Of a stretch of DNA of 64,000 nt, positions 1-64,000 are shown in pieces. Origin of the DNA: Peptoniphilus catoniae (GTDB taxonomy: Bacteria > Bacillota > Clostridia > Tissierellales > Peptoniphilaceae); the NCBI RefSeq assembly GCF_901447155.2, contig NZ_LR588413.1, forward strand, positions 372,001 through 436,000, given 5' to 3'. Position numbers and translations under genes: made by a program. Under the pieces are notes generated by a model. That model had not been told where the DNA came from and ran no database searches. It saw only the letters and a list, made by a program, of their open reading frames with translations. Numbering within the stretch: position 1 is the stretch's first letter; the number at the start of each line of letters is the position of its first letter.

Positions 1-260
1 TCCGTAGGCAAACCGAAAGCATCCCATCCCATTGGAAAAAGCACATTATAACCTTGATATCTTCTCTTTCTTGCCACTATATCAAGGGCTGTATAAGGTC
101 TTGGATGTCCTACGTGAAGTCCTTGTCCTGAAGGGTAGGGAAATTCTACAAGAGCATAAAATTTTTCTTTATTACTGTCATTTTCTGCCCGATAAGTTTC
201 ATTTTTATCCCAAAAATCTTGCCATTTTTTTTCTATTTTATTCGGATTATAAGTTGTCAT
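1..260 (-). CDS. leuS: Leucyl-tRNA synthetase, N-terminal part (cut by window edge)
   Basis: Only about 86 N-terminal residues are inside the window; the gene runs off the left edge. The translation begins [17 protein letters not shown] and carries the class I HIGH signature as [11 protein letters not shown] at about residues 48-58, followed by the family sequence [14 protein letters not shown]. These are hallmarks of bacterial LeuRS, which charges tRNA-Leu in the cytoplasm. The start is the ATG at 258-260, preceded by a strong AGGAGG. That ribosome site overlaps the asnS stop codon 9 nt upstream, so asnS and leuS are probably cotranscribed. Identity is secure; nothing can be said about the editing and C-terminal domains. 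Confidence 0.93.
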
Positions 261-268
261 TTTACCTC

Positions 269-1648
269 CTAAAACTCAGCTTGTCCTACTGTCCTTGGAA
301 AAGGAATAACATCTCTAATATTTTTCATTCCGGTAATATACATTACAGCTCTTTCAAAACCCAGGCCGTATCCTGAGTGCTCAACGCTTCCATAACGTCT
401 AAGATCTAAATACCAGCTATAGTTTTCCATATTCATGGAATTTCCTTTCATTTTAGCTTCAAGCTTTTCAAGGTTGTCCTCTCTTTGAGATCCCCCTATT
501 ATTTCTCCTACACCCGGTACTAAAAGGTCCATAGCGGCGACGGTTTTCTTATCCTCATTTTCCTTCATGTAAAAAGCCTTTATTCCCTTAGGATAATCAG
601 TTACAAAAAGAGGCTTTTTATAAACCTGTTCAGTTAAGTATCTTTCGTGTTCCGTTTGTAAATCAATGCCCCACTTAACAGGATACTTAAATTCAACTCC
701 TGATTCTTCAAGGATTTTAACAGCTTCAGTATAAGTAATTCTTCCAAAGTCAGAGTTTACTATATTATTAAGTCTGTCAAGAAGTCCCTTATCTATAAAT
801 TTATTAAAAAATTCCATTTCTGATTTTGCGTTTTCCAATACATAGTTAATAATATATTTAAGCATTTCCTCTGCAACTTCCATGTTTTTGTTATTGTCCG
901 CAAATGCCATTTCTGGCTCTATCATCCAAAATTCCGCAGCATGTCTTTGAGTATTTGAATTTTCAGCTCTAAAGGTAGGCCCGAAAGTATAGACATTTTT
1001 AAAGGCGAGGGCAAAGGCTTCGGCTTCAAGTTGACCTGAAACTGTAAGATTGGTTTCTTTTCCGAAAAAGTCTTCGCTATAGTCAACCTTGCCTTCCTTC
1101 TTCGGAAGGTTATCTAAGTCAAGAGTTGTTACCTGAAACATTTCCCCTGCACCCTCTGCATCAGATGCCGTTATTATAGGTGCATGAACATAAACAAACC
1201 CTTTTTCTTGGAAAAATTTATGAATTGCAAAGGCTATAAGTGAACGCACTCTAAAAACTGCATTAAAAGTATTTGAACGAGGTCTTAAATGGGATATGGT
1301 TCTTAAATATTCCATAGTATGACGCTTTTTTTGAAGAGGATAGTCCTTTTCTGAAACGCAATAAGGACTGATTTTAGTTGCGTGAACTTCAACTTCCTGC
1401 TTTGCTCCAGGGCTTTTTACTAATTTTCCTTCCACTTTAAGTGAGGAGCTTATAGGATATTTATCAATCTCTTGAAAGTTTTCCAAATCATTATTATAAA
1501 CTATCTGAATTGAATCAAAACAAGTCCCGTCACTAAGCTCTATAAAACCGAAGTTCTTAGAAGCTCTGCTTGTTTTAATCCAACCCTCAAGCTCTATCTT
1601 CTTGTCAATGTAATCTCCACTACCTTTTAATATATCGTTAATAGTCAT
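269..1648 (-). CDS. asnS: Asparaginyl-tRNA synthetase
   Basis: 459 aa, the usual AsnRS length. An N-terminal OB-fold anticodon-binding domain (about residues 1-110) is followed by a class IIb catalytic core. Motif 2 appears as [16 protein letters not shown] (about 225-240) and motif 3 as [10 protein letters not shown] near the C terminus. The [13 protein letters not shown] stretch separates AsnRS from AspRS. It charges tRNA-Asn with asparagine in the cytoplasm. The ATG follows AGGAGG by a short spacer and a consensus promoter lies about 30 nt further upstream. leuS starts 8 nt after the stop, so the pair forms an aminoacyl-tRNA synthetase operon. No T-box was seen upstream, unlike the transporter and argGH operons of this window. 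Confidence 0.96.
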
Positions 1649-1680
1649 CCTATTCCTCCTAATTCCTAATCAATAACGCT

Positions 1681-1709
1681 ATTATAGACATTTTTACAAA
1701 TATTGTCAA
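1681..1709 (-). promoter_or_regulatory. Consensus sigma-A promoter of asnS-leuS
   Basis: On the minus strand TTGACA (1704-1709) and TATAAT (1681-1686) are separated by exactly 17 bp, a perfect match to the housekeeping consensus. It sits just upstream of the asnS ribosome site. Confidence 0.85.
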
Positions 1710-1789
1710 TTAAGCTTTAGCTTATTAGGCTATATATAGACATTTGTTATTAGTTCATAAGTATAAGTTTTTTAATTTTAGCTTATAAA

Positions 1790-1825
1790 TTAAAAAACAA
1801 CTCCGAAAAATTTCTAGAGTTGTTT
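1790..1825 (-). terminator. Rho-independent terminator of rarA
   Basis: An 8-bp stem (1796-1803 with 1817-1824) is followed on the minus strand by a T run. The rarA stop codon lies in the loop next to the stem, so the last coding bases form part of the hairpin. Confidence 0.8.
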
Positions 1826-3124
1826 ATTCTTTAAGCTATTTAAAAATTCTTTTATTTTTTTCTCATATCCATTGTCAGTAGGTTCATAGTAAATTTTACC
1901 CTTTAGTTCATCAGGTAAGTACTGCTGATCTACATAATGGTTTTTATAATTGTGAGGGTACTTATAAGTTTCCTTGTTATCCTTATCTTGGTTGTTTTTA
2001 TCTCTAAGATACATGGGAATGTTGCCGAACCTGCCATGCTTAACATCATCAGTTGCAGCATTTAACCCTAAATAAGACGCATTTGACTTTGGAGCACTTG
2101 CAAGATAGGTAACAGCTTGAGCAAGATTTATTGAAGCTTCAGGTAAACCTACAACCTCAACGGCCTTAAAGGCATTTACCGCTACATTTAAAGCCATAGG
2201 ATCAGCATTGGACACATCCTCAGAAGCAAAAATAATGAGTCTTCTGCCTATAAATTTAGGATCCTCTCCGGATTCTATCATCTTTGCCAAATAATAAAGA
2301 GCAGCATCAGGATCAGTGCCCCTCATAGATTTTATAAAAGCGCTAATGGTATTATAGTGTTCCGTTGAACCCTTATCATAATTTAGGTTTCTTTTCTGCA
2401 GACAGTCTTCTAAAACTTTTCTATCTATATTAATTTTCCCATTTACAGGGTCTGTGGAAAGTACCGCCAGCTCCAAAGAGTTTAAAAGATTCCTCCCGTC
2501 TCCGGAAGAATTTATTATTAAAAAATCTATAGCATCATCTGTCATACTTATATTTAAGTTTTTAAAAACTATGTCTTCATTTAAAGCTCTATCAATCAGT
2601 TTTTTTAAATCCTCTTCATTAAGAGGTTTGAGATTTAAAATTTGAGTTCTTGACACGAGAGCTCTGTTTACTTCAAAATAGGGATTTTCTGTAGTGGCTC
2701 CTATTAAAGTCACCACTCCTTTTTCCACATAGGGAAGAAGTGCATCTTGCTGAGACTTATTAAACCTATGTATTTCATCTATAAATAAAATGCTTCCAAG
2801 CCCTCTAAATTTTAAATTGTCTTCAGCCTGTTTAAGCACCTCTCTAAGCTCTTTTATATTTGAACTTACAGCTGAAATTTCTATAAATTCTTTTTCAGTT
2901 ATGTTGGCTATTATCTTGGCCAAGGTAGTTTTACCGACTCCCGGAGGACCATAGAGAATCATGGACCCCACCTTGTCAGCCTTTATAAGTCTGTTTAGAT
3001 ACCTTCCCCTTCCTACAAGATGGGATTGGCCCACAAACTCATCTAAATTTTCAGGCCTTATTCTGTAAGAAAGTGGTGCTGAAGATTTAAGCTCTCTATT
3101 CATATTTAAGGTAAATAAATCCAT
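1814..3124 (-). CDS. rarA: Replication-associated recombination protein A (MgsA/RarA AAA+ ATPase)
   Basis: 436 aa, typical of the family. Walker A is GPPGVGKTTLAK (about 59-70) and Walker B is ILFIDEIHRFN (about 112-122). A sensor-1 region with TTENPYFEVN follows, then the C-terminal tetramerisation domain with the family sequence RGTDPDAALYYLA. RarA is a clamp-loader-related ATPase that acts at stalled replication forks. It follows nrdR by 4 nt and the two are probably cotranscribed. The strong terminator overlapping its stop codon ends this transcription unit before asnS. Confidence 0.95.
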   Translation of the reverse strand: MDLFTLNMNRELKSSAPLSYRIRPENLDEFVGQSHLVGRGRYLNRLIKADKVGSMILYGPPGVGKTTLAKIIANITEKEFIEISAVSSNIKELREVLKQAEDNLKFRGLGSILFIDEIHRFNKSQQDALLPYVEKGVVTLIGATTENPYFEVNRALVSRTQILNLKPLNEEDLKKLIDRALNEDIVFKNLNISMTDDAIDFLIINSSGDGRNLLNSLELAVLSTDPVNGKINIDRKVLEDCLQKRNLNYDKGSTEHYNTISAFIKSMRGTDPDAALYYLAKMIESGEDPKFIGRRLIIFASEDVSNADPMALNVAVNAFKAVEVVGLPEASINLAQAVTYLASAPKSNASYLGLNAATDDVKHGRFGNIPMYLRDKNNQDKDNKETYKYPHNYKNHYVDQQYLPDELKGKIYYEPTDNGYEKKIKEFLNSLKNKQL

Positions 3125-3128
3125 ATAA

Positions 3129-3587
3129 TCACTTCTTGGTTTTCATTATGCTTTCCAACTCATTAAAAAAGCTTTGGACATCTTTAAACTGTCTATAGAC
3201 AGATGCAAATCTTACATAGGCAACCTCATCTAAGTCCTTTAAGGCTTCCATTACGAACTCTCCAATTTCCTCTGAGCTTATTTCTTTTTTCATCAGATTT
3301 TGTACTTGCTTTTCTACATCATCTGCGGCCTTCTCAATGCTCTCTATTGATACCGGCCTTTTCTCACAGGATTTGATTATGCCGTTGATTATTTTGTTTT
3401 TATCAAAAATTTGTCTGTTTCCATCACGTTTTACAACTATAATTGGAGTCTCTTCAACTCTTTCATAGGTTGTAAACCTTGATTTGCAATTAATACATTC
3501 TCTTCTTCTTCTAATAGTTGACCCTTCATCTGTAGGTCTTGAGTCAATAACTTTAGAATCCAAATAGTTACAATAAGGACATTTCAT
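3129..3587 (-). CDS. nrdR: Transcriptional repressor NrdR
   Basis: 152 aa, the usual size. The N terminus holds a zinc ribbon (CPYC at 3-6 and CINC at about 31-34) with the conserved DSRPTDEG and RRRREC segments. An ATP-cone domain covers about residues 49-139 ([21 protein letters not shown]). NrdR senses ATP/dATP and represses ribonucleotide reductase genes; no nrd structural gene is in the window. It follows the ftsZ terminator and precedes rarA by 4 nt. The neighbours suggest a replication/nucleotide unit appended to the division cluster. Confidence 0.96.
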
Positions 3588-3597
3588 ATTTACACCT

Positions 3598-3626
3598 CAA
3601 AAAAACCTCATCCGAAGATGAGGCTT
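3598..3626 (-). terminator. Terminator after ftsZ
   Basis: A 7-bp stem (3606-3612 with 3617-3623) is closed by a UUCG tetraloop and followed on the minus strand by a T7-like run. It separates ftsZ from nrdR-rarA. Confidence 0.85.
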
Positions 3627-3631
3627 TAAAA

Positions 3632-4711
3632 TTACTTTCTGTTATTTCTTAAAAAAGACGGTATATTTAACTCTCCGGTACTATAGTCGCTTTTTTTATC
3701 CTTATCAGACTTAAATCTTTCCGGATCATAAACCTTAGAAGGCTTATCGTCTTCATTGTATTGATCAAATTCAGTAGCTATAACTGTAATCTTAACCTGA
3801 TCCTTTAAGCTGTCGTCAATTCCGGCACCGAAAATAATATTTGCATCTTCATCTACACAATCTCTAATAAGATCTGCAGCTTCATTTACTTCAAAAATAC
3901 CAAGATCATTTCCTGCTGTAATATTAAGAAGGACTGATTTTGCTCCTTCAATTGATGTTTCAAGTAGAGGAGAATTAATTGCAAGTTTTGCAGCTTCAGT
4001 TGCTCTGTCATCTCCTGAAGCAACTCCGATACCCATATGAGCAATACCTTTGTTATACATAATAGCTTTAACATCGGCAAAGTCAAGATTAATCAAGTTA
4101 GGTACGGAAATTAAATCTGATATACCTTGGATACCTTGTTTTAATACATCATCTGCAATTTCAAAAGCTTTTGAGAAACTTGTTTTCTTATCTGAAATTG
4201 TAAGTAATCTATCGTTAGGAATAATTACAAGGGTATCAACCTTATCTTTTAATTCACTAATTCCTTTTTCAGCAGATTTTTTTCTCTTTAATCCTTCAAA
4301 GGTGAAAGGTTTTGTTACAACACCTACAGTAAGAAGTCCAAGCTCTTTTGCAACTTCGGCTATTACAGGAGCTGCTCCGGTACCTGTTCCTCCGCCCATA
4401 CCTGCGGTAATAAATACCATGTCGGCGCCTTCTAAAACTTCTCTAATTTCATCTTTGGATTCTTCCGCTGACTTTTCTCCTATCTCAGGGTCAGCTCCTG
4501 CTCCCAATCCCTTGGTGATTTTTTCTCCAATTTGAATTTTATTTTCTGCAAGAGAAGCTCTTAGAGCTTGTTTGTCAGTATTAAAAGCTACAAACTCAAC
4601 TCCCTTTACACCTGCACTTATCATTCTATTAACAGCATTATTTCCGCCGCCGCCTACGCCCACAACTTTTATCTTTGCAAATTCGTCGTGATCCATATCG
4701 AATTCTAACAT
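3632..4711 (-). CDS. ftsZ: Cell division protein FtsZ
   Basis: 359 aa from the chosen start. The N-terminal GTPase domain shows [13 protein letters not shown] and the tubulin signature [10 protein letters not shown], and is followed by the C-terminal tubulin-like domain. The last residues, PSFLRNNRK, match the conserved C-terminal peptide that binds membrane anchors and other division partners. I chose the ATG at 4709-4711 because AGGAGG precedes it directly. An upstream in-frame ATG at 4762 would add 17 residues not seen in the family. FtsZ forms the cytokinetic ring. It has its own promoter in the 154-nt gap after ftsQ, and no ftsA lies beside it, which is unusual for a division cluster. 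Confidence 0.97.
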
Positions 4712-4770
4712 AAATATCCTCCTCATATCATAAATTACATTACATTTCTCATTTAAAAGCATATATTAAT

Positions 4771-4799
4771 ATTTTATAAACAAATAGCCAAATAGTCAA
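4771..4799 (-). promoter_or_regulatory. Promoter in the ftsQ-ftsZ gap
   Basis: Minus-strand TTGACT (4794-4799), 17-bp spacer, TAAAAT (4771-4776), about 60 nt upstream of the ftsZ start. It would allow ftsZ expression independent of the upstream wall genes. Confidence 0.7.
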
Positions 4800-4865
4800 C
4801 ATCTAAAGGTCTTTTAATGAATTAAACTTAAAATTATAGATAATTATTATGTTATTTATTAAAAT

Positions 4866-5630
4866 TTAATTTCCTTCATAGGTGCTTTCCAATTCTACTA
4901 TGGGACTGCTTCCCTTTTCCATTTCTATTTTAAGCGCTTTTTTACCTGTTGTATCTATATCCTTTAAAATCTCATTAAGCATTTTAAACTTATAATCAAC
5001 ATTATCGATTTTACCAAAATCTATTTCTATTCCATGACTCTCTATAAAAACCACACTATCTGATTCCATTTGTATTTCGTCAAGTCGACTAAATATATCT
5101 TCCTTAAAAAGTTTTTTTAAAAATTCTCTTTTAACCTTTTCTTTGGGAAAGATATCATCTCCCAAATCTAAATTAGTTAAGCTTGCTCCTGTTAAATATT
5201 TAAGATTTTGCACAGGGCTGTTAAGTATATCTATAATTCTAAGATCCTTATCTATAATATAATAGTTGGTATAATCTCCCACTTGTATTATTCCCTTTCT
5301 CTCATCTACATTTATTGTTGCTTTTCTTGAGAGGGAGAACTTTATATCAGAGGATTTAATTTTTGCTATACTGTTAATCGCTTTTATTCTTTCTTTTTTA
5401 GGTATTGAAAAATAATTTTCTCCAACTTTTAAACCTGATCTTTTAATTATTTCTTCTTTAGAAACTTCTTCCGATCCTGTAACGGTAATGGAATTTACAT
5501 TTAAGGACCCGGTCCTCACTAAAATAAATATGCCTATAATTAAAAGCAGAGCAAATAAAACTATCTTTCTGACAAATAGTTTTCTCCTTGCCCTTTTTCT
5601 ATATTTTTCTCTTCGACTCTGTCCTTTCAT
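4866..5630 (-). CDS. ftsQ: Cell division protein FtsQ/DivIB
   Basis: 254 aa. A very basic cytoplasmic N terminus (about 1-20) is followed by one membrane segment (VRKIVLFALLLIIGIFILV, about 20-38). An extracellular POTRA domain then starts VNSITVTGSEEVSKEEI. This is the architecture of DivIB/FtsQ, which scaffolds FtsL, DivIC and the septal synthase outside the membrane. Its start lies 32 nt inside the 3' end of murG and lacks a strong Shine-Dalgarno, so translational coupling to murG is likely. Sequence similarity outside the POTRA motif is weak, as is normal for this family; position between murG and ftsZ supports the call. Confidence 0.88.
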   Translation of the reverse strand: MKGQSRREKYRKRARRKLFVRKIVLFALLLIIGIFILVRTGSLNVNSITVTGSEEVSKEEIIKRSGLKVGENYFSIPKKERIKAINSIAKIKSSDIKFSLSRKATINVDERKGIIQVGDYTNYYIIDKDLRIIDILNSPVQNLKYLTGASLTNLDLGDDIFPKEKVKREFLKKLFKEDIFSRLDEIQMESDSVVFIESHGIEIDFGKIDNVDYKFKMLNEILKDIDTTGKKALKIEMEKGSSPIVELESTYEGN

Positions 5631-6717
5631 TTATCAACAACTCTATTCCATCTACAAGGTTTTTAACGGCATTCTTATTTCCAAGTTTCAAAACGTTATT
5701 AGCCATTTCTTCTCTTTTCTTATTATCTTTTAAAATATCCTCTATATTATTATATAACATATCACTATTCAAGTCTTCTTCAAGTATAACATAGGAAGCT
5801 TTTTTATCCTTGTAGCTGTTTGCATTATATACCTGGTGGTTGCCTGCAGTATAAGCTTTAGGAATAAGAATATTAGCCACCCCTACTGCAGATATTTCAG
5901 CAAGAGTCATAGCTGATGAGCTTGCTATTACAAGATCACTAGCCATAATAAGTTCAGGTACATTGTTTGAGTAGTCTACTATATTTACATTTTCAAGATC
6001 AATACCATCTATCGCTTTCATAAAGCCTTGATAGTGATCCTTACCCGTTACATGGTAAAGCTTAAAGTCCCTTTTGTATTCTCCCTTTAAAATTCCTATA
6101 ATAGCTTCATTTGTGGACTCTTGACCTCCACTGCCTCCAAAAGACAAAACAAACTTCTCTTTATCCTTTATACCCAGACTCTTTCTGGCCTTTTCTCTGT
6201 CTACATGGTTAAAGTCATCTCTTATGGGGTTACCTGTTACTATCATTTTTTTATACTTTAAATATTTTTTAGCTTCTTCAAAGTTAACCGCCACAAGATC
6301 GGCTTTTTTAGACAATATTCTATTAGTCTTTCCGGGATAGGCATTTTGCTCCTGAATAACTGTAAGTATTTTCTTTTGTTGGGCTTTTAAAAGTATGGGA
6401 GCACAAACATACCCCCCCGTTCCTATTACTACATCGGGTTTAAATTCTTTTATTATCTTTTCACACTGTCTTAATCCTTTTAAAAGTGCCATAAGGGTAA
6501 CAACAGTATCTTTATTTATTTTTTTCCTAGGAAGGCCCTTTACCTCTATTGGAGAAAATTTTATTCCCTCTTTTGTAACAAGCTCCTCTTCAAGGCTTCC
6601 TTTTTTGCCTACATAAAGTATTTCTGCATCCTTATTTCTTTTTTTTATTTCTGAAATAATAGCAAGAGCAGGGTAAATGTGTCCCCCTGTACCTCCGCCG
6701 GACAATATATATCTCAT
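5599..6717 (-). CDS. murG: UDP-GlcNAc:lipid I N-acetylglucosaminyltransferase MurG
   Basis: About 372 aa from the ATG at 6715-6717, giving MRYILSGGGTGGHIYPALA; a longer form starting at 6741 would add eight unsupported residues. The glycine-rich N-terminal loop, VIGTGGYVCAP (acceptor-domain loop), SFGGSGG and SSSAMTLAEI (the UDP-GlcNAc-binding side) identify the GT28 family. MurG converts lipid I to lipid II on the inner face of the membrane. ftsW ends 1 nt before this start, and ftsQ begins within its 3' end. Confidence 0.96.
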   Translation of the reverse strand: MRYILSGGGTGGHIYPALAIISEIKKRNKDAEILYVGKKGSLEEELVTKEGIKFSPIEVKGLPRKKINKDTVVTLMALLKGLRQCEKIIKEFKPDVVIGTGGYVCAPILLKAQQKKILTVIQEQNAYPGKTNRILSKKADLVAVNFEEAKKYLKYKKMIVTGNPIRDDFNHVDREKARKSLGIKDKEKFVLSFGGSGGQESTNEAIIGILKGEYKRDFKLYHVTGKDHYQGFMKAIDGIDLENVNIVDYSNNVPELIMASDLVIASSSAMTLAEISAVGVANILIPKAYTAGNHQVYNANSYKDKKASYVILEEDLNSDMLYNNIEDILKDNKKREEMANNVLKLGNKNAVKNLVDGIELLINERTESKRKI

Positions 6718-6718
6718 T

Positions 6719-7819
6719 TTACACTCTCCTTGATACTCCAAGTAGTAGTCCTATTGATGCCATAGTTACCAACAAAGATGTTCCACCGTAGGATATTAAG
6801 GGAAGGGTTATCCCTGTAACAGGAAAAAGACCACAACCTACGCCTAAATTAAATACGGTTTGAATCCCTATGTAAGATGTAATACCTACAGCGACATATT
6901 TATCATAGTAATTTTGAGATTTATATGCAACAACAAGCCCTCTATAAATTAAAATAAAATACATAATTATTAAAAATACTGCACCTAAAAGACCAAGCTC
7001 TTCACATATAATCGAAAATATAAAATCATTATGGGCAGCAGGTAAATTTGAGTATTTTTGCCTTGAATGAAAAAAACCAACTCCTCCAAGTCCACCCATG
7101 GCAATAGCATAAAGAGATTGAGTAATATGATAGTTTTCATCTAATACTGCAAGATCAGGATTAAGATAACCGAATATTCTTTTAACCCTATACCAAAACA
7201 TAACAACCATGGGAATCATTACCGCAACTCCTATACCCACAAGACTTACAAATTGGTGAGGTCTTATTCCTCCTACAATATACATTACTAAAAGAGTAAA
7301 AGCTATTACAGCCCCTGTTGATAAGTCCTTAATCATTATAGGTATTACGGCTAAAGCAATTATCACTATTATTGTTATAAATGTTTCTCTTTTTTCCATT
7401 CTATTTTTATTTACATCAAGTACCCTTGCCAAAAATAATATTGAAGATACTTTTAGCAGGTCTGAAGGTTGAAATTTAAAACCTGTATATGGTATTTTTA
7501 ACCATCTGGCTTGACCTCCTTGAGAGTCCTTTAAAGGAGACCAAAGTGCAAGAACCAGAATTAAAGTAAATAAAAAGAAATGTGGTGAATATTTTTTTAT
7601 AAAATCCCTGGGAAGTCTTGAAGCTATAAATGCTGTAATTATACCTAAAAACGAAAATACAAGTTGCCTTTTCCCATAGTGAAATCCGTCATTATAATAC
7701 TTGAGACCTAAGGGATAGGCTGCACTTGTTACCATTATAAGTCCAAAACCCACCAAAATAATAAATGCAAGTAAAAGTCCAAGGTCAACGGATTTTGTTT
7801 GCCTTTTTAATCTATTCAT
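6719..7819 (-). CDS. ftsW: SEDS-family peptidoglycan glycosyltransferase FtsW
   Basis: 366 aa, around ten hydrophobic segments. Characteristic SEDS features are ARWLKIPYTGFKFQPSDLLK, KDLSTG, the HNDFIFSIICEELG loop and the C-terminal GVGCGLFPVTGITLPLISYGGTS region. FtsW polymerises lipid II at the septum together with a class B PBP, encoded here four genes upstream in the same operon. Its ATG overlaps the murD stop by one base (TAATG-type overlap). RodA is the alternative within this family, but placement in the mur/fts cluster favours FtsW. Confidence 0.92.
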   Translation of the reverse strand: MNRLKRQTKSVDLGLLLAFIILVGFGLIMVTSAAYPLGLKYYNDGFHYGKRQLVFSFLGIITAFIASRLPRDFIKKYSPHFFLFTLILVLALWSPLKDSQGGQARWLKIPYTGFKFQPSDLLKVSSILFLARVLDVNKNRMEKRETFITIIVIIALAVIPIMIKDLSTGAVIAFTLLVMYIVGGIRPHQFVSLVGIGVAVMIPMVVMFWYRVKRIFGYLNPDLAVLDENYHITQSLYAIAMGGLGGVGFFHSRQKYSNLPAAHNDFIFSIICEELGLLGAVFLIIMYFILIYRGLVVAYKSQNYYDKYVAVGITSYIGIQTVFNLGVGCGLFPVTGITLPLISYGGTSLLVTMASIGLLLGVSRRV

Positions 7820-9132
7820 TAAACCAACTCATTTACTAATTTCTTAAAATCTTCTCCTCTAACTTCATAGGAAGGATACATATCCCAAGATGCACAGGCA
7901 GGTGAAAGAAGTACAGTATCCCCTACTTGAGCCAAGGTGTAGGACAATTTGACAGCCTTTTCCAAATTATTTACCAAATAAATATCATAATTTAGTTTTT
8001 TTGCGGATTTTTGCAATTTCTCAGCAGTTTGACCGAAAAGCACTAAATGTTTAATTTTGCCTTCTCCAACCTTTAACATCTCATCGAAATCGGCATTTTT
8101 ATCATAACCGCCTGCTATTAAAACAATGTTTTTATCTATTGCCTTAATTGCCATAATAGTCGAGTCGGGATTGGTGCCTTTAGAGTCATTATAATACTTT
8201 ACTCCCTTAATTTCTCTTACATACTCAATTCTATGCTCAACTCCCATAAAATTGGAAACTGATTTTTTAATTATTTCACTGTCCACATTTAAAAGCTTAG
8301 CTGCTGAAATTGCGCAAAGTATATTTTCTAAATTGTGATCTCCGGGAATTTTAATATCCTTAACAGACATTATTTTTTCCTTTTGTGAATCCTTAAAGTA
8401 AATATCTCCCTTACTTACATAAGCTCCTCTATCTACTTCACCCTTAGTTGAAAATTTATATTTTTTTGCCCTTATTTTCTTGCTCTTAAGCTCATTGTTT
8501 GATTCGTTAAAAATTATAAAATCATTTTCGTCTTGATTTGCAAAGATTTTATACTTTGCCAGCTTATAATTTTCAGTTGTTCCATGCCAATCCAAGTGAT
8601 CGCTTGTAATATTTGTCACTATTGAAATATGAGGTTTGAAGTTTAAAGTATCTTCAAGTTGAAAGGAGGATGCTTCTATTACTACATAATCATCTTTGCC
8701 AGTTTCACTTGCAGCATCTAAAACAGACTTACCTATGTTGCCTACGCAGTAAGTTTTTCTTATCTCCTTTAAAATATTTGCTAAAAGAGATGTAGTTGTA
8801 GTTTTTCCATTAGTACCTGTAATGGCAATGGTATTTTTGCACTTGGAAATTTCATAAAAAAGCTCAAGATCCGATTTAATGGGAATTCCTTTTTCCCTTG
8901 CTAACTTTAAAAGCTTGTGATTAGGGTTAATCCCCGGACTTTTTACTATAAAGTCTATTATTCCTAGGTTCTCTTCTTTAAATATTTTAAAGATTTCGCC
9001 ACTATAATCTTTTAAAAGGTCTTCTTTTTCATCGTAAATATATATATTTGTGTTCCACTTGCTTAAACACTTTAAAGCTGACTTCCCAGTAACACCAAAT
9101 CCTAATATTAATATATTTTTATTTTCGTACAT
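7819..9132 (-). CDS. murD: UDP-N-acetylmuramoyl-L-alanine:D-glutamate ligase MurD
   Basis: 437 aa. A Rossmann-like N terminus (ILGFGVTGKSAL) is followed by the Mur-ligase ATP loop AITGTNGKTTTTSLL (about 104-118). The central HLDWHGT and C-terminal YNDSKGTNPDSTI and LSPACASWDMY segments are MurD-specific. It adds D-Glu to UDP-MurNAc-L-Ala in the cytoplasm. It lies between mraY (9 nt gap) and ftsW (1 nt overlap). It is the only Mur ligase in the cluster; murC, murE and murF must lie elsewhere. Confidence 0.96.
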   Translation of the reverse strand: MYENKNILILGFGVTGKSALKCLSKWNTNIYIYDEKEDLLKDYSGEIFKIFKEENLGIIDFIVKSPGINPNHKLLKLAREKGIPIKSDLELFYEISKCKNTIAITGTNGKTTTTSLLANILKEIRKTYCVGNIGKSVLDAASETGKDDYVVIEASSFQLEDTLNFKPHISIVTNITSDHLDWHGTTENYKLAKYKIFANQDENDFIIFNESNNELKSKKIRAKKYKFSTKGEVDRGAYVSKGDIYFKDSQKEKIMSVKDIKIPGDHNLENILCAISAAKLLNVDSEIIKKSVSNFMGVEHRIEYVREIKGVKYYNDSKGTNPDSTIMAIKAIDKNIVLIAGGYDKNADFDEMLKVGEGKIKHLVLFGQTAEKLQKSAKKLNYDIYLVNNLEKAVKLSYTLAQVGDTVLLSPACASWDMYPSYEVRGEDFKKLVNELV

Positions 9133-9141
9133 AACTTTCTC

Positions 9142-10098
9142 CTAAAAAACTACAAAATATGAAATTACACACAAAACAAATTGCACTATATAAAATACAA
9201 TTACTACTTTTGATTCCTTCCAACCTGACTCCTCGAAATGGTGGTGTAATGGAGCCATTAAAAAAACTCTCTTGCCCCTTAGTTTAAAGGATGCAACTTG
9301 AATTATTACAGACAAGGTTTCAATAAAAAATATCCCACCTGCTATAGGTAATATTAGAGGAAGATTCAATAAAACTGCAACTGCTGAAATTGCCCCTCCT
9401 AAAGATAAGGACCCTGTGTCTCCCATAAATACCTTAGCGGGATTTCTATTAAAATATAAAAAGCCAAATAAACTTCCCATTAAAGCTATACAAAAAAATT
9501 CAATGTGATAGTTCTGAAGCTTATTTGCAGCTATGGCAAAAAATCCCAAGGTAATAATTGAAGTACCGGCAGCCAGTCCGTCAAGACCGTCTGTAAGATT
9601 TACTGAATTTACCGTTCCAACTATTACAAATATAATAAATGGTATATACATAAGTCCTATATTTACGCTTGTTTTTATAAAAGGAATAAATAAATCTGAA
9701 GATAGAGATTTTGATTTGTATTGATAAATAAGGATAATTAAAGCTCCAACTATTTGTAAAAAAAGCTTTTGCTTAGCTGTAAGCCCAAGATTTCTCTCCT
9801 TAGTTACCTTTATATAGTCATCTATAAAGCCCGTTAGAGCAAATAGTGATGTAGATAAAATAAGTATCCAAACTTGAGGGCTTAAATTACCTGAAAGCAA
9901 GGTTATAATTACAAGAGCGGATAGAAATATTAAACCACCTATTGTGGGAGTTCCATTTTTTTTCAAATGGGATTTAGGTCCGTCTTCTCTAATGCTTTGA
10001 CCCGCCTTTAATTTTGTTAAAATAGGAATTAAAATTTTTCCCATTAATAATGCTACCGCTATTGAAATTATAAACCATACTTTGAGGTTGTCTGTCAT
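9142..10098 (-). CDS. mraY: Phospho-N-acetylmuramoyl-pentapeptide transferase MraY
   Basis: 318 aa with about ten membrane segments. Family hallmarks are the SHLKKNGTPTIGG loop near the N terminus, the catalytic aspartate pair in GFIDDYIKV, the NLTDGLDGLA segment, GDTGSLSLGG, and the histidine-rich APLHHHFE loop. MraY transfers phospho-MurNAc-pentapeptide to undecaprenyl phosphate to make lipid I at the cytoplasmic membrane. It sits between the PBP gene and murD with gaps of about 10 nt, consistent with a single transcript. In many Firmicutes murE and murF flank it; they do not here. Confidence 0.97.
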   Translation of the reverse strand: MTDNLKVWFIISIAVALLMGKILIPILTKLKAGQSIREDGPKSHLKKNGTPTIGGLIFLSALVIITLLSGNLSPQVWILILSTSLFALTGFIDDYIKVTKERNLGLTAKQKLFLQIVGALIILIYQYKSKSLSSDLFIPFIKTSVNIGLMYIPFIIFVIVGTVNSVNLTDGLDGLAAGTSIITLGFFAIAANKLQNYHIEFFCIALMGSLFGFLYFNRNPAKVFMGDTGSLSLGGAISAVAVLLNLPLILPIAGGIFFIETLSVIIQVASFKLRGKRVFLMAPLHHHFEESGWKESKVVIVFYIVQFVLCVISYFVVF

Positions 10099-10110
10099 AT
10101 CTTCACCTAT

Positions 10111-12495
10111 CTAATCTGTTTCATCTAAATTATTTTCTTCTAATTTTTCTTTCTTTCCCTTTTTTTTATTATTGGAATTTTTATCTGTTTTTGATTTTTT
10201 ATCTTTACTTGAATTTTCAGATTCATTGGAATTATCTGAATCTTTTTTGTCAACTTTTGCAGGAACTGACATCATAAATTCAACTAAACTTGATTTTTCA
10301 ATTTTACTTCCTGGCTTTACTGATTGAGAAAGAACTTCTCCGCTTCCAAGAACCTTATATTCCAAGTCTAAAGCGTTTAATATGCTATCCAGGTCTTTAT
10401 CTTTCTTTCCTACAAGATTAGGCATAACCTTAGTGTCTTTATCATTGTCTTCCACATAAAGATCCACTATACTACCTTCAGTTACAACTATTCCCGGTGA
10501 AGGATTTTGCCTTATTACTGTTGAGACATCTGTTATATTATCAGAATTTGTATTAAATGTTAAACCTAAATCTACTAGAGATTTTCCGGCATCTGAAAGT
10601 AAAAGATTTCTTACATTAGGTACTGTTATTTGATTTTTTTCAGTCTTTTCATCTACTTGTTCGGTTGGCGGTACATTTAGATACTTCAAAGTTTTTGACA
10701 TTACCTCTCTTGCAGCAGGAACTGCTACAGTTGATGCAAAAAAGTCTCCTTTAGGCTCCTCTACTATAACTAAAACTGTAAGCTTAGGATCATTTAATGG
10801 AGCTACTCCTATAAAAGAAGATATGTATTTATTTTCTTCATATCCTCTGCCGTTTTTCTTTGGAATATTTGCAGTACCGGTTTTTCCTCCCACCTGATAA
10901 CCATCAATCTTGGCAAGTTTACCTGTACCTTCATCAACTACCTTCTTCATTAATTCCTTCATAGTGTCTGATGTAGATTCTGAAATGACCTGTCTCATGG
11001 TCTGAGTCTTTGTTTTGGTAATTACATTTCCGTTTTTATCTTCCAATCTATCCACGACTCTTGGAACATTTAATTTTCCTCCGTTGGCTATTGCAGATAC
11101 GGCATTTATAAGTTGAATAGGTGTTACTGCAACTCCGTGACCATAAGACATGGTTCCAAGTCTTACTGATGAAATTTCATCTGCTGACTCAGGAACTATA
11201 CCTATAGCTTCAGCTGGAAGGTCTATTCCTGTTTTAGACCCGAAGCCAAAGGCTTTTAAATATTTATAAAACCTTTCTTTGCCAAGCTCCTGTCCTATTT
11301 TCACAAAGGATACGTTACAGGATTCTGCTAAGGCTTGAGCCATGGACTTTGAACCTAAATTCTTTGCTGTACAGGTTATTTTTATTCCTATATCTATACT
11401 TCCGTTACAGGTGTACTCTTTATTCGGATTGGTGGTGTTTTCTTCAAGGGCTGCCGCAGCTGTAATAAGCTTAAAGGTTGATCCGGGTTCATATTGAGAA
11501 GATACACAAATATTATTCCAATTGCTAAACCACTTTTCTTTTTTTTCTTCATCTGTCATTTCTTCCCAAGATTCAACTTGATCTTCTTCAACAGGTTCTT
11601 TAGGATTGTTAAGGTCAAAGGAATCACTGTTTGCCATGGCAAGTATTTCCCCTGTTATAGTATCCTGTACTATTATTGATACTTTTTTTGCATTTTGATT
11701 TACCTTGGCATTTTCAGCCGCTTCTTCTGCAAATTGTTGTATAGTTGTATCAAGAGTCAGCACAGGATAAAGTCCTTCTTTAGGTGCAAAGTTTTGTTCG
11801 TCAGTTAGTGGAATCTGAGCCATGTTGTTATTTTTAATGGATATATTTTTGCCCGGAATTCCCGAAAGTTCCTCGTCATACTTAGACTCAATTCCATATT
11901 GCCCGTTGCCTTCATCGTCTGTAAATCCGATTAAATTTGATGCCATATTTCCATATGGGTAAAACCTTTTAACTACATCTTCTATTGAAAGCTTAGCTAT
12001 TCCCAAAGACCTAAGTTCCAAGGTTTGTTCCCTGGATAAATTTCCGGCTATTTTTACTGTTTTATCACCTTTTAAATGTTTTAAAATTTCTTCGGGATTA
12101 ACTTCAAGTACAGCAGCTATTTTTTTCGCATCTTCCTCAGTTGTCTTTTTGACATAACTGTTAAATTGAGCTGTATTTTTAAATTTTTCCCTGTCGAAAT
12201 TCATATTGTAATAGGCGTTACCTCTAGTAACATTTATAGCCATTTCCTTTTTATTTTTGTCGTATATTATACCTCTGTCAGCTTTTACAGTTTCGGTTCT
12301 TGTTAACTGATTTAAAGCTCTTCTTGTAAGTTCTTCTCCCTGTACTACATTTATATATAAAAGTTTTACTATTATCGCAATAAATAAAAGAGCCATAAAG
12401 AGTAGTAGCAATAATATTTTTGAATTTGCTAGTTCGGACTTCTTATTAAAAAAAGTTCCACTCTTTGGCTCTTTCCTTTTACCTCTTATATTCAT
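10111..12495 (-). CDS. Class B penicillin-binding protein with two PASTA domains (FtsI/SpoVD type)
   Basis: 794 aa. A short cytoplasmic tail and one membrane anchor (about 27-48) precede the PBP dimerisation domain. The transpeptidase domain has SxxK as STFK in YEPGSTFKLI, SxN as SCN in AESCNVSFVK, and KTGT in GGKTGTANIP. Two PASTA repeats follow (about 620-750: VPNVRNLLLSDA and MPNLVGKKDK). A 50-residue Lys/Ser/Asn/Glu-rich tail ends the protein. It cross-links septal peptidoglycan on the outer face with FtsW. PASTA domains and length fit PBP2b, PBP2x or SpoVD; the sequence alone does not decide between vegetative and sporulation roles, so no symbol is given. Confidence 0.93.
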   Translation of the reverse strand: MNIRGKRKEPKSGTFFNKKSELANSKILLLLLFMALLFIAIIVKLLYINVVQGEELTRRALNQLTRTETVKADRGIIYDKNKKEMAINVTRGNAYYNMNFDREKFKNTAQFNSYVKKTTEEDAKKIAAVLEVNPEEILKHLKGDKTVKIAGNLSREQTLELRSLGIAKLSIEDVVKRFYPYGNMASNLIGFTDDEGNGQYGIESKYDEELSGIPGKNISIKNNNMAQIPLTDEQNFAPKEGLYPVLTLDTTIQQFAEEAAENAKVNQNAKKVSIIVQDTITGEILAMANSDSFDLNNPKEPVEEDQVESWEEMTDEEKKEKWFSNWNNICVSSQYEPGSTFKLITAAAALEENTTNPNKEYTCNGSIDIGIKITCTAKNLGSKSMAQALAESCNVSFVKIGQELGKERFYKYLKAFGFGSKTGIDLPAEAIGIVPESADEISSVRLGTMSYGHGVAVTPIQLINAVSAIANGGKLNVPRVVDRLEDKNGNVITKTKTQTMRQVISESTSDTMKELMKKVVDEGTGKLAKIDGYQVGGKTGTANIPKKNGRGYEENKYISSFIGVAPLNDPKLTVLVIVEEPKGDFFASTVAVPAAREVMSKTLKYLNVPPTEQVDEKTEKNQITVPNVRNLLLSDAGKSLVDLGLTFNTNSDNITDVSTVIRQNPSPGIVVTEGSIVDLYVEDNDKDTKVMPNLVGKKDKDLDSILNALDLEYKVLGSGEVLSQSVKPGSKIEKSSLVEFMMSVPAKVDKKDSDNSNESENSSKDKKSKTDKNSNNKKKGKKEKLEENNLDETD

Positions 12496-12505
12496 AACTA
12501 CCCCC

Positions 12506-12937
12506 TCATTTCTTAGTGAAGGATTTTAAAACAGAATAAATAGGGCTAAGAAATACGTTTCTGTTAACGTCTTTTTCTTCCTTATTTTTCTTTATATCTA
12601 TGTAAACTATTTGATCTTCCTTTGGATATACCATTCCGAGTTTATACATCGCTTCCTTTTCAATTTCGGAAGAACTTTTTATTCCCCTTACTTCAGCTCT
12701 AAGTGACATATCGGTTTTTTCAAGCTCGGCGATTTCCGTATCCAAACTGCTTATCTTTTTATCTAAAGCAGATAGCCTGGCATAGGAAATAGTTGCTCCA
12801 AGTGAAATTATCATAACAATAACCAGAGTTATAAACAAGGGCTTTTTACTATTTTTATTTAACTTTATTCTTTTTTTTACAGGTTTTCTTGTCTTTTTAT
12901 TTAATGAAGTACCGAAACCTTTATTCCTTGTAGCCAT
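12506..12937 (-). CDS. FtsL/DivIC-like septum protein
   Basis: 143 aa. A lysine-rich cytoplasmic N terminus (about 1-32) is followed by one membrane segment (PLFITLVIVMIISLGATISYA), then a heptad-rich coiled coil (about 53-85, LDKKISSLDTEIAELEKTD). A short LGMVYPKEDQIVYIDI segment follows, typical of the septum-formation-initiator family. Position between rsmH and the PBP gene is the canonical ftsL slot. The primary sequence is too variable to choose between FtsL and DivIC. It would pair with FtsQ/DivIB outside the membrane. Confidence 0.85.
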   Translation of the reverse strand: MATRNKGFGTSLNKKTRKPVKKRIKLNKNSKKPLFITLVIVMIISLGATISYARLSALDKKISSLDTEIAELEKTDMSLRAEVRGIKSSSEIEKEAMYKLGMVYPKEDQIVYIDIKKNKEEKDVNRNVFLSPIYSVLKSFTKK

Positions 12938-12946
12938 TGCACACCT

Positions 12947-13882
12947 CTATATTTTTTCAGCTACTCTAAGCTTAGCACTGTGAGATCTGTTATTGTTTTT
13001 TAATTCTTCTTCAGATGGAGTTATGGGCTTTCTCGTTATAATATTAATTTCTCTTTCTTTATCGCAAACACAAACCGGTGCTTCTTTTGGACAAATACAA
13101 TCTAAAAACTTATACCTGAAAGTGTCTTTGACAATTCTGTCTTCTAAGGAATGAAAAGATATTACACATATCCTGCCTTGTGGTCTAAGCCTGTCAATCA
13201 TTCTATCGAGGGTGTTTCTAAGAATATTTATCTCATTATTTGTTTCAATTCTAAGGGCCTGAAAGGTTTTTTTCGCTGGATGCCCTTTTTTTCTTCTTGC
13301 TGATGCGGGTATTGCATTTTTAATAATTTCAACAAGTTCAAAGGTTGTGGTAATTTTCTTTGTCTTTCTAGCATTAACTATAAATTCCGCTATTCTATTT
13401 GCCCATTTTTCGTCTGCATAATCCCAAAGTATTTTTGAAATTTCTTCCTTTGAATAGCCGTTTACTATATCATAGGCACTAAAGGACGAGTCCTGATTCA
13501 TTCTCATGTCAAGCTTTGCATCAACCTTATAAGAAAATCCTCTATCACCCTTATCAAATTGAAAAGAGCTTACTCCAAGATCCAATAAAAATCCGTCTAT
13601 TTTTTCAATATTAAGAGAGTCTAATACCTCTTCAAAGTTCTCATAATTAGTTTTAAATAATTTATAGTTGTCAGATATTTGAGACAAGGTTTCCTGTGAT
13701 TTATTAATTGCGGCAATATCTTGATCTAGTCCTATAAGTAAGCCTTTTTGTCCAAGCTTTTTAAGTATTTCGGAAGAATGTCCTCCTCCACCTACAGTTC
13801 CGTCAAGGTATATCCCGTCTTCCTTTATATTTAAAGATTCAATTGTTTCTTTTAATAGTACAGATTCGTGATAAAAATCCAT
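12947..13882 (-). CDS. rsmH: 16S rRNA (cytosine-1402-N4)-methyltransferase RsmH (MraW)
   Basis: 311 aa. It starts MDFYHESVLLKETIE and has the SAM-binding YLDGTVGGGGHSSEIL (about 24-39), the DGFLLDLGVSSFQFD motif and the C-terminal ISFHSLEDRIVK and SHSAKLRVAEK motifs that define MraW. It methylates N4 of C1402 in the ribosomal P site. Its start codon overlaps the mraZ stop. A CICPKEAPVCVCDK cysteine cluster (about 255-268) is seen in many Firmicute RsmH proteins. Confidence 0.97.
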   Translation of the reverse strand: MDFYHESVLLKETIESLNIKEDGIYLDGTVGGGGHSSEILKKLGQKGLLIGLDQDIAAINKSQETLSQISDNYKLFKTNYENFEEVLDSLNIEKIDGFLLDLGVSSFQFDKGDRGFSYKVDAKLDMRMNQDSSFSAYDIVNGYSKEEISKILWDYADEKWANRIAEFIVNARKTKKITTTFELVEIIKNAIPASARRKKGHPAKKTFQALRIETNNEINILRNTLDRMIDRLRPQGRICVISFHSLEDRIVKDTFRYKFLDCICPKEAPVCVCDKEREINIITRKPITPSEEELKNNNRSHSAKLRVAEKI

Positions 13883-14313
13883 TATATCCCAAGCTCCGCC
13901 AACTGTTCAGCCATTTCTTCATAGGACAAGGCTTTCTTATCTTGATAATCTTGCCATTTTTCAAGGCTCCAAACCTCAATCCTTGTACTTAATCCTATAA
14001 TGACAGCTTCCTTATCAATTTGTGCATGCTCTCTTAAGTTTTGTGGAATTATTACCCTTCCCTGCTTGTCTAAAGACTGGTCAATGGCGCCGGAAAAAAA
14101 AGTCCTTACAAAGGATCTTACAGGACCACTTGTCATAGGCAATTCTTTTATTTTGTTTGTTATTTTTTCCCACTCTTCAATTGGATATACAAACAGGCAA
14201 TTATCTAATCCCTTTGTCATTACAAATTGATCTTTAAGTTCTTCTCTAAACTTTGAAGGTATTATAATTCTGCCCTTGCTATCAATGGAATGTCTAAATT
14301 CACCTATTAGCAT
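13882..14313 (-). CDS. mraZ: Transcriptional regulator MraZ
   Basis: 143 aa made of two tandem SpoVT/AbrB-like halves: GEFRHSIDSKGRIIIPSKFR at the N terminus and QSLDKQGRVIIPQNLR at about residues 75-92, each with the DxKGR motif. MraZ is a DNA-binding ring that controls the division cluster from the promoter region. It is the first gene of the operon. Four direct 10-bp repeats lie immediately before its ATG and are the likely autoregulatory operator. The nearest Shine-Dalgarno-like bases (GGTG) lie inside the last repeat. Confidence 0.96.
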   Translation of the reverse strand: MLIGEFRHSIDSKGRIIIPSKFREELKDQFVMTKGLDNCLFVYPIEEWEKITNKIKELPMTSGPVRSFVRTFFSGAIDQSLDKQGRVIIPQNLREHAQIDKEAVIIGLSTRIEVWSLEKWQDYQDKKALSYEEMAEQLAELGI

Positions 14314-14320
14314 TTTAACA

Positions 14321-14355
14321 CCATTTTAAACCACATCTAACCACTTCGCTCCACT
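14321..14355 (-). promoter_or_regulatory. Putative MraZ operator: four TGG boxes at 10-bp spacing
   Basis: On the plus strand CCA occurs at 14321, 14331, 14341 and 14351, exactly one helical turn apart; on the minus strand these read GTGG or ATGG boxes. Known MraZ operators are short tandem GTGG-type repeats upstream of mraZ, so phase and place both fit. The boxes lie between a candidate -10 and the start codon. Confidence 0.75.
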
Positions 14356-14362
14356 TAATTAC

Positions 14363-14391
14363 ATTTTACAACAAATCTATTAGATTATCCA
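14363..14391 (-). promoter_or_regulatory. Candidate promoter of the division cluster
   Basis: Minus-strand TGGATA (14386-14391), 17-bp spacer, TAAAAT (14363-14368), just upstream of the TGG boxes. The -35 match is only 4 of 6. A further GGTGG lies next to the -35 element. Confidence 0.5.
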
Positions 14392-14409
14392 CCTTCTTTT
14401 AAAAAATAA

Positions 14410-14465
14410 ATAAAAAAAACAGTTCTTTTCTCTAAAGAATTTAATCTTTAAAGATAAAGAACTGT
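14410..14465 (-). terminator. Terminator after the sensor kinase gene
   Basis: A 10-bp outer stem (14419-14428 with 14456-14465) with an inner AT-rich hairpin is followed on the minus strand by a run of eight T. It ends the two-component operon before mraZ. Confidence 0.8.
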
Positions 14466-14478
14466 AATCCTACAATTT

Positions 14479-15909
14479 TTAAACAGCCTTAGCTCTAAAA
14501 TAAAATCTGGATCCTTTGTTAAGCTCCGATTCTACTCCATATTCAAATTTATGCATTTCAAAAATATTTTTTACTATATAAAGGCCCAAACCTGTGCCTA
14601 CTGTTGGCCTGCTGTGATTTGCCCTTGCAGTATAAAATCTATCCCATATATTATTTATGTCGCTTTTATCTATGCCTATTCCCTTATCTATACAGGAAAA
14701 TTCCACCATACCATTTTTTCCAATTACCTCAAGTCTTATAGTTTTTTCCTTGCCTGAATAGTTAACGGCATTATTAATTAAGTTATATATTGCCTGTTCC
14801 AATCTTTTTTTGTCAGCAATAATATGAGTCCTTCCTTCTTTTTTTAATATAAATTCATAGCTTTCCTTAGGTAGACTTTTTTGAAATCTTTCCATAACCT
14901 CTTTAGTAATCTCACTTAAATCCACCTCTTCAAGCTTAACCTCTTCAAGGCTTGACTCTATTTTTGAAAGATCCAAAAGATCATTTACAAAATCTGTAAG
15001 TCTATCGGCTTCATCAATAATTGTATTTATATGCTTGTCTCTAAGGCTTTTATTATCCCCTGATATGTCCCTTATCATTTCTCCATAGGATTTAATTACA
15101 GTTAAGGGAGTTTTCAAATCGTGACTTACATTAGCTACTAAATCCTTTCTTAACTCTATTGTTTTTGTCAACTCATCTGTTGCATAGTTAAGAGTTTTGG
15201 ACAGGTCATCAATTTCCGTATAGTTAACGTGTTTAAAATGTACCGAATAGTCTCCGCTACCTAATTGCTTTGCAGTCCTTGACATTTCAACAAGGGGCTT
15301 GGATAATCTTTTTGAAAAGTAATAGGATAATAATAATCCAAGTAAAAATGCCAAAACAGATACAATCATAAGCATTTTCTTTAATATATCCGTAGTTGAA
15401 TCTAAAGGCTCAAGTGCAGTTTTAATAGTTATATAATAAGTTGAGGCTCCGGTTTTCCCTAAATAGCCTGCGTAAACTATGGAAGGATTCTCTAGATTCT
15501 CAAATCTTGTAATAAATACTCTTGATGGCTTTTTGCCATCCTTTACTCCCTTAAAAAATTCATTAAATGTTTCTTGGTCTATTACCTTAGGGTTTATAAT
15601 TACATCTATTAAGGTAAGAGGATAGATTAAATGACCTTCCTCATCTATTACCTCAATATTCATTCCCTTCCTTTGGGAGTAGTTAAGAATCTGAGTTTCA
15701 AAGTTATCTTTTTCAAACTGTCCCCTTAAATAATCTCCTATTTTAGTTACCTCGTTAATTTTCATAGATTCATAAAATCTATTTAAAAAAACTATTTGCA
15801 AGAGCCATAAAAGCAAAAGAATAGCTACTGCAAAAATTGAAAAGTACTTCCAAAAGGTAAACATTATGCTGTTTTTATCAAGTTTTATTTTTTTATTCTC
15901 CGGCATCAA
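14479..15909 (-). CDS. Membrane sensor histidine kinase
   Basis: 476 aa. A first membrane segment (about 18-38) leads to an extracytoplasmic sensor region (about 39-180). A second membrane segment (about 184-202), a HAMP linker, a HisKA domain with phospho-acceptor VSHDLKTPLTV, and a HATPase domain follow (NLINNAVNYS N-box, DKGIGI G1, TGLGLYIVK G2). It overlaps the 3' end of the response-regulator gene by 17 nt, so they form a two-component system. The signal is not apparent. A preceding Met at position 1 may or may not be used instead of Met2. It belongs to the PhoR/ResE-like OmpR-partner group. Confidence 0.93.
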   Translation of the reverse strand: MMPENKKIKLDKNSIMFTFWKYFSIFAVAILLLLWLLQIVFLNRFYESMKINEVTKIGDYLRGQFEKDNFETQILNYSQRKGMNIEVIDEEGHLIYPLTLIDVIINPKVIDQETFNEFFKGVKDGKKPSRVFITRFENLENPSIVYAGYLGKTGASTYYITIKTALEPLDSTTDILKKMLMIVSVLAFLLGLLLSYYFSKRLSKPLVEMSRTAKQLGSGDYSVHFKHVNYTEIDDLSKTLNYATDELTKTIELRKDLVANVSHDLKTPLTVIKSYGEMIRDISGDNKSLRDKHINTIIDEADRLTDFVNDLLDLSKIESSLEEVKLEEVDLSEITKEVMERFQKSLPKESYEFILKKEGRTHIIADKKRLEQAIYNLINNAVNYSGKEKTIRLEVIGKNGMVEFSCIDKGIGIDKSDINNIWDRFYTARANHSRPTVGTGLGLYIVKNIFEMHKFEYGVESELNKGSRFYFRAKAV

Positions 15910-16564
15910 ATTTATATCCCGTACCTCTAACAGTAACTATAAATCTTCTATAGTCCTTAATTGAATTTCTAAGCATTTTTATATGTGTATCAACAGTTCT
16001 GTCGTCTCCATAAAAGTCATATCCCCATACCTTGCTTAAAAGCTTATCTCTGGATAAGGCTATATTTTCATTACTTGCCAAAAAAACAAGTAAATCGTAC
16101 TCCTTAGGTGTAAGATCGACCTTTTCTCCATCTACATATACAACTCTTCCGTCAAGATCTATTTTAAGTCCTTCAAATTCCAAAACTTCATTTTTGTTTG
16201 CCCTTTGATATCTTTTGACAATTACATTTAACCTTGCCATTAATTCCTTGGGAGAAAAGGGCTTTACAACATAATCGTCAATTCCTATTTCAAATCCGAA
16301 AAGTTTATCGTACTCTTCCCCTCTCGCTGAAAGCATTAAGACGGGAACATCTTCTATTTTTTTTATCTCCTTGTATGATGAAAATCCGTCAAGTCTTGGC
16401 ATCATAATATCCATTACTATAACGTCAAACTTGTTTTCCTTACATTTTTCTATTGCATCTATACCGTCTGAAGCTTCCATTACTTCATAGCCTTCAAACT
16501 CGGCATAAGTTCTTATAACTTCTCTTATTTTTTCCTCATCATCTACAACTAAAAGTTTATACAA
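15893..16564 (-). CDS. OmpR-family response regulator
   Basis: 223 aa. The receiver domain (1-115) has DDEE, the phospho-acceptor Asp in VIVMDIMMPRLDG (about 52), and the VKPFSPKEL lysine. The C-terminal winged-helix DNA-binding domain (about 128-223) ends DRTVDTHIKMLRNSIKD and VRGTGYKF. It is the cognate regulator of the downstream kinase and acts in the cytoplasm on DNA. The target genes cannot be read from the sequence. Many VanR- or PhoP-like regulators share this layout, so no symbol is given. Confidence 0.94.
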   Translation of the reverse strand: MYKLLVVDDEEKIREVIRTYAEFEGYEVMEASDGIDAIEKCKENKFDVIVMDIMMPRLDGFSSYKEIKKIEDVPVLMLSARGEEYDKLFGFEIGIDDYVVKPFSPKELMARLNVIVKRYQRANKNEVLEFEGLKIDLDGRVVYVDGEKVDLTPKEYDLLVFLASNENIALSRDKLLSKVWGYDFYGDDRTVDTHIKMLRNSIKDYRRFIVTVRGTGYKFDAGE

Positions 16565-16620
16565 TATACATCACCTCAAGCGAATAAATTATATTATATT
16601 TTTGTGAAATGAATATGAAA

Positions 16621-17190
16621 TTATAAATTTCCTTTTAGTCCACATATTTCGGCTCTTTCTTGAAGACCTTTAATAGTTTCTTCAAAAATGAAATTCTTTT
16701 CAAGACCCAGCATATTTATTCCCTTTAGAATAATATCCCTATCGCAACCTGCGGCAAATTTTTTATCCTTGAATTTTTTATTTAGACTTTTTAGATTAAG
16801 ATCTAATACGGACTTGCTTGGGCGAAGCAGACAACAAGCATTAATAATTCCTGTTAGTTCATCTATAGTATATAGGGTCTTCTCCATTTTGCTTTCAGGC
16901 TTTTCGTCGCTGCAAAGGCCCCAACCATGAGATACTATAGCCCTTGTAATTTCCTCGTCCCATCCTTCAGCTTCTAAGATTTCACGAGTCTTCTTGCAAT
17001 GTTCATCGGGATACTTTTCGTAATCTAAATCATGACACAAACCAACTATAGAGTACTTGTCAACATCTTCGTCAAAAACCTTGGCAAAATGTATCATAGC
17101 AGCTTCCACCTGTAGGGCATGCTTTATTAAGGCTTCAGACTCATTGTATTTTAATAAAAGCTCCATAGCTTCTTCTCTTGTAGGTATCAT
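16621..17190 (-). CDS. HD-domain phosphohydrolase of unknown substrate
   Basis: 189 aa. It shows an HD-type metal-binding core: H at about 23 (ALIKHALQVEAA), HD in VGLCHDLDYEKYPDEHC (about 50-66), and a later conserved VSHGWGLCSDEKPESKMEK with TLYTIDELTG. This subgroup is a common single-domain bacterial HD hydrolase; substrates such as nucleotides have been suggested for the wider superfamily, but nothing here fixes one. It lies alone between the two-component operon and divergent galU. The start has a good AAGGAG about 10 nt upstream. Confidence 0.8.
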   Translation of the reverse strand: MIPTREEAMELLLKYNESEALIKHALQVEAAMIHFAKVFDEDVDKYSIVGLCHDLDYEKYPDEHCKKTREILEAEGWDEEITRAIVSHGWGLCSDEKPESKMEKTLYTIDELTGIINACCLLRPSKSVLDLNLKSLNKKFKDKKFAAGCDRDIILKGINMLGLEKNFIFEETIKGLQERAEICGLKGNL

Positions 17191-17250
17191 ACTATCACTC
17201 CTTATTATTAGTATAATACATCAAAATAATGTTTTTTTAAACAAGCCTTT

Positions 17251-17279
17251 TTATTTTAACCCCTTGTCTGTGCTATAAT
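17251..17279 (+). promoter_or_regulatory. Promoter of galU
   Basis: A consensus TATAAT at 17274-17279 lies 17 bp after TTATTT (17251-17256) and 17 nt before the galU start, with GAGGTG as the ribosome site between. The -35 match is weak. Confidence 0.5.
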
Positions 17280-17296
17280 TTAACCGAGGTGAAAAC

Positions 17297-18145
17297 ATGC
17301 AAATAAAAAAAGCCGTAATTCCTGCAGCAGGTTTAGGAACAAGATTTCTTCCCTTCACTAAATCCCTTCCTAAGGAAATGCTGCCTATTATAGATAGACC
17401 CTGTATTGATTTTCTTGTTAGAGAAATTGTTGACTGTGGCATAGAGGATATCCTTATTATTTTAAGTAGGGGTAAAGAGTCAATTGTCGACTATTTCGAC
17501 TCCAACTATGAGCTTGAAGAAAAGCTTGCCCTTAACAATAAAACCGAAGACTTAAAAAAAATTAAAGACTTAAAGGAAATGGCAAATATCCATTTTATAA
17601 GACAACATGAGGCGTTAGGCCTGGGTCATGCTGTAAACTGTGCCGCTTCCTTTGTAGGAAATGAGAGTTTTCTTCTGCTTCTTGGAGATGAATTAATTGT
17701 AAATGAAAAAAACGCCTCTCAGCAATTAATAGAAAAATATAATCAAGTAGGCGGTTCTATAATTGGACTCTATGAAGTTGATAAAAAGGATGTAAATAAA
17801 TATGGAATCGTTAAAATGAAGGGAGATAAGATTATCTCCATGGTAGAAAAGCCCGAAATAGAAGAAGCTCCATCAAATCTTGCCATTATTGGAAGATATA
17901 TTATAGGTCCTGAAATTTTTAAAATCCTGCCGAATTTAAAAAAAGGTGCTAAAAATGAAATTCAGCTTACAGATGGTCTCATTAAGCTTATGGAAAGTGA
18001 TAGCATTTACGGCCTGCCCATTAAGGGAGAAAGATACGATTTAGGTTCAAAGCTTGGCTACTTAAAGGCAAATTTCGACTTCGCCCTTAAGGATGAAGGT
18101 TTAAAGGATGATTTTTTTAACTATGTAAAAGGCAAAATATTTTAA
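17297..18145 (+). CDS. galU: UTP-glucose-1-phosphate uridylyltransferase
   Basis: 282 aa. The N terminus holds the nucleotidyltransferase signature AVIPAAGLGTRFLPFTKSLP, then KEMLPIIDRPCIDFLV, the RQHEALGLGHAV motif, and GDELIV. These identify GalU/GtaB, which makes UDP-glucose for glycolipids, teichoic-acid glucosylation or capsule. It is a monocistronic plus-strand gene divergent from the HD hydrolase. The start is supported by GAGGTG 6 nt upstream and by the fit to the family N terminus. Confidence 0.95.
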   Translation: MQIKKAVIPAAGLGTRFLPFTKSLPKEMLPIIDRPCIDFLVREIVDCGIEDILIILSRGKESIVDYFDSNYELEEKLALNNKTEDLKKIKDLKEMANIHFIRQHEALGLGHAVNCAASFVGNESFLLLLGDELIVNEKNASQQLIEKYNQVGGSIIGLYEVDKKDVNKYGIVKMKGDKIISMVEKPEIEEAPSNLAIIGRYIIGPEIFKILPNLKKGAKNEIQLTDGLIKLMESDSIYGLPIKGERYDLGSKLGYLKANFDFALKDEGLKDDFFNYVKGKIF

Positions 18146-18390
18146 TACTAACTATAAGATTGTTTTAGCTTTATCATTTAAAGATCTTCACAGACCATAT
18201 TTTAAATAGTAAACTCAAAAGTTCTATAAACCCCGTACAATATATTTAAAATGCTTATTACTATAGCCTATTACTTGCATTTAAAAAAACTGTTATTATT
18301 CATCAAATCAAATTTCCTTTGCTTTAATTATCATTTTATTTACTATTCATAAAATAATAATTAAATTTTACATTTATATAAGCCTAATAA
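18146..18390. other. AT-rich intergenic stretch between convergent genes
   Basis: About 245 bases after galU with no supported ORF or RNA gene. No strong plus-strand terminator for galU was identified apart from the inverted repeat that follows. Confidence 0.5.
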
Positions 18391-18424
18391 ACAAAAACAC
18401 CTTGTTTGTAAACAAGGTGTTTCT
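18391..18424 (-). terminator. Terminator of the SDR-FAH operon
   Basis: A near-perfect 13-bp palindrome (18395-18407 with 18410-18422) is followed on the minus strand by a T-rich tract. It may also stop galU transcripts from the other side. Confidence 0.8.
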
Positions 18425-18438
18425 GTTACTAAGAAGGG

Positions 18439-19230
18439 TTATAGCGCTTTTACAAGTCCTCCGTCAAGTAGTATTGCTTGTCCTGTTATATAAGTATTTG
18501 ATGGTGCAAGTAAAAACGCTGCAAGCTTGCCATATTCATCAGGCTTTCCATATCTGCCTAAAGGTATTGTCTTAAAAGTGTTTTTTTGAAGCTCTTCAAC
18601 ACTTATACCTTGCTTGTCTGCTCTCATTTTATCCAAATAATCTATTCTTGCTGTTCCTATTCTTCCGGGTCCTATTACATTACACAAAATGCCGTTTCCG
18701 CCTTCTTCTTGGGATACTGTTTTTGAAAGTCCCATTACGCCACTTCTCATGGTGTTGGAAAGTCCCAAGTTAAAAAGTACAGACTTAATTGATGATGATG
18801 TGGAGTTTACTATTCTTCCTCCACCGTTTTCTCTCATTTGAGGTACTACTTCTCTCATAACTCTAACATAAGATAAAAGTGTTAAGTCAAAAGCCTTGTA
18901 CCATATTTCATCGTCAAAGGAAAGAACAGGTCCTGCTGGAGGTCCTCCTGCATTGTTAAAAAGTGAGTAAATTGGTCCAAAGGTATTTACTGTTTCTTTT
19001 ACCATTGCTTTTATAGCTTCCGGATCTGTCATATCAGCTACAACTGAGCTTACATTATTGTTTCCTGTTTCCTTCTTTATCCAATTTACCTTTTCGTCAA
19101 GATTTTCCTTTGAATAGTCACTAAGCATTACCTTAGCGCCTTCTTTGGCAAGCTCCATAGCCACTCCTGATCCAAGTCCGCCACCTGCTGCCAACACTAA
19201 TGCTACCTTATCTTTTAAACCGTAATCCAT
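18439..19230 (-). CDS. Short-chain dehydrogenase/reductase-like protein with altered active site
   Basis: 263 aa. An SDR fold is clear from the N-terminal Rossmann strand (LVLAAGGGLGSGVAMEL), NNAGG (about 90-94), NSTSSS at the catalytic-Ser position and a C-terminal SNTYITGQAILLDGG. The usual YxxxK is replaced: at its place reads LSNTMRSGVMGLSK, so Tyr and Lys appear to be Leu and Arg. The glycine motif is also non-standard (AAGGGLG). A known subgroup of BKR-like SDRs lacks the standard tetrad in this way. It is cotranscribed with an FAH-family hydrolase 10 nt upstream, which suggests work on a keto-acid or lactone, but the reaction is not known. Confidence 0.85.
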   Translation of the reverse strand: MDYGLKDKVALVLAAGGGLGSGVAMELAKEGAKVMLSDYSKENLDEKVNWIKKETGNNNVSSVVADMTDPEAIKAMVKETVNTFGPIYSLFNNAGGPPAGPVLSFDDEIWYKAFDLTLLSYVRVMREVVPQMRENGGGRIVNSTSSSIKSVLFNLGLSNTMRSGVMGLSKTVSQEEGGNGILCNVIGPGRIGTARIDYLDKMRADKQGISVEELQKNTFKTIPLGRYGKPDEYGKLAAFLLAPSNTYITGQAILLDGGLVKAL

Positions 19231-19240
19231 GTTTTCCTCC

Positions 19241-20137
19241 TTATTTCTTAAGTTTCAAATCTACTACAGGATTTTCTAAAGTTCTAAATTCCATTCCTTC
19301 TCCTGAAATTCTACATTCAACTGTATCTGAGTCATTTATTGCCACGGCTCTCGGTGTTCCTGTTGATAAAATATCTCCTGGATACCAACCTTGTATGTGA
19401 GATATTAAAGAAACTAATTCATCAGGTTGGTGCATCATATTTGATACTACATTTTCAGCATGAACTTCACCATTGTGAACTGTTTGTACCTTAAGCTTAA
19501 GAACATCCTCAACTTCATCAGGTGTTACAAGTTCCGGTCCAAAGCTGAAAAAGGTGTCAAAGCCTTTTGCTATAGTTAAAAATCTCGGGTTCTGTCTTAA
19601 AATTGACTCTTCTGTCATATCTAGAATAGTTGTATAGCCTGCTACATAATCTTTCCAGTCTTTTTTATCTATAAATTTACACTTTTTACTTATAATTATT
19701 CCAAGCTCAGCCTCTGCTGTTGTCTTTTTTGCCTCAGCAAGCTTGGGGATGTGAATTTCATCCTTGTGGCCTACAATAGTTGATGCAGGTTTATAGAAGC
19801 TTCCGGGGAAACCTGTAGGAGCTTTTTCTCCAAGGTCTCCTGCATGATCCACATAGTTAAGACCTATACCGAATATTCTTTTTGGATTTCTGTATAAAGG
19901 TGCATACACGGCATCTTCAAATTTAATCACTTCTCCTATAGATTCAAGCTTTTCCTTACCTCCATTTTTATACCAATGGTTAAGATCTTCAAGCTCTTCT
20001 GTTTCTATTAGAGAAAATATATCAGTCTTCCAATTTTTACTTTCTTTTTTGTTTAAGGTCTCTATAGTTATAAGACCCTTTTCAGTTACTACTGCAGCAA
20101 CCTCTTTATCTTGAATTTTAATAGTTGATAACCTCAT
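19241..20137 (-). CDS. Fumarylacetoacetate hydrolase-family protein
   Basis: 298 aa. The N-terminal third is a variable domain; the FAH core begins near RNPKRIFGIGLNYVDHAGD. It has metal-ligand acidic residues in TAEAELGIIISK (two Glu) and an Asp further on in TILDMTEES. The C terminus has GDILSTGTPRAV and ISGEGMEFRTLENPVV. This family hydrolyses or decarboxylates beta-diketo and keto-acids (for example in sugar-acid and aromatic degradation). The gene is first in a two-gene operon with the SDR-like gene and is divergent from a LysR regulator. Together they look like a small catabolic module for an unidentified oxo-acid. Confidence 0.88.
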   Translation of the reverse strand: MRLSTIKIQDKEVAAVVTEKGLITIETLNKKESKNWKTDIFSLIETEELEDLNHWYKNGGKEKLESIGEVIKFEDAVYAPLYRNPKRIFGIGLNYVDHAGDLGEKAPTGFPGSFYKPASTIVGHKDEIHIPKLAEAKKTTAEAELGIIISKKCKFIDKKDWKDYVAGYTTILDMTEESILRQNPRFLTIAKGFDTFFSFGPELVTPDEVEDVLKLKVQTVHNGEVHAENVVSNMMHQPDELVSLISHIQGWYPGDILSTGTPRAVAINDSDTVECRISGEGMEFRTLENPVVDLKLKK

Positions 20138-20180
20138 TACCCTTCTCCTTTACTTCTATATCTTTACTCTTATTCTAGCA

Positions 20181-20201
20181 TTAGAAAATTTTTCTGTCTA
20201 A
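20181..20201. promoter_or_regulatory. Candidate LysR-type operator between divergent genes
   Basis: An interrupted palindrome with matching ends TTAGA and TCTAA and an inner AGAAAA/TTTTTCT lies midway between the FAH gene and the LysR gene. LysR proteins usually bind imperfect palindromes with a T-N11-A core in such divergent gaps. Confidence 0.45.
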
Positions 20202-20260
20202 GTTTAATATACTTAATATAATATAAGCTTTTTGTTATAATGTTTTATAAGGAGGTCCTT

Positions 20261-21169
20261 ATGAATAAAAAACCTGAATATTTTATAACTATTGTTAAGG
20301 AAAAAAGCATAACTAAAGCTGCTGAAAAGCTTTTCGTATCACAACCATATCTTAGTCAATATGTAAGCAGACTTGAAAGTGAGCTTGATACCAAACTTCT
20401 TGACAGAAGTAAAAGCCCTATAGAATTAACTGAGGCAGGTAGAATTTATTATAACTATTTGACGGATTCTTCACTTTTAGATAAAAAGCTTTTAATTGAA
20501 CTTGACAACATTAACAAAAAAAGAAGCTACACTATAAATATAGGCTTCAGCCCTTGGAGAGGGTCTACTCTTTTGCCGGATATCTTCCCTGAATTTTCCC
20601 GCAGACACCCTAATATTCAAATAGTCCTTCATGAGCATCCCGTTAATGAAATGGAAGGGCTTATTTCCGATAACAAAATAGACTTTGCAATTATTAACTC
20701 TACCTTAAACATCCCCAAGGATATGAATCTTGAAGTAATTTCTTACGAGGATATAAAACTTGCAGCTAACTTGAAAAATCCCCTCACTCAAAAAATCTTA
20801 AATCAAAGTGAAAAAGGCAGTCTAAATCCTCTTGATCTTATTGAAGATGAAAGGTTTATCCTACTTAAGCCCGGACTTATTATCTCCAACAAGGTCCATG
20901 ATTACTTTGAAAAGATAAAATTTGTTCCTAATGAAGTTATCTATACGACAAACAACACTACAGCCCTTAATTTAGTAGCAGCCAACATGGGCTTTTCATT
21001 TATAGTTTCTGCTAAAAAAGGAACCCATAAAAACGGGGGTTTAGTTTTTATAGACTTAAAATCCAAGGACCTATTAGTTCCCCTTGTAGTTCTTTATAAG
21101 AAAAATTCCTATATTTCTCCTGCTGCAAGAGATTTTATAGATATAGCCAAGCACTACTACAATTCATAA
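20261..21169 (+). CDS. LysR-family transcriptional regulator
   Basis: 302 aa from the ATG at 20261, which follows AAGGAGG by 5 nt; an in-frame ATG at 20240 lies upstream of that ribosome site and is unlikely. The N-terminal helix-turn-helix is classical (SITKAAEKLFVSQPYLSQYVSRLESEL, given here in family terms as the LysR HTH, about 12-40). A periplasmic-binding-like effector domain starts at about residue 87. It is divergent from the FAH-SDR operon and upstream of a hydroxyacid dehydrogenase, so it probably controls this module in response to a substrate of it. Confidence 0.92.
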   Translation: MNKKPEYFITIVKEKSITKAAEKLFVSQPYLSQYVSRLESELDTKLLDRSKSPIELTEAGRIYYNYLTDSSLLDKKLLIELDNINKKRSYTINIGFSPWRGSTLLPDIFPEFSRRHPNIQIVLHEHPVNEMEGLISDNKIDFAIINSTLNIPKDMNLEVISYEDIKLAANLKNPLTQKILNQSEKGSLNPLDLIEDERFILLKPGLIISNKVHDYFEKIKFVPNEVIYTTNNTTALNLVAANMGFSFIVSAKKGTHKNGGLVFIDLKSKDLLVPLVVLYKKNSYISPAARDFIDIAKHYYNS

Positions 21170-21251
21170 CTATATTATTATAATATGATTAGTTATTTAG
21201 ACTTAGACTTAAATCCTACTTATTGATAGACTTTAGCTTAAGAGGTGACTT

Positions 21252-22193
21252 ATGAAAGGAAAAGTTTTAATTACAGAACAAGTAAGCCAAAAAGGCATTG
21301 ATTTTTTAATAGATAAAGGTTATGAAATTGTTTTTCCAAAAGGGAAAGATGAAGACTCTTTAATTGAAGCGGCAAAGGACTGTGAAGCTATTTTAGTAAG
21401 AATACTTCCTATAAGTAAAAAACTTATAGACTCCTGTCCTAATTTAAAGGTTATTGCTAAACACGGAGTGGGAGTTGACAATATTGACCTTGAGGCTTGC
21501 AGAGCAAAGGGAATAAAGGTGGTAAACACTCCTGGTGCAAATTCAAGGTCAGTTGCTGAATACACTATGGCTTTAATTTTATCTTGCGCCAAGCAAATAC
21601 CTAAAATGGCATCAGCCTATAAAAATGGAAATTTAAAAGCTAAAGACTCTACATCCTTTGTAGAAATTTCAGGAAAGACCTTGGGCGTTTTAGGTCTGGG
21701 TAAAATTGGAAGAGAAGTTGCTAATATGGCATCAAAGGGTTTTGGCATGAAGGTCCTTGTTTATGATCCCTTTATTAAAAGTCTGGACTTAGATTTTACC
21801 CTTGTAGAGGATAAAGATGAGATATTTAAAGAGGCGGACTATATAAGCATTCACTCCCCCCTTACCGAAGATACAAGACACAGTGTTGGCAAAAGAGAGT
21901 TTGACCTTATGAAGGAAACAGCCTACTTAGTTAACTGTTCAAGGGGACCTATTATTAATGAAGACGAGCTTATTGAGGCTTTGAAAAATAAAAAGATTGC
22001 CGGAGCAGGTCTTGATGTAACGGAGAAAGAACCTCTTGACCCCTCAAGCGAACTTTTTAAACTTGAAAATGTAATTGTAACTAACCATATAGCTGCTACC
22101 ACTAAGGAAGCTATGGATGAAATGGTCCTTAGAGCTGCTCGTGGTCTTGATGATGTTTTAGAATCAAGGGAACCCGAATACCTTATTAAGTAA
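21252..22193 (+). CDS. D-2-hydroxyacid dehydrogenase (SerA-like)
   Basis: 313 aa. The NAD-binding motif is GVLGLGKIGREVA (about 142-154). Catalytic Arg, Glu and His lie in NCSRGPIINEDEL, GLDVTEKEPL and VTNHIAATT. The N-terminal domain has HGVGVDNIDLEAC. The protein lacks the C-terminal ACT/ASB domains of many phosphoglycerate dehydrogenases, so it may act on phosphoglycerate or on another 2-hydroxyacid. It lies 82 nt after the LysR gene and ends at a strong terminator. Its nearness to the FAH/SDR module makes a catabolic or keto-acid-reducing role plausible; no serC or serB is near. Confidence 0.88.
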   Translation: MKGKVLITEQVSQKGIDFLIDKGYEIVFPKGKDEDSLIEAAKDCEAILVRILPISKKLIDSCPNLKVIAKHGVGVDNIDLEACRAKGIKVVNTPGANSRSVAEYTMALILSCAKQIPKMASAYKNGNLKAKDSTSFVEISGKTLGVLGLGKIGREVANMASKGFGMKVLVYDPFIKSLDLDFTLVEDKDEIFKEADYISIHSPLTEDTRHSVGKREFDLMKETAYLVNCSRGPIINEDELIEALKNKKIAGAGLDVTEKEPLDPSSELFKLENVIVTNHIAATTKEAMDEMVLRAARGLDDVLESREPEYLIK

Positions 22194-22202
22194 ATAAATA
22201 AA

Positions 22203-22240
22203 TAAAAAAGATAGATTCTCTTTTGAGTCTATCTTTTTTA
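22203..22240 (+). terminator. Bidirectional terminator between the hydroxyacid dehydrogenase gene and argH
   Basis: An 11-bp stem (22209-22219 with 22225-22235, one G-T pair) has T runs on the plus side and an A run on the other. It can serve both convergent genes. Confidence 0.8.
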
Positions 22241-22266
22241 TTTTATGGTCTATAAATTTTTATATT

Positions 22267-23658
22267 TCAGTCTACAAGTTTTTTTAATTTTTTTAAATCT
22301 CCTTCGGTGATTTCTATTTGCTTTTTGACAGCTTCAGGCGCAGGACCTCCAAATATCTTTCTACCGGCAAGTATATAATTTAAATCTATATATTTATATA
22401 CATCCTCTTCAAATAAAGGACTAAAGGTTTTAAGCTCACTAAGATCAAGTTCATTTAGACTTTTAGACTTGTCTATACAATACCTTACCAGCTCTCCTGT
22501 TATCTTATATGCATCTCTAAAGGCAAGTCCCTTTTTAACTAAATAGTCAGCCATGTCCGTTGCGTTGATAAAGCCTTTATGTGCCATCTCATTCATTCTT
22601 TCTATATTAGGCTTCATGGTTTTTACCATTCCCATAAAAACTTTAGTAGCCAAGATACAGGTGTCTACACTGTCAAATAGATAAACCTTATCCTCCTGCA
22701 TATCCTTGTTGTAGCAAAGAGGTATGCCCTTTAACATAGTCATGGCACCGTTTAAATTGCCGTAAACCCTGGCACATTTTCCCCTAATTAACTCAGCCAT
22801 ATCGGGATTTTTCTTTTGAGGCATTATAGATGATCCTGTAGAATAAGCCTCATCAAGGGATATAAAAGCAAATTCCTGTGATGCGAAAAGAATTATCTCT
22901 TCGCTAAATCTTGAAAGGTGCATCATAAAGGTTGAAATATTAAATAGAATTTCCAATACATGGTCCCTGTCAGACACTGAATCCATACTGTTTAAAGTTG
23001 GAGAATCAAAGCCCAGGTTTTTTGCTGTAAAGTCCCTGTCTATATTATAGGTTGTAGTGGCAAGGGCCCCTGCTCCCAAAGGACAGGTTGACATTCTCAA
23101 GTAGGCGTCTTTAAATCTTTCAATATCTCTTTTAATCATTTGCACATATGCCATAAGATGATGGGCTAAAGTGACAGGCTGTGCTATTTGAAGATGAGTA
23201 TATCCGGGCATTATTGTATCTAAATTATCCTTTGCCAAGTCTATTAAAACATCTTCAAGATTAAAAAGAAGTTTTATAATTTCCTTACACTTTTCTCTAG
23301 TGTAAAGTTTAACATCAAGGGCCACCTGGTCATTTCTTGATCTTGATGTGTGAAGCCTTTTACCTGCATCGCCAACTCTTTTAGTCAGCTCCTCCTCCAC
23401 AAACATGTGAATATCTTCAGCTCCATAATCTATAGTAAGAGCCCCTTCTTTTATATCCTTAAGTATTGTTAAAAGACCCTTTGTAATTTTTTCAAAGTCT
23501 TCTTTGCTGATTATTCCCTGTCTAAACAGCATTTCACTGTGCACTAAAGACCCTTTTATATCCACCTCATAAAGTCTGAAATCCACGCCTATAGAACTGT
23601 TAAAGGCATGAGCTTCTAAATCTGTTTCCTTTTCAAATCTTCCCTTTAATACTTTCAT
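22267..23658 (-). CDS. argH: Argininosuccinate lyase
   Basis: 463 aa, normal length. The fumarase/aspartase-superfamily signature is GSSIMPQKKNPDMAE (about 278-292). The N terminus has SIGVDFRLYEVDI and the HTSRSRNDQ motif (about 103-111) typical of ArgH. It cleaves argininosuccinate to arginine and fumarate, the last step of arginine synthesis. Its start overlaps the argG stop by 4 nt, so the two are translationally coupled and share the T-box leader upstream of argG. No argBCDFJ genes are in the window, so the pair could also recycle citrulline. Confidence 0.97.
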   Translation of the reverse strand: MKVLKGRFEKETDLEAHAFNSSIGVDFRLYEVDIKGSLVHSEMLFRQGIISKEDFEKITKGLLTILKDIKEGALTIDYGAEDIHMFVEEELTKRVGDAGKRLHTSRSRNDQVALDVKLYTREKCKEIIKLLFNLEDVLIDLAKDNLDTIMPGYTHLQIAQPVTLAHHLMAYVQMIKRDIERFKDAYLRMSTCPLGAGALATTTYNIDRDFTAKNLGFDSPTLNSMDSVSDRDHVLEILFNISTFMMHLSRFSEEIILFASQEFAFISLDEAYSTGSSIMPQKKNPDMAELIRGKCARVYGNLNGAMTMLKGIPLCYNKDMQEDKVYLFDSVDTCILATKVFMGMVKTMKPNIERMNEMAHKGFINATDMADYLVKKGLAFRDAYKITGELVRYCIDKSKSLNELDLSELKTFSPLFEEDVYKYIDLNYILAGRKIFGGPAPEAVKKQIEITEGDLKKLKKLVD

Positions 23659-24866
23659 TTAGTTTTTTCCTCCATAATAGTTTGTATCTTACTAGGCAGT
23701 GAAAATAGGTTTACAAAGCCTTGTGAATCTTCCTGATTATATACACTGTCTTCACCGAAGGTGGCAAAATCTTTATTAAATAGTGAATAGTCTGAACTTA
23801 CTCCGGCAGGAATAATATTGCCCTTATAAAGTTTAAGTCTTACCTTCCCATTTACATTCTTTTGAGTAAAATCTACAAAAGCTCCTAAAGCTTGTCTTAA
23901 CTTTGAATGCCATAGACCTTCATAAATAAGATTTGCATACTTAATTGCTACTGTCGCCTTATAGTTTATCATATCTCTGTCCATAGTTAAGGACTCTAAA
24001 ATTTCGTGGCCCTTATATAATATAGCTCCACCACTGTTTTCATAAATGCCCCTTACTTTAATCCCGACTATACGATCTTCTATAATGTCATCTATACCTA
24101 TGGCATGATTTGCACCTATTTCATTTAGCTTGGCAAGCATATCCACAGGCTTTAATTCCTCTCCGTTTAATTTAACGGCAATGCCCTCTTTAAATTCTAA
24201 TTCAATATATTCAGCCTCATTGGAAGCTTCCTCATAGGTTTTGCAAATAGACAGTACCTTTGAATAATCAGGTTCATTTATAGGATCTTCCAAATCCAAA
24301 CCCTCATGAGATATGTGGAAAAGATTTCTATCCTCAGAATATACTCTACCCTTGTTGGAATTGATTTTTATATTATGAGAGGCGGCATAAGCTTCCTCAT
24401 CTTCTCTTGACTTAAGCTCCCAATATCTCCAGGGTGCTAAAATTTTTATATAGGGATCAAAATGTCTAATGGCGGTTTCAAAACGTATCTGGTCGTTTCC
24501 CTTACCTGTACAACCGTGAACTATGGCATCTGCTCCTTCCTTATGAGCTATTCTAACCATTTCTTCAGCTATAATAGGCCTTGCAAAGGCGGTTCCCAGC
24601 AAGTAATTGTTTTCATATTTTGCCCCTGACTTTATAGTTTCAAATACAAAGTCTTCTACAAACTTATTTTTTAAATCAGATATATAAACCTTACTTGCTC
24701 CCGTCTTTTTTGCCTTTTCCTCTAAACCGCAAAGCTCACTACCTTGACCTAAATCTGCAGCTACTGCTATTACCTCACAACCGTAATTCTCAATTAGCCA
24801 TGAAATCATAACTGAGGTATCAAGTCCTCCTGAATATGCCAGCACTACCTTCTTAACTTCCGTCAT
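23655..24866 (-). CDS. argG: Argininosuccinate synthase
   Basis: 403 aa, usual length. The ATP pyrophosphatase loop is VLAYSGGLDTSVMISWL (about 8-24). Other family sequences are HGCTGKGNDQIRFE and the N-terminal part of the citrulline site around NNYLLGTAFARP. It joins citrulline and aspartate in the cytoplasm. It heads the argGH operon. The ribosome site is AGGAGG 8 nt before the ATG, directly after a T-box terminator, so expression should rise when a specific tRNA is uncharged. Confidence 0.97.
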   Translation of the reverse strand: MTEVKKVVLAYSGGLDTSVMISWLIENYGCEVIAVAADLGQGSELCGLEEKAKKTGASKVYISDLKNKFVEDFVFETIKSGAKYENNYLLGTAFARPIIAEEMVRIAHKEGADAIVHGCTGKGNDQIRFETAIRHFDPYIKILAPWRYWELKSREDEEAYAASHNIKINSNKGRVYSEDRNLFHISHEGLDLEDPINEPDYSKVLSICKTYEEASNEAEYIELEFKEGIAVKLNGEELKPVDMLAKLNEIGANHAIGIDDIIEDRIVGIKVRGIYENSGGAILYKGHEILESLTMDRDMINYKATVAIKYANLIYEGLWHSKLRQALGAFVDFTQKNVNGKVRLKLYKGNIIPAGVSSDYSLFNKDFATFGEDSVYNQEDSQGFVNLFSLPSKIQTIMEEKTK

Positions 24867-24876
24867 TTTTTCCTCC

Positions 24877-24946
24877 TAATTAAAAAATCTCCTTTTCTTA
24901 CGAAAAAGAGACGAACAAATCGCGGTACCACTCTACTTGAAAATTT
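24877..24946 (-). promoter_or_regulatory. Second T-box antiterminator/terminator module before argG
   Basis: The T-box sequence TGGTACCGCG (minus strand, 24921-24930) is followed by a terminator stem of ten pairs with one G-U and a T6 run just before the argG ribosome site. Only about 60 nt separate it from the first module, too short for its own stem I. Confidence 0.88.
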
Positions 24947-24979
24947 CCAAAAAGCTTACCGCAATTATAAAGGTAGATA

Positions 24980-25216
24980 ATAAAAAAATCTCTTTCTCAC
25001 AAGGAGAAAGAGACGAATAAATCGCGGTACCACTCTTTTTTGGAAAATACTTCCCACTCATAGTTTAACGAAAACTTTACGCATCCTGCTTGCTCAAGCT
25101 CACAAGATGATCTCCATGGCCCTCTTGATTGGGATTAGGCTGTTGAATTTCACCAAACATCAACTCTCTTAAAATACCTTGATCCTTCTCATCCACTTCA
25201 TTGATTTTAAATAATT
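24980..25216 (-). promoter_or_regulatory. T-box riboswitch stem I and first antiterminator/terminator module
   Basis: Stem I has the distal GGUG-containing loop flanked by GUUGA and UCAAC. The first T-box TGGTACCGCG is at 25023-25032, followed by a perfect 10-bp terminator stem and a T7 run. The candidate specifier is AGA (Arg) at 25111-25113, judged from its position against the lower stem GAUG/CAUC. The specifier call is inference from hand folding. Confidence 0.85.
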
Positions 25217-25222
25217 TCATCC

Positions 25223-25251
25223 ATGATACTAAATTAAAGTTAAACTGTCAA
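25223..25251 (-). promoter_or_regulatory. Promoter of the T-box-argGH transcript
   Basis: Minus-strand TTGACA (25246-25251), 17-bp spacer, TATCAT (25223-25228), immediately upstream of the leader RNA. Confidence 0.8.
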
Positions 25252-25263
25252 TGCTTTTTTAAA

Positions 25264-26577
25264 TTAAAATGATATTCCTTTAATTAAAGCTATTAAACAT
25301 AAAATTGTTGCTAGAGGCACATACACATATTTACCCATAGCATGCCAAAAATCTCCACGTTTCTTCTTTGAACCGTCGTTTATCTCATCAAGAAGTTCTT
25401 CTTTTCTTAGAATCCAAAACCAGGATACAGATCCGATAACCGCACCGATAGGAATAATATAAATAGAAACAAGGTCCATCCAAGGTCCCCAAGTTGATAT
25501 GGCGTGCATATTTACACTAATTGCAAAAAGCAGAAGTGTAAGTATTGCAAGGACAGTATTTCTTTTAAGCTTTGGAAATTTATGAAGAATAGATTCAACC
25601 ACAACTTCAAGCATATTTTGAAGTGAGCTTATTCCACCAAATACAACAGCTAGAAATAAAATTACTGCAAAGAGCCTTCCAAATGCCATGTCCTGAAGAA
25701 TCTTAGGAAGAGTTTCAAATAAAAGACCCGGTCCGGATTTAAGATCCATATTATAGGCAAAACAAGCTGGAATAATTACAAGAGCTGATACAATAGCAGC
25801 TATTGTATCAAAAAACGCCGTGTTTTCAGATGATCTTACTATATCCTCTCCTTTTTCCAAATATGATCCGTAAACTATCATACCGCTACCTGTAACAGAC
25901 AGGGAGAAAAAGGCTTGACCCATGGCAAATATCCATACCTCAGGATTTAAAAGCTCCTCAAATCTGGGCTTAAACATAAACTCATAGCCTTGAATAGAAT
26001 TATCTAAAAATAAAACTCTAACTGCTAAAATCAAAAACAATATGAAAAACAAGGGCATCATAATTTTATTTGTCTTTTCAATGCTTTGTGCTCCTACTAA
26101 AAGAGTTGCAGCTACAGAAAGTATTATTGCAATGTGATAGGGTACAACTGAATAAGCCCTACTTGAAAAATCAGCAAACCAAGTGGAAGTATCAACAGTC
26201 ATAAGGCTTCCTGTTAAGGCTTCAACTAAAGCTTTAAGAACATAGGCTACAATAACTGAATATCCAAGAGCTATACAAAATGAGCCTATTAAAGGTATCC
26301 AGCCTATAAATTTTGCAGCCTTATTAAATCCCCTTTTCTTCCAAACATATTCATAGGAGCCCAGGGTGCCTGTACCGGTTCTTCTGCCTATAGCATACTC
26401 CGCACTAAGACCTACATAAGAAAATAAAATTACAAATATAATATATGGTATTAAAAATGCTGAACCTCCAAGAGATCCCATTCTAAATGGAAAGCCCCAT
26501 ACATTGGCCATACCCACTGCACTACCTACACAAGCAAGGACGAATCCCCACCTACTTGAAAAATTTTTATCTTTCAC
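25264..26577 (-). CDS. Sodium:neurotransmitter symporter-family amino acid transporter
   Basis: 437 aa with about 11 membrane helices, as in bacterial MhsT-type members. Helix 1 carries the unwound sodium/substrate motif ACVGSAVGMANVWGFPFRMG (about 15-34). The RRTGTGTLG loop follows TM2, and SFGS-like segments follow (AMGQAFFSLSVTGSGM in TM6). It would import an amino acid with Na+ across the membrane; the substrate is unknown. The start is probably GTG at 26575-26577 with AAAGGAA 8 nt upstream. It is monocistronic, between argGH and the EF-G-like gene. The last residues end close to the argG promoter without a clear terminator. Confidence 0.92.
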   Translation of the reverse strand: MKDKNFSSRWGFVLACVGSAVGMANVWGFPFRMGSLGGSAFLIPYIIFVILFSYVGLSAEYAIGRRTGTGTLGSYEYVWKKRGFNKAAKFIGWIPLIGSFCIALGYSVIVAYVLKALVEALTGSLMTVDTSTWFADFSSRAYSVVPYHIAIILSVAATLLVGAQSIEKTNKIMMPLFFILFLILAVRVLFLDNSIQGYEFMFKPRFEELLNPEVWIFAMGQAFFSLSVTGSGMIVYGSYLEKGEDIVRSSENTAFFDTIAAIVSALVIIPACFAYNMDLKSGPGLLFETLPKILQDMAFGRLFAVILFLAVVFGGISSLQNMLEVVVESILHKFPKLKRNTVLAILTLLLFAISVNMHAISTWGPWMDLVSIYIIPIGAVIGSVSWFWILRKEELLDEINDGSKKKRGDFWHAMGKYVYVPLATILCLIALIKGISF

Positions 26578-26714
26578 TTTACTATTCCTTTCATAATATT
26601 TCCTTACGAGAATATCACATTTTACCCTAAAAGTAAATCGCTAATTTAAAGGACTAAAATAAAGTATTATTACTTATAGTTAAAAAATTAAAATTTTTAA
26701 ATTCTCTATAAATT

Positions 26715-26750
26715 TACAAAAAAATATTGCAGACTAAGCTGCAATATTTA
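26715..26750 (-). terminator. Terminator of the EF-G-like gene
   Basis: An 11-bp stem (26722-26732 with 26739-26749) with a six-base loop is followed by T7 on the minus strand. Confidence 0.85.
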
Positions 26751-26774
26751 ATAAGATTTTTAATTGTATAATAT

Positions 26775-28838
26775 TTAATCTTCCTTTTGTTTTGCCTTTT
26801 CTATTATTTTTTCAGCAATTGCTGTAGGAACTTCTTCATATCTTACAAATTCCATACTAAAAGTACCCCTACCTTGAGTCATGGCTCTTAGGTCTATTGA
26901 GTATTCAAACATTTCAGCTTGAGGAGCTTCTGCAATTAAAACCTGTGAACCGTCGCTTTGTTGATCCATTCCTAATATTCTTCCACGACGTTTATTCATA
27001 TCACCCATTACATCTCCAAGATATGAATCAGGTATTGTTACCTCAACCTTCATTATAGGTTCAAGAAGAACTGGTTTTGCTTCTTCCATACCTTTTTTAA
27101 AGGCAAGAGATGCAGCTATTTTAAAGGACATTTCATTAGAGTCTACATCATGGTAGGATCCATCATATAAAACCGCTTTAAAGTTTGTTACAGGATAGCC
27201 TGCAAGAACTCCCTTTTCCTTGGACTCGATTATACCCTTTTCAACTGCAGGGAAATAATTCTTAGGTACTGAACCGCCAAATACTTCTTCATCAAAAACA
27301 AATTCTTCTTCTGAAGGTTCAAATCTTATCCATACATCTCCATATTGTCCTGCTCCTCCTGATTGCTTTTTGTGCTTACCTTGAACGGAGGCTGTGCCCT
27401 TTATTGTCTCTCTATAAGGAATTATAAATGGAATAATATTTACCTCTACTCCGAAAATATTTTTTAACTTTTCAAGAATTACATCAAGCTGAACTTGTCC
27501 TTGTCCACCTATAGTAAGTTGTTTAGTTTCAGCATTTCTTTCTATAACAAAGCTTGGATCTTCTTCCTTTAACTTTCTAAGAGAAGTTGAAAGTTTTTCT
27601 TCATCTCCCTTTGTCTTAGGTTCAATTGCATAATACAAAACAGCTGCGGGATATTTTATTTTCTTATAAACTATCTTACTTGCCTTATCACATAGAGTAT
27701 CTCCTGTTTCAGTAGCAGAGAGCTTTGTAGTTGCTCCAATATCTCCGGCTTGTATTTCTTCTACTTCAATTTGCTTTTTACCTCTTATTACATATAATCC
27801 TCCAAGCTTTTCAGTAGTGTCCTTAGTTGAATTATATAAAACTGTATCCTTGTCAAGCTTACCGGATATTACCTTAAATATTGAAATTTTTCCTACAAAT
27901 GGGTCAGTTATAGTTTTAAATACAGCAGCTGAGAAAGGTTCATTTACAGATACTTTCTTTTTATCTCCGCTTTCAACTCTAAATCCCATATGGGCTCTTT
28001 CATCATCAGGTGAAGGCATATAGTTTACAATTGTATTTAAAAGTATATCTATACCTATTCCCTTTTCTCCTGAGCCTACAAGTAAAGGTACAGCATCTCC
28101 TGATATAAGAGCTGAAGTAACTCCTCTTAATAGGTCTTCACGAGTAAACTTTTCCCCTGAAAAATATTTTTCCATTAGAACTTCATCAGAGCCTGCAACG
28201 ACTTCTGCGATTTCTTCATACATTCTTTCAGTTGCCTTTACTTGATCGTGAGTAAGCTCAACTTCTTCAGGTGCTCCATTTTTATATTTAAAACCCTTTT
28301 GGTAAATTACATCAGTTACCCCTTCAAAGCTTTCCCCTTCTCCTATAGGCACTGAGAAAGGTATAACCTTCTTTCCGAAGTAGGATTCAAGTTCTTCCAT
28401 AAGCTTTCTGAAGTTTACATTTTCACCATCTATTTTGTTTATAAATATGATTCTTGGAAGACCTATGTTTTCAGTATATTTCCACATTCTTTCAGTGCCT
28501 ACTTCAACACCTGATGCAGCGTCTATGACCATTAGTACCGCTTCAGATGCACGTAAAGCTCCATAAGCCTCTCCCACAAAGTCAAGATAACCCGGAGTAT
28601 CAATTATGTTTACCTTATAATTTCTCCACTCTACAGGTATAACGCTTGTACCTATTGATGTTCCTCTTTCCATTTCCTCTTTGCTGAAATCGCTAAGAGT
28701 ATTTTTATCAGAAACATTTCCGAGTTTTTTAGTTGCTCCGGTTTGAAACAGCATAGCTTCAGTAAGATTGGTTTTTCCACTTCCACTATGCCCTACCAAA
28801 GCCAAGTTTCTAACCATTTCCGTTGTGTAAACTTTCAT
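26775..28838 (-). CDS. Elongation factor G-like GTPase (EF-G paralogue)
   Basis: 687 aa with all five EF-G domains. The P-loop is GHSGSGKT (about 16-23) rather than the GHIDAGKT of canonical EF-G. G3 is DTPGYLDF and G4 is NKID. Domain IV includes QSGGAGQYGDVWIRFEP. These deviations place it with the EF-G-like or EF-G2 paralogues found beside normal FusA in many bacteria; their precise role is unsettled. It is monocistronic, with GAGGAGG before the ATG and its own terminator, away from the str operon where fusA normally lies. Confidence 0.9.
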   Translation of the reverse strand: MKVYTTEMVRNLALVGHSGSGKTNLTEAMLFQTGATKKLGNVSDKNTLSDFSKEEMERGTSIGTSVIPVEWRNYKVNIIDTPGYLDFVGEAYGALRASEAVLMVIDAASGVEVGTERMWKYTENIGLPRIIFINKIDGENVNFRKLMEELESYFGKKVIPFSVPIGEGESFEGVTDVIYQKGFKYKNGAPEEVELTHDQVKATERMYEEIAEVVAGSDEVLMEKYFSGEKFTREDLLRGVTSALISGDAVPLLVGSGEKGIGIDILLNTIVNYMPSPDDERAHMGFRVESGDKKKVSVNEPFSAAVFKTITDPFVGKISIFKVISGKLDKDTVLYNSTKDTTEKLGGLYVIRGKKQIEVEEIQAGDIGATTKLSATETGDTLCDKASKIVYKKIKYPAAVLYYAIEPKTKGDEEKLSTSLRKLKEEDPSFVIERNAETKQLTIGGQGQVQLDVILEKLKNIFGVEVNIIPFIIPYRETIKGTASVQGKHKKQSGGAGQYGDVWIRFEPSEEEFVFDEEVFGGSVPKNYFPAVEKGIIESKEKGVLAGYPVTNFKAVLYDGSYHDVDSNEMSFKIAASLAFKKGMEEAKPVLLEPIMKVEVTIPDSYLGDVMGDMNKRRGRILGMDQQSDGSQVLIAEAPQAEMFEYSIDLRAMTQGRGTFSMEFVRYEEVPTAIAEKIIEKAKQKED

Positions 28839-28918
28839 TCAATAACCTCCTCTATATAATTTTTCTTGAAATCGTTTTACCTTTCAATTATATCATATAT
28901 TTATGATTTTTATATATC

Positions 28919-30265
28919 TTAATTTTTATACTTTTCTTCAAGGAAGCTCTTGCCCACTTCAGGGAAAAGTATATAGGTTAATAGGTCTTCATCAGTTTTT
29001 GCCAGGTCTCCTATTTGAGCCTTGGACTTTTCAAGAACAGGCTCCAAATAATCGGCAGGCCTTTTAGTTATAACCTCAGCATCGCCTATTATTGATTTTC
29101 TAAAATCCTCATCAATTTTTATAGGACTTAAACCATATAATCCTTTTAAATAGTCCTTAATTTCTGTAGGTACCATTTTATATCTTTCTCCGGTAATTAC
29201 ATTAAAAGCTGCCTGAGTACCTACCATTTGACTCATAGGAGTTACTAAAGGAGGATATCCTAAGTCCCTTCTTACTCTTGGTATCTCTTCAAGAACCCTG
29301 TTAAATTTATCAATTTGTTTTAAATTTACCATTTGATTGTATAGATTTGAAAGCATACCTCCGGGAACTTGATATATCAACCCTCTTGGATCAACTGAAA
29401 GCATTTTAACAGGCAAAAGTTTTTCATCTATATATTTACTCCTAAGATCTTGGAAATATTCGGCCAAGTCCTCAAGAACAGATATATTAAGACCTGATTC
29501 AAAGCCTCTTTCCCTTACAAGCATATGCATGGATTCAGTGGCAGGTTGAGATGTTCCGCCTGAAAAAGATGAAATCGCCGTATCCATTATGTCAATTCCC
29601 GCTTCCATAGATTTAAGATAAGTCATTTGTGCCATGCCTGTAGTACAGTGACTGTGTATTTCAATAGGCTTGCAGGTTAATTTTTTTAATCTTTCCACAA
29701 GGCTATAGGCCTCATAAGGCATAAGGATACCTGACATATCCTTAATAGCAATAGAGTCCGCTCCCATTTCAAGAACATCTTTGCAGAACTTTTCATAGTA
29801 CTCTATAGTGTGTACTCTTGATATAGTATATGAAATAGCTACTTGAGCATGCGCTCCATATTTCTTTATTGACTTAATTGAAGTCTCAAGATTTCTCACA
29901 TCATTTAAAGCATCAAATACCCTTATAATATCAATTCCGTTTTTTATAGATAGCTCTATAAATTTTTCAACTACATCATCAGGATAGTTTCTATAACCTA
30001 ATAGATTTTGTCCCCTAAGAAGCATTTGAGTCTTAGTGTTTTTTAGCTTTGACTTTATATTTCTAAGTCTTTGCCAGGGATCCTCATTTAAAAATCTTAT
30101 ACAGGTATCAAAAGTTGCACCACCCCAACACTCTACAGCCTTGTACCCGGCCTTATCTATAAGATTAAGTACATCTTTAAAGTCATCATATTTGAGCCTT
30201 GTAGCCATTAAGCTTTGATGAGCATCTCTCAAGGTAGTGTCTACAAATTCTATTTCTCTAGTCAT
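28919..30265 (-). CDS. Pyruvate/oxaloacetate carboxyltransferase subunit without biotin domain
   Basis: 448 aa. A TIM-barrel carboxyltransferase: VDTTLRDAHQSLMATR at the N terminus, the carboxylation lysine in IAIKDMSGIL, the metal-binding HSHCTTG, and the PycB-type C-terminal conserved domain (LPVKMLSVDPRGLIYQVPGGMLSNL). It matches OadA or PycB up to about residue 450 but stops before the biotinyl domain that OadA carries at its C terminus. The biotin carrier must be a separate protein, as in multi-subunit Na+-pumping decarboxylases or transcarboxylases. No decarboxylase beta/gamma subunit is adjacent. Confidence 0.9.
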   Translation of the reverse strand: MTREIEFVDTTLRDAHQSLMATRLKYDDFKDVLNLIDKAGYKAVECWGGATFDTCIRFLNEDPWQRLRNIKSKLKNTKTQMLLRGQNLLGYRNYPDDVVEKFIELSIKNGIDIIRVFDALNDVRNLETSIKSIKKYGAHAQVAISYTISRVHTIEYYEKFCKDVLEMGADSIAIKDMSGILMPYEAYSLVERLKKLTCKPIEIHSHCTTGMAQMTYLKSMEAGIDIMDTAISSFSGGTSQPATESMHMLVRERGFESGLNISVLEDLAEYFQDLRSKYIDEKLLPVKMLSVDPRGLIYQVPGGMLSNLYNQMVNLKQIDKFNRVLEEIPRVRRDLGYPPLVTPMSQMVGTQAAFNVITGERYKMVPTEIKDYLKGLYGLSPIKIDEDFRKSIIGDAEVITKRPADYLEPVLEKSKAQIGDLAKTDEDLLTYILFPEVGKSFLEEKYKN

Positions 30266-30381
30266 TGCGCACCTCTTTCTTTATTCTCTTCTATAAGGAT
30301 ATCACAAATCCATCTAATATAGAATTATTATAATTAATTGAAGGCTCTATAATTATTTATCTGTTGAAAGGGGTAAATCTA

Positions 30382-30390
30382 TGGTATAAT
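30382..30390 (+). promoter_or_regulatory. Extended -10 promoter of brnQ
   Basis: TGGTATAAT (TGn plus a consensus -10) lies about 20 nt before the brnQ start, with TTGAAA 15 bp upstream of the hexamer. AGGAGG follows as ribosome site. Confidence 0.65.
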
Positions 30391-30411
30391 TTTTTTCATT
30401 AGGAGGTTATT

Positions 30412-31701
30412 ATGAACAAGAAAAAATTATTTTTAGTTTCAGGTTTCGCTTTGTTTTCCATGTTTTTTGGAGCCGGCAACCTGATTTTCCCACCGACTTT
30501 AGGATCCTGGGTAGGAGACAACTATGTTTCTTCCACTATAGGATTCTCACTTACAGGAGTAGGTCTTGTAATGCTTGGAGTTATTGCAACTACTAAAGCA
30601 GGTGGACAACTTGAAGACGTATCAAGTAAACTTGGTTCTAAATTTGCACTTTTATTCGGAACTCTTATATTATTGTCTATAGGACCCGGACTTGCTATTC
30701 CAAGAACCGCAGCTACTACCCACGAACTTATACAAGCAAGCCTAATTGAAAATCTAAGCCCGCTTCTATCAGCGGTAATCTTTTTTGGAATTGTTTTATT
30801 TTTTGTACTTAGGCCTGCAAATATTATTGATGATCTTGGAAAGATTTTAACTCCGGCATTGCTTTTGCTATTATTGGTTTTAATTTTTAAAGGAATTGCA
30901 GCTCCAATTGCCCTGCCTGTTGCAACCGACTTTGAAAATACCTTCAGCAAAAGCTTTGAAGAGGGTTATCAGACTATGGACGCCCTGGCATCTCTTGCCT
31001 TTACAGCAATAATTATAAAAGGATTTGAACTTAAGGGCCTTACAGATAGAAAAGAAATTTTCAGTCTTACCGTTAAATCCGGTGCAATTGCAGCCATTGG
31101 CTTATGTATAGTTTATGGAGGTTTATTGTACCTTGGAGCCAGCATTTCAGGCATAGACCTTGGAGAAATATCAAGAGTAGAGCGTTTAATTTATATAGCT
31201 GACAATCTTCTAGGCTATACCGGAGCTCTTATTATGGCGGGGATTATGATTCTTGCTTGCTTAACTACAGCAATAGGACTTACATCAGCCTTTAGTGACT
31301 TTTTCAGCAGAATGACAAATAACAAAATCCCTTACAATGTTTGGGCAATTATATCAGCAGTTTTCAGCGGTTATATGGCTCTTGGCGGAGTTGAATCAAT
31401 AGTAAAAATTTCAGTTCCTGTTTTACTTGCTATGTATCCGGTTACAATAGTTTTGATATTCTTAAATCTTTTCTCAGATACCTTTAAGAAAAGAGCAACC
31501 TATATGGGCGGAGTCCTTGGAGCGCTTCTTCCTACAATATTTAAAATACTTGGGGCATTAGGTCTACCTGTAGGCTTTGTAGATTCCTTTAATGAACTCT
31601 TCCCGGAAGCAATAAGATCCTTTGTATGGGTTATACCTACAGTTGTTTTAGCAGTTATCTTTACAATGACTTTAGGAAGAAACGAAAAGGTAACAGAATA
31701 A
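30412..31701 (+). CDS. brnQ: Branched-chain amino acid:cation symporter BrnQ
   Basis: 429 aa with about 12 membrane helices. The N terminus FSMFFGAGNLIFPPTLG (about 15-31) is the BrnQ/LIVCS signature, followed by GPGLAIPRTAATTHE and GFELKGL. It imports Leu, Ile and Val with Na+ or H+. The gene is a plus-strand single unit divergent from the carboxyltransferase gene, with a good AGGAGG 6 nt before ATG and a strong terminator. No T-box or other leader was seen. Confidence 0.95.
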   Translation: MNKKKLFLVSGFALFSMFFGAGNLIFPPTLGSWVGDNYVSSTIGFSLTGVGLVMLGVIATTKAGGQLEDVSSKLGSKFALLFGTLILLSIGPGLAIPRTAATTHELIQASLIENLSPLLSAVIFFGIVLFFVLRPANIIDDLGKILTPALLLLLLVLIFKGIAAPIALPVATDFENTFSKSFEEGYQTMDALASLAFTAIIIKGFELKGLTDRKEIFSLTVKSGAIAAIGLCIVYGGLLYLGASISGIDLGEISRVERLIYIADNLLGYTGALIMAGIMILACLTTAIGLTSAFSDFFSRMTNNKIPYNVWAIISAVFSGYMALGGVESIVKISVPVLLAMYPVTIVLIFLNLFSDTFKKRATYMGGVLGALLPTIFKILGALGLPVGFVDSFNELFPEAIRSFVWVIPTVVLAVIFTMTLGRNEKVTE

Positions 31702-31716
31702 AAATTATATATTATT

Positions 31717-31755
31717 AAAAGAGAGACTTTTAGCGAAAGATCTCTCTTTTTTTAT
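31717..31755 (+). terminator. Terminator of brnQ
   Basis: A perfect 10-bp stem (31717-31726 with 31741-31750) with an extended inner pairing is followed by T7. Confidence 0.85.
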
Positions 31756-31801
31756 GAGATCTCTACATGCAGTCGTCAGGGCTCCTTTAGTCGAGATGAC
31801 T
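31756..31801 (-). repeat. Diverged inverted copy of the REP-like element
   Basis: Read on the minus strand, GTCATCTCGACT ... GTAGAGATCTC parallels the start and end of the direct copies found 100-250 bases downstream (GTCATTTCGACT ... AGAAATCT). It therefore appears to be an older, oppositely oriented copy. Confidence 0.55.
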
Positions 31802-31902
31802 TGACTAAATATCTTACACTTTCTTTGTGGTGGGCTAAACAAACTATGACCTTTTCATCAACTTACTCTTTCCCCAATAATTTTAACCTAGTATGTGCTC
31901 CG

Positions 31903-32059
31903 TTTAGTCATTTCGACCGAGCTCAGCGAATGTAGAAATCTCCGTCTCAGTCATTTCGACCAAGTATACGTTCCTATTCAGTCATTTCGACTGAGTGCAG
32001 CGAATGGAGAAATCTTCCCTTCAGTCATTTCGACTGAGCGCCAGCGAATGGAGAAATCT
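31903..32059 (+). repeat. Four tandem copies of a 38-40 bp REP-like intergenic repeat
   Basis: Copies at 31904-31941, 31947-31976 (truncated), 31978-32015 and 32021-32059 each begin with AGTCATTTCGAC and, in the full copies, end in AGCGAATG(G/T)AGAAATCT. In the last two copies TCAGTC-ATTTC-GACTGA forms a small hairpin. The cluster fills the gap between convergent brnQ and the ABC operon. Similar GTCATTTCGACnnnnGnGnAG-type short repeats occur between genes in a range of anaerobic bacteria; the assignment here is by eye. Confidence 0.8.
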
Positions 32060-32087
32060 CTTTTTTATGAAATCTTTAAACAAATAC

Positions 32088-32125
32088 AAAAAACCTATCT
32101 ACTATTAAATAGATAGGTTTCTTAT
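32088..32125 (-). terminator. Bidirectional terminator after the ABC operon
   Basis: An 11-bp stem (32091-32101 with 32110-32120) with an eight-base loop has a T run on the minus strand and a shorter one on the plus strand. Confidence 0.8.
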
Positions 32126-32137
32126 TTTTCTATGTTT

Positions 32138-32911
32138 TTATGATGCCATTCTTAAATCCTTAAGAATATTTTCGTTATAAAGTTTATTTAATTCCTCTTC
32201 TGTTATATCCTCTGCCCTTACATCTAAAACAACTTCTCCCTTACTTAGCATAATAATCCTCTTTGAGTACTCAATGGCATTTCTCAAATTATGGGTAATC
32301 ATAAGGGTAGTGATTTTTTCTTTGTTTATAAGATTTCTTGTCTTCTCCATTACAATTTTTGAAGTTTTAGGGTCAAGGGCTGCAGTGTGTTCATCTAATA
32401 AAAGAAGATCAGGTCTTTTTATTGTAGCCATTAGTAGAGAAAGGGATTGTCTTTGACCTCCTGAAAGGAATTTTACCTGAGTGGTAAGTTTATCTTCAAG
32501 TCCCAGGTCCAGTTCTTTAAGTTTTTTTACTATAAGGTCCACATCGGTATTTTTTATAAGGTTTTTAAAGGTGAACTTCTCTCCCTTTTTTAGAGCTATA
32601 GACATATTTTCAAGAATATTAAGGTTTGGAGAAACTCCCATTGATGGATCTTGATTTACCTTGCCTATATATTTAGCTCTTTTTTCTTCCACTATATTCA
32701 TAAGCTCTGCTCCATTAAGTTCTATGGAGCCTGAATCTCCTATAATGCTTCCACTAATAAGATTAAAAAGAGTGGATTTTCCACAACCGTTAGGACCTAA
32801 AATTGTAGTACATACATTTTCTTCTACATCCAATGAAAAATCTTTAAAAACTATTTGTTCTTCAGGTGTTGACGGGTAAAAAGTTTTACTTAAATTTTTT
32901 ATTTTTAACAT
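32138..32911 (-). CDS. ABC transporter ATP-binding protein (TrpX-type importer)
   Basis: 257 aa. Walker A is GPNGCGKSTLFN (about 39-50), the ABC signature is LSGGQRQSLSL (about 148-158), Walker B is LLLLDEHTAALDP, and the H-loop is MITHNLRN. It is the ATPase of an importer whose permease and binding-protein genes lie just upstream in the same operon (gaps of about 8-9 nt). The family exports or imports hydrophobic or aromatic amino acids by prediction (the TrpXYZ group); it works at the inner face of the membrane. Confidence 0.93.
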   Translation of the reverse strand: MLKIKNLSKTFYPSTPEEQIVFKDFSLDVEENVCTTILGPNGCGKSTLFNLISGSIIGDSGSIELNGAELMNIVEEKRAKYIGKVNQDPSMGVSPNLNILENMSIALKKGEKFTFKNLIKNTDVDLIVKKLKELDLGLEDKLTTQVKFLSGGQRQSLSLLMATIKRPDLLLLDEHTAALDPKTSKIVMEKTRNLINKEKITTLMITHNLRNAIEYSKRIIMLSKGEVVLDVRAEDITEEELNKLYNENILKDLRMAS

Positions 32912-32919
32912 TTCTTCTC

Positions 32920-33801
32920 CTACTCTTTCTTAATTAGTGGCTTCTTTTTACCTAAGATGCCTATATTGTTATAAACTATAAATACTATTACTATAAGGGC
33001 TGTAATCAGCTTTAAATCATTTGGATTTAGACCTGCATAGATAGCAAGCCCTGATATTATCCTGTAGGCTATTGCTCCTATAATAGCTCTTGTTGAAAGC
33101 TTAAGTCTTCTGTTATTTCTCATAAAGGTATCGCCTATTATTATTGATGCCAAAGCTGTAACTATCATTGTGGTTCCCATTTGAGAATCTACAAAGCCCT
33201 GATGCTGCGCCATTAATGATCCGCTAAGGGACACCAGGCCATTAGAAAGCATAAAGCCTATCATAATATATAAATCTGGGTTTTTGCCTAGAGACCTTAC
33301 TAGGGATTCATTATCTCCTGTTACTATAAGAAGGTAACCTTGCTCAGTTTTAAAGAAGTAGTCAATAAGAAATTTGACTATCAGTACAATAATTATTAAT
33401 ACCAGCATTTTTGGTAAATAGCTAAAGTTTGAAAATATGTTTTCGTAGTCAAAAAGAGGTACGTTGCTTTTACCTGTAATTCTTAAATTTATAGAATACA
33501 GCATAGTCATAGTAAGGATACCGGCAAGTAAGGCTGCAATTTTTAATCTTTTGTAAAGAAAATAAGTTACAAAACCTGCAGCAAGTCCTCCTGCGAAGCT
33601 TAAAAGCATAGCAAGAATGGGATTCACTCCTTTTAAGGTAAAGGCTGCAAAGATAAAGGCTCCTAAAGGAAAGGTTCCTTCTACCGATAAATCTGCAAGA
33701 TCCAATACCTTATATGTTAATACTACTCCTATAGCAAGTAATGAAAATATCAATCCGACTTCTAGTGATGATTGTAATACTGATATTAACCCTTCCAGCA
33801 T
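32920..33801 (-). CDS. ABC transporter permease (BPD_transp_2 / TrpY-type)
   Basis: 293 aa, about eight to nine hydrophobic helices. The N terminus YKVLDLADLSVEGTFPLGA (about 31-49) and SNGLVSLSGSLMAQHQGF (about 190-207) are typical of permeases paired with PF04392-type binding proteins, and related to LivH. It forms the channel of the importer encoded by this operon. It sits between the binding-protein gene (9 nt) and the ATPase gene (8 nt). Confidence 0.92.
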   Translation of the reverse strand: MLEGLISVLQSSLEVGLIFSLLAIGVVLTYKVLDLADLSVEGTFPLGAFIFAAFTLKGVNPILAMLLSFAGGLAAGFVTYFLYKRLKIAALLAGILTMTMLYSINLRITGKSNVPLFDYENIFSNFSYLPKMLVLIIIVLIVKFLIDYFFKTEQGYLLIVTGDNESLVRSLGKNPDLYIMIGFMLSNGLVSLSGSLMAQHQGFVDSQMGTTMIVTALASIIIGDTFMRNNRRLKLSTRAIIGAIAYRIISGLAIYAGLNPNDLKLITALIVIVFIVYNNIGILGKKKPLIKKE

Positions 33802-33810
33802 TTTTCCCTC

Positions 33811-34836
33811 CTAATTTACTTCTTCTGCGCCTTCAAATACTTTTGAGTTTTCATCAAGTCCCAAGGCATCTGCAGTAGTTTTATTAACTATTCTTTTAGT
33901 GTCTGTAGAAAATACTACAGGTATATCAGCAGGAGATTTGCCCTTAATAATTTCATCGGCAATTTCCGCTGCACTTCTTCCAAGCTTTACATAATCTATT
34001 CCATCTGATAATAAAAGTCCATTTTCAACAGGACCGGACTCTCCTGCAAAGGAAGGTATTTTTGCTTCCTTTAGCCTTTGAGCTATAATACTTGTTGCAG
34101 ATGATGCAAGGTTGTCCTGAATCCCTACATAACAATCTATTTTAGTAACAAGAGAGCTCATGGCAAGTGATACGTCATTTACATTTGCAACTCCGGCTTT
34201 AACAAGCTCAAGACCATGTTTATTTGCAACCTCTTCCAATTCCTTAACCTGTACTTCCGAATTTGCTTCCCCTGTTGAATAAAGTACTCCAAGCTTTTTA
34301 CAATCAGGAAAGATTTCAAGAAAGTTTTCAAGCTGAGTTTCAATGGAAAAGTAGTCGGAAACCCCTGTAACATTTCTTCCCGGGTGCTCATTTGATTCCA
34401 CAAGATTTGCTGATACAGGATCTGTTACAGCATTAAATATTACCGGAATATTTTCAACTGAATTTCTAGCTTCTTGAGCTGCAGGTGTTGCTATAGCATA
34501 AATTAAATCGACTCCACTACCTTCAAGCTTTTTAACTGCAGTTCCTATAAGAGTTATATCTCCATTTACATTTACAGTTTCCTCTTCAACCTCATATCCC
34601 ATATCCTTAAGTCCTTCTATAAATCCTTCCCTTGATCTGTCAAGGGCTATGTGTTGTGCAAACTGTACTATACCGACTTTAATTTTTTTGCCTTCTTGTG
34701 AACTTTTTTCACCCTCATTTGTTTCCTGCACTGTCTCTTTTGTATTATTTACCTTTGAGTCAGCTGTTTCTTCAGCTTTTTTGCAACCCACAACTAACAG
34801 GCTCATTGCTAAAATTAATAATATTATCTTTTTCAT
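33811..34836 (-). CDS. ABC transporter substrate-binding lipoprotein (TrpX-type)
   Basis: 341 aa. A lipoprotein signal peptide ends in LLVVGC, with Cys at about 18. An acidic/Ser linker and a two-lobed binding fold follow (KVGIVQFAQHIALDRSREGF, IPVIFNAVTDPV, VTGVSDYFS). This is the PF04392 family, predicted in Firmicutes to serve tryptophan or other aromatic amino acids. It is first in the three-gene ABC operon, behind a T-box whose candidate specifier is UAC (Tyr). A paralogue about 45% identical by eye is encoded just upstream as an orphan gene. Confidence 0.93.
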   Translation of the reverse strand: MKKIILLILAMSLLVVGCKKAEETADSKVNNTKETVQETNEGEKSSQEGKKIKVGIVQFAQHIALDRSREGFIEGLKDMGYEVEEETVNVNGDITLIGTAVKKLEGSGVDLIYAIATPAAQEARNSVENIPVIFNAVTDPVSANLVESNEHPGRNVTGVSDYFSIETQLENFLEIFPDCKKLGVLYSTGEANSEVQVKELEEVANKHGLELVKAGVANVNDVSLAMSSLVTKIDCYVGIQDNLASSATSIIAQRLKEAKIPSFAGESGPVENGLLLSDGIDYVKLGRSAAEIADEIIKGKSPADIPVVFSTDTKRIVNKTTADALGLDENSKVFEGAEEVN

Positions 34837-34854
34837 ATTTCCTCCTTTAACTTA

Positions 34855-35095
34855 AAAAGTCTCTCACTCCTTGGAATCCCAAGGGGCGAAAGACTTAACT
34901 TGCACGGTACCACCCTAATTAACATCTAAAGATGCTCTCATAAATTTAACGCATTTAACGTATCTATCTACTGTTAATTCAACAGATATGGCCCAAAAGT
35001 GTATTAAAAAATAATATTTATGGCATCTCACCCTCAGCCACTCTCTGTGAAAAATCTTATTTTTCCTTCTCTTTTGTATAACCAATATTAAATTA
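34855..35095 (-). promoter_or_regulatory. T-box riboswitch of the ABC operon, candidate Tyr specifier
   Basis: The T-box TGGTACCGTG is at 34903-34912 (minus strand). It is followed by a terminator with outer stem AGTCTTTCGC/GTGAGAGACT and inner CCTTGG/CCAAGG, then T5. Upstream is a stem I with apical GUGGC...GCCAU. A UAC triplet at 35001-35003 followed by A and the lower stem CUUUU is the candidate specifier. The RNA class is secure; the codon is inferred. Confidence 0.85.
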
Positions 35096-35101
35096 ATCAG
35101 T

Positions 35102-35130
35102 ATTATATTATGGTATCGGTTTAAAGTCAA
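35102..35130 (-). promoter_or_regulatory. Promoter of the T-box-ABC operon
   Basis: Minus-strand TTGACT (35125-35130), 17-bp spacer, TATAAT (35102-35107). It starts just after the stop of the orphan binding-protein gene. Confidence 0.82.
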
Positions 35131-35151
35131 GTAGAAACATTGAAATTTTTA

Positions 35152-36171
35152 TTATTTAATTATATCGGCATCCTTAAACATTTCATTGTTTAAATCTACA
35201 CCTAAAGCTTCAGCTGTTTTACCATTTACAAGCTTGTCATTTACCTCATTATATTCAACAGGAATAGTTTTTACGTCTTCTCCGTTTAAAATTTTTAAGG
35301 CAAGTCTTGCCGCTTGTGCTCCCTGTTCCTTATAGTTAACTCCCTCACTCATTAAAAGTCCTTCCTTTACCTGTCCTTCTTCTGAAGATAGGGAAGGTAT
35401 TTTATTCTTTAATAAATTTTCTGAAACTATAGGAGCCGCATTTGCCACCATATTATCCGTTATGGCAAAAAGTGCATCTATCTTTCCTGAAAGAACCGCT
35501 ATAGCTTGAGGAATATCGTTAACATTGGTTATACCGGTTTTTTCAAGTTTTAAACCTCTTTCTTCAAGAGCCTTTCCAAGTTCTTCAACCTGTACCTGAG
35601 AGTTTTGTTCTGATGTGCTATATAAAACTCCAAAAGTTTTTACATCCGGATAAACTTTTAAAAATTCATCTATTTGTTGTCCCGGATCTATATAGTCTGA
35701 TACTCCTGTAATATTTCCCCCTGGATTTTCAAATGATTCAACTAAACCTGCTCCAACAGGATCTGTTACTGCTGAAAAGACTACAGGTATGTCGTGAATT
35801 ACATTTTTTGCTCCCTGAGCTGATGGTGTAGAAATTGCATATACCAAATCAACGTGATCTCCCTCAAGTTTTTGAGCAAGGGTTGTTATAAGATTCATAT
35901 CCCCGTTAGCTGAAACTTCTTCAATTTCAACGTCAAGTCCTTGTTTTTCAAGTTCTTCCACAAAACCTTCCTTAGCAGCATCAAGCGAAACGTGGTCAAT
36001 GTATTTTATTATACCTATTTTTTTCTTTTCTCCCTGATCCTTTGATTCCTCTGACACTTGAGTATTTGCTGAGTCGGCGTTTTCTTTAGTATTCTCACTT
36101 ACTTCCTTGCTGTTTTTACCGCAAGCTGTTAACAAACCAATCATAACTAACAAGACTAATATTTTTTTCAT
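35152..36171 (-). CDS. Orphan TrpX-type substrate-binding lipoprotein
   Basis: 339 aa from the ATG at 36169-36171, which has GAGGAAG just before it and begins a clear lipoprotein signal (MKKILVLLVMIGLLTAC, Cys at 17). An open frame extends 40 codons further upstream into the leader RNA and is not used. The binding fold parallels the next gene: IGIIKYIDHVSLDAAKEGF, IPVVFSAVTDPV, NITGVSDYID. It has its own promoter and T-box, but no permease or ATPase gene of its own before the next promoter. It probably shares the downstream permease and ATPase with a different ligand preference. Confidence 0.92.
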   Translation of the reverse strand: MKKILVLLVMIGLLTACGKNSKEVSENTKENADSANTQVSEESKDQGEKKKIGIIKYIDHVSLDAAKEGFVEELEKQGLDVEIEEVSANGDMNLITTLAQKLEGDHVDLVYAISTPSAQGAKNVIHDIPVVFSAVTDPVGAGLVESFENPGGNITGVSDYIDPGQQIDEFLKVYPDVKTFGVLYSTSEQNSQVQVEELGKALEERGLKLEKTGITNVNDIPQAIAVLSGKIDALFAITDNMVANAAPIVSENLLKNKIPSLSSEEGQVKEGLLMSEGVNYKEQGAQAARLALKILNGEDVKTIPVEYNEVNDKLVNGKTAEALGVDLNNEMFKDADIIK

Positions 36172-36244
36172 TTCTTCCTCCATAAAATTATTTGTTAGAA
36201 ATAGGGTTATCTTTATAAAAGACATTAGGTAAAAGTTTTTTATA

Positions 36245-36480
36245 ATAAAAAAACCTCCGTCACATAGGACGAAGGATATTCGCGGTACCACCTAATTTTA
36301 TAATCAAAGATTACCTCATCAGAGTCTAACAACTCATAGCCTATGATAACGGAGACTTCCGAGACAACCTACTATTATTCAGCCGTCCTACTGTAGAGTG
36401 AATATTACATATTTCTCTTAGTGCCGGTTTTCACCAAGCCCGACTCTCTGTAAAAAAGATCCATATCTTTCTCTCTGTCT
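36245..36480 (-). promoter_or_regulatory. T-box riboswitch of the orphan binding-protein gene, candidate Phe specifier
   Basis: The T-box TGGTACCGCG is at 36281-36290 (minus strand), followed by an 8-bp terminator stem CCTTCGTC/GACGGAGG and T7. Stem I has an apical GUCGG...CCGGC with GGUG in the loop. UUC at 36400-36402, followed by A and lower-stem CUCU, aligns with the UAC of the neighbouring T-box and is the candidate specifier. Confidence 0.85.
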
Positions 36481-36493
36481 TAGCATTTCCTAC

Positions 36494-36522
36494 ATTCTAA
36501 TTCTTTAAAATAACAATGTCAA
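36494..36522 (-). promoter_or_regulatory. Promoter of the T-box-orphan binding-protein transcript
   Basis: Minus-strand TTGACA (36517-36522), 17-bp spacer, TAGAAT (36494-36499). Confidence 0.82.
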
Positions 36523-36531
36523 GTCTTTTTT

Positions 36532-37068
36532 TTATTTTTTTAACCACCAAGCATTAAATTCCATATGAGGAGGGTCCTTATAGGTCTTAAAATAATAGCC
36601 GGGAGTAAGTCCCACTTCCAAAGCTATGTCGGCACATTTCCTGAAAAATTCCATATCACCGTAAGGATCACTGCCTGCCTTTGCTATATCAAAGGCATGC
36701 CTTTTTGTGTGATTGCTGTTTCTAGTCCAGGTTACTTTATTTCCCTCTTCAGTTCTACCCTGAGCGTATAATTTTTCCTGCCTTTCTTGTGTTCTGTAGG
36801 TTTCCGTTACAATAACACTAAGACCTTCCTCTTCACACCTTTCTAAAAATTTATAGGCAAGCTTTTTAGTATTGGGGCTTAACTCCTCAAGATCAGATAT
36901 AATTTCTCCTTGAAAGTAATTGTCTCTATAACTTCCCCTGTCAAAAATAAAAGAATAAACACCTATTCTTGGAAAAATAATAAAAACTATAAAAAGAGTT
37001 AAGATAAGCCTTACAAGTTTAAAAATAAAAGTTCTTTTTTTCTTAAAGCCTCTATTTGCACCTTTCAT
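36532..37068 (-). CDS. M15-family D-Ala-D-Ala/L-Ala-D-Glu carboxypeptidase-like protein, membrane anchored
   Basis: 178 aa. One N-terminal membrane segment (about 15-34) precedes a compact M15 metallopeptidase domain. The zinc ligands are in SNHTKRHAFDIA (HxxxxxxD pattern) and PPHMEFN (final His). The TETYRTQERQEKLYAQGR segment is typical of phage-endolysin-like M15C enzymes. It should act on peptidoglycan stem peptides outside the membrane. It lies between the promoter of the T-box SBP gene and a decayed transporter fragment. No phage genes surround it, so it is more likely a host wall enzyme or VanY-like protein than part of a prophage. Confidence 0.88.
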   Translation of the reverse strand: MKGANRGFKKKRTFIFKLVRLILTLFIVFIIFPRIGVYSFIFDRGSYRDNYFQGEIISDLEELSPNTKKLAYKFLERCEEEGLSVIVTETYRTQERQEKLYAQGRTEEGNKVTWTRNSNHTKRHAFDIAKAGSDPYGDMEFFRKCADIALEVGLTPGYYFKTYKDPPHMEFNAWWLKK

Positions 37069-37143
37069 AATATCACCATTTTTATTATACTTTGCAAATC
37101 TTAAAAGGCATTTAAAATATTATTAAAATAAAGTTAAAATTAT

Positions 37144-37584
37144 CTATAAAATTTTTATGCTTATAAAAAGAGTGAGCATAGCAAAGTAGAAGCAGAATAA
37201 ATGAGCTGCTAATGCAGGAACCTTTAATTCTACTAATGCAGGAGCGGCAATAGTTGCTGTAATCAAGTATGAAGGAATAGATGGAAGTCCCATTCCAAGA
37301 ATTATACAAGTAACCATTGTAAATAACAAGGTTAAGAAAATACTTTGTTGACCAGTTCTAATAATAGTAGATGCAACATTAAGTGCAAAACCCGTTTGAG
37401 CAGCTACTCCTACTATAATGCCTACACAGGCAAAGGCAATTGCAACACTGATAGTGGACTTGGCACCTGCTGCAAAAGCTTCAGCCAAATCTTTTAAGCT
37501 CATACGACTGAAACGAAACCTTTTCACAGCTTTCTTTTTATATATGGTAATAGAGTTAATAAATTGCAATATTTTATTGTCCAA
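37144..37584 (-). pseudogene. Fragment of a TRAP transporter fused/large permease
   Basis: An open frame of 146 codons. From about codon 27 the translation follows the TRAP DctM-like (TAXI-type fused) permease core: SLKDLAEAFAAGAKSTISVA, GIIVGVAAQTG, MVTCIILGMGLPSIPSYL and APALVELKVPALAAHLFCFYFAML. The full permease is over 600 aa; here the 5' part is absent and the homology breaks after FYFAML, where ITPPVA should follow. No TAXI binding-protein gene is near. It is best read as a degraded remnant, the only clear gene ruin in the window. Confidence 0.75.
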
Positions 37585-37743
37585 TTTTTATATCAGTTTA
37601 TTTTTCTCATATAATAATATGCTCCTTAATATCTCTTTAATTTACTTCTTTCATTAAATTTTCAAATCAGCTCCCGCTTTTATTTTTTATTCCTTTAGAT
37701 TATATACTTTTAGGGTATCAATTTATTATAGATGGAGGTTATT

Positions 37744-39042
37744 ATGGACTCAAAATTAATTAAAGAAAAAATTAAATCTTATATTAAAAATGGAGAAACT
37801 CCCAGATCTGATTTTACAGTAGGCGGAGAATTTGAAAACTTTATTATAAGTAATAATACTTTTAAAACAATTTCCTATTATGGAGAAAATGGAGTTGAAG
37901 AAAGTATTAGAGAGCTTTGTAGCTTGTATAAGGCACAGCCTTTAATGGATGATGATTATATGCTTGGCTTTTTTGCAGAAAATTTTTCAATTTCAACTGA
38001 ACCCGGTGCACAATTTGAAATAAGTATTAAATCTCAAGGCACTATAGCTGAACTTGAAAGAATTTATGTAGATTTTATGAAAAATGCTGTGGAAATTTTT
38101 AAAAAGAAAAATCAAAGTATAATTTCACTTGGCTATCATCCTGTGACTAAAATTGATGAAATTACCCTTTTGCCTAAAAAAAGATACTCTTATATGTTTG
38201 AGCACTTTAAGAAAAGAGGATCTATGGCACATAACATGATGAAGGGCAGCGGATCTGTACAAGTTGCCATAGACTTTGAAAATGAAAGGGATTTTATCAG
38301 AAAGTTCCATTTAGGCTCAGCTCTGTCTCCTATTTTTTACTCTATGTTTGACAATGCACCTATTTTTGAAGGCGAGGTTTATAATAAACATAACCTTAGA
38401 CAAAAAATCTGGGAGAACACTGATAGCGAAAGGTCAGGACTTTTGAAAATCGGCTTTGACAAGGACTTTTCCTATGATAAATATGCGAACTTTATTTTAA
38501 ATACTACTCCGATATTTATAGAAAGAGATGGAAAACTGTCCGATGCTCAAGGTAAAAAATTTTATGAAATATTTAATGAAGATGATAGCGATGAGCTCAT
38601 TTTCCATGCTCTTTCCATTGTCTTTCCGGATCTTAGAGTCAAGACTTACTTGGAATTCAGAATGTTTGATGCAGTACCCTACAAATTAAATTTTGCAGCT
38701 GTCGCATTAATTAAAGGGCTTTTCTACAGTGAGGAAAATCTTCTTAAATTGGAAAGTTTATATAAGGACAGTAGCTACGAATTAGCTATGAGAGCTAAGG
38801 CTGATAGTGAAGAAACCGGGCTTTATGCCAACTACTTAGGAAGGTCTATTTTAGATCATGGAAAAGAATTAATAAATCTTGCATCATCAGGTCTTGATTC
38901 AAAAGAAAAATCATATCTTGATCCTATTAAAGAGCTTATGGATGAAGGACTTACTCCTAAAGATATATTTTACAAAAATAAGGACAAAAAAGATTTAAAA
39001 GAACTTTTAAAGGCTGACATATTGGAGATGAAAAATGTATAA
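37744..39042 (+). CDS. Glutamate-cysteine ligase, GCS2 (plant/proteobacterial EgtA-like) type
   Basis: 432 aa from the ATG at 37744, which follows GGAGG by 6 nt; an upstream in-frame ATG at 37732 overlaps that site. Visible family features are TVGGEFENF near the N terminus (substrate-binding Glu region), FSISTEPGAQFEIS (about 84-97) and HNMMKGSGSVQVAIDF (about 163-178), matching the MMRxTASxQVN block of GCS2 ligases. The product would be gamma-glutamylcysteine. The next gene, an ATP-grasp ligase, overlaps it by 8 nt. This pairing suggests synthesis of glutathione or of a related gamma-Glu-Cys conjugate; the acceptor is not known. Confidence 0.85.
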   Translation: MDSKLIKEKIKSYIKNGETPRSDFTVGGEFENFIISNNTFKTISYYGENGVEESIRELCSLYKAQPLMDDDYMLGFFAENFSISTEPGAQFEISIKSQGTIAELERIYVDFMKNAVEIFKKKNQSIISLGYHPVTKIDEITLLPKKRYSYMFEHFKKRGSMAHNMMKGSGSVQVAIDFENERDFIRKFHLGSALSPIFYSMFDNAPIFEGEVYNKHNLRQKIWENTDSERSGLLKIGFDKDFSYDKYANFILNTTPIFIERDGKLSDAQGKKFYEIFNEDDSDELIFHALSIVFPDLRVKTYLEFRMFDAVPYKLNFAAVALIKGLFYSEENLLKLESLYKDSSYELAMRAKADSEETGLYANYLGRSILDHGKELINLASSGLDSKEKSYLDPIKELMDEGLTPKDIFYKNKDKKDLKELLKADILEMKNV

Positions 39043-40357
39043 CGATAAATACGTTAAAGATTACTTTGAAATTGTTAATAAAAATCCTAAAAAATATTAT
39101 AATGACTACGAGAATATACAAAAAAGAGTGGAAAAATCCTTTAAAGATAATCAGGGGCACTTAGTTAAATATCCTTATCAAGGACTTTTCTATAGCAAAG
39201 AGGAGGTTGAAAACTTTAAATCTATTTCAAAGACTCTTATGACTATATCGGAAAAAGTCGTAAAGGAATATATTAGAAATCCGGAATATAGAAAGCTTTT
39301 TAATTTTGATAAGAAGCTTGAAGAGCTTATTTTAATAGATCCCGGATACAAAACCCCTATACCTATTTGCCGATATGATATGTTTTATAAGAACCCTAAG
39401 GATTTTATGTTTGTGGAATTTAATACAGACGGTACTTCCGCCATGAATGAAGAGCTCCTTGTAGGTAAAGAAATTGAAAGCTCCCTTGCAATGGAGACCT
39501 TTAAAAATAATTATAAGGTTAAAAATATAAATACTTTTCTTCCATGGGTAGATGAGTCGCTTAATATCTATAGGACTGTTTCAGATAAAAAGCCTAATAT
39601 CGCCATAGTTGATATTTTAAATGTGGGTACTACTGCGGACTTTTTAATTTTTAGGGACTATTATAGAGAAAAAGGTTATAACTGTGAAATTTGCGATCCT
39701 AGAGATTTAACCTATAAAAATGGAAAACTTATGTGGAAGGATTACTCTATAGATTTAGTTTATAGAAGATTTGTTGCCTTGGAATTTATGAAATACTATG
39801 ATGAGGCCAAGGACTTTATAGCTGCCTATAAAGATAAAGCTTTTGTTATGTTAGGCTCTTTTAGAACTCACCTTCTTCACACAAAGCTTACCTTTTATAT
39901 TTTAAGGCACAGGGATACCCTTGCCTTTCTAAATGAAGAAGAAAGGACCTTTATAGAAAAGCATATACCCTTTACCGACTACCTTAGTGAGGATGCACTT
40001 AAAGAGTTAAAAAATAATAAGGACGATTATATTATAAAGCCCTTTGACGGATATCAAACAAGTGGAGTTTATACAGGTGTCTCTCTAAGTCAAAATGAAT
40101 GGGAGAAAGTTTTAGATAAAGCTGTTAAGGAAGAATATATTTACCAAAAGTTTTATAAGGCTTCCCCACTTAAGTTTATAAATTTCTCCAGTCCTAATAA
40201 GGTGAGTCTGGAGGATTATCAGGGAGTTGTAGGACTTTATATCTATAATGGAAACTTTGTAGCTCCTTATACAAGAATAGGTCAAGACTCAATTATTGGC
40301 GGCAAACATAATTATCTTGTTGCTCCAAATATTTTTGTTGAAGAAAAATCCAAATAA
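39035..40357 (+). CDS. ATP-grasp ligase of the glutathionylspermidine synthase fold
   Basis: 440 aa. Sequence blocks FVEFNTDGTSAMNEE (about 129-143), IVDILNVGTTADFLI, DLVYRRFVALEF, KPFDGYQTSGVYTG (ATP-grasp loop, about 330-343) and the C-terminal TRIGQDSIIGG recall the circularly permuted ATP-grasp proteins of the glutathionylspermidine synthase/PF03738-like group. There is no amidase domain. The gene overlaps the glutamate-cysteine ligase gene by 8 nt. It probably ligates a second amino compound to gamma-Glu-Cys. Glycine (giving glutathione) is one option; a polyamine or another amino acid is equally open from sequence alone. Confidence 0.75.
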   Translation: MYNDKYVKDYFEIVNKNPKKYYNDYENIQKRVEKSFKDNQGHLVKYPYQGLFYSKEEVENFKSISKTLMTISEKVVKEYIRNPEYRKLFNFDKKLEELILIDPGYKTPIPICRYDMFYKNPKDFMFVEFNTDGTSAMNEELLVGKEIESSLAMETFKNNYKVKNINTFLPWVDESLNIYRTVSDKKPNIAIVDILNVGTTADFLIFRDYYREKGYNCEICDPRDLTYKNGKLMWKDYSIDLVYRRFVALEFMKYYDEAKDFIAAYKDKAFVMLGSFRTHLLHTKLTFYILRHRDTLAFLNEEERTFIEKHIPFTDYLSEDALKELKNNKDDYIIKPFDGYQTSGVYTGVSLSQNEWEKVLDKAVKEEYIYQKFYKASPLKFINFSSPNKVSLEDYQGVVGLYIYNGNFVAPYTRIGQDSIIGGKHNYLVAPNIFVEEKSK

Positions 40358-40368
40358 TCGGTGATTAT

Positions 40369-40845
40369 ATGGATACTTTTTTAAATGATATAGGTGATGT
40401 TTTTCCACCTGCTTTGGCAGTTGTTTTTATATCCATGCTACCTTTTTTTGAACTTAGATTGGCAATACCTTTAGGGATTTCCTTAGACTTAAAGGTTTAT
40501 GAAGCCTTTATCTATGCCTATATAGGTTCAATGATTCCCGCCTTCTTTATAATCTACTTTATAAGGAAGGTATTTAATTATCTGAAGGGCTTTAAAGTTC
40601 TTAAAAGCACAATTAAAAGATTAATAATAAAATCAAATTTAAAATATGAAAATCTAATGAAGTACAAAATGCTTGGACTATATTTCTTTGTTGCCATACC
40701 TCTTCCCGGGACAGGAGTTTGGTCAGCATCTCTTATATCAGATGTGGCTAACCTGGATAAAAAATTATCTCTGCTTGCTATAGCTCTTGGTAATTTAACC
40801 TCAGGTCTAATAGTATTAAGTCTAAGTCATCTTGCTTTTAACTAA
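40369..40845 (+). CDS. Small multidrug-export-type membrane protein
   Basis: 158 aa with about four hydrophobic segments. PFFELRLAIPLGI (about 25-37) and AIPLPGTGVWSASLI (about 108-122) are hallmarks of the PF06695 'putative small multi-drug export protein' family. The family name is historical; the function is not established. It begins 11 nt after the ATP-grasp ligase stop, behind only a weak GGTGA ribosome site, so it is probably the third gene of the thiol-ligase operon and could be linked to transport of its product or substrate. Confidence 0.75.
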   Translation: MDTFLNDIGDVFPPALAVVFISMLPFFELRLAIPLGISLDLKVYEAFIYAYIGSMIPAFFIIYFIRKVFNYLKGFKVLKSTIKRLIIKSNLKYENLMKYKMLGLYFFVAIPLPGTGVWSASLISDVANLDKKLSLLAIALGNLTSGLIVLSLSHLAFN

Positions 40846-40872
40846 ACAAGCCCCAATTATTCGGGCTTGCCC
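40846..40872 (+). terminator. Possible terminator after the thiol-ligase operon
   Basis: A 7-bp GC-rich stem (CAAGCCC 40847-40853 with GGGCTTG 40863-40869) lies just after the stop; the T tract is poor, so this is tentative. Confidence 0.45.
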
Positions 40873-40999
40873 TTTATGAAAGAATATAAAAATTTTATAA
40901 ACTGGTGTTATTTATACGGGCTAAGTAACATCAGCTTTTATATTAAATATTTATAGATTCATTAAGATCTAATTAAGCTAAAAGTAGGTCTTAATATAA

Positions 41000-41042
41000 A
41001 AACTGACCTTAAGACTTAAAATCAGTCTAAGGTCAGTTTATT
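41000..41042 (-). terminator. Bidirectional terminator after the flavodiiron gene
   Basis: A 15-bp interrupted stem (41001-41016 with 41024-41039) has T-rich sequence on both sides and lies between convergent operons. Confidence 0.75.
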
Positions 41043-41072
41043 TAATAATTTTAAAAGAATTAAAGAGTGAGA

Positions 41073-42314
41073 TTATTTATTTAATTTTTCCTTTAATTCC
41101 TTTATATTTTTCATTGATTCAAGAATGGAATCAACAAGGCTGTTCATATCGTTGGCATTAGCCTTGTTAAGAGAGGTATTAATTGTTACTCTGTCATTTA
41201 GCACGTCGCAAAGCTTAAGCTCGTCATCAATAATTTCTTCCATCTTGTCGCCTACTGTACAAGCCCAAGTTCCATTTTCTATAATTGCTATGGTTCTGTT
41301 TTGTACATTAAGAGCTGCCATATCCATTATAAAGTTCTTCATAACAGGATATATATTAAGGTTATAGGTTACAGATGCAAGAACTAAGTGTGAATACTTA
41401 AATACATCTGAAATCAGCTCAGATACATCTGTTCTTGACACGTCATGTACTACTACATTTGTCATGCCCTTATCACAAAGTCTTGATGCAAGAGTTTGTG
41501 CAGCATGCTCAGTGTTGCCGTACATGGAAGCATAAGCAATTACAACACCTGTTTCTTCCGGTTCATACTTTGACCACTTATCATATTTATCAAGTAAGTA
41601 AGCAAAATCGTTTCTCCAAACCGGTCCATGAAGAGGACAGATATATTTAATATCCAAGGTTGCTGCTTTCTTTAGTACATCTTGTACAAAAGGACCGTAT
41701 TTTCCTACTATATTCGAATAATATCTTCTTGCGTCATCAAGCCAATCTCTATCAAAGTTAACTTCGTCATTAAACAGCTTTCCGTCTAAAGCTCCGAAGC
41801 TACCGAAAGCATCGGCTGTGAAAAGAACTCCGTTTGTAACATCAAAACTCATTAAAACTTCAGGCCAGTGAACCATAGGTGCTTCTACAAAAGCAAAGGT
41901 ATGTTTACCAAAGCTTATTGTGTCTCCTTCTTTAACTATTATTTGCTTATGTTCATCTACCTTTGAAAATCCGATTTGTCTCATAATTTCAAAGCCTTGT
42001 TCACTTGAAACTATTGTTACATTAGGATATCTTATGCAAATTTCTTCCAATGATCCGCCGTGATCCGGTTCCATATGGTGTACTACTACATAATCAAGGT
42101 CCTTATCTCCGATAACGTCTTTTATATTTTTTATAAGATCACGTGCTGCTGACCAATCTACTGTATCAAATAAAACTGTTTTTTCATCTTCAAGTAGATA
42201 TGAATTGTAGGATACTCCTCTTGAAATTGGAAATATATTTTCAAAAAGTGCTAATCTGTGATCATTTGCCCCAACCCAATAGAGGTCTTCAGTAACTTTT
42301 CTAACAGTATACAT
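41073..42314 (-). CDS. Flavodiiron protein (A-type flavoprotein, FprA/ROO family)
   Basis: 413 aa. The N-terminal metallo-beta-lactamase-like domain has the diiron ligands HHMEPDHGG (HxExDH, about 82-90), a His region around APMVHWPEV, an Asp in TADAFGS and CPLHGPVW. The C-terminal flavodoxin domain starts about residue 257 (VVIAYASMYGNTEHAAQ, FMN phosphate loop). Such enzymes reduce O2 to water or NO to N2O in anaerobes, taking electrons from rubredoxin. The gene lies 14 nt downstream of an acyl-CoA dehydrogenase fusion that ends in a rubredoxin domain, a natural electron donor. Confidence 0.95.
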   Translation of the reverse strand: MYTVRKVTEDLYWVGANDHRLALFENIFPISRGVSYNSYLLEDEKTVLFDTVDWSAARDLIKNIKDVIGDKDLDYVVVHHMEPDHGGSLEEICIRYPNVTIVSSEQGFEIMRQIGFSKVDEHKQIIVKEGDTISFGKHTFAFVEAPMVHWPEVLMSFDVTNGVLFTADAFGSFGALDGKLFNDEVNFDRDWLDDARRYYSNIVGKYGPFVQDVLKKAATLDIKYICPLHGPVWRNDFAYLLDKYDKWSKYEPEETGVVIAYASMYGNTEHAAQTLASRLCDKGMTNVVVHDVSRTDVSELISDVFKYSHLVLASVTYNLNIYPVMKNFIMDMAALNVQNRTIAIIENGTWACTVGDKMEEIIDDELKLCDVLNDRVTINTSLNKANANDMNSLVDSILESMKNIKELKEKLNK

Positions 42315-42328
42315 AATTTGCCCCCCTG

Positions 42329-44260
42329 TTATTTTCTATCAGCAGGAAAATCTGCTTTAATAAAGTTTTTCTTTTCTTCTTGACATTCAGGACATGCCCA
42401 ATCATCCGGTAATTTTTCAAATGTTGTTCCCGGATCAATTTCACCTTCAGGATCTCCGTAGTTAGGATCATATTCGTAACCACAACCCGGACATACATAT
42501 ACTCCATAATTAGGTGCAAGTTTTCTAGGCTTAGATCTTCTAACCTTCTTCATTGGAGGTGCAGGTTTCTTTTCACCTTTTCCTAAAGCTTCTGTCAATA
42601 AAGGCATAATTTCATGTATGTCGCCTACTATACCATAGTCGGCATTTTTAAATATATGTGCTCCTGCATTAGTATTAATTGCAACTATAGTTGATGCGTC
42701 TTTTATACCCTTTAAGTGTTGAGATGCGCCGGAAATTCCAAGGGCGATATATAAATTGCCTTTAAATTTTTGTCCTGACATACCTACATATCTTTCAAGA
42801 GGAACTAATTTCATATTTTCAGCTACAGGTCTTGAAGAGCCAAGTGCTGCTCCTGCTGCATGGGCAAGTGCCTTTGCAGCCTTCATATTTTCAGCTGATC
42901 CTATACCCTTTCCAACTGATACTACTCTTTCAGCTTCTGATATAGGTGTATCAATAGGAATACCTACAGAAAAGTCATATCCGTCCTTTTTTAGATTTTC
43001 TACCAATTCATTTACAGCTTCTTGAGGGCTGTCGGCTTTTATAATATGTCTTTTTCTAACGCCTGTAATGGGGCCTTCCTTTTTGCCAGGTGCTGCTCCT
43101 CTTTTCTTTTCTTTAGGCATCTTTCCGATAATGTTTGCTGCTATAACTACGTTTTGAATTTCGTTGGTTCCTTCATAAATAGTAGTAATTTTTGCATCAC
43201 GATAGAATCTTTCTACTTCCATGCCCTTTAGGTATCCGTTACCACCGTGAATTTGAAGTGCTTCATTTACAACTTCAAGGGCAACTTGTGATGCGTACTT
43301 TTTAGCCATGGCAGATTCCATACCATAGTTTTCATGGTTTTGTTTCATTTCAGCTGCTGAATATACTAAAAATCTTGCAGCTCTGATTTTAGTAGCCATG
43401 TCAGCAAGTTTAAAAGCTACCGCTTGTTGTTGTGCTATAGGTTTTCCGAATTGTACTCTTTCTTTAGCATATTTTAAAGCTACTTCATAAGCTCCTTGAG
43501 CTATACCAAGCGCTTGTGAAGCTATACCTATACGACCTCCGTCAAGAGTTTGAAGTGCGATTCTAAATCCTTGACCTTCTTGTCCAAGTAGGTTCTCCTT
43601 TGGAACCTTTACATTGTTAAAAATAAGTTCAGCAGTGCTTGAAGATCTTATACCTAGTTTGTCATAGGGATCTCCAAAGGTAAATCCCTCCCAGCCTCTT
43701 TCAACTATAAATGCTGAAATACCGTGGCTTCCTATTCCGGGAGTTGTTACTGCAAATACTACATAAAAATCAGCTTTAGGAGCATTGGTAATAAAAATTT
43801 TATTTCCGTTTAATATATAGTAATCTCCGTCTAGTTCAGCTACTGTCTTTGTACCGCTGGCATCACTACCTGCATCAGGTTCCGTTAAACCGAAAGCACC
43901 TATTGCCTTACCTTGAGCTAGGGGAACTAGATATTTTTTCTTTTGTTCTTCTGTTCCGAAGGCTTCAATAGGGTATGAACCTAAAGATGTATGAGCTGAT
44001 AGAATTACTCCTGTACCGCCATCTACTCTTGAAAGTTCTTCTACGGCAATTGCATATGAAAGTACATCTTTTCCTGCTCCACCATATTCTTTAGGATAGG
44101 GTAATCCCATCCAACCGTTTTCTCCCATTTTTTTAACTATTTCATCTGGAAACTCACTGTTTTGATCTAACTGAAAAGCAATTGGCTTTACTTCTGTTTC
44201 AGCAAAGTCTCTGACAGCCTTACGTAGATCTTCATGTTCTTGACTTGTTTTGAATAACAT
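42329..44260 (-). CDS. Acyl-CoA dehydrogenase-EtfA (FAD domain)-rubredoxin fusion protein
   Basis: 643 aa, three parts. Residues about 1-385 are a full acyl-CoA dehydrogenase, with [11 protein letters not shown], the [14 protein letters not shown] block and the catalytic Glu in YEGTNEIQ. Residues about 400-570 match the C-terminal FAD-binding domain of electron-transfer flavoprotein alpha ([48 protein letters not shown]) without its N-terminal domain. Residues about 585-643 are a rubredoxin with CPGCGY and CPEC. Electrons could pass from an acyl-CoA through two flavins to the iron centre. The flavodiiron gene 14 nt downstream is the likely partner. A strong GAGGAGG precedes the ATG. Confidence 0.95.
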
Positions 44261-44443
44261 ACACTACCTCCTCTTAGCTTATGCTAAATTAAAAAGAATC
44301 TCACACCGTTAAAGGAAATAAAATCTTTTCCTGCAATTAAATTCATTTTATTTTAAAATTGCCGGGGATAAATCTCTATCTCTTTAAAGTATACCCTTTT
44401 CCTCTAAAATTATATACCCTTAAAGTTAAATTATATAAAATTT

Positions 44444-45397
44444 TTATTTAACTAAATGACAGGCAACAAAATGTCCTTGAGTAACTTCCTTAAATTCCGG
44501 TTTTGACTGCCTGCACATATCTTCAGCCCTAGGGCATCTGTCTGCAAATGGGCACCTGTCAGGAGGATCAATAGGGCTTGGGACTTCTCCCTTTAAAATT
44601 ATTCTCTTCTTTTCTTTTTGTACTTTAGGATCTGCTATAGGAATAGCTGAAAGCAGGGCTATTGTATAAGGGTGTAGAGGATTTGAATAAAGTTCTTCTG
44701 ATTTTGCAACCTCCATCATGTTTCCAAGATACATTACACCTACTCTATCTGATATATATTTCACCATTGATAAGTCATGGGCTATAAATAAATAGGTTAA
44801 ATTCATTTTATCTTGAAGGTCTATTAATATATTTATTACTTGGGCTTGTATAGAAACGTCAAGAGCTGATATAGGTTCGTCACAAACTATAAACTTCGGT
44901 CTTAAAGCAAGGGCTCTTGCCACCCCAACACGTTGTCTTTGTCCTCCTGAAAACTCATGAGGAAATCTTGAACCATGTTCTTCTGAAAGACCTACTAGGT
45001 TTAAAAGTTCAATTACTTCTTCACGTCTTTGGTCGGCATCCTTATATACCCCATAAATTTCTAAGGGCTCCGCAACTATTTCTTCAATTGTCATACGAGG
45101 GTCTAAAGAAGCATACGGGTCCTGGAAGATAAATTGAAAATCCCTTCTTCTTTTTCTAAGTTCAGATTCTGAAATTTCAAATATGTTTTCGCCTTCAAAA
45201 TACATTTCTCCCTCTGTAGGCTCAATAAGTCTTGTTATGGTCCTTCCTGTAGTGGATTTACCACAACCTGACTCTCCTACCAATCCGAAGGTCTCTCCGG
45301 GATAAATGTCGAAACTTATACCGTCTACAGCCTTTAATATACCTTCTTTAACTTTAAAATATTTCTTTATATTTCTTGCACTTATTAAAGGTTCCAT
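44444..45397 (-). CDS. oppF: Oligopeptide ABC transporter ATP-binding protein OppF
   Basis: 317 aa. Walker [14 protein letters not shown] (about 40-52), signature [14 protein letters not shown], Walker [15 protein letters not shown], and the C-terminal Opp-type extension with a [14 protein letters not shown] cluster that binds an iron-sulphur centre in related proteins. Together with OppD it powers peptide uptake. It is the last gene of oppABCDF and its start overlaps oppD by 13 nt. Confidence 0.94.
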
Positions 45398-46386
45398 GTT
45401 CCCTCCTTCGGCATATTTTCATCATATAGCCAGCATCTGCATAAATGACCCTTGCCATGTTCACTAATAGGCGCCGGATGATCCTTGCAAACTACCATAG
45501 CCTCATCGCATCTTTCGTAAAAAGGACATCCCTTAGGAGGAATATATAGATCCGGAGGTGTTCCATGAATTGCTTGAAGCTTATTGTTTCTGTCCATATC
45601 AAGTCTTGGTAGTGATGCTAAGAGCTTTCTAGTGTAGGGATGCTTGGTATTATAGAAAATATCATCTGTAGTTCCCTCTTCCATAATTTGTCCTGCATAC
45701 ATTACTTCTACCATATTACTCATATCCGCTACTACTCCCAAATCGTGAGTAATAAGTATGATACTCATTCCGAATTCATTTTGAAGTTTTTTCATAAGGT
45801 CAAGTATCTGAGCCTGTACAGTCACGTCAAGAGCAGTAGTAGGCTCGTCAGCTATCATAAGCTTAGGATTCATAACCATTGCTATAGCTATCATTACACG
45901 TTGACGCATACCCCCTGAAAACTCGTGAGGATACTGATCAATTCTCGTTTCCGCCTTAGGAACGCTTACCATTTTAAGAATTTCGATAGCTCTTTTTTTT
46001 GCCTCTTCCTTACTTATGTTTTCATGTTTAAGAAGACCTTCCATAATTTGTTTTCCAACCTTCATAGTCGGATTCAAAGAGGTCATAGGGTCCTGAAATA
46101 CCATTGAGATACTTTTACCTCTAATGTTTCTCATTTCCTTATCTGTTTTCTTTACTATATCTTCTCCCTCAAAAAGAATTGAACCACCCTTATAGAAAGC
46201 CGGCGGATCCGGCAAAAGTTTCATAATGGAATTGGCAGTAACACTTTTACCGCAACCTGATTCTCCAACTATTGCCACAGTTTTTGATCTAGGCACATTA
46301 AATGATACGCCTCTAACTGCTTCAACCTCTCCGAAGAAGGTTTTAAATGATACTCTTAAATCTTTAACTTCTAGTATATTATCCAT
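45385..46386 (-). CDS. oppD: Oligopeptide ABC transporter ATP-binding protein OppD
   Basis: 333 aa from the ATG at 46384-46386 (GAGGCGG upstream); a longer frame from 46455 overlaps oppC and adds 23 unlikely residues. Walker A is [13 protein letters not shown], the signature is FSGGMRQRVMIAIAM, Walker B is LMIADEPTTALDVT. The C-terminal CPFYERCDEAMVVC cluster is typical of OppD/DppD. It lies 7 nt after oppC and overlaps oppF. Confidence 0.94.
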   Translation of the reverse strand: MDNILEVKDLRVSFKTFFGEVEAVRGVSFNVPRSKTVAIVGESGCGKSVTANSIMKLLPDPPAFYKGGSILFEGEDIVKKTDKEMRNIRGKSISMVFQDPMTSLNPTMKVGKQIMEGLLKHENISKEEAKKRAIEILKMVSVPKAETRIDQYPHEFSGGMRQRVMIAIAMVMNPKLMIADEPTTALDVTVQAQILDLMKKLQNEFGMSIILITHDLGVVADMSNMVEVMYAGQIMEEGTTDDIFYNTKHPYTRKLLASLPRLDMDRNNKLQAIHGTPPDLYIPPKGCPFYERCDEAMVVCKDHPAPISEHGKGHLCRCWLYDENMPKEGTWNL

Positions 46387-46393
46387 AGCCGCC

Positions 46394-47350
46394 TCACTTT
46401 CTAAGTCTAGGGTCAAGTGCATCTCTAAGTCCATCTCCCAAAACATTAAATCCAAACATAATTAGGGAAATCATAAGTCCAGGCATAAGAATTTGATATC
46501 CCATTCCTATTGCCAAAACTTCGATACCGCTATTTGCTAGATTACCCAGTGAAGGGAGCGGATCTTGCAATCCTAAAGATACAAATGATAGGGTAGCTTC
46601 AGAAAATATTGCTCTTGGTATAATTAAGGTTAAATTAACTAAAATGGGACCTAAGGTGTTGGGAAGTATATGTTTAAATAAAATCCAATTGCTTTTAGCA
46701 CCCATAGATCTTGCAGCCATTACATACTCTGATTCTTTAAGGGAGAGTACCTGGCCTCTTACCAATATAGCAGTAGGTATCCAACCCGAAAGGGTCAAAG
46801 CGAAAATTATTACCCCAAAAGAGGTTCCTGATCCTTTTTTTGAAAATACTACTGAAAGTAAAATTACTATTAACAGGTAAGGTATAGAGTAAATAATCTC
46901 AGCAATACGCATCATTACAGTGTCTATTTTACCGCTATTCATTCCTGCTATGCCGCCATATAAAACTCCAACTGTTATATTAATAAAAGCTGCAACAAAA
47001 CCTATTGAAAGTGAATATCTGGCACCGTAGGTTACTCTGGTAAATAAATCTCTGCCTAGGGAATCTGTACCAAACCAATTTTCTGCATTAGGCCTTTGGT
47101 TTGTATTTAACATATCCATTTGCTCGTAAGTACGTCCGCTTATCATGGGCCCTACAATGGCAAATATAACCATTAAAATAATTATTACAAGTCCTGCCAT
47201 GGCAAGCTTATTGTTTTTAAGTCTTCTCCAAACATCAGCCCAATATTTTATAGTGGGTCTTCTAATAGTTTCAGCATCTAATTTATCGTGATCCACCTTT
47301 TTAAACATTTCAGGAGATGGTACAAAATTTATATTATTTTCTTTCATCAA
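46394..47350 (-). CDS. oppC: Oligopeptide ABC transporter permease OppC
   Basis: 318 aa with about six membrane helices. The N-terminal OppC_N segment includes RRLKNNKLAMAGLVIIILM and NWFGTDSLGRDLFTRV. The EAA loop reads AARSMGAKSNWILFKHILPNTLGPI. It forms the peptide channel with OppB. It overlaps oppB by 4 nt (ATGA) and is followed closely by oppD. Confidence 0.94.
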   Translation of the reverse strand: MMKENNINFVPSPEMFKKVDHDKLDAETIRRPTIKYWADVWRRLKNNKLAMAGLVIIILMVIFAIVGPMISGRTYEQMDMLNTNQRPNAENWFGTDSLGRDLFTRVTYGARYSLSIGFVAAFINITVGVLYGGIAGMNSGKIDTVMMRIAEIIYSIPYLLIVILLSVVFSKKGSGTSFGVIIFALTLSGWIPTAILVRGQVLSLKESEYVMAARSMGAKSNWILFKHILPNTLGPILVNLTLIIPRAIFSEATLSFVSLGLQDPLPSLGNLANSGIEVLAIGMGYQILMPGLMISLIMFGFNVLGDGLRDALDPRLRK

Positions 47351-48273
47351 TTTTTACCTCCTGATAATTTAATTCTAGGATCTACAAAAACATAAAGTAT
47401 ATCAACTAATAAAATCATCAATACCAAAACTAAACCGTAAAATACAGTAGTCCCCATAATAAGAGTGTAATCTCTGTCAGTTATACTTTTTATAAAAAAT
47501 CTTCCAAGTCCGGGGATACCGAAAATTTTTTCAACTACAAAAGATCCTACAAGTAAATCTGTAGAAATTGTACCTAAGGCTGAAATTATCGGCAAAATTG
47601 AATTTCTAATAGCATGCTTAATTATTACTGCTGACTTAGATATTCCTTTACTCTTTGCAGTTTTCATATAATCTTGATTTAGAACTTCAAGCATAGATGA
47701 ACGCATTAACCTTGCAATTTGTGCCGTTGGCATTAAGCATAGGGCAATTGAAGGTAAAATGGTGTGTTTAAAGGTTCCCCATCCGCTAATGGGGATTGAT
47801 GTATTTTTAGCTACGAATTGAATAAGTAAGGTTCCCATAATAAATGAAGGTACGGAAATCCCTATTAAGGCGAAAACCATACTGGCATAATCCGGGAACC
47901 GGTTTTGATACATGGCAGCTAGGGATCCAAGGATTATTCCTATTATTATAGCATATATAAGAGCTTGTATTCCCAGTCTTACAGACACCGGAAATCCTCT
48001 GGCAATCATTTCATTTACTGTTTCTGTTTTTGATTTCATACTTTCACCGAAATCAAATTTTATAATGTTTTTCAAATATATTATGTATTGTTCTCCCGTT
48101 GATTTATCAAGTCCATATTTCACTCTTAAGTTGTTATAAACTGTGGGAGGAATTTTACCTTCCTGTTGCAGAGGGTTGCCGGGAACTGCATGCATTAGGA
48201 AAAATGTTAGAGTGATTATGAAGAATATCGTCAAAACTGACATACCCAATCTTTTTGTTATATACTTTAGCAT
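47347..48273 (-). CDS. oppB: Oligopeptide ABC transporter permease OppB
   Basis: 308 aa, about six helices. The N terminus YITKRLGMSVLTIFFIITLTFF and HAVPGNP are typical of OppB/DppB. The EAA loop is TAKSKGISKSAVIIKHAIRNSILPI, and the C terminus reads GIPGLGRFFIKSITDRDY. It pairs with OppC. It is separated from oppA by a hairpin (48298-48327), which should let oppA be made in excess over the membrane parts. Confidence 0.94.
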   Translation of the reverse strand: MLKYITKRLGMSVLTIFFIITLTFFLMHAVPGNPLQQEGKIPPTVYNNLRVKYGLDKSTGEQYIIYLKNIIKFDFGESMKSKTETVNEMIARGFPVSVRLGIQALIYAIIIGIILGSLAAMYQNRFPDYASMVFALIGISVPSFIMGTLLIQFVAKNTSIPISGWGTFKHTILPSIALCLMPTAQIARLMRSSMLEVLNQDYMKTAKSKGISKSAVIIKHAIRNSILPIISALGTISTDLLVGSFVVEKIFGIPGLGRFFIKSITDRDYTLIMGTTVFYGLVLVLMILLVDILYVFVDPRIKLSGGKN

Positions 48274-48297
48274 GTTGTATCCTTTCTATTTTTAAAA

Positions 48298-48330
48298 TAA
48301 AGGAACCCCTACAAGGGGCTCCTTTAGTTA
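48298..48330 (-). terminator. Intercistronic hairpin between oppA and oppB
   Basis: A GC-rich 11-bp stem (48299-48309 or so with 48316-48326) is followed by a T-rich stretch on the minus strand. Such partial terminators downstream of binding-protein genes often lower expression of the following permease genes. Confidence 0.7.
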
Positions 48331-48336
48331 ATCAGT

Positions 48337-50163
48337 TTATTCTGACATTTCAGCATAAGTCAGTACAGGATATTGAAGCATTGGCTTGTAGATGCCTTTT
48401 ACATTTTCTTTAACAAAATAAGGTTGTGTGTAGAAATATACAGGAATAATAGGCATATCTTCCATTAATATTTTTTCAGCTTCCTTCATTGAATCCATAC
48501 GAACTTTTTGGTCAGCACTTTGTACAGCTGTCTTAATTAATTCGTCATATTTAGGATTACTGTAACCTGAATCGTTGAAAGATCCTCCTGTTACAAATAA
48601 ATCCATCATAGTCATAGGATCTGAATAGTCTCCTACCCAACCTGCACGGCTTATATCAAAATCGTGTGCTTTTTCACGAGCAAGTTTTACGTTAAAGTCA
48701 ACATTTTCAAGTTGAATTTCAACACCTAGGTTTTCTTTCCACATTTGTTGTACTGCTTGAGCTATTTTCTTGTGGTTTTCATCAGTATTATAAAGTAAAA
48801 CTTTTCCGTTCATATCTGCAACAGTAAGTCCCATTTCTCCAAGGCCTTTTTCCAATAAAGCTTTTGCACCTTCAGGATCATATTTAATTAGATTTCCGTT
48901 GCCTTCTCTAAATTCTTTTCCTGTATCGTCCATTAGTCCGAAAGGAACCATACCTTCTGCAGGAATTTGTCCTCCCTTTGTAATGTTTGTTACAAGACCT
49001 TCTCTATCAATTGACATTGATAATGCTTTTCTTATATTTGCATTTGTGAAAGGATTCTTTCCGTCTGCTGTTTGAATATTGTTAAGGTTATAATAGTAAG
49101 TTCCTACTTGTTTTCCTATAATAAGTTCAGGACTCTTTTCAGCAAACTTTTGTGCAACTACTTCTTGAGGTGGATCTACTTCCATCCAATATTTACCACT
49201 GTCATAGTTTTGATATGCAGTATTTGCATCTTCAAGAATGTCCCAGGTTATTCCAGCAAACTTTACCTTGTCTGCATTAAACCAGTTTTCATTTTTAACT
49301 ATTTCTATAAGTGAATCATGTTCCCAAGTCTTTAGCTTAAATGCTCCGTTTGAAACGTGAGTGTCAGCATTTAATGCCCAATCAGGATTTTCAGAAACGA
49401 CTTTTTCATTTACAGGATATAGAGTATAAAAAGCGGTTAAGTCTTTAAAGTAAGGTGTAGGATTTGCAAGTGTAACTTCAAGAGTCTTGTCGTCTACAGC
49501 CTTAACTCCTACAGCTGCTCTTTTATCTGCTAACCATTTTTCATAAACTGCTTGAGCCTTTTCTTCATCGCTTTTACCTTCAAGGTCAAGACCTTGTGTA
49601 TCTGCATCAGTGTAAGTTACTTCGTGGTCAACTTCTGCAGTGTCTTTTCCATCATCATCCTTTACATAATATACGCCCGGTTTTTCAACTGCGTTATATT
49701 CTTCTCCGCCTGCCAAGTAATAAAGTTGGTAAGCATAAACTGAAGCTGTTTCAGGATCAAGAACTCTTAACCATGCAAATTCAAAATCTTTTGCAGTTAC
49801 AGGGTCCCCGTTGGACCATTTCATACCATCTCTAATTTTAAAGGTATAATGTAATCCGTCTTCAGATACCTCAGGCATATCTGCCATACCTGGTACAATT
49901 TCTCCACTTTCATCATAGGCTAAAAGACCTGTAAAAAGGTGATTAAGTATCCATGACTCATGAGTACCTTGTGCCAATGCAGGGTCAAGTGTTCCGGGTT
50001 CAGATCTGTTTGCAGTATAAAGAATTTCTCCTTCTGCTGCTGTTTCTGTTCCGGTATCTCCTGAGTTTGATGTATCATTACTATCTTTCTTTCCGCCACA
50101 TGCAGTTAGAACTAATGTCATAACTACAAGCAGCCCTATGAGATTTCTAAGTTTTTTACTCAT
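48337..50163 (-). CDS. oppA: Oligopeptide-binding lipoprotein OppA
   Basis: 608 aa. Lipoprotein signal ending VLTAC (Cys at about 22) and a SBP_bac_5 fold: SEPGTLDPALAQGTHESWIL, MKWSNGDPVTAKDFEFAWLRVLDP, AFKLKTWEHDSLIEI and FDISRAGWVGDYSDPMTMMDLF. This is the extracellular peptide receptor of the importer. An acidic insertion around residues 160-200 (tyrosine/Asp-rich) is seen in several Firmicute OppA proteins. It heads the opp operon with its own promoter. Confidence 0.95.
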   Translation of the reverse strand: MSKKLRNLIGLLVVMTLVLTACGGKKDSNDTSNSGDTGTETAAEGEILYTANRSEPGTLDPALAQGTHESWILNHLFTGLLAYDESGEIVPGMADMPEVSEDGLHYTFKIRDGMKWSNGDPVTAKDFEFAWLRVLDPETASVYAYQLYYLAGGEEYNAVEKPGVYYVKDDDGKDTAEVDHEVTYTDADTQGLDLEGKSDEEKAQAVYEKWLADKRAAVGVKAVDDKTLEVTLANPTPYFKDLTAFYTLYPVNEKVVSENPDWALNADTHVSNGAFKLKTWEHDSLIEIVKNENWFNADKVKFAGITWDILEDANTAYQNYDSGKYWMEVDPPQEVVAQKFAEKSPELIIGKQVGTYYYNLNNIQTADGKNPFTNANIRKALSMSIDREGLVTNITKGGQIPAEGMVPFGLMDDTGKEFREGNGNLIKYDPEGAKALLEKGLGEMGLTVADMNGKVLLYNTDENHKKIAQAVQQMWKENLGVEIQLENVDFNVKLAREKAHDFDISRAGWVGDYSDPMTMMDLFVTGGSFNDSGYSNPKYDELIKTAVQSADQKVRMDSMKEAEKILMEDMPIIPVYFYTQPYFVKENVKGIYKPMLQYPVLTYAEMSE

Positions 50164-50193
50164 TACAATTCCTCCTATTTACGATTTTACGTA

Positions 50194-50222
50194 ATTTTAT
50201 CATAATTTTTACCTGTTCGCAA
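50194..50222 (-). promoter_or_regulatory. Promoter of the opp operon
   Basis: Minus-strand TTGCGA (50217-50222), 17-bp spacer, TAAAAT (50194-50199), about 30 nt before the oppA ATG with AGGAGG between. Confidence 0.7.
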
Positions 50223-50414
50223 GGTATATGTAACATACAATTATTAATCATAACGTGTCATTTTCCCACTTATCGGAATATAAATTGTATAATATTTAAC
50301 TATATATCCTGAATAATATAGTTATTCTCAAAAAGTATAAATTTTTGAATTGACATATCTTGCTTTTAAATCAACTAAAATAAAATATTTTATAAATTTC
50401 AGGTAAAATTACAA

Positions 50415-53153
50415 TCACATATTTCTGCCGCAGCAATTTTTATATTTTTTCCCGCTGCCGCAAGGACAAGGATCATTCCTGCCTATCTTCTTGCTCTTTC
50501 TAACAAAGGGCTTTTTCTTTCCTTCATCAGGATTTACTGTTTCTATTTCCTTTGCAACTCTAACTCTTTGTACTTTTTCTGCATTAACTACATGGAAAAG
50601 CATTTTTACTGTATCTTCTTTAATATATTCGTTCATTTCTTCAAACATATCAAAGCCTTCTTGAGTGTAGGCACGTACCGGATCTACCTGGCCTACCGCC
50701 CTAAGTCCTATACCTTTTCTAAGTTGATCCATGGCATCTATATGATCCATCCACTTTTGATCAACTACTTGAAGAAGAACAACTCTTTCAACTTCTCTGA
50801 ACTTTTCTGATCCGAAATCTTCTTCTTTTAAGGCGTATTTTTCTTTTGCTTTTTCCTCGAAAAATTCTTTAATTTTTGAAGGATCGGTTTCACTGTAGCC
50901 TTCAAGAAAGTCCTCATCAAAACCGAAGACTCTTATTCCAAATTCCTTTAGGCCCTCATAATCTATAAAGTTTTTATTTTCGTGGTCTATTTTATTGTAA
51001 AAGTCCACATTCTTATCTATAACATCCTTAATCATTACTAGAATGTCGTCTTTTACATCTTCACCTTCAAGGACTTTTCTTCTTTCTCCATAAATTACTT
51101 CCCTTTGCTTATTCATAACGTCGTCATATTGTAAAACGTGTTTACGAATTGAGAAGTTATTACCTTCGACCTTTCTTTGGGCTGATTCTATAAGCCTTGT
51201 AAGTATTCCCGCTTCTATAGGCTCGTCATCAGGTGCATCGATTTTTTCCATGGTGTTTTTAAATCTGTCTCCTGCAAACAATCTTATAAGATCGTCGTCT
51301 CCTGAAATATAAAACCTTGTTGAACCTGGGTCTCCCTGTCTACCTGAACGACCTCTTAATTGGTTGTCAATACGTCTTGACTCATGTCTTTCAGTTCCAA
51401 TTATATGAAGGCCTCCAACAGCTACTACTTCTTTTGCTTCTTTATCAGTTTCAGCTTTAAATTTATCTACTAATTCTCTATATCTTGCTCTTGCTTCTAT
51501 TATTTCCTTATTGTCTGTTTCGTTAAAAGAGTCAACCTGTTCCAAAATTTCTTCTTCAAGTCCCTCTTTTTTAAGTTCAACCTTAGCCATATAGTCAGGA
51601 TTTCCTCCAAGAACTATATCAGTACCACGTCCTGCCATGTTTGTAGCTATAGTTACCGCTCCGTAGCGTCCTGCTTGAGCTACTATTTCAGACTCTTGGG
51701 CATGTTTTTTTGCATTAAGTACATTATGTTTAATTCCGGTTCTTTTAAGAAGTTTGGAAAGTTCTTCGGACTTTTCAATGGATATTGTACCTACAAGGAC
51801 CGGTTGTCCCTTTGCGTGGGATTCTTTAATATCTTCAACTACAGCATTAAATTTAGCAGCTTCATTTTTGTAAATAGAATCATTAAAGTCATCTCTTATA
51901 ACAGGCTTGTTTGTAGGAATTTCTATAACGTCAATATTATAAATATCTCTAAATTCCTCTTCTTCAGTCATAGCAGTACCTGTCATACCGGCAAGCTTCT
52001 TGTACATCCTGAAGTAATTTTGAAAGGTAATTGTCGCTAGGGTCTTAGACTCAGCCTTAACTTCAAGACCTTCTTTAGCTTCTATAGCTTGGTGAAGTCC
52101 TTCAGAGTATCTTCTTCCGTACATAAGTCTACCTGTAAATTCGTCTACTATTATAATTTCTCCGTCATTTACAACGTAGTCTATATCCCTTTTCATGTTT
52201 CCCTTAGCCTTTAAAGCCTGGTTAATATGGTGAGATATTTCCATGTTTTCAAGATCTGACAAGTTGTCAATATTAAAATACTTTTCAGCCTTGTCTATAC
52301 CGTTAGAAGTAAGAACTGATGTCTTTTCTTTTTCATTAACAACAAAATCTACGGTTTCCTCTTCAAATTCACGATTAAATCTCTCAAAGTTAGACTCTTC
52401 TTCGGTTTTTATTCTGAAAGTTAAGCTGTCTACAAAGTTTTTCGCCCTTACATAAAGATCTGTAGACTCATCGCCCTGACCTGAAATAATTAGAGGGGTT
52501 CTTGCCTCATCTATAAGAATTGAGTCCACTTCGTCAACTATACAGTAGTTAAGCTTCCTCTGAACCATTTCATTTTTATAGATAACCATGTTGTCACGAA
52601 GATAGTCAAATCCGAATTCATTATTGGTACCGTAGGTTATGTCGCAACTATATGCTTCTTTTCTCTCTTCTGGTTTCATATCATGGAGAATGCAGCCTAC
52701 ACTAAGTCCTAAAAATTCATAGGCTTTGCCCATCCAAAGCCTATCACGCTCAGCCAAGTAGTCGTTTACCGTTACTACGTGGACTCCGTCTCCTGTAATC
52801 GCATTAAGATAAGCAGGTAAAGTAGCAACTAATGTTTTACCTTCACCTGTTTTCATTTCAGCAATTCTTCCTTGGTGTAAAATAATTCCACCAATAACTT
52901 GCACCCTAAAATGCTTCATTCCTAAAACTCTTGAAGAGGCTTCTCTCATTACTGCAAAAGCTTCAACTAACAAGTCGTCAAGTTTTTCTCCATTTTTATA
53001 TCTATTTCTAAACTCGTCAGTTTTAGCCTTAAGCTCACTATCACTAAGCTTTTGCATATCCTGATCAAGTTCCATTATCTTATCAACTAATGGATTGATT
53101 TTTTTAATTTCTCTATCGCTATAAGATCCAAAAATCTTATCAAATAAACCCAT
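50415..53153 (-). CDS. secA: Preprotein translocase ATPase SecA
   Basis: 912 aa from the ATG at 53151-53153, giving [19 protein letters not shown]; a form starting three codons upstream is less likely. Walker A is [18 protein letters not shown], the DEAD motif is [17 protein letters not shown], and [16 protein letters not shown] and [17 protein letters not shown] are SecA signatures. The C-terminal zinc-binding tail is [13 protein letters not shown]. It drives protein export through SecYEG at the membrane. It is a single gene between the opp operon and a permease gene. Confidence 0.97.
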
Positions 53154-53210
53154 TTTACACATCCTTCCTTAATATGTATATTTTACCATTAATGAGCCTT
53201 CACTTCAATT

Positions 53211-53258
53211 TAAAAGCTTTAAAACAATAAGGATTAAAAGCTTTAAAACAATAAGGAA
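53211..53258. repeat. 24-bp tandem direct duplication spanning a stop codon
   Basis: The unit at 53211-53234 is repeated at 53235-53258 with one mismatch at the last base. It straddles the stop codon of the permease gene (53243-53245) and its 3' flank. Confidence 0.8.
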
Positions 53259-54502
53259 TAAAATCCTAGAAAAGCAAGCAGGCCCTCTAAAATTATAATA
53301 TAAATGGAAAATATTAAAAGCTCTAAAAATAATTTTCTTTGAGGATATTTGTCTGCCAAGCTCTTGTTTGAAGCAACTGCAGCAAGTATTAAGGCTCCTG
53401 CTGTAGTAACCGGGCTAAATCCTGTAAATGTTCCACCTACTATTACCATTGAAATAAGCTGATTTGTTAAACTGACAGATCCGAAGCTGTTACCTATGGC
53501 TATTGATGTAGGTATAAGGGTTGGAAATACAACTCCTATACCTGAACAGAAGAAGCTTATTATTGAAGCTCCTATTATCATAAATCCTGGGGCTGTTCTT
53601 TCATTCATTATACCTGTAAGTCTTTTCGCAATAAGATCTGTTCCTCCGGATATTACAACTATATTCATAAGAACTCCCACTCCAAGTACAAGAAGGATAA
53701 CATTCCAAGGGATATTTTGTATTCCAGCCTGTTCATCTCCTACATTTAAAAGGCAAAGTATTGAACCTACTGCAAAAGATGTCAAGCCCACATTTAAGTG
53801 AAAAAGTATAACCCCTGTAACCATAAACAAAAGTCCCCCAAGAGAAATTATTTGCTTTTTGTTGAAATCCACCCTTTCAAGTTCAGTCGTATCTAAACTC
53901 TTATCAATTTTCCAACCCTTATAGTAAATAAAAACAGAAAGGGCTATAAAAAATCCAGTTAAAATACTTGAAAGATAAAAATTAATTGAGGCGTCTGTAT
54001 GATGTGATGGTATAAGGCTCATTACTACAGCATAGTCCGGTGTAAGGGGACTCATTCTTCCTCCCATGGCTCCCGCCTGTCCAACCATACAAAGCATAAT
54101 AGGATTAAGTCCTGTAGACAGGGCTACAGGAACTACAAGAGCCGGTATAACTGCAAGAATGGGAACTGGCCCCGGGCCTAAGCCTGAAAGCAAGGCTCCA
54201 AGGAGAAAAATAAGTACAGGTATTATCATTCTATGATTTCCGAAAAGGCTTACTATTCTTCTTGATAAGGTTTCTAAAGTTTTATTGTCGCTTAAAATTC
54301 CAAATAAATAAGATACACCTGTCATAGTTAAAAATAAATTGGAAGAAAATCCCGATATTATTTCTTTGCTATCTATCCCATATAATTCTGCTAAAATTAT
54401 TGTAGAACCTATAGCTAAAATCCCTATATTGGTCTTTCTTATAAGGCCTAGAACTATTACTCCAAAAAGAATTAACAAAGAGACTATTCCAACTTTAACC
54501 AT
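53243..54502 (-). CDS. Dicarboxylate/malonate-type membrane transporter (MatC/IT-superfamily-like)
   Basis: 419 aa with about 11-12 membrane helices. The N terminus (GLIRKTNIGILAIG, ISGFSSNLFLTMTGVSYLFGI) resembles the MatC N-terminal region. LSGLGPGPVPILAVIPALVVPVA and GQAGAMGGRMSPLTPDYAVV give two re-entrant-like segments as in the ion-transporter superfamily. A C4-dicarboxylate or malonate-like anion is the probable substrate. It is a lone gene. Its last codons lie in a 24-bp tandem repeat. Confidence 0.75.
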   Translation of the reverse strand: MVKVGIVSLLILFGVIVLGLIRKTNIGILAIGSTIILAELYGIDSKEIISGFSSNLFLTMTGVSYLFGILSDNKTLETLSRRIVSLFGNHRMIIPVLIFLLGALLSGLGPGPVPILAVIPALVVPVALSTGLNPIMLCMVGQAGAMGGRMSPLTPDYAVVMSLIPSHHTDASINFYLSSILTGFFIALSVFIYYKGWKIDKSLDTTELERVDFNKKQIISLGGLLFMVTGVILFHLNVGLTSFAVGSILCLLNVGDEQAGIQNIPWNVILLVLGVGVLMNIVVISGGTDLIAKRLTGIMNERTAPGFMIIGASIISFFCSGIGVVFPTLIPTSIAIGNSFGSVSLTNQLISMVIVGGTFTGFSPVTTAGALILAAVASNKSLADKYPQRKLFLELLIFSIYIIILEGLLAFLGFYSLLF

Positions 54503-54624
54503 TAGTGCACCTTCTCATTTTATAAGTTTTATTATTTATTTACAGTATACCATTAAATTTATATTTATTTAAGAAAAGGTTTCCAAAAAAACGTGGTGAT
54601 TTTATAAAAATATTATTCTTAAAA

Positions 54625-54660
54625 GAAAAATCAGATGAATTTAAATTCATCTGATTCCTT
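54625..54660 (-). terminator. Terminator of the hemolysin III-family gene
   Basis: A 12-bp perfect stem (54629-54640 with 54645-54656) with TTAA loop is followed on the minus strand by TTTTTCTTTT. Confidence 0.85.
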
Positions 54661-54697
54661 TAAATTTTATAAGTTTATAACCCATAAGTAAAAGATA

Positions 54698-55342
54698 TTA
54701 AACTAAAAAGTTTGATATTCCTATGTACTGACAAACCGCAGCAGCTAAAACAAAAACATGCCAAATAAGATGGTTATACAAAGGGGTCCTTTTCTTGTAA
54801 AAATAAGTACCTACAGTATACAAAAGGCCACCTGTAACTATAAAGATAATAAAAAGTCTACTGGTATTTTCAATAATAGGTTTAATTAAAAATATAGCTA
54901 GCCAACCCATAGCTATATATATTATTACTGATAGTTTAATAAATCTATCATATTTCTTATAAGTAAGAATTTTAAAAATCGTACCGAAAACTGCAATTAT
55001 CCATATACCTGCTAAAAATAAAATTCTCATCCTCCCGCTAAGAACATAAAGAACTATAGGTGTATAGGATCCAGCTATAAATAAAAATATACTTGAGTGA
55101 TCAAAAATTCTTAATATGGATTTTACCTTAGGATTCTGAATTCCATGGTAAAGGGTGCTGGCAAGAAACATAAGTATAAAGCAAATCCCATACACTATAA
55201 ATCCTAAAAGCATACCGCCGGTTACTCTGTTTGCATATTTAGCTATCATAAGTACCAAAAAAATTATTCCGAGAACTACACCTAGTCCGTGACTTGCGGA
55301 GTTAAAGATTTCATAAATAATATTCTTCTTACTTTTTTCCAT
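54698..55342 (-). CDS. Hemolysin III/PAQR-family membrane protein
   Basis: 214 aa from the ATG at 55340-55342, which has AGAGGTGGG upstream; an ATG at 55369 is also in frame but its ribosome site is poorer. Seven membrane helices. Family motifs are NSASHGLGVVLGI (helix 1), STLYHGIQNPKVKSILRIFDHSSIFLFIAGSY in parts (SxxxH and DH) and the C-terminal LIWHVFVLAAAVCQY with HxxxH-like metal ligands. YqfA/HlyIII proteins are predicted zinc-dependent hydrolases or membrane-fluidity sensors. The role in cytolysis is not general. Confidence 0.9.
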   Translation of the reverse strand: MEKSKKNIIYEIFNSASHGLGVVLGIIFLVLMIAKYANRVTGGMLLGFIVYGICFILMFLASTLYHGIQNPKVKSILRIFDHSSIFLFIAGSYTPIVLYVLSGRMRILFLAGIWIIAVFGTIFKILTYKKYDRFIKLSVIIYIAMGWLAIFLIKPIIENTSRLFIIFIVTGGLLYTVGTYFYKKRTPLYNHLIWHVFVLAAAVCQYIGISNFLV

Positions 55343-55454
55343 AATCCCACCTCTTTTTGTATCTTCCATAATGCTATTATATAGCAGTTTTAAAAAATCT
55401 TTTATTTAATAATTATTAAACACAATTTTCTTTAAATTACTTAAAGTGCCATTT

Positions 55455-55483
55455 TTGACATTTACTTAAATTTATGATACCCT
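55455..55483 (+). promoter_or_regulatory. Candidate promoter of the yitT leader
   Basis: TTGACA (55455-55460), 17-bp spacer, TACCCT (55478-55483) with a TGA directly before the -10 hexamer. A consensus -35 and extended -10 compensate for the weak hexamer. Confidence 0.55.
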
Positions 55484-55494
55484 TTTATGGTAAA

Positions 55495-55715
55495 TTTATT
55501 TAGGTGGTTACCTTGAAAATTATCAAGGTAGTTTTTATCTGATGCCTATATGCCGATCTAGAGCTTACTCGGTGCCTGATGTGGTACCGAAAAAGCGAAA
55601 AAGGTATTAAGCTGCTCAGAGTTTTTATAAGAAAAAATCTACAAACAACAAAGCATCAACACCATCATAAGATTGCAGTGGGACTATGACCGCAGTCTTT
55701 TTTTGGTCATGTCCT
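55495..55715 (+). ncRNA. Structured leader RNA with terminator upstream of yitT (class not recognised)
   Basis: About 220 nt between promoter and gene. Visible elements are hairpin TACCTTGA/TCAAGGTA (55508-55531), hairpin CCGA/TCGG (loop holding AGCTTA), hairpin GTACC/GGTAT with a purine-rich 14-nt loop (55584-55607), and a possible pseudoknot of AGCTTA (55562-55567) with TAAGCT (55608-55613). A terminator follows: stem GATTGC/GCAGTC with inner GG/CC (55671-55697) and T7. It is not a T-box (no CCGCG after GGTAC, no stem I) nor any riboswitch class I can name. A cis-regulatory role is inferred. Confidence 0.6.
55671..55706 (+). terminator. Terminator inside the yitT leader
   Basis: Stem GATTGC (55671-55676) with GCAGTC (55692-55697) and inner GG/CC is followed by seven T. 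It sits 35 nt before the gene, so readthrough must be regulated or partial. Confidence 0.75.
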
Positions 55716-55740
55716 TATTAAAACAATAGGGGTGTATATT

Positions 55741-56376
55741 TTGTTAGACTCGATTTTGAGTAGATTTTCTCTTAAAAGAGACAGTTTTTTTCGTATACTG
55801 CTAGGTTGCAGTATTATGTCATTTACGGTGGTAAACATTCACTTGCAGGCAGGAATTACAGAAGGCGGCGTCCTTGGACTTACAGTTCTTTTATATAAAC
55901 TTTTGGACTTTGATCCTTCTATAGCAAGTGGAGCTTTGGATTTTATTTGCTTCCTTTTAGCTTTTTCCCGCTTTGGGAAGAATTTTTTAAAAAAGACAGC
56001 TGTAGCTTCCTTAGCCTTTGCAGTTTTTTATAAGATTTTCATGGGGATAGGAGCTTTCTTACCTAGCTTTTATAATATGCCTATAATCGCTTCTGTTCTA
56101 GGAGGTATAGGTATAGGTATAGGTTGCGGTCTAGTTATAGAACAAGGCGGTGCAGCAGGAGGAGATGATGCTCTTGCTCTTGTTATAGCAGATAAACTTA
56201 AAGTGCATATTTCAAAAGCCTATCTTATTAGCGACCTTGTAGTGCTTTTTATGTCCCTTGCTTATATACCTTTTAATAGAATATTCTTTTCAATTATAAC
56301 TACTGTTGTATCCTCTATTTTAGTGGGACAATTTGAAGTTAATCTTGAAGGTAAAAAGCAAGAACAAAGCGCTTAA
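55741..56376 (+). CDS. YitT-family membrane protein
   Basis: 211 aa from a TTG at 55741, chosen because AGGGGTG sits 6-12 nt upstream; a GTG at 55732 would lie inside that ribosome site. About five to six hydrophobic segments. LQAGITEGGVLGLTVLLYKL and the glycine-rich QGGAAGGDDALALVIADKL (about 140-158) are typical of the YitT membrane domain. The C-terminal DUF2179 domain of longer YitT proteins is absent. Function is unknown. The long leader RNA and terminator mark it as a regulated gene, probably responding to a small ligand or ion. Confidence 0.82.
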   Translation: MLDSILSRFSLKRDSFFRILLGCSIMSFTVVNIHLQAGITEGGVLGLTVLLYKLLDFDPSIASGALDFICFLLAFSRFGKNFLKKTAVASLAFAVFYKIFMGIGAFLPSFYNMPIIASVLGGIGIGIGCGLVIEQGGAAGGDDALALVIADKLKVHISKAYLISDLVVLFMSLAYIPFNRIFFSIITTVVSSILVGQFEVNLEGKKQEQSA

Positions 56377-56407
56377 CTTAATAAGTAAAATTTTAATATA
56401 TGTAAAT

Positions 56408-56441
56408 AAAAATCCGTCCTTTTTAGTGGACGGTTTTTTTA
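56408..56441 (+). terminator. Terminator of yitT
   Basis: A 6-bp GC-rich stem CCGTCC/GGACGG (56414-56419 with 56428-56433) is followed by T8. Confidence 0.85.
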
Positions 56442-56461
56442 TTTTCAATTATATAAAATTC

Positions 56462-57310
56462 TTAATATTTTAGGTTTTTCATACTAAAGTCCAGGTTCTT
56501 TGCGGAATGAGTTATGGAACCGCTGGATATAATGTCTATATCAAGGCCTCTGTAGTTTTCTATATTGTTAAGATCAATGTTGCCTGAACACTCTACAAGA
56601 GCTTTTTTATTTATTATTTTAAGGGCTTCTTTTATAAGATCTATAGACATATTGTCAAGCATAATAATATCCGCTCCTGCATCTAAGGCTTCTTTCAACA
56701 TATTAAGGTCTTCAACTTCAACTTCTATCTTTTTAACAAAAGGAGCATATTCCTTTGCCATTTTTATCGCCTTTTTAACTGAACCTGCAGCAGCAATGTG
56801 ATTGTCCTTTATAAGCACTCCGTCTGACAAGTTGTATCTGTGATTTACTGCTCCTCCTACCCTTGCCGCATACTTTTCAAATACCCTCATGTTAGGAATG
56901 GTCTTTCTTGTATCTGCTATTTTTATTCTATCGTCTCCAAGCTTATCAACCATCCTCCTTGCGTATGTAGCTATCCCAGACATTCTTTGAAGATAGTTTA
57001 ATGCCACTCTTTCAGAAGTTAAAAGAGTTTTTACATTTCCCTTAATGCTACCTATTAGTTCCATGTTCTCAACAGAATCTGAATCTTTTTTTCTAAATTC
57101 AAACTCCACATCAGGATCCATTATTGTAAAGGCTCTTTTAAAAGCATCAAGTCCCGCTATTATCCCTTGATCTTTTGATATAAGCTCTACTGATGCTTTT
57201 ATTTCATCTCTATAAATAGCGTTGGTAGTTATATCTTCAGAGCTTATATCCTCTCTTAAAGCACTTAAAATAAATTCATCAATTTGAAAATTATAAAGTT
57301 TAAAATCCAT
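56462..57310 (-). CDS. nadC: Nicotinate-nucleotide pyrophosphorylase (quinolinate phosphoribosyltransferase)
   Basis: 282 aa. Signature blocks are EDISSEDITT near the N terminus, TSERVALNYLQRMSGIAT (about 93-110), ADTRKTIPNMRVFEKYA, GGAVNHRYNLSDGVLIKDNH (about 154-173), EVEVEDL and IMLDNMS. It makes nicotinate mononucleotide from quinolinate and PRPP in NAD synthesis. No nadA or nadB is adjacent, so either these lie elsewhere or quinolinate comes from outside. Short terminators of neighbours flank it, so it is a single-gene unit. Confidence 0.95.
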   Translation of the reverse strand: MDFKLYNFQIDEFILSALREDISSEDITTNAIYRDEIKASVELISKDQGIIAGLDAFKRAFTIMDPDVEFEFRKKDSDSVENMELIGSIKGNVKTLLTSERVALNYLQRMSGIATYARRMVDKLGDDRIKIADTRKTIPNMRVFEKYAARVGGAVNHRYNLSDGVLIKDNHIAAAGSVKKAIKMAKEYAPFVKKIEVEVEDLNMLKEALDAGADIIMLDNMSIDLIKEALKIINKKALVECSGNIDLNNIENYRGLDIDIISSGSITHSAKNLDFSMKNLKY

Positions 57311-57424
57311 ACTGTCTCCTTTCTGAAATTAAGTTAATTATAACACGAAAATTCTTTAATCTCGGGACTAGTTCAAATACTAATTATATTTTAATATAAG
57401 TTTGTTATTTTCCTGTAAAGAATA

Positions 57425-57467
57425 TATAAAAATACCCTACTTCACCTTTAGGTTAAATAGGGTACTG
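57425..57467 (-). terminator. Terminator of the nhaC-like gene
   Basis: A 7-bp outer stem TACCCTA/TAGGGTA (57433-57439 with 57459-57465) encloses a small inner ACCT/AGGT hairpin and is followed on the minus strand by a T-rich run. Confidence 0.75.
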
Positions 57468-57476
57468 ACCTTTATT

Positions 57477-58982
57477 CTATTGTAAGTTTTCTCCAAGCTG
57501 TTTTATTGTTATTCTCTTACAAATTGTAATTATAATAAACAAAACTACAATTCCAACAGGTAAGACTAAATAGTCGTTTCCTATAAATCCTGCAACTAGA
57601 AATCCTACTATTGATGATGTGGCACAAATCACTGCGTAAGGTATCTGACTGGATACGTGCATAATATGATCTGAACCTGCTCCAGCAGATGAAAGTATAG
57701 TAGTATCTGATATAGGTGAGCAGTGATCTCCAAAAACAGAACCCGAAAAAATCGCAGCAAGAATTATTTCCAAGTAGCCCATTTGATTTGTGTGTACCAA
57801 AATAGGAACCATAATAGGTACTAAAATACCGAAGGTGCCCCAGGCTGTTCCTGTAGAAAAGGATAGAAAACAAGCTATAACAAATATTATTGCCGGAAGA
57901 ATAGCCATAGGCATAGTTGATTCTTGAATAACTCCTGCTATATAACCACCTGTATTAAGATAAGCATCACTTGTTATTCCTCCAATGGTCCATGCAAGGG
58001 TAAGTATTACTATTGCTGAAACCATTGACTTGATTCCATTAGTAAATCCATTCATAAAATCTCTAAAGCTTACAAGCTTTCTAGGTATATACATAATAAA
58101 GGCAATTACAAGAGCTGCTACTGATCCTATTACCAAGGAAAGATTTACATTGGCATCCCCAAAGGCTGCTGCCATTTCAGCATCTCCACTGAAATATCCA
58201 CCGGTTCTAAGCATCATAAGTATAGTTACTGATATTAAAACTACTATAGGTACTACAAGATCCGCTACCTTAGCATTGTCTGAATGAACATAACCTACAT
58301 CTTCAGCTGTTTCAAGCTTTGATGTATCATTTCTTTCATACTTTTCCATAGAGAAAAGTTCAGTTTTTGAAATTGAAAAGTATATTATAGTTATAATTGT
58401 AAGTATAGCATAGGCATTAAGAGGTATAGTTCCCAAAAATGCGTGCATAGGTTTTTCTACACCTGTATCTCCTATTATTGCAATAACAGAAGCTGCCCAA
58501 CTTGATACAGGAGCAAGGATACATACAGGTGCTGCCGTGGAGTCTATAATGTGTGCAAGCTTTGCCCTTGATATCTTGTTTTCATCTGTAATAGGCCTCA
58601 TTACGGCTCCAACTGTCAAGCAATTAAAATAGTCATCTATAAAAATTAAAATTCCCAAAGCAGCAGTCGCAAGCTTTGCAGCCGGCTTACTTTTTATCTT
58701 TTTGCTTGCCCATTGCCCATAGGCAAAGGAACCTCCAGCCATATTCATTACCATTACAAGAGCTCCTAAAAGCCCAAGAAACATAAGCATTAACGAATTG
58801 TCTCCAAGTTTAGTTCCCATAAGGTCAAAAACCGCTTCAACAGCAACAAGAATATCTCCTCCGGTAAAAATTAAACCTCCGGCTAAAATGCCGAACATTA
58901 AGGAAGTAATTACTTCCTTAGTTATAAGGGAAAGCACAATTGCAACTATTGGAGGAACTATTGATAAAATTCCAAAATTCAT
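57477..58982 (-). CDS. Na+/H+ antiporter of the NhaC family
   Basis: 501 aa, about 11-12 helices. The N terminus IVPPIVAIVLSLITKEVITSLMFGILAGG, the FIDDYFNCLTVGAVMRPITD block (about 113-133), SSWAA, and FSTGTAWGTFGILVPIMVP and SVFGDHCSPISDTTILSSAGA are NhaC-family features. It should exchange Na+ (or malate/lactate in some members) for H+. It has a good promoter and a short leader with an inverted repeat, which suggests regulation. The gene is monocistronic. Confidence 0.93.
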   Translation of the reverse strand: MNFGILSIVPPIVAIVLSLITKEVITSLMFGILAGGLIFTGGDILVAVEAVFDLMGTKLGDNSLMLMFLGLLGALVMVMNMAGGSFAYGQWASKKIKSKPAAKLATAALGILIFIDDYFNCLTVGAVMRPITDENKISRAKLAHIIDSTAAPVCILAPVSSWAASVIAIIGDTGVEKPMHAFLGTIPLNAYAILTIITIIYFSISKTELFSMEKYERNDTSKLETAEDVGYVHSDNAKVADLVVPIVVLISVTILMMLRTGGYFSGDAEMAAAFGDANVNLSLVIGSVAALVIAFIMYIPRKLVSFRDFMNGFTNGIKSMVSAIVILTLAWTIGGITSDAYLNTGGYIAGVIQESTMPMAILPAIIFVIACFLSFSTGTAWGTFGILVPIMVPILVHTNQMGYLEIILAAIFSGSVFGDHCSPISDTTILSSAGAGSDHIMHVSSQIPYAVICATSSIVGFLVAGFIGNDYLVLPVGIVVLFIIITICKRITIKQLGENLQ

Positions 58983-59003
58983 ATTACCACCTTTTAATCT
59001 CTA

Positions 59004-59023
59004 TTAGATAGCTGGCTACCTAA
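59004..59023. promoter_or_regulatory. Inverted repeat in the nhaC leader, possible operator
   Basis: TTAGATAGC/GCTACCTAA (one mismatch) forms a 9-bp dyad around TG between the promoter -10 and the start codon. Its place just after the likely transcription start fits a repressor site. Confidence 0.5.
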
Positions 59024-59038
59024 TGTATTTTAAAACAT

Positions 59039-59067
59039 AGTATAATACAAATCAGTCCATATGTTAA
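59039..59067 (-). promoter_or_regulatory. Promoter of the nhaC-like gene
   Basis: Minus-strand TTAACA (59062-59067), 17-bp spacer, TATACT (59039-59044). Confidence 0.75.
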
Positions 59068-59071
59068 GTGT

Positions 59072-59746
59072 TTATTGCTTTAAAGTTCTTAAAATTAATT
59101 TTTTATTTTCATCAATCCTTCTACTTTCAAGAGCCTTTTGTATAGATTTGTTGTGAAGATCCTTATCTAGGGTCTTTTTTCTTAAAAACTCCTCTGCAAA
59201 ATCATAATGGTATATAAGTACATAGCTCATATACCAGGCTATTGCCATGTTTACGTAATAAGCATCAGACTTTATAGAAACTACCTTGTAAAAAGACTCC
59301 TCTGTAAATTCTTCCTTAACAAAAAACTCCAAAAAAGAAACTATAGCGAATCTTTTTACGAAGTCATCTTCTCTATCTATTAAATCCATAAGGTAGTTGT
59401 AAGCTCTTTTTCTATTTTTCTTAAAGGCGAGGGGAGATAAAAGATCGCAAGTTGACCAGTTGTCTATATAGGGCAAAAACCTTTCAAGGTCTTCCTTAAA
59501 AAGATCAAAATCTTTTTCCGCACCTATAATATATCCGTGAAGATTGTTTTCTTCAAAGTACTTATGAGGAAGATCTTTTATAAAGTCCCTAGGATTTTCA
59601 AGGTCCTTGGCAAGCTTTCTAAGTATAGGCATCCTTACTCCTATTATAGTTTCAGGATCAATATTAGGTACAAGCTTTTCTGTAAAGCTTTTATATTTAA
59701 GGTCCCTGTTCTCAAAGAGAAATTTTCTTATATCCTCAGTCTTCAT
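59072..59746 (-). CDS. DNA alkylation repair protein (AlkD-like HEAT-repeat glycosylase)
   Basis: 224 aa, all alpha-helical by composition, matching the PF08713 family. GVRMPILRKLAKDL (about 36-49), the ERFLPYIDNWSTCDLL block (about 87-102) with the catalytic-type Asp, and FVKRFAIVSFLEFF are the recognisable parts. AlkD-type enzymes remove positively charged N3- and N7-alkyl purines. The start overlaps the herA stop by 11 nt, so it is the last gene of the trmN6-rsmI-nurA-herA operon. A terminator was not clear. Confidence 0.88.
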   Translation of the reverse strand: MKTEDIRKFLFENRDLKYKSFTEKLVPNIDPETIIGVRMPILRKLAKDLENPRDFIKDLPHKYFEENNLHGYIIGAEKDFDLFKEDLERFLPYIDNWSTCDLLSPLAFKKNRKRAYNYLMDLIDREDDFVKRFAIVSFLEFFVKEEFTEESFYKVVSIKSDAYYVNMAIAWYMSYVLIYHYDFAEEFLRKKTLDKDLHNKSIQKALESRRIDENKKLILRTLKQ

Positions 59747-61586
59747 CTTGCTCCCTCAATTTGTAGGTATCTCCTAAAAATGTACTTTCCTTCACAAGGA
59801 TTCCGGCCTTTAACAATTCTTCAAATTTTAACTCTATTTGATCTATAGAATAGTTTTTTTGAAATCTTTTACTTATTTCCCTGGACAGATTTAAATAGTC
59901 TGTGGAAGTATTTAGAGGTAAAGAGTCCTTAATATAAGTTAAAAATTCTTCATTTTCCCTATATTTTACCTCTTTAAGTTCATCAAAGGGGTTTTCCTTG
60001 TGGGGAGATTTGGTATGGGCCGCTCTTATTCTTACATAGGAGGTCCTGCCCAGTCTTGCAGATGATATAAATACATCTCCTGTAGAAAGATAGGGTAGCC
60101 TTTTGGCCTCGTCAGGTGTAATGTCCGTTTCTTCTTTTATTGTATCTATATCCGATGCCCTTACAGTTCTGAAAATAAATTTGCTGTTTAACTGAGCCGT
60201 CGTTGTTTCATCAAGAAGGGTGGGTCTTTGAGTCGCAAGGATTAAAAAAACTCCGTACTTTCTTCCTTCTTGGGCAATTTCTCTTATTATGGACTTGGAA
60301 GGTGTTTCATAACCCTTAGGTGCAAAGTTGTGGGCTTCATCAGTTACTATTACAAAGGGTGGGAAAAACTCTCCTTCTACATCTCCTATCATTTTGGATT
60401 CTCTATACTGTCTTCTTTTAGAATATAGCTTGCTTAAAAGATAGGTGGAAAAAACTTGTATCATTCTCGTTGATCCCTGAATTACAATTAGCTTTCCCGC
60501 TCTTAGCCCATCTACAATGGAACTTATGTCCTTACCGAAAATCCCTTCTCCGAAAAGTCTTCTAAGTCTCCAGAAGACTCCCCTTACTGATGCGTTGGGG
60601 CAAGATTTGTCGTATTTTTCATAAATTTTCTTTCTTTCAATCCATTGATTTTTTTCTTCATTTTCTGAATATAAAATCTTTTCATCAATTTTGTCTATTC
60701 CACCCAGGTCCTGTGCTTGTAAAAGACCTTCAAGCTTTTGATCAAACATAAAATAACTCATATTTGTGTCAAACATTATGCTAATTACATTTACCATGGA
60801 CTCAGTTAAGGGCGATGATGTATTTAAAAGTTTAATAAGATCATTTCTATTAAGATCTTCAAATCTTATGCCTATTTCCTTACCTATTTGAAGCTCCATA
60901 CTCATTTCTGAATATTCCCTTGCAAAATTTGAGTCGGACTTATCCTTAAAGCTCATTTCATAGTGGGGGTCCATTACAACTGTAGGTATGTTTTTTTCCA
61001 TTAGCTCTTCTAAAATTACTCTTAAGCCGAAACTTTTACCTGAACCTGATCCACCGAAAACTCCTATATGAGGGTACTGGTGCATGGACTTATAATCAAA
61101 TACAAAGGGTACATCATCCTGCTTAAGGTATTTGTCATCTTCATATATATCTAAAAGATTTTTGTAATTATCAGCCATATCTCCTGTAAGGGAATCGGTA
61201 TTTCTAATTACTCCAAGTACCAAACCATCCTCCGGCTCTATAGGCAATATAAGTTTTTTTACTTCACTAAACTTAGGTATTCTTATATCCGACCCTGTAA
61301 TTACAGGATATTGAGCTTCTTTTAACAGCCTGAGCTTGCCTATATAAATAGTTTCCTCATTTATGTCATAGCCCATAGCTCTTAGGGACTCAAGAACTGA
61401 AGAGTCTACAAAATCTCCTCCTACACTTAAGGGAATAAATCTGTTAAAGGTTCTTGCCTCAACAATTTCTCCGGGCAAGTCTCCCTGAACTTTGTCTTCA
61501 ACTATTAAAAATTCATTTATTCTGAAGTTCCTACTTCTGGAGCCTATATAAACTTCTTGAGGGGTGGTTATTCCAACTACTTTCAT
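59736..61586 (-). CDS. herA: HerA-like hexameric DNA translocase/helicase
   Basis: 616 aa. An N-terminal HAS-barrel-like beta domain (about 1-95, IDGE-like strands) precedes a FtsK/HerA-type ATPase. Walker A is GVFGGSGSGKSFGLRV (about 176-191), Walker B is FVIVTDEAHNFAP (about 403-415), followed by REIAQEGRKYGVFLILATQRPTLLDETTTAQLNSKFIFRT in parts, typical of HerA. HerA pumps DNA for the NurA nuclease in end resection. The nurA gene is 1 nt upstream. A HerA-NurA pair is classical in archaea and is present in some bacteria. Confidence 0.92.
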   Translation of the reverse strand: MKVVGITTPQEVYIGSRSRNFRINEFLIVEDKVQGDLPGEIVEARTFNRFIPLSVGGDFVDSSVLESLRAMGYDINEETIYIGKLRLLKEAQYPVITGSDIRIPKFSEVKKLILPIEPEDGLVLGVIRNTDSLTGDMADNYKNLLDIYEDDKYLKQDDVPFVFDYKSMHQYPHIGVFGGSGSGKSFGLRVILEELMEKNIPTVVMDPHYEMSFKDKSDSNFAREYSEMSMELQIGKEIGIRFEDLNRNDLIKLLNTSSPLTESMVNVISIMFDTNMSYFMFDQKLEGLLQAQDLGGIDKIDEKILYSENEEKNQWIERKKIYEKYDKSCPNASVRGVFWRLRRLFGEGIFGKDISSIVDGLRAGKLIVIQGSTRMIQVFSTYLLSKLYSKRRQYRESKMIGDVEGEFFPPFVIVTDEAHNFAPKGYETPSKSIIREIAQEGRKYGVFLILATQRPTLLDETTTAQLNSKFIFRTVRASDIDTIKEETDITPDEAKRLPYLSTGDVFISSARLGRTSYVRIRAAHTKSPHKENPFDELKEVKYRENEEFLTYIKDSLPLNTSTDYLNLSREISKRFQKNYSIDQIELKFEELLKAGILVKESTFLGDTYKLREQDED

Positions 61587-61587
61587 C

Positions 61588-62523
61588 TTATCTCCTGTCC
61601 CTTTCAGTTATAAAAAATCTTTCATAAATATCTCTGTCTAAATATTCTTCCAACATGGACTTAATTAAAAGGTCCGTTATTTTTACCTCTTTATCCACTA
61701 TATCAAGCCATAAAGGTACTCCCCTTGAGTTGTAGGGGGTTAGGGTATAAACAAGCTCAGCTGCATCTTTAATATAGGACCTTTGAGATGCAAGTATATC
61801 TATACCTATTGCCAGTGCAGAGTTTGATGCCCTTAAAAAGCCTGACACAAGTTCCTTATCATTTTCCTTGAACTTTTTGTTAAGCTCGTCATAAATCTCT
61901 ACAAAATCTCCCATATTTAACTTGCCGTAAAGAAGCTCTCTGTCAAAAATAGATGTATCTTCTCCAAGGGCCCTTGAAATTACATTTGTTTTTAATTCCT
62001 TAAGAACTCCTATTAAAATTACTCCATTTTCCTCGCAAGTGTCTATAAGCTCCAAGTACCTGTCCTTGTCATTTATCTTATATCTAATAAGACCCCCGTC
62101 CATCATAAGGATTCCGGGCTTATGTTTTTTTACCGACTCTATTGCAGCATCAAGTTCAATTTGTGCAAGGAGCTTTTCCCTTTTGGAGCCTTCATTCTCC
62201 TCATCTGCATCAATTAAGGGAGTGTAGCATTCATTAAGGTAAAGATCTTCTCCCCTTGTCGGCTTAGCTAAGGCCTGATAAATTTCAACATAGTGAGGAA
62301 AATCTCCCCCTACTCTGTTGACAGAGCCGTCCACCCCAACTACAGGGCCAAGATTTTTAAGCTCTTCCGCCTCTAATTTTTTCAAGGTTGAAAATTTGCC
62401 TATTTTATTTAAAATATTTTCTCTGAAATTATCTTTATCCATGGAGAAAAAATTATTGTACTTGCTTTTTAGTTTAGAATTTAATTGCCTTATTTCATTC
62501 TCCATAACATTAAGGTTGTTCAT
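61588..62523 (-). CDS. nurA: NurA-family 5'-3' nuclease
   Basis: 311 aa. The nuclease core begins with GPVVGVDGSVNRVGG (about 60-74, first metal Asp), has MMDGGLIRY (about 153-161, second acidic centre) and ends with PLWLDIVDKEVKI. These blocks match PF09376. NurA dimers dock on HerA hexamers and degrade DNA at double-strand breaks. It overlaps rsmI by 14 nt and is separated from herA by 1 nt, so the two are made together. Family assignment rests on the motifs and on the herA neighbour. Confidence 0.88.
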   Translation of the reverse strand: MNNLNVMENEIRQLNSKLKSKYNNFFSMDKDNFRENILNKIGKFSTLKKLEAEELKNLGPVVGVDGSVNRVGGDFPHYVEIYQALAKPTRGEDLYLNECYTPLIDADEENEGSKREKLLAQIELDAAIESVKKHKPGILMMDGGLIRYKINDKDRYLELIDTCEENGVILIGVLKELKTNVISRALGEDTSIFDRELLYGKLNMGDFVEIYDELNKKFKENDKELVSGFLRASNSALAIGIDILASQRSYIKDAAELVYTLTPYNSRGVPLWLDIVDKEVKITDLLIKSMLEEYLDRDIYERFFITERDRR

Positions 62524-63319
62524 TATCCACCTCTAAGCTTATTTTATAAAGCTCATTTTTAGAAACTTTATATTCCTTGGCAAGCTCCTTTACTGCTTGA
62601 GATTTTTTTATACCTAAGTCCAGCTTTTCTCTTAAAAGCTCTTCTAAATCAAGAACTTCCTCCTGACTGTTGCCTTCAACTACTATTACAAACTCTCCCT
62701 TTAAGGTAAGATCCATATCTAAAAGATCTTTTAAGTTACCTCTTAGAGTTTCCTCAAAAAGCTTTGTAATCTCTCTTGATATTGAGGCTGATCTGTTTCC
62801 CAAAACTTCATAAATGTCAATTAAGCTATCCTTTAATCTGTGGGGTGCCTCATAAAAAATCAAGGTATATTTTATATTCTTAAGACCCTCCAATTCCTTT
62901 TTTCTGGCTGAGGACTTAGCCTTTAAAAATCCGTAAAAAAGAAAATGTTCACTACTAAGCCCTGAAAGGACCAAACCGGTTAAAGCAGCATTTGCTCCCG
63001 GCACAACTCTAAAGTCTATTTTTTCATTAATAAGTCTCTTAACTAAAACCTCCCCGGGATCGCTTATACCCGGAAGTCCGGCATCTGTTATAAGTGCTAT
63101 ATCTTTTTCTCTTGAAAGCTCTATAAGCTCTTCAGCCTTTGAAGATTCATTAAACTTGTGATAGGAAATAAGAGGTTTTTTTATATTATATTCATTTAAA
63201 AGCTTTAAGCTTGTCCTTGTGTCCTCACAGGCTATAAGGTCAACGGATCTTAATATCTCTAAAGTTCTTATACCTATATCCTTTAAATTGCCTATAGGTG
63301 TGGCACAAAAATAAATCAT
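62510..63319 (-). CDS. rsmI: 16S rRNA (cytidine-1402-2'-O)-methyltransferase RsmI
   Basis: 269 aa. The N terminus YFCATPIGNLKDIGIRTLEIL and ACEDTRTSLKLLNEY are RsmI signatures, followed by SYHKFNE, ALITDAGLPGISDPGE (SAM-binding) and FYGFLKAKSSARKKEL. It makes the 2'-O-methyl of C1402, the same nucleotide methylated by RsmH in the division cluster of this window. It overlaps the upstream methyltransferase gene by 4 nt and nurA by 14 nt. Confidence 0.96.
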   Translation of the reverse strand: MIYFCATPIGNLKDIGIRTLEILRSVDLIACEDTRTSLKLLNEYNIKKPLISYHKFNESSKAEELIELSREKDIALITDAGLPGISDPGEVLVKRLINEKIDFRVVPGANAALTGLVLSGLSSEHFLFYGFLKAKSSARKKELEGLKNIKYTLIFYEAPHRLKDSLIDIYEVLGNRSASISREITKLFEETLRGNLKDLLDMDLTLKGEFVIVVEGNSQEEVLDLEELLREKLDLGIKKSQAVKELAKEYKVSKNELYKISLEVDNEQP

Positions 63320-64000
63320 ACTTCTTCATATACCTTTCTAAGATCCTCGCCTATAAGGTCCTTATCCTTAAGAATAAAATCCCTTTCAAAAAAATATCCC
63401 CTTTTGGCAAACTTTACAGCCTCAATTAAAATTAATTTAGGTGGAGAGTAAGGATCCTTTCTTATAAATCTAAGCCTTTTAGGCTCTATTCTTTGGCTAA
63501 TTAACATTTCAAATACATCTATCATTCTCGTGGCAGGTAAAACACAATAGAACCTTCCCAAATCATTTAGCAAATATCCGGAAGCTTCTATAAAGTCGTT
63601 AAGTCTGTCACTATATCTTGCCTTATCAATGGACTCACCCTTTGACCTTAGTCCCTTGTTATAGTAGGGCGGATTGACAACTACCGTATCTATAGAGCTT
63701 TTCTCCAAGATTTTATCTATATCTTTTATATCAGAAAAGTAATTTTTAATCTTGCCCTCCAGTCCGTTAAAGGCTACAGACTTATCTAAAAGCTCTATAG
63801 CCTCTTTATTAAGGTCTATATTAATAAAGCTATTAACCTTATCAATAAGCCTTAAAGATAAAATTCCCGTTCCGCAACCAAGGTCCACACAATTACCCCT
63901 AGGCCTTGCAAAGGAAGAAAGAATTAAAGAATCCGTGGTATATTTAAAATGCTTGTCATCTTGATATATTTTATATTTTTTTGCAGGTACATCATCTATT
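63316..64000 (-). CDS. tRNA1(Val) A37 N6-methyltransferase-like protein (5' end outside window)
   Basis: The frame is open to the window edge; the visible 227 codons end at 63316. The translation includes FKYTTDSLILSSFA, the SAM motif VDLGCGTGILSLRL, and the adenine methyltransferase motif VVNPPYY (NPPY), in the TrmN6/YfiC order. A later KRLRFIRKDPYSPPKLILIEAVK segment fits this family. It should methylate N6 of an adenine in tRNA. A GTG within the visible part could be mistaken for a start, but the upstream codons match the family N terminus. It heads the operon seen in the window. Confidence 0.88.
   Translation of the reverse strand, partial: IDDVPAKKYKIYQDDKHFKYTTDSLILSSFARPRGNCVDLGCGTGILSLRLIDKVNSFINIDLNKEAIELLDKSVAFNGLEGKIKNYFSDIKDIDKILEKSSIDTVVVNPPYYNKGLRSKGESIDKARYSDRLNDFIEASGYLLNDLGRFYCVLPATRMIDVFEMLISQRIEPKRLRFIRKDPYSPPKLILIEAVKFAKRGYFFERDFILKDKDLIGEDLRKVYEEV

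Follow-up and report, generated by a model that had tools for sequence, protein, structure and literature searches.

The 64,000-nucleotide stretch of Peptoniphilus catoniae DNA analyzed here (the window) carries two overlapping ligase genes, encoding a GCS2-type and an ATP-grasp protein, that are linked across genomes far beyond chance and are a real unit. We consider it likely that the pair encodes a self-contained two-step pathway to γ-Glu-Cys-X, parallel to gshA-gshB and GshF. In the first step, the GCS2 enzyme would link the γ-carboxyl of glutamate to cysteine. In the second, the ATP-grasp enzyme would phosphorylate the C-terminal carboxylate of γ-Glu-Cys and couple it to an amine, giving a low-molecular-weight thiol, γ-Glu-Cys-X. 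X would most likely be a small amino acid, with glycine (i.e., glutathione as the product) the leading single candidate. We infer the two reactions, the order of the substrates and the identity of X from the observations set out below.

The locus and the linkage of its two ligase genes

By ORF reading, the window carries the two ligase genes and a gene for a small membrane protein on one strand (Table 1). The ligase ORFs overlap by 8 nt and the membrane gene follows after a gap of 11 nt; this layout, given in a preliminary description of the sequence, agreed with both the coordinates and the Pfam matches. Although the GCS2 ORF has two possible starts, 37732 or 37744, the latter was preferred because of the GGAGG upstream of it, with which the alternative ATG at 37732 overlaps. 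In a consensus scan, four terminator-like sites were found in 37000–41200, compared with a mean of 2.1 in shuffles. The neighboring O2/NO-type genes that had been described are real by domain content, i.e., a flavodiiron protein (41073–42314) and an acyl-CoA dehydrogenase-ETF-rubredoxin ORF (42329–44260); both are on the minus strand and do not share an operon with the ligase pair.

Table 1. Features of the ligase locus (positions in the window)
Feature	Position	Strand	Basis
GGAGG, ribosome-binding-site-like, 5 nt upstream of ATG 37744	37734..37738	+	sequence read directly
GCS2-type glutamate-cysteine ligase (predicted), 432 aa	37744..39042	+	PF04107, TIGR01436, PDB plant GCL matches, invariant residues
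ATP-grasp ligase (predicted) without amidase domain, 440 aa	39035..40357	+	profile matches, invariant residues
PF06695 small membrane protein, 158 aa	40369..40845	+	PF06695 E 4.4e-34
Terminator-like hairpin 3' of membrane gene	40902..40934	+	consensus scan only

Linkage was examined in 121 genomes (the window's own and relatives, mostly from one family and order). The GCS2 gene was present in 65 and the ATP-grasp gene in 64, with both in 62 and one alone in five (Fisher p about 4e-28, a statistic that ignores shared ancestry). The two genes were adjacent in 56 of the 64 genomes with the ATP-grasp gene. In all 55 pairs adjacent by gene calls GCS2 came first, overlapping its partner in 33; the 56th (G007) was identified by coordinates, our scripted greedy longest-ORF calls having missed its GCS2 gene. 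The genes lay far apart in four genomes (G084, G093, G106 and G110). In a sample of 398 genomes from the phylum, 26 had an ATP-grasp hit of at least 380 bits, taken as strong, and each of these also had a GCS2 hit. At the 24 of these loci that were inspected, the genes were adjacent in 23 and fused in one (L144), a single 864-aa ORF with GCS2 at the N terminus and ATP-grasp at the C terminus. Weak ATP-grasp hits in G209, G266 and G427, to proteins of 822–880 aa, were excluded from the family. Both ligase genes also occur on the Selenomonas ruminantium plasmid pSRC2, with a MATE exporter gene between them. The pairwise distances of the GCS2 and ATP-grasp proteins were correlated (r 0.85 over 78 loci), and their trees had 43 of 76 splits in common.

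The GCS2 family must also serve other pathways, because, of the 39 phylum genomes in which GCS2 matched, 13 had no strong ATP-grasp hit. Six of the matches were weaker, full-length homologues adjoining other genes (G340, G455, G350, G444, G172 and G211), those of G340 and G455 preceding a class II amidotransferase that resembles EgtC. Two (G481 and G422) lay near a contig end, and those of G390, G126, G403, G410 and G485 were partial or weak.

A phage origin of the pair was rejected: no relative turned up when viral contigs were scanned by pattern, and the ATP-grasp protein had no PHROG match. A single scan of genome contigs returned one relative. Riboswitch control was also rejected, since there was no Rfam match leading into the pair at 29 relatives' loci or in 33000–43000 of the window (30 of 80 pair loci). 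No paper on the two ligases emerged from a literature search; it did not cover the amidoligase study of Iyer et al. 2009, which may mention them.

Family placement of the two ligases

The preliminary description had called the first protein a GCS2-type glutamate-cysteine ligase, and the profile matches bore this out. It passed PF04107 (89.3 bits, cut-off 21; E 3.7e-25) and matched the plant glutamate-cysteine ligase (GCL) structures 6gmo/2gwc with an E of about 2.5e-47. The plant GCL model TIGR01436 matched over residues 8–409 with 232.8 bits, under its equivalog cut-off of 463.15. We aligned 50 of 62 GCS2 proteins (alignment A2), near-duplicates and some others having been removed by hand. 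All 50 matched both TIGR01436 and TIGR03444, and 26 of the 27 family-invariant residues were identical to those of the plant enzyme 2gwc, the exception being D296, which is Glu in the plant enzyme. Similarity to plant-type GCL and to EgtA extends over the full length, although the window protein scores under both equivalog cut-offs. From these matches, the enzyme is predicted to make γ-Glu-Cys. A different order or choice of substrates, e.g., a dipeptide made by the ATP-grasp enzyme and capped with γ-Glu by GCS2, or use by GCS2 of an amine other than cysteine, as might occur in making a small peptide natural product, is unlikely, given the agreement with plant GCL at 26 of 27 invariant positions and the absence of a third gene that accompanies the pair throughout.

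The second protein had been described as a glutathionylspermidine-synthase-fold ATP-grasp protein without an amidase domain. The superfamily and the lack of any Pfam amidase match in the 440-aa window protein were upheld, but the assignment of the window protein itself is remote, with 23.8 bits against PF14403 (CP_ATPgrasp_2; cut-off 32) and 17.4 bits against PF03738 (GSP_synth; cut-off 29.3). It fell under every curated cut-off examined. PF03738 was matched at E ≤ 0.01 by 51 of 53 family members. When ten members were chosen by hand, some as likely high scorers or as unusually long, five passed PF03738, four PF14403 and seven at least one of them; these passes bear on the superfamily and not on the substrate. 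The family belongs, at the superfamily level, to the GspS/circularly permuted ATP-grasp group, the window protein by remote homology. Its reaction is inferred, because the window protein is under the curated cut-offs and Pfam names the superfamily only.

Comparison by hhalign of the family with E. coli GspS/YgiC/YjfC (PF03738) gave a probability of 87 with E 3.9e-6, and of 95 with E 5e-8. This remote profile homology covers 333–341 columns and includes the R-x-D and E-x-N-x-D motif. YgiC (386 aa) and YjfC (387 aa; both as annotated CDS) are short, like the window protein, which has 17% identity in the E. coli comparison and differs in lacking the amidase domain of GspS proper and in its genetic tie to GCS2. 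Two alignments were built: A1, with 53 of 64 length-filtered ATP-grasp proteins, near-duplicates and some others having been removed by hand; and A4, with the pSRC2 protein, 29 rows of A1 and 20 of the 23 phylum proteins that are not fused. The residues R113-x-D115, E128-x-N130-x-D132, Y243-R244-R245, K284, K335 and R414 are invariant in the family. R113, D115, E128, N130 and D132, kept in 53 of 53 members, align with R316, D318, E330, N332 and D334 of GspS, which we take to be its catalytic residues. Conservation differed at the columns aligned to E391, E392 and D610, the acids of GspS that contact spermidine: position 196 (E391) was acidic in 44 of 53 members and 426 (D610) in 27 of 53, while 197 (E392) was not acidic as a rule. 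In the window protein these positions are N, V and N.

Profile matches of the ATP-grasp protein in the PDB were Cp1B (2.4e-7), 3n6x (5e-4) and YgiC (6.5e-3). Cp1B (PDB 9cjn), the ATP-grasp ligase of the fungal E-64 pathway, was thus the best match of solved structure, although its best stretch was limited to profile positions 282–369. In this fungal enzyme, which couples epoxysuccinate with amino acids, the R-x-D / E-x-N residues are reported to be needed, and to be conserved with human GSH synthetases (PMC12568646). The corresponding residues of the ATP-grasp family follow the Cp1B pattern.

The uncharacterized ATP-grasp family has members in at least 17 families of the organism's phylum, as well as on the Selenomonas plasmid. 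A role as a wall-peptide ligase was rejected, the gene being tied to GCS2 and once fused to it.

Genes beside the pair

The membrane protein passed PF06695 (118.1 bits, cut-off 30.7), and the spacing of its gene suggests local co-transcription with the pair. A PF06695 gene lay within 50 nt downstream of the pair in three loci, those of the window and of two genus mates; in a third genus mate it was 95 nt away. Among the loci of the window and its relatives that were searched with this gene, it was found at six in all, the other two (L036 and L040, from the same family as the window) having another ORF between it and the pair. PF06695 homologues were present in 28 of 62 genomes with the pair and in 30 of 59 others (p 0.59). 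A complete three-gene synthesis-and-transport operon, to which the 11 nt spacing and the order kept in the genus mates would point, is therefore highly improbable, and was rejected because PF06695 does not track the pair. Of the operon proposed in the preliminary description to make and move a thiol, the making is retained as a prediction, given a conserved and once fused pair of a GCS2 and a GspS/circularly permuted ATP-grasp-type ligase, with GCL residues and no GshB N-domain. The moving, and the three-gene unit as a general arrangement, were not upheld: the membrane gene adjoins the pair only in or near the window's genus, and is a genus-level neighbor outside the conserved unit.

A CDF cation efflux gene lay directly beside the pair in 11 loci from six genera (upstream in six, downstream in five), in one of which (L063) it adjoins the ATP-grasp gene alone. 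An MntP gene lay beside the pair in L037, and AEC, ABC or PF06695 genes were near it in other lineages.

Candidate products

The GshB N-domain (PF02951) was detected in none of 78 genomes, including that of the window, and in 3 of 14 control genomes (E. coli, Caulobacter and Synechococcus). Of the 121 genomes, 4 had GshF (TIGR01435) over cut-off, as did 7 of the 398, and the ATP-grasp gene was absent from all of these; TIGR01435 had no match in the window's genome (G000), and gave lower-scoring matches to the ATP-grasp half in some pair genomes, e.g., G096. Membership of the pair in GshF or GshB was rejected on these results. The pair resembles gshA-gshB in having a glutamate-cysteine ligase first and an ATP-grasp ligase second, but its GCS2 protein is plant-type rather than GshA and its second enzyme is not GshB. 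The L144 fusion resembles GshF in domain order, GCL being N-terminal and ATP-grasp C-terminal, and genomes with GshF over cut-off and genomes with the pair are disjoint in both samples; both GshF domains, however, come from families other than those of the pair. In methanogens, according to PMC7278568, glutathione synthesis by GshA-like and GshB-like proteins was inferred from a similar two-ligase synteny, although those genes, unlike the pair, are related to the halves of GshF.

It is quite possible, and our tentative first choice for X, that the product is plain glutathione. X would then be glycine, and the ATP-grasp enzyme a non-orthologous glutathione synthetase, independent of GshB, GshF and the eukaryotic enzyme. 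The gene order and the fusion, which parallel gshA-gshB and the arrangement of domains in GshF, are consistent with this, as are the absence of the GshB N-domain from the 78 genomes and of GshF over cut-off from genomes with the pair, and the catalytic motif pattern in common with Cp1B. In addition, 20 of 50 ATP-grasp members weakly matched the NCBIfam glutathione synthetase model PRK12458 (best E 7.6e-6). However, glutathione reductase (TIGR01421) was over cut-off in only 3 of 61 genomes (G005, G010 and G012), all without the pair, and strong glutathione peroxidase matches showed no positive link, their frequency being if anything lower in genomes that have the pair (19 of 62) than in those without it (29 of 59; p 0.04). 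Glutaredoxin, in 59 of 61 genomes, is near-universal and says nothing about the product.

With no glutathione reductase over cut-off in the pair genomes, and with metal and efflux genes recurring as neighbors, a thiol other than glutathione is possible, if doubtful. X would then be an amine or an amino acid other than glycine, and the thiol would function in metal handling or be exported. The nearest E. coli relatives, GspS, YgiC and YjfC, are annotated as spermidine ligases, and the column of the spermidine contact E391 is acidic in most members, although Asn in the window; against this, the columns of E392 and D610 are not kept acidic. The CDF, MntP, MATE and AEC/ABC/PF06695 neighbors point the same way, but these exporters are diverse and of common gene types, and many pairs have none adjoining. 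Because CDF, MntP and MATE genes recur beside the pair, a role with metal ions is suggested; that there is a widespread, undescribed non-glutathione γ-Glu-Cys-X thiol that buffers or exports metal ions seems to us somewhat unlikely.

To our knowledge, many anaerobic Bacillota have no assigned low-molecular-weight thiol. Thiols named in reviews include glutathione, glutathione amide, bacillithiol, mycothiol, γ-glutamylcysteine and CoA, and Clostridium acetobutylicum is counted there among the glutathione users. One dedicated two-gene route, in 62 of the 121 sampled genomes, probably makes a glutathione-like sulfur compound in many relatives of the organism; its second enzyme has a superfamily name only and is no recognized glutathione synthetase. 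Should the product be glutathione, many anaerobes make it by a route that current annotation overlooks; otherwise, a new thiol awaits discovery.

Conservation of the ligase pair

The window belongs to a host assembly of 1.73 Mb in 15 contigs. Its GCS2 and ATP-grasp ORFs overlap by 8 nt, and the membrane protein gene follows after 11 nt, all on the plus strand (coordinates are tabulated below). The preliminary description had proposed this three-ORF layout and an ATP-grasp protein lacking an amidase domain. Both points were borne out, Pfam finding no amidase domain in that protein.

Coordinates of features in the window and the matches that identify them
Feature	Position	Strand	Match or remark
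GCS2	37744-39042	+	PF04107, 89.3 bits (Pfam)
ATP-grasp protein	39035-40357	+	Pfam, under cut-off: PF14403 23.8 bits, PF03738 17.4 bits
Membrane protein	40369-40845	+	PF06695, 118.1 bits (Pfam)
TRAP fused permease piece	37144-37584	-	146 aa; matches TIGR02123 (615 positions) over 372-485
T-box leaders	36262-36490, 34879-35088	-	each precedes one of two ABC_sub_bind lipoprotein genes
Flavodiiron protein gene	41073-42314	-	14 nt from the ORF at 42329-44260
Single ORF	42329-44260	-	acyl-CoA dehydrogenase, ETF-alpha FAD domain and C-terminal rubredoxin

Elsewhere in the window, the TRAP permease piece is likely a gene remnant, and the acyl-CoA dehydrogenase/ETF/rubredoxin ORF and the flavodiiron protein could plausibly pass electrons from acyl-CoA directly to O2 or NO.

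Among 121 genomes (the window's own and its relatives), 64 carry the ATP-grasp protein, 65 carry GCS2 and 62 carry both. The ATP-grasp gene occurs alone in two (G057 and G067, in which this search found no GCS2), and GCS2 alone in three (G055, G060 and G107). Gene calls gave 55 loci with the two genes adjacent on the same strand, GCS2 being upstream in 55/55; 33 of these pairs overlap, 53 lie within 50 nt and the largest gap is 201 nt. Match coordinates of both proteins added a 56th adjacent pair, in G007. The genes are not adjacent in eight of the 64 ATP-grasp genomes, i.e., G057 and G067, two with the ATP-grasp gene at a contig end and GCS2 on a different contig (G026 and G035), and four in which both genes are present but apart (G084, G093, G106 and G110).

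Strong ATP-grasp matches (380 bits or more) were obtained in 26 of 398 genomes sampled across the phylum, spread over 17 family codes, and all 26 also matched GCS2. The 24 loci retrieved comprised 23 adjacent pairs and one fusion (locus L144), a single 864-aa ORF with the GCS2 part first and the ATP-grasp part second. Over 78 loci, pairwise distances of the two proteins correlated at 0.85, compared with no more than 0.13 across 999 shuffles of the labels; the common history of the species is included in this value. Their FastTree trees had 43 of 76 splits in common.

A tblastn search of 72,556 plasmids with the ATP-grasp protein matched 29 records. The best was Selenomonas ruminantium TAM6421 pSRC2 (36% identity over 421 residues), which carries, in order, GCS2 (SELR_RS14550), a MATE efflux transporter (SELR_RS14545) and the ATP-grasp gene (SELR_RS14540, annotated "hypothetical protein"), spaced by 11 and 6 nt. 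In both trees the nearest neighbor of the pSRC2 protein was the fused L144 protein, a position that suggests lateral transfer. Nine further plasmid matches among those listed had 18-26% identity; no GCS2 gene was listed near the matches in Moraxella, Pantoea and Sinorhizobium, the three surroundings examined, in the incomplete PLSDB gene tables.

Genes beside the pair and other partners of GCS2

At the loci compared, no gene beyond the two ligases was constant beside the pair. Recurring immediate neighbors (same strand, within 50 nt) included a CDF cation efflux protein in six genera (11 loci, among them L063, where the ATP-grasp gene stands without GCS2), the Cys-tRNA(Pro) deacylase YbaK (seven loci in three genera), and an AEC permease, an ABC ATPase and PF06695 (three loci each). 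The three-gene operon proposed earlier, which is unlikely, has the short gap in the window in its favor, but not recurrence of its third member. Further recurring clusters (c18, c59, c62, c72 and c128) have no evident transport or thiol role. MntP lies upstream of the pair at L037 and an ABC exporter upstream of the fused gene at L144. These neighbors are hints of metal or export links, although they could also reflect operon drift.

GCS2 was matched in 39 of the 398 phylum genomes, 13 of them without a strong ATP-grasp match. Two strong matches lie close to a contig end (G481 and G422), and five are partial or weak (G390, G126, G403, G410 and G485). Six full-length but weaker GCS2 (232-331 bits) adjoin other genes (G340, G455, G350, G444, G172 and G211); in G340 and G455 the overlapping next gene encodes a class II amidotransferase resembling EgtC. 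More than one partner thus exists for GCS2 proteins of the window's kind. At loci L152 and L153 a related GCS2 gene is followed by an overlapping EgtC-like class II amidotransferase gene (on Pfam and NCBIfam evidence for L153 only), a different partnership within the same ligase family. The window GCS2 also matches the phage protein family phrog_28942 (E = 2.9e-37), which has no assigned function, and some phages therefore seem to carry a GCS2-type ligase.

The two enzymes

All 50 members of the GCS2 set matched both TIGR01436 (plant glutamate-cysteine ligase, GCL) and TIGR03444 (EgtA); the window protein scored 232.8 and 85.0 bits, respectively, both under the equivalog cut-offs. Because it resembles plant GCL in the PDB (E about 2.5e-47), in which 26 of the 27 invariant positions of the 50-member alignment are identical, the natural reading is that GCS2 would ligate glutamate and cysteine.

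The ATP-grasp protein is, as judged from its sequence, a member of the GspS-like, circularly permuted ATP-grasp superfamily. The glutathionylspermidine-synthase type originally assigned to it holds at this level, from profile matches and invariant residues, although the window protein falls under the Pfam cut-offs. Of ten hand-picked relatives, five exceeded them for PF03738, four for PF14403 (seven for one or the other) and three for PF04174. With NCBIfam, the window protein had no match at E 0.01; 50 aligned members gave only weak matches, a DUF896 domain excepted, the commonest being to PRK12458 glutathione synthetase (20/50, best E = 7.6e-6). A PDB profile search, repeated with a broader profile, matched Cp1B (2.4e-7), 3n6x (5e-4) and YgiC (6.5e-3), and hhalign against GspS/YgiC/YjfC gave a prob of 87, and of 95 in a second comparison. 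Eleven residues were invariant in 53/53 members (R113, D115, E128, N130, D132, Y243, R244, R245, K284, K335 and R414), and the R-x-D and E-x-N residues fit the pattern of Cp1B R139, D141, E163 and N165, reported as required for activity and shared with human glutathione synthetases (PMC12568646). At the columns aligned to the spermidine-contact acids E391, E392 and D610 of GspS, an acidic residue stands in 44/53 members (position 196), not as a rule (197) and in 27/53 (426), and the window protein has N, V and N. A C-terminal DUF896 domain was matched in 3/53 members; Pfam matched it in L054:7472-9037 and L103:7581-9122, and L057:7965-9320 has a similar 75-residue tail.

The predicted product

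The GshB N-terminal domain was found in 0/78 genomes, the same search matching 3/14 control genomes. GshF exceeded its cut-off in 4/121 genomes and 7/398 phylum genomes, with an eighth (G473) at 616 bits against a cut-off of 656. None of these has the ATP-grasp gene; the cases are few, and chance could account for the non-overlap (P about 0.05 in the 121-genome set).

The pair could make simple glutathione. However, glutathione reductase was over cut-off in 3/61 genomes and in none with the pair. Strong glutathione peroxidase matches (over 100 bits) occurred in 19/62 genomes with the pair versus 29/59 without, with no match in the window's genome, and glutaredoxin is nearly everywhere (59/61). 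These results lend no support to simple glutathione, but are compatible with it because other disulfide reductases could act. Three genomes (G005, G010 and G012) in which neither the pair nor a GshF over cut-off was found combine strong glutathione peroxidase with a glutathione reductase over cut-off, and are perhaps glutathione scavengers.

The preliminary description had proposed synthesis of glutathione or a new thiol. The conserved two-ligase unit argues for such synthesis, of glutathione or of another thiol. The pair would work like gshA-gshB, but its second enzyme is not GshB; like GshF, yet it is not GshF; and it has a superfamily in common with GspS in a different setting. No publication on it appeared among the papers listed by our search of open-licence PubMed Central. 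Overall, the two ligases form a genuine, widespread and uncharacterised pathway whose most likely product is a gamma-Glu-Cys-X thiol, following the same logic as glutathione synthesis.
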